DNA of 64,000 bases from NCBI RefSeq assembly GCF_947623445.1, contig NC_135243.1:6264501-6328500 (forward strand), in the 5' to 3' direction. The position numbers and the translations under genes are program-made. The DNA comes from Clavelina lepadiformis. Taxonomy: Eukaryota > Chordata > Ascidiacea > Aplousobranchia > Clavelinidae. The notes below the pieces were generated by a model, which was not told the origin of the DNA, searched no databases, and saw only the letters and a list, made by a program, of their open reading frames with translations. Below are positions 1 through 64,000 of this stretch, in pieces. How positions within the stretch are numbered: the first letter of the stretch is position 1; each line of letters opens with the position of its first letter.

Positions 1-2778
1 CTCCATCGCCCACTAACCTTTATAAGTTCCAATGCCGCCTCTCAACATCCTTTTAAAGACAAATCACCCATCTCGCCAAAATCTTCTCACAGTCCAACTC
101 GAGTGAATGGAACTCTCGAAGGCGAAAGGATCTTCCGTTCTCAGAGTCTTGATGTTTCTTCTTCGGCCAAATCCAAGATATGGTCGCCCGCGAACATGGC
201 CTTAGACAAAGCACAAGAGAAATTTGTGTCTGGATTCCAAAAAGATCCACAGTTTTCCATTCAAAGTAAAGGAACCAATGATGAACAGAAGGTGTTTGTT
301 TTCCCGAAGATGGAGAAAGCTTATCCGAGTACACAAAAAGTGGAAGAGTCCTCGATGGACATAGAAGATGCAACATCACCGACAGGCAAAGACATGTCTT
401 CAAATTCTGAGGATAGCTCAACTTCGCCGAAATCCGGCATCGAATCCCAAAACTCCACAGCAGCCTCCGCCGCTCTTGACTGGATGCTGGAGTACAAGCG
501 TCAGTATTCCGAATCGATTCATCCTCAGCAAGCATTTGCAGCCAGACTCGCATCCTTCGCCAGCAATTGCAAGGAACTGCAGAAACAACCCAGATTTTTT
601 GGGCAGTTCCAGCGTCAAGTGGCACCACTCTTCACGTCTCCATCTTTTGTCTTCCCGGATCATTCCCAAATCTCCAACGATCGTGAGAGCAGAAAAGCAT
701 CCTCTTCATCCTTTCGCAGCCGAGAAGACGAATCTCCTGTCCCAGCAGTCATTTCAGATGCCCGTAAGTCTTACTGTTGCTTTTATAGTAATTATTCAAG
801 GATTGCGAGTAACATTGTATTCGAGTTATTAATTCATACACTACTCAGATCAGAATATCGAGGTATAATGATAATTGTCTGGATAGCTTAATGGTATGAA
901 TCATAAGCAGACGTATAGAAGAATATGTTGTGATTGTATCATGAACACATCAATTGTTGCGCGTGTCTTCTCACTCATTATTATGCAACAGAATCGTCAA
1001 TCCCACTCCTTTTCCTTGTTTACGATACTTGCCGCGTCCGCTGTCATAAATTGAAAACAACCAATCACACGATGATTTAGTTTCGCCCTTATTCGACTTT
1101 TCACTTTTCTAAAGCGATAAACAATGCCTTGCCAGCCAAGTAGATTCCGAAGTGTCGTAGTAATACCTTTGCGTTTTTGATTGAAGGGAAATAATTTTAT
1201 ATGGAAGAGCTTCCAGACTTGGTTATATTTTCCGTAGTTTAGCTTACGAACAATTGATAGCGACAAATGCGGAGTTTCCTCCTCTTATCTTTGTTCGACA
1301 AACACCGGATAAGAGGTATCTCTTTGACGGAAAATAAGGCCTTCGAATCGGCGCAAGCGTAGGCGAAGAGACCCGACAAAACAATGCCGTTGAGTTCGAA
1401 GCGGAAAAGTTTTACCCGATCGCAAATTGTCCTGTAAATGCTAAAAGCAAGCCTGAAACCCGCGCAATCTGCAGCAGTTTCCTGGCAAAACACCCGAAAA
1501 TATGACACCGCCTGTCCCTACCACAATATCTTCCGCGTTTTTAAAATACTGTGTGTTTTTTCCGTTCCGGACTGAATCTTGACATAAAGCGGTTCTTTTT
1601 TCGTGGATATTGCTTGCAATATATTTTGGTGCATCCAAGAAAAAGGCACTTAATTTTTCATATGCTTGCAATAGTACCCATTAGTTGGTAAGTTGTGGGA
1701 AGCATTTAAGACGGAAGAATAATTCCTACAGTTTGGGAGCTCAGGCTGTAACATGATCACAATTTCTCAGCAAACACGTTTGTTACTGGCAATCGTTTCT
1801 TTGTTTGCCAACCTGTTAGATTTCGTTTCCTTCATATACGCCATTGAAAACTTTAGCAACTTGCAAACGCTAGCTGCCGTTAAAGAAAAACTTCAATAGG
1901 CATTGTTAACTTGAGTAATGCTACGGAAACGTTAACCACTTGGCATATTGCCTTTAAACAATTTGTTTGCTAAAAACGAACGCGAGCAACAATGGACGTT
2001 AAAACTTTCGTAAAGTTGTGCAAATTTTGAACTTTGACACGTATTGAAGTATAAATCATGTTTGTTTTATTATAAGGTGCTACGGTTGTCACAATTAGCA
2101 CATGGTTAAGCGTTACTTACACCCTCTAAGAATCAACATAGGAAATCGCTGATCGCAAAACCCCAGTCTCTGGAAAAACATACGACAAAAATATTGGTTG
2201 TTGGTGATGATGATTAATGATTCTGTTTTGATTGCGTTGTAAAATGCGTCGATTGTCAACTAAACATGTGCAATAAATGTGACGCGGAAATCAAATAGGA
2301 AACTGCTTGTTACTTAGCTGGGGTCTAATTCCCACGAGACGGCTTCTTAGAATCCGTCAAAGCATATTGCGATTGTTACCGACCCCTTCCAAGCATTTGA
2401 ATTGCACCATCAAATTTCTTGAATAGGAATGCTGCTTTTTCTGACACCTTCTAACTAGACTTTTTTCTAGCGGATAAAATACACTTGAGGAACGATGCAT
2501 TGTGAAATTGCCTATTTCCATTTGCTTTGAAGTCCAAGTATTTTGGCCATACATTAGTTCTTGTGGAAAAATATGAACGTAACAACTGAGTTTTACATAA
2601 TTGCATATGCCGTTACAGGAAAGCATCATTTGGTTGTTGCATCATCAAATAGATGTTTTTTTTTGTCGTAGCTATCAATCTTTCCAAAAATAGCAGAAGA
2701 CAAAGTGACGTTACGCCATACAGCCCCGAAAGCAGCGTGGAGCAGAAGCCAAGACTGCCGTCAATAAGCGCTAAGTAA
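1..2778 (+). CDS. Iroquois-class homeobox-like protein, C-terminal part (5' end outside window), exons 1-763 and 2672-2778
   Basis: The frame is open from base 1 to a GTAAGT donor at 764, giving about 254 residues. The coding exon therefore starts before the window, and the GTG at 103 is not a start. The residues are Ser/Pro/Lys-rich and include AKSKIWSPANMAL (about 57-69), which resembles the conserved KPKIWSLAE segment downstream of the homeodomain in Irx proteins. No homeodomain lies in the window. The exon ends in phase 1. An acceptor (T-rich tract then GTCGTAG, AG at 2670-2671) opens a 107-nt exon in the matching phase that reads PINLSKNSRR...PSISAK and stops at TAA 2776-2778. The phase match, open frame and higher GC make this the likely last exon. 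The intron is 764-2671. Irx proteins are nuclear TALE homeodomain transcription factors for patterning. The family call rests on one motif and is moderate; that it is a real coding gene is more certain. Confidence 0.65.
764..2671 (+). other. Intron of the homeobox-like gene
   Basis: The donor is CCC|GTAAGT at 764 and the acceptor TAG ends at 2671. The open frames inside it are short and T-rich and do not look coding. Its 1.9 kb is long beside most introns in the window. I see no mobile element in it. Confidence 0.6.
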
Positions 2779-3185
2779 CTGAGGCATAAACCATGAGGTA
2801 TGTCACTTGCTTGTTTATTGTTTATGTTAAAAGTAACATGCTTAAGGAAGCACCATTCACTAGGAGAGAAACTGCTAGTCTTATTTCTAACATGGCGTTT
2901 TATAAGGGATAATGCGTATTTCGCGTGCCCTCAAAAGTCCATGCTGCACAATCGTGCCATACAAATTCATAAATGAGTGTTTCACCAGCTACCTATAGAA
3001 ATTAAAACTGGAAGGTTATAAAACAGTATTTTGGCCTTTTATAGCTATCACAGAAATCAGGAAAAGTTCAGGTTTTATTGCCATTGCCAGAAATGACATC
3101 ATAGTCTAACTAATGCAAGGAAGAAAGCTAGCCACAAACAGGTAAGCCTTGTAACCATGCAATGGAGTAGGTGAAAGCAGCAGAG

Positions 3186-3207
3186 AATAAAACATCTTGA
3201 GAATAAA
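3186..3207 (+). terminator. Two polyadenylation signals of the homeobox-like gene
   Basis: AATAAA occurs at 3186-3191 and again at 3202-3207, about 410-430 nt after the TAA at 2778. A 3' UTR of roughly 2779-3225 is inferred. No other AATAAA was noticed between the stop and this pair. Confidence 0.5.
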
Positions 3208-3225
3208 ACTCCACCAAACAGCTCA

Positions 3226-6200
3226 GAATGAAGAGAAAGTTTCTAAGTATTTGATGAAGATGAAAATCGACTGAAACGAGCAAAGATTAACGTAAGTACA
3301 GCATTTGTCTAACATGAACTTCATAAAGGCCTTAATTCTGCTATTTGAGCGCTAGTAATGTATTGCTTAATCGAGTCAGCAATATCGTGTTGAATTCAAT
3401 GGTAACGCAAGAAGTTATACCGAAGCAGGTAATTTTAGCCTGGATAACTCACAAGGTTACTGCTGTCAAAGTCACGATCTGTAGTATACGGTACCACAAC
3501 TAGTATGAAATCCCTAAGAAGCAGAGTTTATTATTTTTGGGGTGAACCTGGGCGCCGTTCAAGCTGAAACGTACCTACGCATGTAGCTTAGATAATAGTC
3601 AGACCGGTGCCACCATGCTCGGTTAAATAACAATGTCGTGCAACAATACAGCATTTTAGTCGCTTTATGATGTAGTCTCAGACTTTCGTCAAGTGAAAAA
3701 GCGATTTAATATTATGCCTGCCACGAGAGCTGGCAGCTCAGTAATCGGTTTGTCAAAGCATTTGTCTAATCTATGTTTATCTACTTGCACCTCATGAATA
3801 TCTAGCATAGTAACACTTCAATTTATTTTGTATTGAGTTAAAGTCTCCCTGTGTAGTATCATTGTGATCTTTTCTTTCGTAGGTGAATTGACCGATGGCG
3901 AGGATTTACCAACGACACATTCGTGTGTGCTGACGCAGGCACCCGAGCACGTTCTATTCTCATCAGATCTAGAATGTTCTTCGTTCAATACATAAATGAA
4001 AAACATGAAAAAAGGATAAAAAAATCCTTGAACATTGGGATACTGGACGCTTAGCACGTTACTTCGAGTTTAACAAAGTCCTGCTTTTGCTGCAAAAACA
4101 TATTTGTACGCGGATGTTTATACGTCATTAATTAGCAAAATACTTCCTGTTTTTGTTTCAAAATGCAAGTTGTTTTGCTTTTTGATGAAAGCGTTTCCGC
4201 ATTTTATTGCTAGTTAAACAGAAATGCCCAAAGATTTACACAAGGGCGTGCCGATACAAAGCGTGTAACTGTGTTTGTTTGTTTCTATTACGTACCAGTT
4301 CGTCAAGTATGTGTGCTGCACTACTACTTATTATTATCGTTGCCATGTATACTCCAGATAATTTGTGCGTGTGTGCGTTTTTGCCATTTCCGTTTGTTCT
4401 TGAATATGCGGACGTTTACTCAGTCAATACGTTCTATTTTTTACCTTTTTATTGTGCTTAGTGCTTGAAGTTTTAAAGGTTTACAACGTCGCAGTCCAAA
4501 CATTCACAGAAAGAGTGCTGGACATAGTAACTTTCCAAAAAAATCTTTTTGTAGTGATTATAGTGCTTCTTAATTACTAGCTAGTACACGCCTGCTTAAG
4601 CAAAATAGCTGCTCTTATACCTGGACTGTAGTAAATTGAAAATTCTGGAGTGTATTTGCTACCTGTTGGTTTGTTGCTGATTTCACGTTCTCCAACCGTT
4701 GCAATGATACCGTTTGTGTGTTTTATCCTATTTATTATTTACGCGTGTGGTTCGCTCTTCAAGTTCTGTTCCTAATGTTCAGTTTTTTACCACTGTTACG
4801 TCATCACGTATGACGCAACGATACGGATGCTTGTAACATAATCATAACTTCTCTTGTTTCTTGTGTTTCTGAAACAGTTCGAAAATGTATTTCGGACGGA
4901 AATAAACCGAAGAAACAATATGCTTTTGCAATTATTAAAAGATATCAATCAATCGACTTCAAATTTAGAAACATGCGATACAATATGGAACTGCCTATAG
5001 GGATCGCCGTCTTCGTTTGTATATTATTATTTATTACTAAAAATGAAGTTACTTTGAAACATACGAAGAACATTGTTCTGCAGAGGCTTTCAAATGTGAT
5101 GATTTCACGCCACCTGTACCGGACAAATCGTTTTTCTGATTTGACAGCAGCTATAGAAAGATCAACAAAGTTTACAATTGTTTGAATGTATCGGACATGC
5201 GTAATGCCATGCCTTAAACGAAGCACAATAATGCAAGCTTTTGCCTGCTTTGAAAGAGAGGCAAGTGTCATGTTGCTTCGACAGAAATGATAAAACGCAG
5301 TTGTTTGGGTCGTGACTAGAGGAGTTTAGAAACAAACGCGTGCTATGTTTCGTGTAAGAATGTTAGGAAATAAATCACCGACATGTCCAATCTCTGTATA
5401 CGGAATGTATTGGAAATCTATTATTGTATTGACAAGTGTCTTTCTGCCGGCGAGATGGAACAATAAAGCCGGGCGCCAAACCTCGTTTCTTATTCCCCCT
5501 GATAATGCATCGTTTGAAGTATGTGCTAAATGCTGCTAAACGTCTATTTACCAGTCCACCGTAAGGTAGGAAACTTGCCAGCTCCGTCGAAAGCGTTCAC
5601 GTTTATCCGAGTGTAACTGTACCTCCAGAACAATTTCCAATTGTATAGGACAAGTAAAACAATGGCAAGTACAGCATTTACATACATCCGATGTATCATA
5701 AACTCGCTCGATAGTGGTACTCGAGTGTCCGCATTTGATATTGTTCCATATGACCATGTGAGTAACAGGATATCCGCACTAACAAATATAGGCTTGTCAT
5801 AACTATAGAAAACACGGCAGCGTTGCCACCAGCGTAGAGCGAATCAAACGCGAAGTCATCTGCCAAACTGCCACAATAATATACCGTACGCATAACATCG
5901 GTACCCGCCTTCGTGAGAAAATGGCTTGTAGAATGCGGCTTTTAAGTTTGACAAAGTTGCTTTATTTTTTGCTGTTAACTGAGCCTGTGGGTTAACGAGT
6001 GTGAAAAATGTTTAACTCCTCTAAGTCAATTCTCAATTTCAAAGCTCATTGACCACTTGACATTTATCAAACAGAAAATGTAAACACAATACGTAATAGG
6101 CGGTAAATAGGCAGTCCCACCTGTGACACTAGCCTATAGCAAGCGTTGCATTACGTTTGCATATATTTGGCGTTTTGTTTGTCTTAACATAGTGTGTTAT

Positions 6201-9200
6201 TTTCACATCTCAACCGCTGGTTGGTCTTAGGTCTTTGAAAGCAAACTTACAAAAATTCCAGTTTCCTCTTACACTTCATGTTAACCTGTTGTTTTCAACA
6301 GTTGTGCTTTCAAAGCGTTGTCCATTTGATCTGATGTGCCCCTGGCAAGCGACAATGACATTGTTTGTGAAACAATGGGGTGTCAGCAGATGGGATTTCG
6401 AGTGTTGGTATACGAAAAAAGTAATTTATTGTCGGACTTGTCCCAAAAGTTGACACCCGTGTGCATGTATCTTGTTTGAGCTTTACGAGTGAAAATCAAG
6501 ACGTTTGGGCGGCTGACATCTAAACCAATCGACAGCTTGCGCTGCTCGATGTCCGAGACTATTAGTTTTGTCAAGTCACAAAAACCTAGCCTGTCGTTTG
6601 TTCCACGTTTTTTTTAGATTGTTGCTTGTTTAGCTTTCCCACGGGTAAAACAGAGCTAGTACACTTGTTATGTCGTTGTGACATCACAATAACAAGATCG
6701 GCTGACTGCATTCTGACGTAATAATCATGTACTTACAAGCCCTGTAACATGGCAAACTACTTGAGAAAGGGCGCCTACCTTACTCTACGTTTGCTTTTCG
6801 CTACGGTTTTGGAAAATGAGCCAAAACATGGTATTTCCATCACAATGTTTAATATTATAACATGGATAACAAGCGAACATGTGTTCGGCAACCGTGTTCC
6901 CAAGCGCAGAATTATACCATACCGTGTATAAAGATTGAGAATTTAAGATACCTTCTTTTAGCCTGAATCACCACCAACATATGATAAACCTTTTTTCTTG
7001 CCCGGCGGCATGACCGTAAAAGTTAACTCGAATTTAACGTTTCTCAGTAGCAAGTCAAATTACAAGTATACCTTCATTGCTGATGGCTTTATCGGGACAA
7101 GGAAAATCTTTTAGTTAACGCAACATTGCGTTCAAAAGATGCAAATAAAAGTTTGATGGGATATTTGCACTCCGAACAAGTTATGCGACCGCTCTATTAA
7201 TAGAATGGGTATCGTACGATGAAATAAATCGCGTAATGGAGGCCCACTTCATGCAAATAAACTTATCACCCGCACTATCTTATTATGCCGATGTGTTTCT
7301 GAGAATGTGTGGGGAAATATTATAAAGATTGCGAATAACAGAGAAATGTGGATAGTCCAATATGTAGCACTTTCGCTATTTCAAGAATAAAACAATTTTT
7401 TTAACTATCTCTAGTTGATTCCAGGTGTTGTATATAAATACATTTAGCTTGATTTGGATTTGTTTCGGTGATAAAAGGAATTAGACTGAAATGCAACAAG
7501 TGCAAAGATTTTCGGGAAAACGTCTTTTCGTATAAGGTTCCTAGTATTATGAAACGCGTTAGTTTTTTTTTGAACATATATGTTCTCCACGAAATTTAAA
7601 CCCGTTGCATTGCTATCGGTTTGATTAAAGTTATTAAGCTCGCTTCTCTACCACGCAACAATATCAGTGAAATCAACTAAATGCGTAGTCGAAATAAGGC
7701 GCAACTTTGGTACGAGGTACTTGTTAGGGTTTTGAAAAAATACAACACATAAATGATCTTAGAAAAATAACTAAGAATATATCAATTAAAAACGACAGCA
7801 TTTTTGTGAATTAGTTTAATTGATTATGTATATCGACTGTTTAAGCAAAGAAGTTATTGTTTCCTGTAGAAGTTGTATGATTTAATGGGTCGGTGAATTT
7901 ATTCATAAAGCGTTATTTGCCAAAGCATTTATATCTTTAACGACAGTTCTGTCGAACACAATACACGGCGTTTACCAGACGCGCATAATGCTTTCAAATT
8001 TACAATATGGTCTGTCAGTGTTGACGGAAAACCACCTTCGCCTTCTTGCGCACGTGATTGTACCATGGCCGTGGGCACGTGATTTTAATGACATTTTGAC
8101 CCCCTTTGAAAACATGACCCGTCAATCAATTGCTAAATATAAGATGCTAAATGAGATAGATTTGAATTTCTACGGCACGTTTCCCTGTTACGGAGAGCAA
8201 ATAACGATTTGTTTTATATATCAAATATTGGAGATTTCCAAAATACTTAAACGCAATAATAATTTACTTTAGGTAACGCCATACGTGGTAACTAAACGAT
8301 AAGCGTCGTATTTCGTACAGCACAGGTGTCCCATCAAAGCATCTCAGTAGAATATTAAACGGATATTAATTCTATTGTTTTTGTGCAATTATTTGAAAAA
8401 ACAAACGCGTTTTTGATGTACAGTTGATCGCATTTCGAGTGTTACGCGTAATATGTCTCATATCAAAACACAGTTATTTGTCGGGGACTCAAATTCGGAA
8501 AATCATAAGATAGATTTCTAGCTCTTATCGGTGTTCAAACCGCGGCTAATGCAAACGAAATTTACAGTACTTAAGCAGGCAAAAATGCCGAAAGAACTCA
8601 TCGCCTGTTTTCCCTCTTTTGTTTCTTTGACCAATGTTTGCTCGAATATTCTCATTTCAGCATATTTGATCCGATTCACAATCGAATTATATCAAAGGCT
8701 TTGAAGTTAACGAGATAGGGCTGGTTTCTAATAACAGCAGAGTCATAGGAATCATAAAGCATTTACGACAGCTTGAATTTAACCGTTTGAAAAATGAATT
8801 AAACTATGTCAAGCACCACTGCTAATATGACGTTATGATCGACGACAGTATACTGTAGTTGGAAAACTTATGACGAAAACGAGGTTTTCTTTGATAGATA
8901 TAGTAACGTCCTTGGTCAATTCGTTAAGACAAATCGTGAATTAAACCCCCGTTCTGTCAAACGTTGGGGGAAAATCCAATGACAAGAAAACACATCACGC
9001 ATTTATGTATTTATAACAAGGTGTATTTACGTTTTACTAAGTCTTGTGAACTGAAATATTGTTTTGCTGCCGTGACCAAGACATCCATCCGCGTATTGTT
9101 TACCTGTGTCCGGCAAGTTTGACAGCTTTATCCGTGATAAAACTCACGAATTTGTGTAGGCAAGGGCATTACAGTATGTTTCTGCATAACAGGACGACGC

Positions 9201-12000
9201 TTTTCTTTCTTCTTTGCGTGTGTTCAGGTCACGTAGGTTCGGTCTGGCAGTCGGCCAATCTCCGAATTGTTTACTTCGTGACTCTAAGCGATTTTTCTGT
9301 ATAAATTTTGGGTCGTCATTACATCATATATCATCTGATCCCAGAAGTGCGTTAGGCGGAGTCAAATAACCCATTTTCTCTGACTTTTCCCAAATGAACA
9401 ATGCAAATTAGTTTCTCTGAATTCCGGCTCCCTTAGAACCATCAACGCACAAAGATCTCAGTTCTTTCAGATCCAACACGAGTTACGAGTTAGAATTTAG
9501 CGTTTAACGGGAAACGTCTGCTGGGTAGTACCAGACCTATTCTGAGAGGTCATTTGCATTGGCCCGGAAGGGATCCTTTTTAATTCAACCGCACAACAAA
9601 CTCTGTGGTTTCAATGGCTTTCTCGTAAGCAAGGAAAATACACGATGAGACTAAACGCTAACTTAACAATTAGTTTATGCGCGCACACAATGGCATTTGA
9701 AGCCACCAAACAATTCAGTTTAAATTTTGACACTTTCCAGCGACTTAGGTAATCGGATCATGAAAACCAAGTCCAATTTAAGCATTTCTATTCATCAATA
9801 AATAACTCTGCTCATTCGCGTCAGTTGAAATAGTTTTCTTGTGACTGTTTAATCCGAATGGGGCAGATGTTACACATACTTCATTGAGCGCTACAGGGTT
9901 AAAGAAAATGTTATTATTCGTAATCGATAGGCCTCTCATCTATGCTGGGATATGTAAATGGTATCTACGAGGCCACCGTGGGTCATATAGAGCCATATGG
10001 TTGAGGACAAACTTAATAAGTTATAATTGCCGAAATTGGGAATTACGTAGTATTCTGGGTATAAACTCTTCACATTCGTTAATAATTTTCACGATTTGCA
10101 TCGTTGTTTTTAGAGCAGTAATCGGGTACGACGTATTCCGATTATATCGTTAATACATCAAGTAGATAACGTCAACCGCAGCATCGTGCTCAATGAAAAC
10201 GAAAAAAATTAGGCAAATGGTTCCCATTTCACTTGGCTAAATCGCTCTCAACCATTCACCTGCTGCGACCTCGGGGTCATAGGTCATCGGGTGGCTGCTC
10301 TTAGCAAACAAAAACTTCTTGATGTTGTTGCCTACCAAACTGTACTGTGTTTGATTTTCGCAGCTTGCGCCGAAATCTGATTTAAATTCGATTGTTTTCG
10401 CTGCAAAAGCTCGGGTAAAGCGACACCTTATAATCGTTTGATGGTAACAGCGGGGAAGACGATGAAAAAGTCCTGACTCATTGTCTCTGAATTGCCAGAG
10501 TAATGTCTTTAATGCACTTTTTTCTTCAATTATTATTAGATATACTTTCGTTTATAACAAAATGATCTTTTCGTGGAGTTTGGACGCACGCACGACGAAT
10601 ATCATTATCATGTTACTCTACTTAATTACGTTTTGTTGTTAAATTTTGCTTGGAAATTGTTGTTTACAATCTGAATTGAAGACTACATTTAAGAATTTGT
10701 TTTCGTAAAGTTGTTCGTAAGGAAATGTGTGATACGTTAGCACCTTATGCTGTCAAAAATACATCGAAAATAGACCCTTTTTCATCACGTCTGTTATGAG
10801 ATAAACTCTTGCCTTTCCCAGCGTGTAGTTTTTGCCTGACTGCGGCAACAGTCGTCTCATCTTTCCGCCAGTTTTACTACTCACTGATTGACGGTTGCTA
10901 AGGTTACGTGATAAGGTACTGCACAGGTGTGTCTGGTCTGAGGTTTTTACGGTTTGCTTCAACAACGAACAGCGCTGTTTCATGCCATGCCTCTGGTCTT
11001 TCAGATGATTTTGCTTAGGCTTTTTGGATATGTACCTTTGGTTACAGTTAGTTTAAACTTTGCAAAGACAGCTTTAGCATAAACTCTAGTAATCACGAAT
11101 AAAACTATACGTTATAATCACAATGTGTGATTTTCCACAAAATGTTATTGGAAGTATAAAAAATATAAGTAATGTGAACACGTTGCCCAAGTTTGCAGTA
11201 AACCTTTTTCTATTCTACTTTTTCTAATCTACTGTAATACATCTATAGTATCATGGAAAGTTGTTATAAATCTACCACTAAAAGTATCACAACGGAATAC
11301 TGAAACCTTGTCATAGTCCATAATAAGTGTGACCGTGAAACTAAGCGTGTTTCTTCATTGGTGCTTTGCTAATCCATTCAAACGCGAATTGTTAAATGTA
11401 TTGTGATCTCATTTGGGTTAAAAGTCAAGGGAAGGGTGGGCAATTTTTTATTTCCGAAAAACTTGAAGTCGGAAATTCTTCTTGTTTCTCACAAGTCTTT
11501 ACTTCCTACTTACGTCAGTCTATTGTGATGTTTTCACACAAAAGTCACGTGTTCTATTGTGGCACTGGGGTCGGAATTAGGGTCGCACGGGGTTCTTAAT
11601 CCCGCCCCCTTTTGCATCAGGTCTCATTTTTCCACTCTAGTCACCCCACTTGCCCCTTTTTGTTACTTCTATTTACATTTTATCCTTGTAAATTGTAATT
11701 ACATTAGCTTGAACATTGCACTGTGTGTCGCGTGTCGCCACAGACAAAAGAATTCACTTAAGAACAGCGAGCTGTCTAAACAAATCGCTGCGAACCCACG
11801 CTTAGCTTAGGAGTTCTGTTTTTAGCAGCGTCAAGGACTTTTTTTCGTTGAGAACAATCCTCTTTTAAATCAATCACCCAGCAGCAAAATTTGCGATAAG
11901 GGGCTTAAAACGCAACTGAAAACCGGGAAAATTTGCTAAAACAACAGTCGCTTTCTAGCCGTAGGGTCTCATAAGGGGTTCGTAATCACCGGATAATTAT
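3226..12000. other. Gene-free stretch, first part of the desert
   Basis: I find no convincing exon, RNA gene or mobile element. The open frames here (for example 7988-8272 +, 10983-10753 -) lack splice support and recognisable domains. CpG is frequent. Given the developmental gene to the left, cis-regulatory content is the most likely role, but this is an inference. Confidence 0.4.
8051..8081. promoter_or_regulatory. Pair of CACGTG E-boxes
   Basis: CACGTGATT occurs at 8051-8059 and CACGTGATT again at 8076-8084, 25 bp apart and in the same orientation. CACGTG followed by AT is the form bound by USF, MITF and MYC-class bHLH factors. Function here is untested; the spaced repeat in gene-free DNA is what makes it worth noting. 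Confidence 0.3.
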
Positions 12001-15000
12001 TTTTGCTAAAGAGTTTAGTCCAGCGTCGTTTTCACCGAGCCATTTAGCGTAACTTTACACCAATATTGATAACTATCTCAGCTGTTTACTCGCCTTCATC
12101 GTTAACATTGTCGGCGAAAACTTTTGCTTTGTTTGCAATTTTGCATTAAATTTTATTGACAACATGAACAACTCATAGTTTATTTCTTTTGGTAATAAAA
12201 ACATTTTGCAAGTTTCTGAACACCATTGTGGTGAGGTATTTTGAAACCAATTTGCGCCGCACAACTTGTTTACAAACAAAATATTGTTGCTATTGTTGTT
12301 GCTCTGAAAGGCCCGTTTTACAAATTTTAATGTTTGACGCTGTATGGCAGTCCAAGTTACCTTCAATTTTATCTGACGTTTCAAATGTTGACGAAGGTCT
12401 GTGTAGGGACCGGTCACGGGACATTTGTTTTAAGTTTTTTACTTTAGAAGCGTTGTTACGTTGCTTTCACATTTTATGAACCTGTTCCCTAGAGCAAATG
12501 TTTAACTCCTAATATGTATAAAAAGGTGTGGAAATGTCCCATTTCAATTTAGTGTACGCTGTGATTAACGATTTAAACAAAGCTTGTTATCACACATGGC
12601 CTAGTCTGAGCTAATATTTGAAATACCACAAAAAAAACTGTCGGGTATGAAAAGGATCTATTCTGTGGGCGTTATTTTTTTACAATCAATCAGTTAACAA
12701 AGAGAATTGTCGTACACAAACACGAATAAAGGCAGTAGCGGGTGAACCGAAGTTTACAAACTGCTTTTAGTAATCCTTACAGCCATTGACCGATCACTAT
12801 ATTACGTGCAAACAGGAACATTCATCCGAAATCCTGACTATTCCCCGTGATTTAACCGTTGTTGGCATAAGCTCGTAGCGCTTAACAGCGTGTTCGGTGA
12901 AAGAAGAAGGTAATTAATAACTCTTTGTTATAGTGATTACATAACTAAAGTGTCGGCATCGCCAATAAGCATTGCTACCCCACTTGGTGTTTGCAAGTAG
13001 TGCGATTGCGCTTTTTACATTTGTAGTTTCTCCTATTCCCTTTGTCAGCATATTTGCCTTCCTGTTTGATAAATGATAGGCAATTGTCGGCTTTTGTTAC
13101 TTGTTTAGCTACCGTCAACTGTAGCTTTGACTTGCTCTATATTTCTCCCATTGGCGCACCTGTACAAGTTTAACACGCTAAGCAGTGATCGATTCTCCTG
13201 TTTCAAACGAAAATCAACATCGTGACAGTCAACAAACTTTCCTGCTCGTAGGCATGGGAACTACCATTTGTCTTCCTTTGGCTGTAAAATTCCATTCTAG
13301 ATTCCATTTGGGAAATCTGGGATTTAGAACCGGGAATTCCATTCAACAGAACAATTTTACTAAAATTTTCTCTTGTTATAAATGCGGTATCATCGATATG
13401 CGGCTGAACGTTTGCTGTCGCTTGGAAAACATTTTCCAACATATAGTGATTTGCTTGTTTGATGATCCATAATTATTTTTGTAACCATAAACTAATGTAA
13501 TTAATCCATGCAATATAATGAAATGATAACTTCGGTTTTGTAGCATTTATCAGCGAAACACATTCAGAATTTTTTTCAGTAAGGAAGGTATGTGTCAGTA
13601 ATAAAATTACTTTTTGTAGTTGAGAAGCTATAACAAGGTGTGTTTATAACTGCGGGTGATTATAGCAAATTGCTAAGTACACAAACTGGTATCCTTATCG
13701 TTCAAACAGTCCCGTCCCGGCAAATTTTCAGACAATGTCGGAGTACTTGTTTCGTAGATTGTCATTTACAGCATCCCTCAACACTTACTTTGTTTACCTT
13801 GCGCTTATGCCATTTGACGACAGTTTCGGCTTTCGTCTTAAATAGAACATGCTGGGTTACAAACGGGGTGAACAAAGCCCCATTTGGGTTGTCTGTTTAT
13901 TTAAGACGGTGAGCTATCGTCGCTATTTTAATGTACTGCCGGTACGAATTTTCACGATTCGCAGCAAAAAGTTGAAAGATCGTGCAACGGTCAGAGTTGT
14001 ACCCTTTGATAAATGACACCGCAATCATGTGCGAATGCGTTACATGAACAACAATTTCTGAATAGACGAAAGATTTGGTTCCCACTTTGCCTAGGAAATG
14101 TCATCACGCGTCTATAACTACACCCTTTGAACACTAATCGTTTGTATCAGTTATTCTGATTTTTAATTATTGTATTTTACTGTAATTAACCAAGAGCTTT
14201 GCTTAAATGGTAACAATATGATGTTTTTGTTGAAATTAGTTAAAGTTAAACCAATGACCAATGACTTACGATACAACTGGTCGCCATTTTGTTCATCTTC
14301 AGTGTTTGATTACAAGCGAACGTGTGTAAAGTTAGTGTACAATCCACGTGTGGTCAGAGTAAAGTTTCAATTAAATATCTTAATGGAATCAATGTTGCGT
14401 ATGTATGTTTTTGCTGATTTCATTTGACCTTTCAAAGAATCACAAAAAGCCGCACCTCACGCATCTGAAAGCAGATATTGCGATCAACACGGCTCAAGAT
14501 TTGCGTAATAGCATTCTCAGGCCTTTCTTTGATACATATGGAACGTACTTAGTTATTACGTTTCTATTATGTGGATTAGGGCGCTGGTTAAAGTGACCTG
14601 ATCTTTGGGAAGTTGACTCTTTATCACGTCGCCAGTTGTTAATGAGGCCTGACCAGGACACGTGAGGTAAGCTGGTACGTTTGTCCTCACATCAACGATT
14701 GTATTTCGGCAGCAGTGAAGTGTGCTTGTTATGATCGCAAATAGATTGGTGATGCGCCATTCTTTAAACGCTTTTATACTTTTTTTCTTTACCAGGCGAA
14801 TCGTGTCCTTTTGTATATTGCGAGCTCTTATCTTCTTACGCACGTATTGCTGTCAATACATTACGCTGTTTCTCAATAATCGAAATACTATAGTTAGTAG
14901 TTTAACAATAGTAGTAACTAAACTAAAATAACTAAAAATAGTAGAATTTTATATGCGGAATTTAGATGCAAATAATCGTCGTATGTAACAACCGAAGAGG

Positions 15001-18000
15001 AAAAATAATCATTTTTACCTGACATAGAAAGCGTTTTAACCCGAGTAGAGAATAACGCTTTGATATGATGTTTAAATCCAGACTGACCTCTAGCGGAAAT
15101 TCTTCTCCCCCAGGCCAATTGCAGTAGCAGCTTATAAAACATACTTTCTTTCTTTGATGGTAATAATGTTCACCTGTTTCTTGCGTTTTATGCTACGAGT
15201 TACAATGTGATTTTTTCATAACTGAACAAGTTGTGTTCGAAAGGATGTTTGGTCTTTAAACAAATCTTCTTCGAGCTCTCCAACTACACGGTTATCAACG
15301 TCTATTTATATTTATTGGATTTTAAATGGCATTTCCTATGTTTGTTTCGACAGGTTTGATTGCTTTCCTGCTTTGAAACGCCTGTCACCGGCTTATTATT
15401 CGTTTACGAACCATGTTACGCTGTCATAGACACATATTTCTTTTGACTGTTTGACGTCATGCAGGTGGTTCGTAGCCACAGAGCTCAAAAGTGGAAAATC
15501 GTTTTGGGCGGAATTCGTTGATAACGCGACCACAACAGATTACTGTGACCAAAATCATTAACACTTATGTGTTTTCGCTCCACTTTTACTTAATAAGATA
15601 CTTTATGTTTAATGCTTCATACAGTGGCGACAGGCACCGAGCAACCGTTGCCATCTGGAGCGTTTTTTACTTTGTACGAGGTTGATCCAAAATGTGTCCA
15701 GAAAATGTAACTTCTGCATTTTCAAACCGGTTTATGCCGGTTCATACCTGTATATGCCGTGGCAAAGATATTAAGTGTATATTATATGCTGGAACTGGTA
15801 AATATATTCATTAGTTTATACTATTTTTATTATTACGGTTTTTTTTTGGTAACACTTTCTGCTGTATAGTGTATAACACGAAAGAATCCAGATGTTTCGC
15901 TGAAACGCATGTTGATCATTTTTGTTATCACAGTCAAGTAGATCAAAGTTGTTTTTTTTGACAACAGCATTTACTTTATCACTTTCTCAACGTCGATTTA
16001 TATATTTAGACAATATCAATCCACCAGTATTGTGTCTTCTTTTTCATCGTAACAATGCTTCACCCTTGTTTTCTCCATCTATTTGTTTTTATAACCGTCG
16101 CAATTTTGAAGTCTTTTTGACTAAGTTTTTAAAACTTACTTTGGAATAATACATCATTACCCCACCATAAGGCCATCTATTAATCGGTAGTAGGTAGTCA
16201 GTAGTTATTAGTTCTTGTCGTTGTTTTGAATGGAAGGTGACGAAAGGCCCAAACGTTGACATCTTTTGAATAGATCGTTCCGAAGATTGAATAATATTTA
16301 CTTTGCTAACCTGTAAATAGTCGAGTTCTTTGAGGGTGAACTGAAAGGACAATCAAAGTAAATGTGTCCTGACTGGTATCAAAACACTCCTTCGAACATG
16401 TTGGGAACACATCCACATGTTATGTTTATCTTACATCATTCTTCTATTGTAAAACACGACTGCTTCAGTTAAAGAAATAACTTTGAATAAACATCTGTCT
16501 CGGTCGTTGAACACAAAAGCAAGCATTTGTTATTCTTTATTATTATATAGCTATAGTTAATGGTATTATGATTACTTAAATGGTCCAAGGTCAAAGATTA
16601 GTAGCGAAGCTATATTATACAATAGAATATTATCTTAACGAAGTTTCAGCCACACACGATCCTACATATGTTGAGATTACCTCCCTTTCATGGCAATTGT
16701 CATGATAGAAATTCGTTCCAAGTCTTTATTTGTGAAGGATTCCCTAATAAAGCACGCGTCGAGACATGATTTGCTTTACACGTTTCTCCGTATTTTATAT
16801 TATTTTTTGCTTGTATGATCTTTTATTGCTTATGATAAACATGATATATTGACACAGTTTAAGATGCATTTTTGTCATGTGTTAAATATTCTAAGGTAAA
16901 CTTACTCGGAAAACCATAAATCTTGGGCTATTAAGTTCCTTTGTAAACATGATTTCATAATTGTTTTTTTCTCCCTTAGAATGATCAAAACAAGTTGTCC
17001 AAGTATTAAAATTATTTGAATGCCATGAGTACGTTTTTAAGCTGTGAGGGATTTAATATATTTAAGGCCAGCACCATAAAACGCAACACGAATACGAAAT
17101 GTAGCATAGCCGCATATTGATATTCATCGTTGTTATCCAGGTGAAACATGCGACATTAGCAATCAACTGTTTCGTGTTATAGCTCAGCTGTAATCGGCCT
17201 AAGCGTCTGAAACAACGATAAGTTATTTTACGCTAACAGGGATCGCTTGTTTTATTATGGTTGGCCTAAACATCGGAGAGATTAAGCGAAGTGTTAAAAT
17301 AAGTTTGTCTTAAATCTTTTCTATCAAGATTAAGCAATTACAAAACAGCAAAACCGTGATGATTGTCGACTAAACGCCATTATGCGCTGTTGGGAGATTA
17401 GTAAGATTACTTATTCAACTGACGTCGATGTCTTTTGGTACTGCACGTTGGCGCGACCTTGTGGGAACTTTATACTGAAGTTTTGTCTGCTATATTTGAC
17501 AAAAAAGGCCCTAGTCTATATAGCACAGCGGGCGAAAGTGCTCGGGAACAGGTTTTTAGTTTTCACAAGTTTTGTGCATGTTCGCTTCAAGTAGCTTTTA
17601 TATGACAAGTACCATAATAAATAGCATCCGTTTGCTGTGGTATAAAGGGTTTTTCACACCTGTTATTGGCTGAATATCCGTTGCTGTTAAACCAACACAA
17701 CGTTTTGTTGTTGTAACAGAAACGTTACTTGTTAAAGACGCTTCAAAACTGCGAAACGGTTACTGTAGCGAATTGCCTGTGAAAACGGCGCATCATTTGT
17801 TTTCTTTAACACAATCTTACAACTAGTCATAAGAACAGTGGTTTTCTCGAACATTCTGATGTAAAGTTGAGGGTTACTATAAACTGTGTTAACCCAGTAT
17901 ATAAAAAAACGCATCTTATAGTACATTAGATGAAGCAAGTTGATGCATGCGAAAACTTGTGTCAAGTGAATAAAAGTTAACCCCTTTAGTGCCCCTAAAG

Positions 18001-19025
18001 GCTTTAGTGCTACCATATATTTGTTCTTCTTTCTTATCATATTTTGGTATAAGTTATACTTTTAGTACACACAAATCAAGTTGCTTCAACAAAGTGAATC
18101 AACATCTTGATTTAACAATTGATCAACAAAGGCGATTATCAAACGATATGCAAGTAATTATGACGACTTTGTAGGCATTTGCAAGGTTTGAGAAAATTTT
18201 TCCAATCGTCATTGAGTATGAAAGTGAATTTGAGAGCTCCTTGAAGAAAGGCAATAACAGGATAATTCGATCGCTCACTTTTCTCTTAAGCAAACAATTA
18301 AAAGTGCCATCTGGCCGCTTGAAATCATAAATATGCCCTAGAAAAACACCGTAATAGCTCGGGCGTACCTGTAATGTCAAGAATTACGCTATACTTACTT
18401 GCTCAAATTATCGCCATACTTCTCAGCGAGACTTATAATTCGGCGTTTTACACACTTACGTTTAGGACAAGCATAACAATATTCATCTGGAGAGTTTCCA
18501 ATAATAAGTCACAGTTTGCCCTACCTTGGTCCCTGATAAGTGGATTGTACAACTGCAACAGTTGCGTTAAAGCCGTTTATTGATTACACGTATTTCATTG
18601 AACGTAAAAATGCAAATTGTGCCAATCATAATTTAATCGTTAGCTTGGGTTTTGTTTATGAAATGATGAAGTCCAATAGTTATATCCAAAAATTAAAAAC
18701 CTAGTGTCTTATAATTTTTATTACATTAGACGTGTCGTGTGTAAGTGTGATTAAGGTATTATGAGCAAATCGGCTTCGGTACTTATAAACCCAAAAGGCT
18801 GAAAACAACGAGGTCGCAAAATTATATTTTAAAGCATCATTATCAAAACAAATCTTTCATATAGTGAGTTAAAATGTCGTATAGCCGTATGCACTTAACA
18901 TTTTTACACTTACTGATGAAAAGGCGTGGGCAAATACTTGTATGATTCAAAAAACAGCTTGAGCTAAAAATATATTAAATTAAAAAAAAAATTATTTATC
19001 CATCTTTTATATGTCTAATGCAAAT

Positions 19026-19046
19026 ACTTGTCACTTGTCACTTGTC
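19026..19046 (+). repeat. Three tandem copies of ACTTGTC
   Basis: The 7-mer ACTTGTC is repeated three times without a gap at 19026-19046, and a fourth copy follows at 19056-19062. Each copy-to-copy junction makes CACTTG, an E-box-like core. It may be a small binding-site cluster or simple slippage. Confidence 0.5.
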
Positions 19047-22000
19047 ACTCACAATACTTGTCAAGAAAAATTGCAAACAATTTCATTTTTGGTGCGTTAG
19101 CTGCGACAATGTATGCGCCTTTTCAAGAGGCGAGAGGTTTGCGTTAAAGGTTCACATCAGAGATCGGCATTGTTTGTTGGGCAACCACCAACAGGATAAA
19201 GATAACGCCAACGCTTGCTTGTTTGACCAACATTGTGATTTTGACATGTTACAAAACAAAACTTACAGCGTTTTTGCCATGTTTTTTTTTTGTGACGCGC
19301 TACCGATGAAGTTCTGCCTTTAAATACCGTGTCTGACAACGCATTTTTGGCGAACTTTCATAAAAACATTAGAACTTAAAACGCTGAAAATAACTGGGCA
19401 TTAAAATATGCCACCAAGAAGAATGTGCACATTTGATGAAACAAGTTATGAAATAAAGTTTCAAAAAGTAAGACAAAACTTGAAAGACAGAAAAAACAGC
19501 GCGGTATTTTTGTCTATGCATCAACTAAAATTCGAGCAATATTGTCTAAGCATAAGCGTGGAATCAGATTAGCCTTGAAACACACCCACAGTTATATTTC
19601 GCAGAACACGATGCACCTAATGTGCTGAGATTGCAAATCCTGGAAAAGCATTATCTAACGCAGACAGATCTCGTACGAGTTGCGACGTGTCACCATTAAA
19701 GTTCCTTCCGGGTAATGTTTTGAAAACCATTAATTACGGGCCTTCAATCAAAGTCAGTTTGACTACCAGGCATATAAGGTTAATATCTTTCTTGCGTTAC
19801 TTGGAATTTGACGATGCTGTTTTAAACGGACAGAAATTATGCAGAAACTGTTGTATTCAACTAAACACGAGCAAACACATAAACGTTTTCATTTCTTTCA
19901 AGGCTTTCTCTTCAAAAATCACAATCGTAATTAATGTTATGACAGTCGGAGAATATGAGTATAAATGAAACAGAACTAACATGATACGCTGTATCATACG
20001 AAGATTGAACGCATAAGTAAAATACTCGTAATTCTCTGTATGAGAAAATTCTATTTTCGCAGAGGTACGCCGAAAGGACGACCTTAAACTACTTGGAATT
20101 TTATCTACAGCGACATATTTATGACGTCATAATAAAATGTTTCTCGGCGACGTTTGGCTTGTAAGTGCAGCAATCTTTTACGTAATCTCAGTTGTTCACA
20201 TTTGACCTTGAGGCTTTGGGCAAATTGCAGGGTTGTCTTATGGTCCGGGTAATCGTCACAAACAGGACAGTATAGAGTTGACGCGTTTAAATTGAAGCGA
20301 CTGGCGCTTGACATTTGGCGTTAGGTTTCGGGCTCGTCCTCTAATCTTTTCTGACACGGGACATTGCTGTAATAGACCTATTACCTAAATCACAGAAATG
20401 AGCCCAAGTTTATTTGTACTACTCATTAAGTCTTTTACTTTTTTATCGTAGAAAAATGACACGGGCCTCGATCGTTGTACGTTTTCTTATAGAAAAAAAA
20501 TTTCTTTTTCCGTAAAGCTAAACCCATTTAGATGGTCTTGTAGCCTGCTCGGTGATCAGGGAAGATTAATAAAATAACAGCGTTCATGTTGATCTTATCT
20601 GGTATAGGACCATTAACCTATTTGACATGGCAAGAAACTCTAAACTATCAACAACGTCAAAAATATTTTAAAGGCTCCGATATTTTCTGTTTGTTTTCAC
20701 CACAGTTTGTGATACCGGTCAATTTGGGACATTTTCTACCGCACACAAACGTTTGGGGGATCTGAAGTTTGGAAAATGAAACAGATAGTGCTCATGTAAT
20801 CACTGGCAAGCACAAAACAATTAAAGCCATTGTTATTCGCTCAGTGACTTTTGTGTAGAAAAGTATTGGTAAAAATAGCGGGCCCAGATTTTTCTTTGTT
20901 TGTGACAACGTGTTTACGTTTCTGATGCTGTTTGGCAAGGTATTACTTTTGTTGTTCGTTCTGTAATTTTAAGGTGCATTTTTACTTGTTAATAAATTAT
21001 GTGATGTTACATCATACGCGGTACAGTTACTACATTTTTGGACTTTGGATAAAAATATGAAAAACGGTCCTTTTACCCCACTAAGCGGTGATAGCCACGA
21101 TGTGTCTTTTCTGACTGTCGTAGTCTTTCCCTTTATTACTTGTTTTCTAGTCTTTCCATGAACTGGATTATTAATAAAATTGACATGAAGCTAAAATAGA
21201 CGAAAAGTCGTATCGTGCCTTTGAGGGTAAATGATCAATATTGCTTTCCACAGTCGAATTCTCGCTACTTATTGAAATGCCAATTGATGCTTGCTTGTTA
21301 CCTGTAACTGTGCTATGGAGCTGTGAAAAACAAAAAGCAAGGTGTCAAAAAGATATTTTATTATCGGCCCTATTATCAATTAAAACGTGTTAGGAAAGTT
21401 TCTTCTATCAAGTCGCGTTATTAGTCGCTTGTGGGAAATTCAAGGGAATTACGACTTTCGTTTGTTTGCAAAGAATCACAAATTTCTATTGCATTCTGCT
21501 TAGCACTAACATTTTGTAAACTTTGTGTTCCATGGTATGGGGTTGTGCAGATCTATTGTACAATCACATTCCGTTCATCTGAGAGGGTGTCGATAATGTT
21601 TACTAACACTAAGCAATGAAAGTGAATGCGTTTCCACGTAGGACAATGTACGCAGTTAAAGAGAATATACAAGAAGGACGATGTAAATCGATTAAGATAT
21701 CCTTGTTTTTTGCCGTGGCGACCACATAAGATGCGCTTATCCTTGTAGCGTGTCGGGTCATGACACTGAAATCTTGCCTCTTGTCAAAACATTAGGCATC
21801 TTCTACAACTCATGATGAAGCCGCTAATTAGATACCTATTTAATTTCAAAGACTTAAAGTGCTCGTTTTTCGCTAGTCATCTGCTAAACGGATTGAAAAT
21901 TCATGTTTGACGGCTTTATATCACCGCAAATTCAGTTGTAAACAGCATAAGAAACATGACTGCTTGCGCCGAAAACAAGGGATAAGCGCCACATAAATTT

Positions 22001-23453
22001 CCGCGTCTATCATCACACTTGTAAATGTTTAACGATTAAATTACAGCTACGAGGTGTTTGGTGTTTATAAAGATCAGGACCTTATAGAGGATGGTAGAAG
22101 TAATCGAATTCGGAAACCAGAATGTAGGCTCTGACGTCAGACATTTCTAACAATATTCCTTTTTTTAACAATGTTCCCTTTTCTTTCCAAAGATTTGCTA
22201 TTGTATTTGCAACGTCTTTTTACGTTTCAATTATGTTGTCATCAAGCTATTCATCAACATCTAAATTTTGTATATTCGTTGAATATAAAGAAAACAATTA
22301 TTTAAGAAAGCATACCCACTTTTAAAATAGTTTTGTCTAGTTTAATATTAGTTAAGAGCAATAATAATAGTTAATGATAGTTATAGTTATTTGTTAAGGC
22401 TTTATCAAACTGTCGGAATTCGTTTCAATTGATCAGCTTGCGCTCGCCACTTAGTGGTAAATTAAAAAGCATAATTACCGACACGATATGTTTTTTAGAC
22501 CGAGACTACCATTAAAATTACAGTAAGTTTTGGTTTTTCGAGAATTATTGTAACGACTTCCAAAATAATTATACGGCGAAGTCCAGACTTGCGCAAACTA
22601 ATAAAAAATATCAAGCCACAGGTTCCATTTTAACAAGATTGACTGTATGCCGATAAGGTAAGTATTTTCATCATCACGGCCTTTTTCTGTTTAAATTTCA
22701 CAGAATCAAGACTTGATTGAAAATCTTTGATAAGGGGCTAAGCCTATTTGTGTTGCACGTTTACGCAAACAGATGCTATCTTTCTAGTCAGGTGTCCAAC
22801 AACAAACACATCAAAATCAAACCCAGCTTTGTTGATGGAAAGCTTAGACAATGTCATGTAATGTAATTCTAAGTGCGGCATATGCAAAAAGATAAACACC
22901 TTCAAACATTTAGTGCTGTGATTAATTCAGTTTAATATAGGGTTATACCAAAAAGTGTTTTCTGCCAGTTTGCTTTTGTTTTTTAAACTCGTTTGAGCAA
23001 TAATTTACAAATACAAAGTATGTTGTCGAGTCATCAATAGTAATCATATGTTTTTGAATCTCGTCAACAGGTAGCCAACAACACAAATATTAAAATACTA
23101 AAATAAAACGCACTGGCTCTTAACTTTTTTCCTAATCCACAAAGAATTCAATTATATTGTTAAGGTACCGTATATTCCTTCGACAGAAATTGTCACTGTT
23201 TTCTAAGAAACACGCGGTCTTGTCCCAATTTTATCAGGTTCAAGAAATCGGCAAGCAAGTGATTTGTACAACTTTGACTGGCATGCGATATAGTTGGGTC
23301 GGCAGGACTACGTGGATACAGCTTTGATGACCTCGCTTGAACATGGCCACAGAAACCTCATAAAAGATTATTCTCGCATTTAAACGTAACTGCTGAGACA
23401 AGATACGATCTGATAATTATTTCCATTTGCAGAGCAGACCTCGACGGGGTGGT

Positions 23454-23473
23454 ACGGATCTGCCCAGATCCGT
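23454..23473. promoter_or_regulatory. Palindromic site with 9-bp arms
   Basis: ACGGATCTG and CAGATCCGT are exact reverse complements separated by two bases, inside a short GC-richer patch (23440-23510) of otherwise AT-rich desert. It could be a dimeric factor site or a small hairpin. I cannot tell which. Confidence 0.35.
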
Positions 23474-26400
23474 AGCGATAAGCGCAGGACACGGAAATTA
23501 AGGCTTCCAATCCGCCTATCACTTTTGTCTATCAGTATGTTTCCAAATGTTTCGTTAATCTCACTCGTGCATCGATGTTATTGCCATTGCTGAGATAGCT
23601 TTCACGTGTATATCGCATCTGTAGCAGACGTTACATCGCGTTATCACGTGCAGATGAAGCGTGCTAGTCTTCTGGCTCGGTAAGCAAGCCACATTATACA
23701 ATCTGTTTATGTAAACTTTTAATGAATCTGATGGTACAAACTGGTGAATGCATAACTGCATGTTTACAGGCTTTAGTATACTTCAAACAGTCGATTGCTG
23801 TAGATTTTTAAAAAATGTATAAACACACAGAACCAATGAAAAGCTAATAATTTTTTGAAATATAATAAGCAAATAGCAAATAAACTTTTTTCTATTTATA
23901 ACTTATTATTAAAGACTTTAACGTTCAAACTAATACACCTCCCAAGTAAGGTTCAGTTACACCGTTCTTGAAGCTTTTTATACGAGAACAATAACAAAAT
24001 TACGGCAATCTTCATTTGAAGAATTAAGCTAAAGTTTTTCTTAAATCATTAAACAAAATTTCAGCGGTTTTCTAGAAAATCATAAATTTTAAAGCCCACT
24101 TTTTACGTAACTTCATTGTTGTGCTTGGGTGCTTGGTTGTTGCAAATTCTGTGGGTTCATGTTAAGTTTGTGTGAAAAGTTATATTCAAAACTTTTGATC
24201 ATTATTCTATATCCCACTTTACAGTTTCGGCGACGCAACAAAATATCGTTTTCGCCAGCATGGTCTTAAATTAAATCAGGCCGTGTGTTTTTCATGAACT
24301 TATCGTTTAGGTTGACCAGTGCTCAAAAGATTTTGAGTAATCGAGCTTTGGGCTATCGTGAATTACCCAGCGCTGTAGTTTGTTTTGGCAGAAATACTAT
24401 CACTATAAATGTAAAGTTCATCGACGATTAACCATTTCTACATGATCACCAACCGCAAGCATTTTGATTCTACTTTAATTAGCTTAAGAGCAATCGGAGA
24501 CTCGGTTCAATAGGCTCCTGTGTGGTGTAGTTTGTTTATGGGATTATCGAAAACGTACTAAAGCTGCCGTCAAGGATCGGGTTACCACAAAAACCTATAG
24601 ACTTATGCTTTTACAAGTTCGGTTTCTCACAAATCCAACATGTACAAAATATACAAGGTTTTTCTCAGAGATTTGGTTGATTTCTAATTTGTAGTTAACA
24701 ATTAACCTTAAGCCGAAATGATCAATCACCGACGTTTTCAAAGCCGCTTTAAGTCCTTCAGGCATATTAGGCAGAGATGACACGCTTGATGACGGAGATA
24801 AACCTATATTAAGCAGCTATAGTTAATCACTTGTCGGTTTGGATGAAAGTTAAAGGTCTCTTCGCTGTGATCAATTGCACCTCCACATATATGGATGTGT
24901 AAAGGCATTGCTATTGCAGTGGCATTGTAATGGTAAAACAAGTTGATTATCTTAGATAGATAATAACTTTATCATTTACTTTTTATCAAAGTTTAGCATC
25001 TTAGAAAACAGTAACATAAATTACTTCATCTCTTCTATGACATTTCACTTACATGTTCACCTTCGCTTTGTTTTCTACTACTAGGGTTGAAAATGATTAG
25101 TCATTACAGTTATATGGTATAGACTTTAGACTATAGAGAGATGATGTGTATAAACTCTCCAGAAGTACTTTTAAATTTTAAGTTTTAACCACCTTGATCA
25201 CTCTCCAAGTTAAATGAAGAATGAATGAAGAATTACGTGAAAGTCATCCGTATTTGAATGCATATTACTTAGAACTGTTCAGCTAAATATTCAAAGTTTT
25301 CTTTTCTCTCGTGTTTATGGCACGATGTGAACAAAGTTGCAGTGATAAACCGAATTTTATGTTTTATTAATAAAATGAAACCTTTGGTGGAATTCTTGCG
25401 GAATAAAGGTGTCTAGAAGTAGGCATATTAGACGCCTAAAAATAAGCTCATTGAAAAAATATAATTTTACCACTTACATTACTAAGTTGGCTTTTACGCA
25501 AGTCATGATAATTTGTCGTTGTTAGCAATGTATTCACTTACAGGTGTTTAGCAATGTTGATAAAAGGAAAAATTACGTATTCAGGTAAACAATTTTAGTA
25601 GTAATATAGGAATCCTGACAACCACAAAGCTTTGCTTTTCCTTGAACACTTAAAGAAAGTTGACATATAACCAGCCTATAAGCAATTCGCCATACACGTA
25701 CAAAAACCAGCTTAATCTGAACGTTGACGCTTAGCATTTTGGTTTATGCCTTCATAAAACATTTTGTTAAACACACTTGGTTTCTCTTCCTTAGAAAACT
25801 AGTTGATAATGTCACGATATAAGAAATATATTGTCAGTAAATATCATTTTCTGTAAAACGTTTAATTCATCTAACCGAAAAAAACTTTAATTATTTTCTT
25901 GATATCGGCGTTTGATAGACAGGAATGAAATTATACGAATTTCTGTTCTTTTACGCCACCTTGCGTGCAAAATGCTTTACAGTAGCTTACATGTGTTTTC
26001 AGTCTAAAGTATATTTCACATTGGTAGTTTTGATATGTAGTTAGATGGTAGAGAAATAAAGTTATTCTTTATGTTGTTCAATCTACTTTCTATACATTGT
26101 AGAGATGTCCTTTACGAACGTTTTGCAATAATAAGCGATAAAGAAGTCTTTTGTACTCTTTGCTGTAATATATAAAGTAGATTGCTTTCTTACATTCAAT
26201 TTTAAAGATTAATGGCTGTTTAAGGCGTGGCATAAATATTTGTGTTTCTCGCTCCACGTTTTTTAATCTTTAATTTAATGTCGTCTATTTCTATCATATT
26301 CACGTTCAAAAACCTTCATGTGACTGCACCATAAATTCACTTCTTTCGTAGACAAACTTTACCGCGTTGTGCGCGTTATGTTGCGACAGCCGCCTTCTAA

Positions 26401-27204
26401 AATGAAGCTGCATCGCAGGTTTAAAATTCACAGTAACATGATAAAAATAAACATATAGGGTTATCGTTTCGTACAGTTTCGTGTCATATCAAATATCTGG
26501 GTTTCGGTTTAAATGCACGGAAAGACTGTGTGTTAGACTGAAAAGAATAACCTATTTTACAACGTCTGAGACACAGCCAGGTACCATAAAGCTAAAAATC
26601 ATTGCACATCGTGGTGTGTGCGAACGTCAGAAGCAGAGAAAAGTGACGCAACATACACCTTTATTAAAGTCATATTGGACCACGTTGAAAACTCACAACA
26701 AGACTAACTTGACATTAAACAACTTACAGTGTAAAATTAACAGCTGTACCACGGTGTCTGTAGCCCTACTACCACCCGGTCTCTTATGATCTTTGGGAGT
26801 CTGGTGTGCTTTTGTGAAAGAAGTCTTGGTGAAAACGGGCGACTCTTAGGAAAGTCGTTTTCAGAATTCTGCTTGATGATGTTCCCGACGATTTCAGCAA
26901 AGATAATACTGACTGCCGGAAGCCTTTGTCCCGTACGCTATACACCAGAACGTTGATCAAGCTTAAAAAGGTGTAGTAAGATTAATCTGTTTTGTTTAAT
27001 TGAAGGCGTAAAATAGTAATTGTTTGCTAATAATATTTTGTGTGAAATTGAAATAAAGCAGCACGATATGGCTGAAGCCGAAGTTTTTTAAGTAGGCCTA
27101 CAGTCTGCCTGTTTTGACGTTTGACCTCATAAGCAGTACCCTATTACCCTATAGAATGTAAAGTGTAGCTATAGTGTAGGCTGTATAGGTTGTATGGTAT
27201 TTGC

Positions 27205-27260
27205 TAATGCGAAATCGGCTCAGGTTCGAGCGCTGGCTTCGCAAAACTGTGTAGCGTTTC
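27205..27260 (+). repeat. Possible SINE head fragment
   Basis: The string CGGCTCAGGTTCGAG resembles the GCGGCTCAGGTTC segment of the SINE at 41550-41700 and contains a tRNA B-box-like GGTTCGAG. The body of that SINE is not found after it, so this is at most a truncated relic. Confidence 0.3.
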
Positions 27261-27613
27261 GTTTGCCGCTTCCTCCAGCACAGAACCGGAGGAAGACGCC
27301 CAGGTCGGATGGGCCCCATGGTAAAACGGGCCCCCAAATGTGGTTGAAGACTTAACTTTATGCATATAAACAACCAAAACTAAACTGACACATTTCCTCT
27401 TTCAACATTCATATTTATCTACCCTAATGATATAGGGATCATGGGAAAGCTGTAAACCACCAACATCTTATAAATTTGCTGATTACAACTGTTTTTTATT
27501 TTGCTTGCAATTTTTTATTCGTATTATACAGGTGTGATGCTAGGGTTAAGCTAATTTGGTTTGCGGATAACAGGTTCATTTCCTGGAAATTCTCTACTTC
27601 CTATCAGTTATAG

Positions 27614-27969
27614 TGTTACGGACTTTGTCCCCACATGTTGTTACTTATCATCGTATTTTCGTTTGAAGCGAGCGTTTTTACCAATCAGCACCGTGTACGC
27701 GTTTGTTGAACTATTTTAATCACGTGTTTTGGCACCCTGGTTGTATATAAAGATTGTGCGATTTTAGGAGAGGTGAGTCTGAGTCGGCGTCTGGCTGAGA
27801 CCAATTAAATGTGGCTTTTCGAAGATCATCGGTTTGTTTCGTTAGCGTGATAACGCTACAAAGTCTCACAGTTGAAGGTTACTCACAGTTACTCGCAGTT
27901 AAAGGTGTCGCGGTTCACCGTAAATGTGAAATTAAGCCTGGCTACATGAACGAGAAAATAATCGTTACA
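27614..27969 (+). repeat. 5' LTR (356 bp)
   Basis: Bases 27614-27836 are identical to the start of the 3' LTR. The remaining 133 bp differ by many substitutions and indels, including an extra CTCACAGTTACTCGCAGTTA-type duplication. A TATA-like TATATAA at 27744-27750 suggests the promoter, and CACGTG lies just upstream. Confidence 0.9.
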
Positions 27970-28028
27970 ATTGGCGAGCGCGCCAGGATTTCACAACCGC
28001 CAACAGGGTTAGCAGTTTTGTGAGTATT

Positions 28029-28922
28029 ATGGATCCGATCTTCTACCTTCCACGGCCGTTCTATAAAGCGGGAGACGACTTACGACGATTTTTGTATTTG
28101 TTTCATTCCTATTGTCGTCTAACCAAGCTTTCCGATGAAGCGAAGAAACCGTTTTTCTTGGCTTCGATTCAAGAAATGTTTCTCCACAGGTTAAGTTACT
28201 TACCTGTTGCCGAGATGTCTTTAGTAGACGTTGTTTATCAATTCGAGTTGATTGTCGACTATCGAGAAGCTCTGTACAGAATGCGGAAATCTTTCTTTAA
28301 CAGACGACAACTACAAGACGAGTCTGCATGTGACTATGTAAAGACAGTAAACACTCTGGGTAGAAGGGCCTACCCAGCAAACGAACGTCTTCGAAAAGAT
28401 TTAATGTTCCTGTGCGTGATGAAGGGCTTAAGGGATCCACAAATGGTCATGTCTCTCCCAGAAACCATCTTCGAAGAGAAAGATTTTGACTATCTTTATA
28501 GCTTCATCACTAACCCCCAGAAAGCTGTAGAAGCTGAAGAAGTTTTATTGCTGGGGGTGGGCCAGGAAGATGACAGCGGTACCGATGGAGAGTGCAGTCG
28601 CACAGATGTTTCCGATGCTGGACAGAATGAAGCCGATGAGAGCTTGCCTACTTCAGTTCTCAACAATCAAGCGACCGACCTGTCGGAAGGGGCCCTCAAA
28701 AAGTCAACGTCGACGCCTGTTACAGATGAAGCGCATACATGTTCCGCTTTACTAGTGTTTTGGGGAGCACGAACACGTGTTAGAGTTCTCGGATTTTTAG
28801 GTAATAGAGCACTTTTTGTCGTTTTTATGTTTTTAGCTTGCATCGTACACACAAGTCACCGTGATTTAATTCACATACCTTGGGACAGGGGAAAAGTTTC
28901 GCCCGAGTGGTCTCAAATGTAG
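28029..28922 (+). CDS. Gag-like protein of the LTR element
   Basis: 297 residues from ATG 28029 to TAG 28920-28922. An upstream in-frame GTG is unlikely to be the start. Residues about 15-150 show the retrotransposon Gag fold pattern, including FFNRRQLQDESACDYV and a following ERLRKDLMFLCVMKGL segment, which match the family's R-x-Q-x-x-x-E-S-x-x-x-Y and F-x-x-G-L positions. I see no CCHC zinc knuckle. The acidic stretch after residue 180 leads into a C-terminal part with a hydrophobic segment (about residues 250-278, VLGFLGNRALFVVFMFLAC) that is unusual for Gag and may be a remnant of the region lost by the pol deletion. The stop codon runs directly into the polypurine tract. It acts, if at all, in particle assembly; there is no enzymatic part. 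Confidence 0.7.
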   Translation: MDPIFYLPRPFYKAGDDLRRFLYLFHSYCRLTKLSDEAKKPFFLASIQEMFLHRLSYLPVAEMSLVDVVYQFELIVDYREALYRMRKSFFNRRQLQDESACDYVKTVNTLGRRAYPANERLRKDLMFLCVMKGLRDPQMVMSLPETIFEEKDFDYLYSFITNPQKAVEAEEVLLLGVGQEDDSGTDGECSRTDVSDAGQNEADESLPTSVLNNQATDLSEGALKKSTSTPVTDEAHTCSALLVFWGARTRVRVLGFLGNRALFVVFMFLACIVHTSHRDLIHIPWDRGKVSPEWSQM

Positions 28923-28933
28923 GATGGGGGGTG

Positions 28934-29280
28934 TGTTACGGACTTTGTCCCCACATGTTGTTACTTATCATCGTATTTTCGTTTGAAGCGAGCGTTTTTA
29001 CCAATCAGCACCGTGTACGCGTTTGTTGAACTATTTTAATCACGTGTTTTGGCACCCTGGTTGTATATAAAGATTGTGCGATTTTAGGAGAGGTGAGTCT
29101 GAGTCGGCGTCTGGCTGAGACCAATTAAATGTGGCTTTTCGAAGATCATCGGTTTGGTTTATTAGCGTGATAACGCTACTAAGTTTCACAGTGGAAAGTG
29201 ACTCACAGTTATTGGTGTCGCGGTTCACCGTAAGCGTGAAATTAAAACCTGGCTAACTGAGCGAGAAAAGAATCGTTACA
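28934..29280 (+). repeat. 3' LTR (347 bp)
   Basis: Identical to the 5' LTR over its first 223 bp and clearly diverged over the last 124 bp. It lies about 600 bp downstream of the stop codon of the minus-strand receptor gene. Confidence 0.9.
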
Positions 29281-29399
29281 ATAGTATAAGCTTTCTTTAT
29301 ATCTTGTTTGACTTGTTGTTATTTAGATATTCTGTGGTTTATTCTATTTTTCAAATTGACGTTTATATAAATATTGACTATTTCACCGGCGTATTTGCT

Positions 29400-29462
29400 T
29401 ACTTCGGTAAATGCGGTCGGTAAAATAAGTGTCTTCTTCACCGGCCGCCGTTTACCGAAGTA
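29400..29462. repeat. Hairpin-forming inverted repeat
   Basis: An arm at 29400-29421 beginning TACTTCGGTAAA and its near reverse complement at 29440-29462 ending TTTACCGAAGTA enclose an 18-nt loop, with one or two mismatches or bulges near the loop end. It is GC-richer than the surroundings. It could be a small transposon relic or a structured RNA. Confidence 0.5.
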
Positions 29463-29787
29463 GCTTTTTCCAAATTCGGTAATCGTTAGCTGGTGAAATG
29501 AATGCTGCCTAAAAATATTTCTGTTAAATGGTTTGTTGTGTATGGTTATTGTTAGTAGTTATTTACTCAGTAGTTATTTATTGTTTATTGTATGTATAAA
29601 AAATCTGTAAAATACTTTACTGTGTAAGGTTTGTTAAATGATAGATGGTTTGGGAGGCCCAATGGGCAGGCTTGGAGGACTCTCAAACCACCTAGCAACG
29701 TTGCTGAGAAGGAATGACAAACGCAAAATCTACGCAGCTAATTAGCGTATATACTCGACCATTGGTAATAAGTTTAATAACTACTGA

Positions 29788-29960
29788 GGTTTGAGTCCGC
29801 CGCATCTTTTTGGATATTATCAAGTGGCTGGCGAGCCCAATCGTTACAAATGCGGCTCGTGTTGGAAACTCAATGGCGCTACCTTTGTATTGCCCTTAGA
29901 CAAGGTATTAATGATGCTTGCTCCTGTTGAATGGCGAACAAATCTAAATTCGGGTAACAA
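29788..29960 (+). repeat. SINE-like repeat, overlapping the receptor's last exon in antisense
   Basis: A tRNA B-box-like GGTTTGAGTCC lies at 29788. Further on, AAATGCGGCTC, CAATGGC and a block ending CTTGCTCCTGTT line up with the copy at 41550-41700 at roughly 75-80% over the best 40 bases. A and B boxes of a tRNA-derived SINE are plausible but not certain. The 3' block covers the last codons of the minus-strand receptor. Confidence 0.5.
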
Positions 29961-31661
29961 AACAATGTATGATCATCTGAAATTGCAGAAAGGCTATCTA
30001 GGTAACCGGGGCTCCAGCAAGGAAGACTTTTCCGTTTAAAGTCTTTTCTCATTCCGCTAATAAAGATTAATTAATTATCATGTCATGCCAAATAGAAGGT
30101 AGGATTTGACTTACCTGTTTGACAGACTGAAGTATATAAAGCCTGCCATAAGGGTAAGAAAAACATCACATCTGTATGGGGATGTGCGTACAAGTAATAA
30201 CAACAACATGATCACAGCAGGACCTGGTAAAACACAACCAAACATGATAAATTTAGTCTACTATCTTAGTGTGGCCGGAATATGCCTTAAAAATGTACAC
30301 ACAACCAAATACAAATGCACAGGTCAAATATTAGATTTGTTCTAAATTAAAACTGTTTCTTCAAACCTATTGTAACAACTACTCCACATTGCATGATTGC
30401 CACCATTTTGAAAACATGCAACTCTCGTTTCGTTTGCTGAAGTTGCTGACATTTAGCAGCGTCATTGTCTGGCAATTTTCGCAGACGTCGAAATTTCCAC
30501 CAAGCTGCGATTGTTGTCATAATGGAAAGCAGGACCTACGTCATAAAGCTCTTTCAAGGCAAACGTTACAATAACTGGAAAATACTAGATGTTTCACTTG
30601 CCACTATCAACTCGACCTACCATCAAAAAGAAAGGAAAGATGATTACAGAACACCATAGGCCTAAGGCCGCACCCAATGACTTTCCAACGGGAATGTACA
30701 TAAACGCGGCCAGGTGATATCCATAGCGAGATGAAAAGAAAACTACAAGTCAAAATCGATATACTTGTAAGACACAATTAATGCTTCAGGGTTAAGTCCT
30801 AGCTACGTACGACATTTAACGCTGGCTTATAGTAATAACGGCAAACAAGTTAGTCTTTGGTTACCTGGCGCCATAGCGTACAAAAAGGCGAGAATCCAAA
30901 TCACGATTAAACCGACAACAACTTGTCGTTTTGATTGTGTTCTATAACGGAATGGCAGCTGGATGGCGTAAAAGCGCTGTAGGCCGAGTAGAATGAGATG
31001 AAAGAGAGAAGATGTGATACAAAAGATCATAATAACTGACCCAGTTGCGATGTACACAGTTTTAATATGCTGCTGTTTCTCGTATTCTCCTAGTGTTGTT
31101 CCCATCGCCATTATGAAGTTTGGCAGAACAAAGACGAATATTTGCACACCTAGATTGAATCCAATAAAGTGTTAACCCTTCCACTTTTTTAATTATAAAT
31201 ATTTGTGAAAACAAAAGCGCGCCCTTGCGTTTGTTAAAGGATAAGAGGATAAGCTTTCTGATAATGCCTTTACTCTTACAACTCATTAGCCTACTCGTTT
31301 GTCTTTGACACTTACCTGTTAAAATATCCGCTAAAGCCAATGATATCTTTATTACGTCAATCTTTTGCGCGATTCCACTTCGAACTCGTTGGCATCCAAC
31401 TGCAATTATCAGTGCGTTCCCAACCAGTATTGAAAGGCCTAGTGTACAGATGCCAATAACGAATGTAATTTCCCTGGCTTTGTTACATTCTTCGCAATCA
31501 CTGATTAACTTCGTTTCACAAATTGCATGAGCCTGTTCCGTACAAAATCCGTCCAAAATGCAAGGTCTTGAAGAAGTCAACTCTATCATGCTAAATTCTA
31601 TTACTTCTGCTTTGGATGTTGCATTTTGTGCGAAAGTAGATAAATTGCTTGCTTTCGACAT
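29879..31661 (-). CDS. Rhodopsin-like (class A) G-protein-coupled receptor, orphan, six exons
   Basis: Exons (minus strand): 31661-31316, 31149-30865, 30742-30621, 30535-30367, 30223-30115 and 30056-29879. All junctions are GT-AG and in phase, giving 402 residues from ATG 31661 to TAG 29879. The N-terminus (1-64) has NLS and NAT glycosylation sites and several cysteines, with no obvious signal peptide. TM1 is about 66-89 (with VGNALI), TM2 106-130 (SLALADIL), TM3 147-172, TM4 191-209, TM5 231-260, TM6 290-319 and TM7 326-343. At the end of TM3 the DRY site reads QRF (172-174), followed by AIQLPFRY. TM7 lacks NPxxY and ends FIYFSLSNSGMRKDFKR. The exon 4 donor (GTTTGA) is weak. The ligand cannot be told. 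The final ~22 residues derive from a region matching a SINE in antisense. The LTR element lies downstream. That it is a 7TM receptor is secure; the exact splice pattern is inferred. Confidence 0.8.
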
Positions 31662-33994
31662 CTTTACGACCCAGCGTTTTTATTTCCTATAGCCTAACTT
31701 TTTTTCAGCAGCAAAACTGTTAGGCCCTAATAGGTTACTACTGTTTTAACTATATTTTCCATAATAGGCTATGAGTTATGATAGACCAAGTCTTTGTATA
31801 TTTTTTATCACCTGAAGATCTAACTCTGTTAAGTTTAATGAAGGTTTGACCAAATAGCAAAATTCTCAAACTGACGTTTTGCCTTAAACATCAACAATTC
31901 ACTGCATTCTCTGACTGTGAAGTTTAAATCCATCTCAACGCACAAAGTAACTTAAAAATGTTTTTCAGCGAATTATTTTCTATTGTGCTATTGGTAGGAC
32001 AAGAAAGAACTCTACTAGAGCGACATAATAGACGAGAACCATTGATCTGAAAATGCTTCTCCAACCGAGGAATATGGCGCTTAGATATTGAAAAAGGCGA
32101 TGACAAGCTAGGCCTATATAGTCTACATTAAACAGGTGAAAATAAACAAGGGGAAAAAATCTTCATCCAAATCTTCGCATTTGTTATGCAATCTACAGGG
32201 TCACAACGTTTAATATATCAACAAAGCGCAGGTATTTTCCATCCATATGAACCACATTTCTTGTTTTTAAAAGACTTACGAGTTTTAGTTAGAGTAAAAA
32301 GCGTTACGAGATTGCTACAAGTCATGAATCATGCTTTCAGGCCAGCGCTTATATTATATGTGATGAACTTTTTTGTATTCGGTTATCAACGACATACAGT
32401 GGCACGTATCTGATTTAGCGAAGGAAATTTGTTTAAACTCTGTCGTTTGTAAGGAATAACTGAAGACTTTTGAGCTGATTATGATTTAGATTCCTGTTGA
32501 ATCTAGGCTAAGACAAAAGCTGTTATTTGCTTAGTTTTTTACTAAAAATTATAGAGCATCGTAGCCTTAGCGGCCACAATATCATTTAACAGAAGTCGGT
32601 GTCAGCAAATATCGACATATGGATTTGGTTTGTTGATATTTTATTATCATGAAATCACAGCCGTTAAGTGTTTGGTTTTGAGATATCAATTGCTCTTTAA
32701 ACCTTCTGGTGGGGTAATCTTACTAATCTATTATATTGATTCCTAACCAAATAAGAAGCTTTCAGATTATTTGTGGGGCAAATTTTTATTAATTTTTAGA
32801 TCATTTTTTGTAAATAGATGGCGAAATGATGGGTTGTTGGTTTGCTAGATGAGTTGGGTAAATATTCTGAAATAACGAAGCGCAGTCTAATGGATAATCA
32901 TAATATATGCAAGTGATTCTTTGTCAAATTCTTTTAACCTCATATAATAAATACCAATTACGACATTTAAGACTAGCACTTTAACCTAGTTATCATTCAA
33001 GAAAAACTTTTTAAGAACAAAACTTTTTTTATTTTGCTTATACAGTATCCAAAAGGTGTTTTAAACAAAAAATTTAGTTTGTAATAAGCTTATAGACTAC
33101 ATCTACTTGGAAGTCTAAACTTATGTTACAAAGACAAATACCACAAAAAGGATAATATTAAAGATAAAATACCAATTTATGGTTTTATTAATGTGGAATC
33201 GTATACACAAGAATATTTTCAATAGAGAAGATACAGATAAAATAAAACTGTACAACAAACAATTCTCAATCGCCTTTTTACTCTTTCAAGTTACCTCAAA
33301 ATAAATTTCGTTCGGTAAATGGGTAATTTTGAAAACTTATATTTTCCTAAAATAATTTCTTAAGTTTTTATTGTATTGTTTTTCTATCGCGTGAAAAATA
33401 GAATTAAAGAATAGAAGTAAATTTATTTAGGCCCAGTGTTTTTGAAGGTATTTTGGAAAAGAAACGGTGTATTAAATTTTGTAATTCCATAATTATACAG
33501 CAGAAAATGAGCAGTTAGTCTTAAGTAGCGGTCTTTTAAAATTTCTTAGCGGTCGTCAAAGTCAAACCTTAAAAGTACTGTTTAGCCCTGTTATAGTAGT
33601 CCATTATTGCAAACATTGCTGCGTCATTCCCTGCTAATCATTCCAACATTTTTCAGACAATTTCCTTTTTTATTACACATTGCATCAAACTATGCTCACC
33701 TTATTGTGTATAAGCAGCTAAGCTTATATCCCACACCCGGAATAGGGATTTTTTCCCGCAATTTCCAGACATAGATTGCAATAAATTTTGCCTTTCTTTT
33801 TGAAAAAGAAGTTTGTCAGAAAATTTGTATGCAGCCTTATTGGAACTAGTTTTTTTCATTAGTAAAAGTTTTATTCACAAAGTGCTCAGAACTCTACAGC
33901 TGCCTTAAGAATATGACGTTCGGGTCAGTATACTTTACATTTAATATATGACACAAAAACACATGCGTTCCGAACTTTTGGATATATATTAATA
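31662..33994. other. Intergenic, upstream of the receptor
   Basis: No gene was recognised. Short frames (32106-31924 -, 32186-32413 +) have no support. The promoter of the minus-strand receptor should lie just right of 31661. The phrase TAGCGGTCGTCAAA near 33546 recurs near 43597, which hints at a diverged dispersed repeat. Confidence 0.4.
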
Positions 33995-34002
33995 CTATAA
34001 CA
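33995..34002. repeat. Left 8-bp target-site duplication of the hAT element
   Basis: CTATAACA directly precedes the terminal CAGTGG and is repeated exactly at 36340-36347. Eight base pairs is the hAT-superfamily duplication length. Confidence 0.9.
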
Positions 34003-34199
34003 CAGTGGTTCCCAACCTGTTTTGTTACATTCCTCCCTTTGCCCATTTTCGAAATATTCATTCCTCCCCATAAGCCAAAAAACTAATAGAACATAAGAAA
34101 TTATAGAAATTTGAAATATCAATTTATTTGGTTTGGTGACACAAGCAAAAGGTTGCCGACCCCTGCTATAGATAAAGGCGCTGTCCAAGTGCTGTCGCA

Positions 34200-34378
34200 T
34201 CCAAGTGATTATGTGTCACGTGATTAAATGTCGCGTGATTAAGTATCCAAGTCGCGTGATTAAATGTCCTAGTGATTATGTGTCGCGTGATTAAGTGTCC
34301 TAGTGATTGTGTGTCTGTGATTAAGCGTCGCGTGATTAAGTGTCGCGTGATTAAGTGTCGCGTGATTAAGTGTCGGTA
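34200..34378 (+). repeat. Tandem array A of a GTGATTAAGTGTCGC-type unit (about 11 copies)
   Basis: Units vary as GTGATTAAGTGTCGC, GTGATTATGTGTC and GTGATTAAATGTC, alternating with CCTA spacers. The array ends GTCGGTAAACC. Read on the minus strand it encodes repeated RHLIT, which is only a consequence of the repeat. Confidence 0.9.
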
Positions 34379-34527
34379 AACCAATTTATTTTACATGATA
34401 ACTCAATGCGAAATTTGTTCTTGTTTGCGGTCTGAAAGTGGTTGTATACGCGGCGCGGTTCGTGACAGTGCACAACGCAAGTCATCCTCAACATCAAGTT
34501 TATTTCTTTGTTTTCTTAGACCTTATA

Positions 34528-34607
34528 ATTAGGGATGTCCATTTCACAATCCTTTACAACCGGTTCCAAATGTGAACTGGATCCAAATTATAATGGACAT
34601 CCCTAAT
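34528..34607. mobile_element. Tiny nested element with 16-bp inverted ends
   Basis: ATTAGGGATGTCCATT (34528-34543) and its exact reverse complement (34592-34607) flank 48 bp that also contain an ACCGGTTC / GAACTGGAT pairing. The 80-bp unit sits in the spacer between arrays A and A'. TAGGGATG-type ends occur in hAT-like miniature elements, but no clear target duplication was found. Confidence 0.55.
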
Positions 34608-34616
34608 GGGTTTGGT

Positions 34617-34792
34617 GACACTTAATCACGCGACACTTAATCACGCGACGCTTAATCACCGACACATAATCACTAGGACATTTAATCACGCGACTCTTAA
34701 TCACGCGACACATAATCACTAGGACATTTAATCACGCGACACATAATCACTAGGACATTTAATCACGCGACATTTAATCACACATTTACAGT
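34617..34792 (-). repeat. Inverted tandem array A' (about 11 copies)
   Basis: The same unit as array A on the other strand (CTTAATCACGCGACA). It starts GGTGACACTTAATCAC. Together A and A' would form a long imperfect hairpin with a loop of about 240 bases, as in foldback elements. Confidence 0.9.
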
Positions 34793-35673
34793 ATCGAAAA
34801 TTGCATGTCTACACACGAAAAACAAATATAAACCTAAAAAGAAATTGTTAAAATGATTAAACATTGTTTGCGCAGATAAGGCTACCGTACACACTAGGTA
34901 ACAATGTCATGCATGGGAAATGTAAGCAACTGCACGAAGATAAACTAAAATCTCGCTTGACAGATAACGGTCAACTGTGTCAACACGATGACTGTCATCG
35001 TGTTGGTGATATTTCTGGCTAAATAACAAAGAGTTTCTAGCTGGTGGAAGTCAACTTTAAACCAATGTTTTCTGAATTTGTCGGTTTAATTTAAATTATC
35101 ATTAGAATTGTCGCGATACCCATCTATGCGTATATGTGGTGTACTTCGCTTTTGCAAAACTTTGTTTTAAGAAAGGTAATAGGTAAAAAGTTTTTTCTTC
35201 ACGTCAGAACCGTTTTGATGGTACTTTGATCAAGAGCTTCAGTGACAATAGAATAATGTTACATATTACATAGGTTATACGTAGCAATGCAAAATGACAT
35301 GTTATTTCCTGATTGGCTAATGTGTTTCTATAAAAACTAAGGTTTGGTTAAAATCTCCTCTTCTTGTCTCTACACATAATATCAGTTTTACCTTGTGGAC
35401 TGTTCATTACTGAATTGGAGTTATAGTTTTGTTTAAATGTGAAAAGATGATGAAAATGTTTCTAATGTGATACAACTTATTTCGGACAATATAACAATTA
35501 GACTTTATGAAGCTGGTGTTGATTTAAAGAAACAGTATAGAGAAAGCCGGCGAAACGGAGTCAAAGACAATTGTCGGGGAGTTCTAAAAGAAAGACTAAT
35601 AGCCTTTGGCTTTAGGCCAACCTTAAAAGCAATCCACATCGCCATCCCCACACAGAGATGCACACGAGCTTGA

Positions 35674-35802
35674 ATTACTGAATTTTCCTCACGCTTTTCC
35701 GACATTCGTTCTCTACAAAATAAATTCAGGCTATTCAGTACTCCTTTTGATGTGGACGCCAATACCATTCCCGAAAAATTTCAAATGGACCTTATTCAAG
35801 TG
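35674..35802 (+). pseudogene. hAT transposase remnant
   Basis: 43 open codons read ITEFSSRFSDIR...FRLFSTPFDVD and then IPEKFQMDLIQ before TGA. The pattern F-x-x-RF-x-D, LF-x-x-PF-x-VD, (V/I)P-x-x-x-Q-M-(D/E)-LI is that of the C-terminal half of hAT-derived proteins of the ZBED5/GTF2IRD2/EPM2AIP1 type. Stops bound it on both sides and no BED finger or catalytic region is nearby. The frame at 35467-35673 just upstream may be further decayed sequence of the same origin. It identifies the parent element; it makes nothing functional. Confidence 0.5.
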
Positions 35803-36007
35803 TGAATACATATATTTTGCTCTTTTTGTGATTGGTATGATTGAGATTGCAGCAATGTAGCGTAATATACTGAAGTGAGTGTGAATTATAGTATTAATGA
35901 AAGTTCCGGCCCGCCAAAGAGTTGTGCACTCGACATTTGGCCTGTGACTAGCAAAAGGTTGCCGACCCCTGCTATAGACAAAGGCGCTGTCCAAGTGCTG
36001 TCGCATC

Positions 36008-36197
36008 CAAGTGATTATGTGTCGCGTGATTAAATGTCGCGTGATTAAGTATCCAAATCGCGTGATTAAATGTCCTAGTGATTATGTGTCGCGTGATTAA
36101 ATGTCCTAGTGATTATGTGTCGCGTGATTAAGTGTCCTAGTGATTATGTGTCGGTGATTAAGTGTCGCGTGATTAAGTGTCGCGTGATTAAGTGTCG
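36008..36197 (+). repeat. Tandem array B (about 12 copies), duplicate of array A
   Basis: It is preceded by the same 60-bp lead-in as array A (GGTTGCCGACCCCTGCTATAG..., ...GTGCTGTCGCATCCA) and has the same unit order at its start. The lead-in and array were copied as one block. The array ends GTCGGTACACC. Confidence 0.9.
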
Positions 36198-36339
36198 GTA
36201 CACCCCCTAATGTATATACTAAAATATTCTGTAAAATTTCCAAAGCAAAAAATGTTTTTTAAAGTTTTTATCAAATTCCTCCCCTGAACTCATAAAATTT
36301 CTCCCTAGGGAGGAATTCCTCCCCGGTTGGGAACCACTG

Positions 36340-36347
36340 CTATAACA
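36340..36347. repeat. Right 8-bp target-site duplication of the hAT element
   Basis: CTATAACA follows the terminal CACTG at 36339 and is identical to 33995-34002. Confidence 0.9.
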
Positions 36348-36968
36348 TATAACGGATGGTCATCTTTGAAAAATGAGTTACAATAGCCAAATTTTAACTG
36401 CATTGTTTCGAAAAGGCGAATTTTTCATTTATGCTCACAAGAAAGTCTGAATGGGGAAAAATTTATGACATAGTAATTCTTAAGTCCTCAATCACCTGGT
36501 GAGCGTGCAGTTGCCAGACCTTGTCACCCAAATGAAACTTCTAACTCTATGGCTTTCGGTTGCTGAAGTAACCGGTGGCGCCTGGTCATCATAGAAATAA
36601 AAAATCTCAGAAGTATCAAAATAATGAACAATAATGTAGAAGCGCATACCGTTGTAAGCATAGGTTTGCTCAAAGATATTAAAATGGCTGCGTATTCTGT
36701 AAACCTAATCTTGCTTGAAAACCACTCCTGTTTGCTTACTCACTTGTGTCCGACTTTATGTATAACTTCTTAATAGATTTGTAGTTTCTTTCTACTATAT
36801 AGCCCGAGTATAACGTTTTATTTCATACAAGGGCTCACTTGGCATATTGTCTAGAAACGGGGCAGGGCTTCACTTGCCATTGGACAATTTGACCTTGGAT
36901 ACCCTGGTCAGTCCGCCACTCATTGTCAAATTTATATTCATTCATCAAAGTGATTCATATTTGGAAGT
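36348..36968. other. Intergenic between hAT element and peptide gene
   Basis: No coding signal was found on either strand. It holds the region downstream of the peptide gene's polyadenylation signal. Confidence 0.4.
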
Positions 36969-36974
36969 TTTATT
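36969..36974 (-). terminator. Polyadenylation signal of the peptide gene
   Basis: AATAAA on the minus strand, 68 nt after the TAA at 37042. The close spacing supports the gene model. Confidence 0.6.
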
Positions 36975-37041
36975 CATCTTTTCAAATAAATCCATGTGCT
37001 CAAGTGTTTGAACTATTTTCAGAGCAACAATATTTGAATTC

Positions 37042-37784
37042 TTAACCACTACAACATTCTGGTGAGAATGGCGGTCGATCACAGCATGTAAAGCGTTTGA
37101 CTACACCTTTAAATTCTCCTTCTTCCACATCCCTTTGCCAACGTCTCAGTTGATTCAAAGATTCCATGATACCTGTCCAAAAACTTTCTGTAAAGCCAGT
37201 AAACGTTTCATGTCTTGGTGTAATAATAATTTGGATGAAATACGTTTATCTTAATGAAAGAGAAAATATTGACAAGATGTTTTTTCATGTTATCAAATTA
37301 ACTACAAAACGTTGTTGATGGCAGAAATGGGCGCAATTCCGAGGGCACAAATGTCACCAAAATATTTAACCAAAATATGTAATAATAATTAACCAAAATG
37401 TGTAAACAAAATATTTTCAAATTTACCATTTTCATCAACACTTTGATGGAGACGTCTGAAAAATAAATCATTTCTTCATTGTATAAGCAAATGCTATTGT
37501 AAATTTTCTTTCTTTGTATTTTAATGGAAACAATAACTTTAAATCTGGGAAAAATTGCTTAACATTTATATCATCTCGGTTATCATTTTCGCTTTAGTAC
37601 TTGCCAACTTTGTGTAAGTATAAGCGAAAAATAGCCTGGCAAGTAGGCTACTGTTAAAAAAAACGCTGTTACAGAGAAACTACAACCTTTTCAGCGTAGG
37701 CTAAATGTTAACTTACACGGGATCAGAGAACGTAGCACAAGTCGCAAGAAGCAGAATTTCAGCGATCAGAAGAAACTTGCTCAT
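37042..37784 (-). CDS. Secreted CC-CC peptide precursor (neuropeptide- or conopeptide-like), three exons
   Basis: Exons (minus strand): 37784-37717 (68 nt), 37455-37427 (29 nt) and 37187-37042 (146 nt). The donors are GTAAGT, GTAAAT; the acceptors TTTTTCAG and CTTTACAG. Phases 2 and 1 match, giving 80 residues. Residues 1-20 form a signal peptide (basic start, LLIAEILLLATC core, TFS before the likely cut). A pro-region (21-62) rich in Glu and Arg leads to KR at 63-64, then FTCCDRPPFSPECCSG to the stop. The predicted product is 15 residues with two cysteine pairs and a C-terminal amide made from the Gly. The order signal, pro-region, dibasic site, CC-CC, amide is that of framework-V (T-superfamily) conopeptide precursors and of ordinary neuropeptides; the spacing of eight between pairs is longer than in most of those. 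A second in-frame acceptor (GGACAG) would shorten exon 3 by 15 nt. TTACAG just before the ATG could be a 5' intron or trans-splice site. No family is recognised and homology to cone-snail peptides is not claimed. Confidence 0.75.
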
Positions 37785-38879
37785 CTTTCTGTAATTTTCA
37801 AGAAACGAGTTTTGAACAAAGGCTAAACTATAGGCTACCTACAACGATTTACAGACGCTGTAAACTACTTCGTAAAACTTCTTATTGGTTATTATTTTGC
37901 AAGTGGTTTGTTGCGATAGCCTACGGTAACGGAAAATATAAACTTCGATCAAATTCTGAAGTTTTACAAAATATCATTTTTCCCCTCAAGGCATGCTGGT
38001 ATTTCTCAGAGCAGCTTTTTTGTTGTATACATTTATAAAGACAAACCTCATTGTGACTAATTGTTGATCTATTAGATTTAGATTTGAAATTTAGTCATGA
38101 TCAACTACAGTCCGTGGTTATGATGTCGGAGCTTGCGTTGATCTGACTATAACGAGTGACTCGACACGACTCACAAACCTATCGGTTGTAATATATTCCA
38201 CAGCAGTAGTTTTGTTATTGTAACATTCGCTTTCAACTCGACAAGATTTCTTCGTAGAGTTATAAAAATTCATTTTATTGACATCGTGATTCATTCCAAT
38301 TCCACGTTCCACTGAGGAAATGAGAACAACATCACAAGACTGCAGCTTTCACAGAACAAACTGTGATTAGTGAAAATGGACGTTAAATCAGAATGCACTT
38401 CCTAACATGATAAAAATTGTGTACGGCATTGTTGCTGGATACGACCAGAAATTACAGGAAAGACGACACTGAAACGATGGATGCAATTGTCTCTAAACCA
38501 TATGAGTTATTTGTAAAGAGTGTTCACCAGGATTAGGTTATGTATAACTTATTACAAACTTATATTGGAAACATAACACAATATAACGCATGTTATTAAA
38601 AATGATATGGAATTATAAGTACTCTGTTTATCTTCACAGCTTGTACAAAGTCATTTTCTAATAATCGGATTACACCGTACACTTGAAGTGCTATGTTTTG
38701 TTATTGATTGTGCCATTAAACGGCACTACAAAACTTAAACACAGTTTAAATTGAATTAAGATTAAAATACAATTAAATAATTCATGAAGAAGTTAAATAG
38801 AAAATACAACACATGTGAGTAGGCTAACAGGAGTGGTCTTCAAAAGAGGTTGTGTTTTGGATTTTCTGACAACAAATAC

Positions 38880-39047
38880 CTTACACGTTGAATGCAGTGT
38901 GCGTATAGAACTTGAAAAAAGCGATTGTTTCCATAATTTTGATAAAGTTCATCTTGAACGTCAATTTCGTCATCGTTTCCCAATTTTGAAACTTTGTTCG
39001 GTCATTATACGCAAGACGACGGCTAGCACACCACATTCAACGTATAG
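38880..39047. repeat. Short element with imperfect 21-22-bp inverted ends
   Basis: CACGTTGAATGCAGTGTG (in 38880-38901) pairs with the reverse complement of CACACCACATTCAACGTATAG (39027-39047). GCGTATA just inside the left arm also recurs inverted near 39005-39012. It looks like a miniature inverted-repeat element, and no target duplication is clear. The open frame across it is a by-product. Confidence 0.4.
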
Positions 39048-39735
39048 ACTATAGAGTGTTAGTGGTCGGAAAATCTGTATATACTCTTTAAACTAATTTT
39101 TTTTTGAAATATTTTTTTGTATATGTATAATCACTTCCGGATTTAAAATGTAGCAAAAGTAGCGTTTGCTACAGGCTCCGCGCTCTTGGTGGCCCCGCTC
39201 TAAAGCCATTATCTTGTAACAAAAAAGAAAGCAATCAATGAGAGAATATAGTAGCATTGATTGCAGTTACTTCCAACCAGGGGCTGGTGGAAGTTACAGG
39301 GGTTGGGGAAGGTAGCCTAAGTCACAATTTTTAAGAAAAACATTTGTCAAACAATTCCTAGTCACTTTGATTTGTAACTTAATTGTTTAAAACCATTTCT
39401 AAATTTGCGTAAACAAAACACTTGTTTTATAGAATGAGGTAAAATTTCATGTAAAAATATAAATCTAGAGATTGATGAAATCATTATGACGTAATATTCT
39501 ATACATTATTATTTTTGATACAGTGGCAGAACACAAGGTAGCACAGAGTGATTACTTTTTTAAGCCATATGTTATAGTACGCTTCACCTAACGAAGTAAG
39601 CTTACGCTTGCAAAATTTCGTGTTGAGTAATTAAACGTTTACTCTTACAATGCTATAATACTGTATATTCTGCTCTTTTATTAGATACTGAATTCAACAC
39701 GCATCAACCACCATCAAATACCCTATATTAAATAG

Positions 39736-40090
39736 CAACGGTTTCAACCTTTTTTAGTTGGCATTGCACAAAATAGGTTGCCAAATGCCATACCACCTCA
39801 CGCCGTATTATGTATCCTCAGCAATCAGCTTACAGATGTAGCAGTAGCTTTTGTCAATGCATGTGCAAAGTGAGTCCCAGGTTGGTTCCGCAGAAGTTGC
39901 CTTTGACAAAACGTTATTTGCTCTTTTTTAAACACTTTGTTTTTAAAACATAGCAATACATGCTTGTCTACGGAAATTATTAATTATAAGTAGCCGAAAT
40001 GAATTTTTGAGATATTTTTTGTCTATGGAGGTCCCGGGGCTTTAAAAAGTTATGGTTTTCGTTAAAACGAAAAAGATTGAAAATTCCTGC
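39736..40090. repeat. Possible degraded hAT-like element
   Basis: The left edge CAACGGTTTCAACCTTTTTT and the right edge GATTGAAAATTCCTG resemble diverged inverted ends of hAT-Charlie type (CAGTGGTTTTCAACC). No target duplication survives, so the call is weak. Confidence 0.3.
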
Positions 40091-40158
40091 TTTGGAAAAT
40101 TTACACTTATAATATAATTGCAAGTTAAGATCAAGTCTTGCAAGCTAAGGTCAGAGCA

Positions 40159-40476
40159 ATGCCATCCACTGCTTGTGATTTGTCAATATTGGCATTGTTT
40201 TGTGTCTGGTCGTTTCCATTTTGGGCAAAGGTAAGGCTGAACCCATAATAACCTACAGTACGTTGGACTGTTAGCTTACAGGGAGAACGCTACAGTTTGC
40301 CGAAGATAATACTGCGACACGCCCAATTTTCACAAATGCACTTATTTCTTGATAGCGAAGTATTGAATGAAACAAACTTGAGTGTGCATGTAACATACTA
40401 TATTTCCAAGTTTTATCAACAAGCATTGTATAAATTCGGGATTGTTGATAACGACTGTAGTGTTATTTACCAGTAG
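40159..40476 (+). CDS. Candidate small secreted protein, two exons
   Basis: Exon 1 (40159-40230) encodes 24 residues with a hydrophobic core (LSILALFCVWSFPFW) and ends AAG|GTAAGG in phase 0. A 51-bp intron ends TTAGCTTACAG at 40281. Exon 2 (40282-40476) continues in phase 0 with GERYSLPKIILRHAQFS..., contains N-x-T/S sites (NET, NLS), and ends ...NDCSVIYQ at TAG 40474. The total is 88 residues. AATAAA follows at 40639-40644. The matching splice sites, phase and signal peptide support a real gene. Its short length, lack of any recognised family and only two cysteines keep confidence low. Confidence 0.4.
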
Positions 40477-47706
<7,230 letters not shown>

Positions 47707-48045
47707 CAACAACTGTGGCTTCTGCCATTTCCAGGCTACTTCTATGCTGCTTTTCATTTGCGCATCATCTGGGTAGTAGAGTCGGTGCAAAAACTTTCAT
47801 CGCAAAATAGGTCATTACATTACCTCATCAATGATATCTGTGCTCATCCTAAAATTACTGAATGCAAAGGACGAAGTATGTTTTCTTGGCAAAGTGATTT
47901 GTTGGACGTCTCGATCCACTTTCACCACAAGCCAAAGGGTTTTGTACGCAAGCGATCAAACTCTAATATTAATGCAGTGATGCTCTATATGACTGCTGGA
48001 GAAAGGCCAGTTGTTCCAGCGGCGAGGATGAACCGGCATCAATAG
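47707..48045 (+). other. In-frame open extension after the DUS2 stop
   Basis: After TAG 47704-47706 the same frame stays open for 112 codons, starting CAA CAA CTG and ending at TAG 48043. It lies within the inferred 3' UTR, because the polyadenylation signal comes at 48119. TAG followed by CAA is a context known for leaky termination. The peptide is rich in His, Ser and Arg, with no recognised domain. Chance is a real alternative. Confidence 0.35.
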
Positions 48046-48118
48046 GGGTCATCATGTTAAACAAGCGGTTTATTCCAGATACAAAAATACAACTTTATTT
48101 CATCTCACCAATATCATC

Positions 48119-48124
48119 AATAAA
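48119..48124 (+). terminator. Polyadenylation signal of DUS2
   Basis: AATAAA, 413 nt after the DUS2 TAG; no earlier + strand signal was noticed after exon 13. Confidence 0.55.
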
Positions 48125-49939
48125 GGTTATGCGTCTGCTTGAGTTAGACTGTAGGCAGTAGACAAGGGTGCCATACTCCCCTCCCCCCAAATCTCTAAGT
48201 TACCGATTCGAACGTTTGCTTTTCTTGCTTGCAGAAATTTGTATCCCTCCTACCCACTTTTATCTTATTTTAGGCAGAGTGAGAAATTCGGGCTCGCCAA
48301 ACGTTCAACATGATCGCTTATGTCGAGAAGCAGTGTCTGAAACCAAACACTTTTACTCGATCGCTAAACTTATAAAATAGTTTCCCACCAACAAATTTTG
48401 GGCTAGCTACGTTACTTTTTAGACGTTTTTGACAAATCGCGATTTGTATGGCATGATAACATGGTCAGGTTTATCACCGCTAGATGATGACAAAGTGTGG
48501 ATAGCCTGACCTGATGCAACTGCCGCCCTGAACATAACTCCGAGCCTTTTTAGGGTACAACACAATCTACAACCGATAGACGCTTGGTTGAAGAAAAACA
48601 CGTTCTATACTCATTGGACTTTAAAAATAACGTTCTGCGAGTTTGAAGGTTGTTAGTCTTTGTAATCCTTGGTGTCATTAGATCACGCTCTGAAAGTTAA
48701 TGTTTAAAAATTAAGCTTAACTGATGTTTACTCGAAGCTTATCTCTCGAACAAACTTGTAAGATAACGCAGGAAGAGTAGAAGTGGATTCATAAGACGGG
48801 TTAAAATACGTAGTTTATATTAAACTCCAACTGGCTTAATAGCGCCAAAATAATGATGGCTAAATGGTCACTACAATCGCACCACGGTGGTCCATGAACA
48901 CACAAAATTTGTTAGAAAAGGATTTAGATAGTAGCTCTTGCAAACGACACTTGTAATAATCAACCTCGGTCATAAGCGTAAAAGATTTACTACAACTTTT
49001 AAATAATTATTTTGTTAAGCGAGGCATAGACTTGGCTTCATATAGTAATTGGATGAGGTCTGGCTTAAATGGTTGAAACACTGACAGTAATTGATAAACT
49101 GGACTAGTATCACCAGAAACAAACAAACAAGCTAGCTACCAGAAACTATTGTTTTAGATTGCATACGCCAGAATTACTGGTAAGGTTATAGCAGATGGCC
49201 AATTAAAAAATTCAAGATAATGATGACATTAAAGAATTTGTAGGAAAAATTAATACAGTAATAGAAATATAGACATAAAAGCAAGCAAATGCCATTCTCC
49301 TTTAAATTCTGTTCTTCTACACCACGTCCTTCACAGCCACTATATATAAATTCAAAAATGACCATTTGGTCGCTGTAGTGGTGATGATCTGAATTGGAAA
49401 AAGCTTTACTTAAACATAAAAGCTCTCAGTAGAGTAGAAGGACATTCAATGGAGAATTACTTATCTCATGAACTACTGATGTATATAGTTATATACTACT
49501 TGTGTTATATATTACTTCTGAACTGCAACACAGATGCATGTTACTAATCGTTTGAGAATGTTTTGATCAATGAAAGCAATCCCAACAATATTTCTTTATC
49601 AACACAAATTTTCTGTGCAAAACACGGGGGTATCTATCTGCATACGAATACAAAGAAACCACTGCAAAAATAGATTGGTTCTACTGTATATGATGAAAAA
49701 AAACAACTGCAAGGTGGAATGAAAGTAGGTGGTATATAGACTATTATATATATATATATATACGAGTACCGTATATATAGAACATGTTTCAAACAGCTTC
49801 ATAAATCTTTGCACACCATGTCAACAGGTTTTTGTGTGAAACGCTTCTGCAAAACTGTTAAAAAGTCAGAAGAGCATTAGTTACGGAGTTAGTAAAAACA
49901 CAGCCTCTATACTAGAGTCTATATTCAAGTCTGCTGTAA
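48125..49939. other. Convergent intergenic region between DUS2 and phosphomannomutase
   Basis: No gene recognised. Two acceptor-like tracts (near 48235 and 48274) precede a short open frame ending at 48380, with no donor partner. The 3' UTR of the minus-strand phosphomannomutase must lie left of 49940. A TA microsatellite is listed separately. Confidence 0.4.
49745..49762. repeat. (TA)9 microsatellite
   Basis: Nine uninterrupted TA dinucleotides, probably in or near the 3' UTR of the phosphomannomutase gene. Confidence 0.9.
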
Positions 49940-50698
49940 TCATTTGTCATAGAAAAGCTTTGAAAGTTGTTGCATAGTATCCTCTGGTGATGTCACAGTG
50001 TGCCCAATTGTTCTGTCATCATTGTAGATCTCAAAGTCATTGCCACCTTGCATTGTTTTGTCTCCAAAGAAGTGAATTTGCTGAAATCCATCATTTTGGA
50101 CATATTTAAGGCAGAATCGTTTATCCCATCCGTCGGGGAAAACATCAAAGCTGATCTGGCCACCAATCGAAAATGTCAGCCCAGCACCTTGAAATTCCTT
50201 CCGTAGAGAGGCAACAAATTCTTTTCGAACGTTGTTAACATTGTCATACTCATTAAACTCTATCCGTTCCTGTTGTGTGCAGCTTCTACCAACCGGACAT
50301 ACATTGAGCATACCCTTACGGAACTCTATAAACGTTCCTCGCTTTCGTGGAAGATTCAACTTTGACATATACTCGAGACTATAGTTAATGAAGCGTTGCA
50401 AAAGTTCGTCGCCAAGGTAATCTTGAATGTTATTCTCACCAATTTTTACACCGTTCTTATAGGCAACGAGGCCATTTTCTGAAAAAACATAATCAAACGA
50501 GTTGATAAGCTCATCTCCATCAGCTCCTAGTTGCTCAGCTATTTTTCCGAAATCGGATCCGCCAACCACTCCAATTGTAACAATCTTTCGAAGGTCTTTC
50601 AAGAAGTTCTTCATTTCAGGTGTAATCTTTAGTCTTGGCAGAGTGAGAGTTCCATCCACATCGAAAAGACATAAAACTGATGAATTCTTTTTAGCCAT
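49940..50698 (-). CDS. PMM2: Phosphomannomutase (PMM1/PMM2 family), intronless
   Basis: 252 residues from ATG 50698, close to the 246 of human PMM2. The enzyme interconverts mannose-6-phosphate and mannose-1-phosphate in the cytosol, supplying GDP-mannose for N-glycosylation and GPI anchors. It is a HAD-superfamily protein. LFDVDGTLT (about 11-19) carries the nucleophile and acid-base aspartates. [45 protein letters not shown] (substrate-binding Arg residues) and [17 protein letters not shown] (metal-binding Asp) follow in the family order. It is complete in one exon, whereas vertebrate PMM genes are split, so an ancient retrocopy or intron loss is possible. PMM2 is preferred to PMM1 only because the single-copy invertebrate gene is usually so named. 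The 5' region (50699-50780) is AT-rich with no clear TATA box. Confidence 0.95.
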
Positions 50699-53600
50699 TG
50701 CAAAGAAAGCAACCGATTAGATTTATTTTGCAAAAAATAAATTTAATACATAAACCGTCCCTATTTGCAAGCTTCTGTGAAAGAAATGAATGAAGAGCAC
50801 GCGTGGCTTAATTCGCACTTGACTAGTAAAACTTTGCAGCTTACATAAAACTAAACTGCCCTAACCATTATCATAAGAAACTATGTTATCCAACAGTAAC
50901 TAGTAGTCTAGTAAACAAGTGCACAACCACAGGATGCCTTTGTATACTAAACCCCAGCTACTCAAATTGTGACGTCATCTAGTGTGCACTTGTATAGGCT
51001 ACTAGACCCTCATTTTCAAATGCACTGGGTCCCAACTCTCACATTGCAGTCCTACTAAAGATAATTCTAAACGCAACTTCTCAGGAAAAGCTTTGGCTGC
51101 AACGCACATAACTACATAAGAGTAGTTAAAGCAAGCAATTTATGAAACGCCAGAACAAGCTGAAACACTAAATTTGCTTGCCTATGTGCTGTATAAAGAT
51201 TCATGTTTTCAGTTCAAGTCAAGTCGTATACGTATAGACTAAAATCTTACACATTTTAACCTCTGCTGCGTTTTCCTATCCGTCAGACAGACAATTTCAC
51301 ATAAGCGTTGAATTTTATTGTGCAGTCAAGGCTGGCCTAGTTAACGCCAAAATAATAGCGGTTGGCAGTTGGCACCACAGTTTCACTCTTGCGCTAGCTA
51401 AAAAAGTAGGCGACCAGATAGCCTAGGCTACGTAATTTTTTGCATAACACATCTGGATTGTACTTGCTCTGTCGTTTTACTTTTGAAGTGCCACTAAAAT
51501 CCTCAGCAGAATATACGGCAGTGTACAAAGCTGAGTAACTTGATTTGCAACTTTTCTTGCAATTCAAAAATACGAGTGAACTGCCACGTCTTCGACACAC
51601 CTCTTTCAGTCATTGATGACGCGTTGAAATTTGCGTGGGTGATTCTGGCGTCACTTTTGCTCATAGAAAACATAAATCAGAATAACAAAATCGTAGAAAC
51701 AAACAAAACATCAAGCTGAAATTGGTCCTACCAAAAAATACTAAATAGAATTACTAAAATTTAAAATAAATAGAGTAAAATTTGCCTATATCGCCACCTT
51801 AAGAGGAACAGGAAAACTCGCGAACCGGTGACTTAAACAAACAAAATGAAATCAAATTTTTTTATTGCATTTTTAGGGTAGGCTACTACATTTAGAATTT
51901 TAGATTAAATGTAGATTAATGCATTTAGATTAAATGCTTTGTAAATTTTATTTTTGTTAAAAATTAATGCTTGATGTGATATTAAGATTTTAATTTTTGT
52001 ACATAGAATAGCTTCCTAACTTAAATCTACTTAAAAGTCACTAGGCTTACTTCGTATCTCACAGCCCTAGGCTTTTACAATCATAACCTGCTTGATGATT
52101 TTCTGAAGACAGAAAACGACTCTCCACTCGATGGCTAGAGCAAAACTGCACTATAAAAACGACATTCTCTATACACTATAGCTGGTTCCATTTTCATCGT
52201 GATTCTGTAGTTATTGGCTAGGCCGCTTCATTTGACTGCAGCACAGCTAACTGAAAGAAAATTGAAACCGATAAAAACAGTCTAATATGACAAGGTTTCC
52301 GGGCCCTTCATAAATTTACATCATGACGTACAATAAGGTTGTCTTACGTTAACAAGGATCGCAGATATCTTGACAATACAGCTATAGTGTAGTTGTACCA
52401 GATTAAGTTTGCCATGTAATCACGTTGACAAAGTGTTTTTAAGGTCATATTTCTTATGCGTATTATTTTGGCCAAAGTAGCAAGAACAGTGCCGAGTTAA
52501 GCGAATTATTTTGCTCATTATAACAAAACATAATACTACAGAAGAAGTAAGCTTTCCGCCGGACCACGACTTTGGCGAACTGACGGCTTAGCCGAAGGCG
52601 ACTTAGGCGAGCTTTAAGGTACTAAGATATTTTAGGTATAATTACAAGAATGAATAACATTTTGATTATTTTAAAGCGTTTTATGATGGTAGAAACCAAA
52701 ATTTTTGCGATTCGCGCATTTTTGCATGGTAGTTAAACATGGAAATTTTAGATTCAGCTTTCAAAATTTTGGATCTCTTCTCAACATAATTCTAAATAGG
52801 CCTACTGATTTCTGGACGCACCAAAATGCGGTATGTGGAGTGCTTCGTCGAGAATTGCTAAATAATTAAAGGGACCAACCGTTGTTTTCATGGAGGGTAC
52901 ATTCCACACGAGTTACGCCGAAGATCTTTGGCATGAGCTATGGCCAAGGCCAAGCGATGTAAACTCGGTTTGACCTTGGCGTGACACGGAGCCAATTTAG
53001 GCCTACGTCTTGGCGCAAACATGACAATCCATTTTTCTCTTGTTTGGACTAAACAGAGCACAGTGTCTCCTTTTTTAGAGATCGCAAGTGGCATAACGTC
53101 TTTAGCGCATTCGTAATTTACGCCAAACTTACCTTCGGCGTATGCATTGCGCGGAATGCATCTTGGGTTTTCATACATAGGCCTATTGTCTATCAAAGCG
53201 ACTACTTCACTGTAAACCACACAGTCCACTGTTGAAGACAAGCAGTTACGTTAAAAGAATGAGTATGAAAAACTCAATTTAAGGCAATTAGGGTATGAAG
53301 TTAGATATATTTTATAAGGAAGACTTTAGGTTTGAATCAAGCTACTATGTGATAACATTTACAGTAAATTAACAAGAAGTTAGACCTATAAAAAGTAGCT
53401 TCGACAGAAGCCTATGATTGTTCCGGTGAAATAGTGACAGCCTTCAGTTTATTGTTGGAAAGAAAGAATATTAGCAACAGTGATGCTGCAAGGGTTCTCA
53501 GATTTCGTTTTGTAATTTTAGGTTTTTTCTGCTTGACCAAGCAAGAAACCAAATTTTGTGTCAATTTTAAAAAGCCTCTAAGATTGTGTATAGCTGAGTC

Positions 53601-54082
53601 ACATAGGGGTCTAGGTCACATCATTCTTTTATACAAGGCTTCTCCGTTTGGTTACTTGAAAGGCTCCGAAAGGCTCCAACAATAAAACTCTTCTCGCGAG
53701 AAATGTTTGATATGTAGCTTACCTTCATAAATTTTACGTAGAGTAGGCCAACTGTTCATTTCGCACCTGCTTACTTATTGTCTTTCAAAAAGATTAACGA
53801 AAGATAACCACTTCTTCGTGCTGAAACCATGCAATATGTTCAGTACCTGCAACAGCTTACCAAGCACGCCTGTGCGTTGAGTCTAGTAGAGTGATCTCCG
53901 AGTACAGTTGTCTACGGACGATGGCGCACGTCATTGTTTAAGTGACGTGTGAATGCTCTGAAAGGTTATTACTGGGTGTTATTCTATTATAAATTATTTG
54001 ATATTTTCAAGGCATTTTTCTTTACAACATTTTGTTTTAAGTTTATGTGGTCAACTTTTTAAAAAGCGAAATTCCAGCTAAA
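50699..54082. other. Intergenic between phosphomannomutase and first 7TM gene
   Basis: Holds the promoter side of both the minus-strand phosphomannomutase and the + strand 7TM gene. One coding-like segment on the minus strand is listed separately. A phrase near 52741-52763 (GGAAATTTTAGATTCAGCTTTCAA type) recurs near 57376-57400, suggesting a diverged repeat. Frames at 51600-51394 (-) and 53434-53685 (+) are unsupported. Confidence 0.4.
52888..53227 (-). CDS. Coding-like orphan exon
   Basis: An open frame of about 112 codons follows a fair acceptor (CTTGTCTTCAACAG, ending at 53228) and stops at TGA 52888. It reads VDCVVYSEVVALIDNRPMYE at its start, then KKGDTVLCLVQTREKWIVMF and an Arg/Lys/Pro-rich tail. 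A good donor (GAAG|GTAAGT, near 53133) could end the exon early. No family is recognised and no partner exon was found upstream. It may be an exon of an unknown gene, a decayed repeat, or chance. Confidence 0.25.
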
Positions 54083-55180
54083 ATGAAAGACACAAACTTT
54101 ACTGAATCGGATCCTTACATCAGATGGAAACATGCAGACTGGATAATACCTGAGGTGATCAATTCTTTACTTATCCTTGCTACTTTGTGGATCATATTTT
54201 CTTTGATTCATTTTGGGATAAAACACAAAAAATGGAGCACAAACAGGATGGGAAACGCAGATAAACTTAGTGGTGGAAGTGTGTACACATCGACTGTAGT
54301 TTGTGCAATGACAGCACTTGTTAGGTTCATCAACAGCCAATTCACTTTTAACATTGGAATTGGTGTTGGTTACGACAGAGAATGTGAGATTGTATCAGAT
54401 TCGTCATTTGCTTGGTATAGCCTAGTTAGTTTCGCGATTTACATTTTCCTTTGGTTACGTCAAAGAATCTTTTATTCAAACAACATGCTAAACGTAAGAT
54501 TTGGAATTGTTCTGAAACTGGTCAGTGCCACTAGCATTGTAATATTGTTTCTGGCTGGTCTTGCAGCGGTACTAGTCAACACAATTCCTGTGAATTATCC
54601 ATCATCACGACAAGGTTGCATTTATAAGGAGACCGAAGACATCGGTCCTGTCGCATGGATAATTTGCGTTGTTGTCGTAATTGCTGCTCAGTTTGTATTG
54701 GTTGGACTTTTTGTATATCCACTCAAACAGGATTTCGTTCAAAGTGTTTGTATTTGCTGTCCGAGTGTAGTGCATGCAGCGAACATCGTAAAAAGTAGGG
54801 CATGCAGTGTAGCAACTATACTTACGACTGATGAAAACGCTGGCGTGAATGCTTCGAAGAATATGACGACCGCAAAATGCAGAAAATGCAAAAAGAAGTC
54901 GTCAAAAAAAGTAAAGACTATCATGCAACGAACCGTTGCGTTCTCAATCATCATGGTTGCCACAGATATCATATTACTTCTGATTACAACATACACCATC
55001 AGCAACGAAGGCCATCGCCGTATTCCCACAATACTCTATGATGTTAACACCTTTCTTAATCTCATCTTTGTCATTTGCTCGTTTTTGTCATTCAGACAAA
55101 TGTTGTTTTCACCACTTCTGAATGTGAAAGCTTTATCCGCTACCACTCACATATCTTCTGACGTTGCTTGCAGTAGCTAA
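54083..55180 (+). CDS. Seven-transmembrane orphan receptor-like protein, copy 1
   Basis: 365 residues in one exon from ATG 54083; the frame is open to 54047, but the only ATG is at 54083. CCAG five bases before the ATG could be a splice or spliced-leader acceptor. There is an outside N-terminus with an N-F-T glycosylation site (residue 5). Membrane segments lie at about 21-46, 68-92, 109-126, 141-165, 190-213, 282-306 and 316-338. Cys101 (before TM3) and Cys179 (between TM4 and TM5) could form the disulfide typical of 7TM receptors. A WLRQRIFYSNNML segment follows TM3 in place of DRY. The loop before TM6 is long and Lys/Cys-rich. It matches no receptor family I know and may be a tunicate lineage family. 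AATAAA follows at 55553. A paralogue lies 4.7 kb downstream. Confidence 0.85.
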   Translation: MKDTNFTESDPYIRWKHADWIIPEVINSLLILATLWIIFSLIHFGIKHKKWSTNRMGNADKLSGGSVYTSTVVCAMTALVRFINSQFTFNIGIGVGYDRECEIVSDSSFAWYSLVSFAIYIFLWLRQRIFYSNNMLNVRFGIVLKLVSATSIVILFLAGLAAVLVNTIPVNYPSSRQGCIYKETEDIGPVAWIICVVVVIAAQFVLVGLFVYPLKQDFVQSVCICCPSVVHAANIVKSRACSVATILTTDENAGVNASKNMTTAKCRKCKKKSSKKVKTIMQRTVAFSIIMVATDIILLLITTYTISNEGHRRIPTILYDVNTFLNLIFVICSFLSFRQMLFSPLLNVKALSATTHISSDVACSS

Positions 55181-58100
55181 GCTTTTGTCTTCGAACGAAG
55201 AGAGACAAGACTTTTTTTGGTATGAAAATATCTGCTAATGTGTTGATATTTGTGAAATTTACTAATTGCACCGCATCTATTTTAGAATTACTTTGCTAAT
55301 AATTATCTAACTGGAAAAAGTCTCTTTTAGCTGCACATTCATGTACATGGTTTCACGGAGTTTTGAGTAAAGAAGTTGTACATAGTTTCGTCGATTATTT
55401 CTTGTAAAAAATCGTTTGTGCATAGTGGCAACATACTCACAGTGTAGGTTGTTCCACGGCAAACTTTTTTGATCTATTTTAACCCCTTCGACAATAATTT
55501 GTGCATATATTCAACCCCACGAGTTTTCGACATGACGGTTACAACAATACAAAATAAAAGTGTATCATGACTTATGTTTAGGTTTCCTTCTAATGTCTTT
55601 AAAATATGCAAATACAGTTATAATAATATTTATTTCAAAATATATTTAACCCATGTTGCTTGACTTAACCCACTTGGATTTTGTAAACTTACTGATAATG
55701 GTATGAACATAATTCATATATATTGTACCTTTGAGGAAGCTGAAAATAACCCTAACAAAACGGTTTAATGGTAAATTATACCTAAGTGTATGCTATAGAT
55801 TATAGAATATATAAATAATAACATATCTAAATAATATATATAAATCTTGCAGTGTTGTAATATTATTGAAACTGCTTCAGGCAAGGACGTTAATGATGAG
55901 ATTATGCGTAATTGTCGACATCTTACGGATGGATTTATGCTAAAGACCTGATATTGTTTTAATGACTTTTTAATTTTATAGCGCAATCAATATAGCTATG
56001 AATGAATAAATATAATCACTCATTATGTATTTATGACGAGTACTGGTTAAATAGAAAGAAAAAAAAACAGAAATCAAAATACTTTATAACGCTAAGTAGA
56101 AAAATCATAGATGGACCAGCCGTGTTTAAACAGCAAGCTGATTTAAACAATGCTTAAATCAATATACCGCAATACCTGTCTGTCATTATATTCCAGAGAA
56201 AACTGTAAAGTACTGCTTACTTGCAAACTTAAAGCGATCTGCGTGGAATGTATTTTGTTGTTACTTGTTAGTGACCCCAAGCTCGAGAAAACTTGAGAAC
56301 GGCATCATTGTTGACAGCTAAACACAAATATGAACTTAATTCTGCAGGGGAAGTTTGAAGTACAAGAGCAAAATGTACCACTAACATTCTCGCACACTGT
56401 AAAAACTTTGGGCGATCGTTAGAGCGTAAACTTCTGCGAAGGGTTTTAAACTTAAAGCGTTCACAATAGCATATTTGATGTTGATGCTTCAACAGAACAG
56501 ATGAAAATTAATAGGGAGAAAAGTACCGCATTACACCTACAGTGCTGACTTTGGAAACGGTACTGTATAGGTATAACCATGTCACGATGTTCACGCTGTT
56601 GTTTTAGTTTTGTTTCGGAAATAAACGTTAGAAAACAGGCAGCTTGTGCAACAATTTGCATTGTTGTTATTGTGCAAGTTGTATACATGCAATACAAGCT
56701 GCAATACAGTTGTTACAATACAAGCTATAACAATTGCTTGATACTTGTAACTTTGTAAAATAAAAATCAAAGACCAAACAGCTACAATTATCAGTAAGAA
56801 AATCCAATGGAATCCATGGCCTACATGCTGTATATAACAGAATAAGGAAATAAACAAACTTTCAAACAGTTTCCGAAAACAACTATTTCTTATGTTGACA
56901 AGTTTTGTGGTCGCTCATTCGCATGAATCCGTTAAAACAAAACATGCTGTGGAATAAATGTTGACGACTTTTTTCCTAATTTATCATGCTATGACGGGAT
57001 CTTACTGAGCTGTTATGTAAAAAAGTAAGCTTATCCATATTTGCCGAGATAGATGTTGAAAGGAAATATGTTAAATTACTCATTATAATGTGACTTGGGT
57101 TACGACCTCTACTCAACACAAGCTTTGCTTATGGGAAATTTTGACTGATACCAACAAAACTTAAAAAGACAGGTTATATAGCGTTACAAAATCATTGCAT
57201 GAGATAGTTAAAATGCATTTTACAAAGCGTTTAAAAATTGTATGCCACAAATTGCCGGCTACTGGATAGTCTATACGTATAGGCTACAACGCTACATACA
57301 AATATGTATTTCATTGTGAGGCGTTGCTAATTTAAGGCGTCAAATCGTAAAACGTTTGGGCAACGTAGGAAAATGCGGAAATTTTAGACACAGCTTTCAA
57401 AAGTTTCAAATTCCATTTTAACTCAGACACGCAGCCCTAAATACGCCATCACTCTTTGTCGGAAACGGTAAATGACTTGGTTTGGGTTAAAGTTATTGTC
57501 AGAGTTATAGCAGTAGAGCTCCTAGAGCATTTAAACTAGATATTATAATAATTAACCACCTATTATTGGAATCGACTTCAATGGTTAAAACTTTATGTAA
57601 CTTTAAAATTTACTCAAATGTTATAACTCTATATAGTTACTTTATGCTATAATATTTGCGTAGGTAGAAACGCTACGTGAATCACATGCTGCGATATTTA
57701 AATATCCAAAATTTCTGTAAAATGCTTTTTAAGGGGTTCGGAGAAAAATTCGTGCATGCAATGAGAGTTTGCTTTAAAAGAATAAGTTATTTTAAAGGTT
57801 TATTGTTCTGTTACGTAAACGCCTGCAAAATTGTAAGGTGGTGTAAGCTGGATGGCGGATAGGCTACAGCATTGCTCTCTGTCAGATTAGTTATGCAGGT
57901 TTTGGAGCAAAGTCAAAATAGAATATTCTTAAAATATGATTTACAAACAAAATTTGCAACTAAACATTAAAATTAGTTTTGTTTAAGCTCTTATATAACT
58001 ATGACTTTGTCGACAGTGATACGTGGATACGCTAAGTATATTTTTTATTTGGTCTCATTTATAATGAAATGCGGAAAGATACAATTGTGTCACAAGTGGA

Positions 58101-59912
58101 ACACGTGACTCGTTATTAAAGATGAAAAAAGGTTGTAAAAGCGAGAAAATATGCAAAAAATTGAGTTGAACCATTTGAGATTAAATTAAGCTTGATTTAG
58201 TGTAATAGAAAGTTTTGCGTTGGATGCTGCTAAAGTTACAACTTTTAAGCTTACCGAGAAATAAAACCGGTAAAATGATTTCAAAAAAAATTAATCCTGT
58301 AAAATAAAAACTGCTTATATTTTTTCAGCCAGTTTCTAAATAACTTTACGTTATCGAACTCTTTTTTAAACATAACACTCATCAATGTTTAAAGCAACGT
58401 AGCAATCCACGATAAAACAAGTAAAAAGTATTTTAATTCTATCAATAAATAGTTCCCTGCAATGGTTGGATGAGCAAAGGCGAGCAAATAACTCTTTTAC
58501 CTTTTAATAGGTTACAATAATGAGCTCAGAGGTTAAGCCATTTAATTTTTAAATACTGTATTACTAATCATCATGTCTGGCAGGTTGTCGTGGTATCCAT
58601 CACTTTCCTGCGGTGTAGTTGTGCAAAAAACACGGTCTGACAGTGCACGATGTCATAATCACAGCACGCATTTTCGATATTTACTATATCATTATACCGC
58701 CAGGTTTTTAGTAGCAGGCAAAAAATGAGCTTTGACGTCAGACTTCAATCAAATAAAGGCGGTTTGAGCAATTTAATTACGAAAATAATATATCTACACT
58801 GCATAGTATTGAAACTATTGTAATTATACGTACATACTGTAATAGTTATTATGAAATAGATCATGACGTATATCGCATAATATTACACATTGCTTCATAA
58901 TTTATGTTTTGAGGATAATAGCGACTGCAGTTTCCACGGAATTTAGCGTAAAGCCAAGTAACCGATTAAATTATACAGTCGAGTACTGGTCAGCAATTAC
59001 AAAATTACTAATCAGCAATCACCAAAATACGATTTTTACTTAATGTTTATATTTACTCGTCGTATTTTATGACGCATGTCATTACCGTTTTATATTGTTT
59101 TGTATCTTATATGGATTTGAGGGTAATAATAAGTAAAGCTTTCGAATCATCTGTTAGATTAAGCGCATAACGAAGTAACTGGTATGAGACACACGCATAT
59201 ACATGTACTGCTATGAAAGACAATTAACTGAAACCACCTCGGAAACATCTACAGAAAAAGAGCGTTTAAATAAAAACACAAATGGATCACAAACTGATTG
59301 TTTTCCAGATAAAGCAATTTTTGATCTAAACTCTTGTAAATGTTTTGAAAACATAAGCTGTAAGTTATATGTTGAATTTAAAATAGTATTTTTTTAAACA
59401 AAATTGCTTTTAACATTTTGTTGTTTAATTAGTAGAAGGCTTAAGGTGCCGTTTTACAAATATAAGCAGCTTAAAATGGAAAACATCGTGATTATTACAA
59501 AGGTCAAACATTGCCACTTTAGAAAAAGTAGAATTGGTTTCGATTTTGTGCACATGTAACGCTATTGTATGATGCTTCGTTGTTGTCACTTGTTTTCGTA
59601 TTTTTCTTAATCTAGGCAAACATTGACATCTAGTGTTGGTTCGAAGTCAACGTTTTTGAATACATTGCATTAAAATTTTCAGCTCAAAACTAAATGTAAC
59701 TTAAAACGCTTGCTGTGTGAGTTCCAAATATAAGACTTTATTAGTCATATTGCAGTAGTTTTTCTTATAACTAATATATTGCTGCATACAAGATGTCAGG
59801 GAGGTTACTGTTCTCATTTATTAGCAAATGCAAGTTGAAAAATCTTACGTCTGTAAATTGTTTATAATAGACCTTTTTGATAATATACCACAGTAACTTA
59901 GGGAAAAACAAA
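55181..59912. other. Spacer between the paired 7TM genes
   Basis: No gene was recognised. The duplicated similarity does not extend into the flanks that I compared. Overlapping minus frames at 56857-56268 lack splice support. A CRE-like TGACGTCA is at 58733-58740, in a small CpG-richer patch (58600-58750). AATAAA of copy 1 lies at 55553-55558. Confidence 0.4.
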
Positions 59913-61010
59913 ATGACAAATAATTTAAATGAAACAAATTCGACTGAATCGGAACCTTACATCAGGTGGAAACATGCAGACTGGATAATACCTGTGGTTA
60001 TCAACTCTTTACTTATCCTTGCTACTCTGTGGATCATATTTTCCTTGATTCATTTTGGGATAAAACACAAAAAATGGAGCACAAACAAAATGGGAAACGC
60101 AGATAAACTGAGTGGAGGAAGAGTGTACACATCGACTGTAGTGTGTGCAATGACAGCACTTGTTAGGTTCATCAACAGCCAATTCACTTTTAACATTGGA
60201 ATTGGTGTTGGTTACGACAAAGAATGTGAGATTGTATCAGATTCGTCCTTTGTCTGGTATAGCCTAGTCAATTTCGCGGTTTACATTTTCCTTTGGTTAC
60301 GTCAAAGAATCTTTTATTCAAACAACATGCTCAACGTAAGATTCGGAATTTTTCTGAAAGTCCTCAGCTTCAGTAGCATTGTAATCTTGTTCCTATCAGG
60401 CCTAATAGCTATACTAGTCAACACAATTCCTGTGAATTATCCATCATCACACGAAGGTTGCATTTATCACGAAAGCGAAGACATGGGACCTGTCGCATGG
60501 ATAGCTGGCATCATAGTCGTGATTATTGCTCAGTCTGTATTGGTCTGGCTGTTCATATATCCACTCAAACAGGATTTCGTTCAAAGCATTTGTGGATGTT
60601 GTTCGGCTGAAGTGAATGGAAAGAAGACCAATAAAAAAAGATCACGTAGTGTAGCATCCATCCAAACTAACAAAAGCGATGGAGAAAGCAGAAACATGGT
60701 GCCGGAGGAGAAAGTGTGCAAAAGAAAGTCATCGAATACAGTGAAGTGCATCATGCAACGAACCGTTGCATTCTCAATCATCTCAGTTGCCACAGACATT
60801 ATATTAGTGCTGATTTCATCATACACCATCAGCAGCGAAGGACATCGCCGTGTTTCCACAACGGTCTTTGATATCAACGTTTTTCTTAACGTCATCTTTG
60901 TCATTTGCTCGTTCTTGTCATGCAAACAGATGCTTTTTTCACCGATATTTAATGAAAATTCCGCACCTGGGACTGCTCAAACCTCCTCAGACATTACTAG
61001 AAGTTGCTGA
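59913..61010 (+). CDS. Seven-transmembrane orphan receptor-like protein, copy 2
   Basis: 365 residues in one exon from ATG 59913, a tandem paralogue of the gene at 54083 in the same orientation and with the same length and membrane layout. The N-terminal half through TM3 is almost identical even in third positions. TM4 and the loop before TM6 (about residues 222-280) have diverged strongly, while TM6 and TM7 are again close. The glycosylation sites (NETN, NST), Cys pair and WLRQRIFYSNNML motif are kept. AATAAA lies only 60 nt after the stop (61070-61075). The pair probably arose by local duplication; the signal sensed is unknown. Confidence 0.85.
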   Translation: MTNNLNETNSTESEPYIRWKHADWIIPVVINSLLILATLWIIFSLIHFGIKHKKWSTNKMGNADKLSGGRVYTSTVVCAMTALVRFINSQFTFNIGIGVGYDKECEIVSDSSFVWYSLVNFAVYIFLWLRQRIFYSNNMLNVRFGIFLKVLSFSSIVILFLSGLIAILVNTIPVNYPSSHEGCIYHESEDMGPVAWIAGIIVVIIAQSVLVWLFIYPLKQDFVQSICGCCSAEVNGKKTNKKRSRSVASIQTNKSDGESRNMVPEEKVCKRKSSNTVKCIMQRTVAFSIISVATDIILVLISSYTISSEGHRRVSTTVFDINVFLNVIFVICSFLSCKQMLFSPIFNENSAPGTAQTSSDITRSC

Positions 61011-61069
61011 GTTTTTTGTTCTTACCTGAAAGAAGACAGCATTCAATTTGGAACGACAAGACGGGGGCC

Positions 61070-61075
61070 AATAAA
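61070..61075 (+). terminator. Polyadenylation signal of 7TM copy 2
   Basis: AATAAA, 60 nt downstream of the TGA; a second AATAAA-like string (AATAATAAATAA) follows near 61139. Confidence 0.55.
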
Positions 61076-64000
61076 AAATTTGACTCTTTTTTCACTTACC
61101 CTTGCTTCCAACACATTCCGTTACTCTCTTTGTCTGAAATAATAAATAACTTTGGGTTATTAGGTATAAGATTTAGATATTAATTTCGAAGCACAAGTGT
61201 GAAGTTAATGACATACAAGTCCGTATGCAAGAATAAAGCTTGAAAATTTTAGAGGCAAAATTGTGTGCAACATGTTTTTACTCTCTTGACGGGTTTAAGC
61301 ATATTTTCTGCGTTCGCAATGAAGCGATCAAAGGAAATCAGAAAAGTACTGATCCAAGCTTTGTCTTTTGATTTGGAAAATGACAACCATAATACCGCGC
61401 TCTCGTCACTATATGTTCTATTTTTGTTTTCAAGTAAATATTTTAGAACACAAGTGTATTTACCAATTACACTTCCCACTTTTATCATGCTGTAAATGGT
61501 GAATGTATGTGTATATATACGTAGCATTAATTGCCACTTATAAGCAAACGTAATTTTATACTGTTCAAACGTGTTGCATTGTGAGTAATATAATGACAAA
61601 GTTTGCTTTATAATTTAATATCTATATATTTACAGACAATAAACTATCGTATGTACTTTCCTGGAATACATACTATGTTTGAACAATTGTATGCACCAAA
61701 AATTACAGCAACAAACAAGATTTATTAACGCGATGCGAGATTGAGTTGTACATATGTAACAGTTTTCATTATAGTATAGGATTTTGTGTTCATAAGTGAT
61801 TCTGTTGGTACTTCCTAGATTGGATGGGCTTATGCCACAGCATATGAGCAATAAAATCGATAAACCATGAGCTGCCGTATAAAATACATTTGTAAGATTT
61901 TGTATTTAGCATATTATGCCATAGTTTAACATTTTAACACATATTATCCTTAAGCACAACAGTCTTTTTATTTACTGTGCCACCCAGTACAAAATGGCGG
62001 CCGTAACTCGTTAAGGGTCTATACCTAAGGTCATTTAAAAAAGTTCTGTCGGATAACTCACAAAAACAACCTCGTTAACCGGGGCACGAGCGACGATCGA
62101 GGCTTCAACAGCGCCGGTTTTAATTTTTGTACAAAGACTTCTTCTTCAATCTGAGTATAAAATTTACGGTAATATGCCAAGTATTTCGGCAAAAAAAAAA
62201 GAAATTCCGCAGTGGTAGTTAATATCGGTTTACTGCGGCCGATATATGTATGTAGGCTCTCCATACGCGTGTGACGAATTTCCGCTGCTGTTAGAATCCT
62301 AAGGCTACCGTTGGTTCGCGCCATTACATTTTGCTGTTTTGAAAATACCGTTAGAAAAGGACTCACATAAGCCCAGTTATAAAAGCCATAAGGTTTTCAA
62401 TGGTATGGTGTAGTTCGAAACCGTTTAGTGTCGGCAAATCTCGTTTATTACCACCAAAGCAATTGCAGACCCTTTGCCGCTTTTAAGTAAACTGAAGGGT
62501 TCAAAATGAGGTTTCAGCTCCATCTACCGCCGATATCAGATGTATATACAGCAAGATAAAGGAAGAAATTATATATTCAATAAGGCCGTTCAGTTGAGCT
62601 TGAACAAATCTATTTGGCGTTAGGAAGATGTTATACAGGATACACCATCTATCAAGAAACGTATTTGCGAGCCCCTATAAAAGGTTTCATGAAGCCGGCA
62701 CCTGATCGAGGACCCCACAGGTTTAGTGTTTATAGCAAATAGATTGCGTTTCAAGTGATATGCATAATCAAGATAAATCAAATTGTTTTTTTATATAAAA
62801 GGAAGGAGCGACAGACACTTGACGTAAATACTTGCAAGTTGATGAACTGCTCTTGTGGCCTGAAACAGTTAGGAGAAATAAATATCAAACGTGCTTGCAG
62901 TGTACAGTAAAGTAGACTTTATTTGACAGGCTATTTGCGTCCTTGCCGAGAGACGGTTCATATCTACTGCCCATTTCGCTATTGTGTCAGTCATAGTTTT
63001 CGATGTATCAATTAAGAAATACCTATCGCGCACGACACGTTTCCTGTTTTGCCTTTTCTTTGTTTGCGTTATCTTGCCTTGACATCACAAAGACGAACAC
63101 TCGTGCACGTCATAATCGTGTTAACGCTGTGTAAACAACAAAAATAGCAGCTGCTGTTTGGTTTTCGCAGATTACCAACCTGCATTTTGTCGTTGTTCGT
63201 GTTTTGACGGGTTAAAGTTGATGTACTTTGACGTAACGGCCCAGGTTTCCATTTTCCCGCCTTCAAACTAGCGGATGTTCGTAACCGTTGATAGAACCAG
63301 CGCAGTCACGTAACTTTGAATTGCAAGCACTGCGTGCATACTCGAACATTCAGCCAGAGGACGGCAGGAAGAAAATTATTCTGATATTGCGAGTATTGAG
63401 ATTATGTAAATATTGAAGGTTAACAAGTTATTACACGATAACTGGTAACTTACAAAAGCAATGCGGCAGCTACGATATAGCAAGTAAAACTTGTTTTACT
63501 GATGGAAAATTAGCGAAATTGCCAAACTATGTCCTTAAAATGATTACCAAGTCTAATGACTCATGTTTTTGGGGTTGACACAATAAGTGGGGAAGGAAGG
63601 TCTTTTATTGACCAGAATAGTCGACTAAATGTGACTGCGGAGTCATTTTGTTTTGCAGTGGTACTGGTGTCTTCCGCGTACAACATATTAAGAGATTTAG
63701 TTATTTACGTTACGTTATAATTCTACATCATAGCTAGTGGCGCGAGATTACAGCTGCATTTTAGCGCATTGATTTTAAATTGGTAAATAACCTTTTTAAA
63801 CGATACGAACGAGGGTAGAGTCGTTTCCTTCCTACTCCTTACAAAACCCTAGGTTTACTGTGCGCTGTGTAATTTGATAGTCTATTAAGACAGGAAACCT
63901 TCGTAGCTTACACATGAGAAACAAACTGCTGACCCAACCCAACCCATCTGACATTAGTAGTTAAGACTTAAGCTGGTAACCTGCCTCATTGGTTTACTTA
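61076..64000. other. Right-hand intergenic region
   Basis: No gene was recognised. The frame at 62366-62058 (minus) has an internal ATG and a CpG-rich end but no domain or splice context. The 62000-62800 stretch has repeat-like phrasing that I could not assign. The last 1 kb is CpG-richer and may approach the promoter of a gene beyond the window. Confidence 0.35.

Follow-up and report, generated by a model that had tools for sequence, protein, structure and literature searches.

Two cysteine-rich peptides purified from the ascidian Synoicum turgens, St-CRP-1 and St-CRP-2, were published in May 2026 (PMC13208793). St-CRP-1 is CCDQCYGFCRLVDNCCNS-amide, and the available text of that report describes both as isolated peptides that had no relatives by BLAST and gives no precursor for them. 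Laboratory strains were used to test them, Bacillus subtilis and Corynebacterium glutamicum included. St-CRP-1 has moderate to weak activity against two Gram-positive laboratory strains and St-CRP-2 against one, and both are described there as inactive on the Gram-negative strains tested; the authors doubt that direct antibacterial action is the main role and propose other defence functions (PMC13208793). Each superfamily of conotoxins is defined by its signal peptide, and in the T-superfamily the cysteine pattern known as framework V is CC-x(4-6)-CC (as given in the accessible part of PMC4278219).

The locus described here lies on chromosome 4 of the Clavelina lepadiformis assembly kaClaLepa1.1 (PMC10884593), within a stretch of 64,000 nucleotides that was analysed as a whole (the window). 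C. lepadiformis and S. turgens both belong to the order Aplousobranchia. We tentatively propose that the gene encodes a secreted, amidated, two-disulfide peptide of the defence type, a reading that we favour at somewhat less than even confidence. The gene is carried by the minus strand (the original prediction named no strand), and its features are as follows:

37717..37784, minus strand: exon 1, with the ATG, the predicted signal peptide MSKFLLIAEILLLATCATFSDP and two bases of the next codon (splice model and hydropathy)
37456..37716, minus strand: intron 1, GTAAGT...TTTTTCAG, 261 nt
37427..37455, minus strand: exon 2, 29 nt, in which the pro-region begins; its residues are identical to those of P0001, an annotated protein of a second assembly, except for V29D
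37188..37426, minus strand: intron 2, GTAAAT...CTTTACAG, 239 nt, or 15 nt longer with the downstream acceptor
37042..37187, minus strand: exon 3, with the remaining pro-region including RR, then KR, FTCCDRPPFSPECCS, the amidation Gly and the stop
37045..37092, minus strand: predicted peptide FTCCDRPPFSPECCS with the amidation Gly (translation and mass arithmetic)
36969..36974, minus strand: AATAAA, candidate polyadenylation signal (sequence)

The three exons (68, 29 and 146 nt, together 243 nt) join in phase to a protein of 80 residues that ends in KR-FTCCDRPPFSPECCS-G-stop, exactly reproducing the structure first proposed, and both introns are bounded by GT-AG. A TAG lies in frame 57 nt 5' of the ATG. 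The start of the protein is signal-like, with a hydropathy maximum of 2.92 at residues 5-13, and the remainder of the proposed layout (a pro-region, then KR, then a CC-CC peptide with a terminal Gly) can be read in the sequence and agrees with P0001 bar one acceptor. With the alternative start of exon 3 at 37172, the protein has 75 residues, as in P0001, and the mature part stays the same. The candidate polyadenylation signal, AATAAA, follows the stop after a gap of 67 bases, in agreement with the original placement 68 nt past the stop. Besides KR, the pro-region contains RR at residues 47-48, a possible second cleavage site that would leave the final peptide unaffected. Directly abutting the ATG, TTTCTTGAAAATTACAG followed by AAAG (37785-37810, minus strand) resembles an unpaired 3' splice site, and the message could therefore be spliced-leader trans-spliced or have an intron in its 5' UTR. 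Spliced-leader trans-splicing is a known habit of tunicates.

The sole match to the precursor among 5.77 billion proteins is P0001, an unnamed product of 75 residues from C. lepadiformis. The contig that encodes it also bears the counterpart of the window gene at 59871, the two sharing 283 of 286 residues, so P0001 very likely comes from the same locus in another assembly. The residues ESFWT are missing from P0001, and the window acceptor 15 nt downstream gives a 75-residue model of like shape. The only other differences between the two proteins are E9G, A14V and V29D, and P0001 has no stop and no frameshift relative to the window frame. Directly observed for the gene are its frame, the splice-site sequences, one match in the genome and this annotated protein of the same locus.

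The substitutions seem to spare the last 43 residues (3 of the first 32 residues are changed vs 0 of the last 43), a contrast that is suggestive only (Fisher p 0.07). Between the two assemblies the precursor differs at 3 of 75 residues and the neighbouring gene at 59871 at 3 of 286 (p 0.11); because the differences are not fewer than in the neighbour, the comparison gives no evidence of constraint on the precursor. Its somewhat higher divergence would fit a secreted precursor that evolves fast and, equally, a frame under weak constraint. An inference of selection from the two assemblies was dropped, as the changes are too few to decide.

The predicted FTCCDRPPFSPECCS-amide has 15 residues and four cysteines in a CC-x8-CC arrangement, a net charge of about 0 (one Arg, one Asp, one Glu and a free N-terminus) and a calculated monoisotopic mass of 1685.61 Da, as the amide with two disulfides. 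The mass arithmetic was checked on the published St-CRP value (2037.67 calculated vs 2037.68). A sequence search of the structure database (PDB) at E up to 10 returned two sequences, the better at 0.43, and these were rejected as too weak. An AlphaFold model of P0001 alone (mean pLDDT 65, pTM 0.32) has helices at 3-19 and 31-49, with the last block near 50, and is uninformative on the disulfide fold. The loop of the peptide, RPPFSP, is the sole RPP(x)FSP string in six frames of 264 kb. Bradykinin carries RPPGFSP, and a likeness to it was considered and set aside because neither the Gly within that motif nor bradykinin's Phe-Arg end is present here.

Beyond C. lepadiformis, neither the single-protein query nor a profile that included the St-CRPs found a relative among the 5.77 billion proteins, in a search that depends on shared exact words of five residues. 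None of the Pfam and NCBIfam models matches at E up to 10. In the 209-Mb genome, queries with the DNA, the 80-residue protein and a 27-residue tail located the gene once and brought up no second copy, the counts being lower bounds; the two genomic matches of the protein query are both exons of the gene itself. A query of the C. lepadiformis genome with St-CRP-1 gave an empty result, in a search that had no positive control. Two more frames with a dibasic site and CC-CC occur within 264 kb (C4 6390741-6390824, plus strand, and 6415016-6415105, minus strand), and both were judged by eye to be chance because neither ends in an amidation Gly.

The same protein database contains proteins from the window's own assembly (P0003, P0006 and P0028, all with NCBI LOC names) and the window gene at 54041 as the exact 365-residue protein P0004. 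The searches brought up no protein for the peptide gene from that assembly, P0001 representing a single sequence, and the annotation of the window assembly thus appears to be without the peptide as a coding gene. In our judgement short peptides of a single species are readily overlooked, and still the missing annotation is no positive evidence. A search of the open-access literature by general terms rather than by sequence found no title about the peptide. The description of the precursor as undescribed has to be qualified on two counts: P0001 is already a database entry, to which UniRef gives the name 'Conotoxin', and amidated ascidian peptides with outer CC pairs are in print (PMC13208793).

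In the proposed mechanism, the three exons would give a preproprotein from which the predicted signal sequence is removed. Cleavage after KR would follow, the C-terminal Gly would serve for amidation, giving FTCCDRPPFSPECCS-amide, and the four cysteines would pair, likely in two disulfides. The product would be secreted and likely used in defence, as suggested for the St-CRPs of S. turgens. The defence role is the least certain of these steps; it is likely by analogy, given the outer pattern, the polar tail, the amide, the small size, the neutrality and the common order. Against a defence peptide stand the six cysteines of the St-CRPs vs four here, the weak antibacterial action that the available text reports for the St-CRPs themselves and their authors' doubt about a direct effect on bacteria (PMC13208793). 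The proposal as a whole is also weakened by the lack of relatives outside C. lepadiformis, by the apparent gap in the annotation of the window assembly, by a divergence no lower than that of the neighbouring gene and by the chance expectations for the motif and for the loosest splicing rule given below.

The main rival to a defence peptide is a neuropeptide or peptide-hormone precursor, whose product, a 15-residue amide with two disulfides, would signal through one of the animal's own G-protein-coupled receptors. A signal, a dibasic site and an amidated C-terminal copy form the general layout of regulated-secretory peptides, and the gene has a signal-like start by hydropathy, KR and a single C-terminal copy with the amidation Gly; its apparent absence from the annotation of the window assembly would also suit low, cell-restricted expression. 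Against it, no Pfam or NCBIfam family matches at E up to 10, and among the 5.77 billion proteins no relative in other tunicates was found. We consider this rival rather unlikely.

The receptor gene that had been noted 5.4 kb away is indeed there, as a 7tm_1 match in the frame 30827-31171 and an adjoining receptor-like frame, with no Pfam match of its own, that ends at 31679, 5.4 kb from the peptide gene. Proximity alone had been called no ground for pairing, and we agree: pairing by proximity is unsupported, nothing else ties the 7tm_1 gene to the peptide, and receptor-like genes also occur at 54041 and 59871. These two genes (54041-55180 and 59871-61010, plus strand) are similar single-frame, stop-to-stop frames of 379 residues, hydrophobic by eye and with no Pfam match at E 0.1. 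UniRef names two of their second-assembly relatives 'Vomeronasal type-1 receptor', and C. lepadiformis is named for seven among the matches listed. Elsewhere in the window, 49940-50716 (minus strand) is a single-frame phosphomannomutase (PF03332, E 6e-107), the frames 33925-34215 and 35731-36081 have HIITWMRQHLDSAF-YSRGRQPFA in common, probably as a repeat, and 35731-36258 can be read as a series of HLITR/HIITR units.

Chance offers a further explanation, in which a random CC-CC frame has been joined to a random hydrophobic frame and both gene models are artefacts of the predictors. Simulation of 120 Mb under a first-order sequence model gave five frames of the form dibasic-CCx(2-12)CC-G-stop; about nine are expected per random genome of 209 Mb, and the motif by itself is therefore not significant. 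A stretch of 264 kb holds 1377 frames of similar size that end in a stop. An upstream exon with a signal-like sequence could be joined in phase to 3 of them under a strict rule, to 22 under a medium rule and to 380 under the loosest rule, which accepts any GTA or GTG donor, all with thresholds chosen when the gene's own values were known. One of the strict three is the gene itself, and a second has its end at 37298, within intron 2. The product of the motif and joinability rates, with independence assumed, predicts 0.02 (strict), 0.14 (medium) or 2.4 (loosest) full layouts per genome. The nine or so motif frames and the roughly two layouts expected under the loosest rule speak for chance, and an accident would also suit the window assembly without a protein for the gene, the lack of relatives and the disagreement of the window and P0001 models on one acceptor. 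The strict and medium expectations argue against it, as does the frame of the second assembly, which is intact, with substitutions, no stop or frameshift, and the last 43 residues unchanged. On this evidence we regard a chance origin as doubtful.

Bolder, and in our estimate improbable, is the suggestion that the gene founds a peptide family new to chordates. Its product would be a two-disulfide CC-x8-CC amide whose rigid DRPPFSPE loop engages a tunicate receptor in the manner of a hormone or neuropeptide, the six-cysteine St-CRPs being its defence-recruited cousins. If it were true, aplousobranchs would hold a conopeptide-like toolkit that evolved independently.

That the gene is a relative of the conotoxins is highly improbable: the UniRef name of P0001, the two CC pairs and the amidation Gly would speak for it, but the name is unsupported, because neither Pfam nor NCBIfam gives a match at E up to 10 and the spacing of eight residues lies outside the four to six of T-superfamily framework V (PMC4278219), and both protein searches return just the C. 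lepadiformis protein and no cone-snail protein. On a chordate protein the label is misleading, and it could spread by annotation transfer.

The defence-type peptide that we favour would, if real, provide a gene and a precursor layout for short amidated CC...CC peptides of ascidians, as well as an exact mass to seek and a protein to seek in the transcriptomes of other aplousobranchs. The likeness to framework-V conopeptides drawn in the original prediction is a loose one, shared in the two adjacent-cysteine pairs, the short peptide and the precursor and failing in the spacing, T-superfamily peptides belonging to cone snails and this one to a tunicate (PMC4278219). Turgencins A and B of S. turgens are, like the predicted peptide, ascidian, cysteine-rich and amidated, but they have 35-36 residues, six cysteines with no adjacent pairs, and lysine-rich motifs, according to the available text (PMC13208793). 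The original prediction knew of no tunicate peptide with this pattern; the published ascidian amides with outer CC pairs have six cysteines (PMC13208793).

The St-CRPs, known as isolated peptides, have 18-19 residues and six cysteines in a CC-C-C-CC arrangement with three disulfides, whereas FTCCDRPPFSPECCS, predicted from the gene alone, has 15 residues and four cysteines in CC-x8-CC. Just the four outer cysteines are invariant when the peptide is aligned with the St-CRPs, and because of the extra cysteine pair of the St-CRPs we keep the peptide out of their class and liken it to them only in its working. The two have in common the outer frame CC[DE]...CC with an acidic residue after the first CC, a short polar tail, a C-terminal amide (predicted here), small size and a net charge of about 0. 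In FT-CCD...ECC-S-G(stop) a CC pair lies near each end, as in the St-CRPs, and the Gly predicts the amide. With no claim of homology, St-CRP-1 and St-CRP-2 appear to be the closest published match for the peptide.
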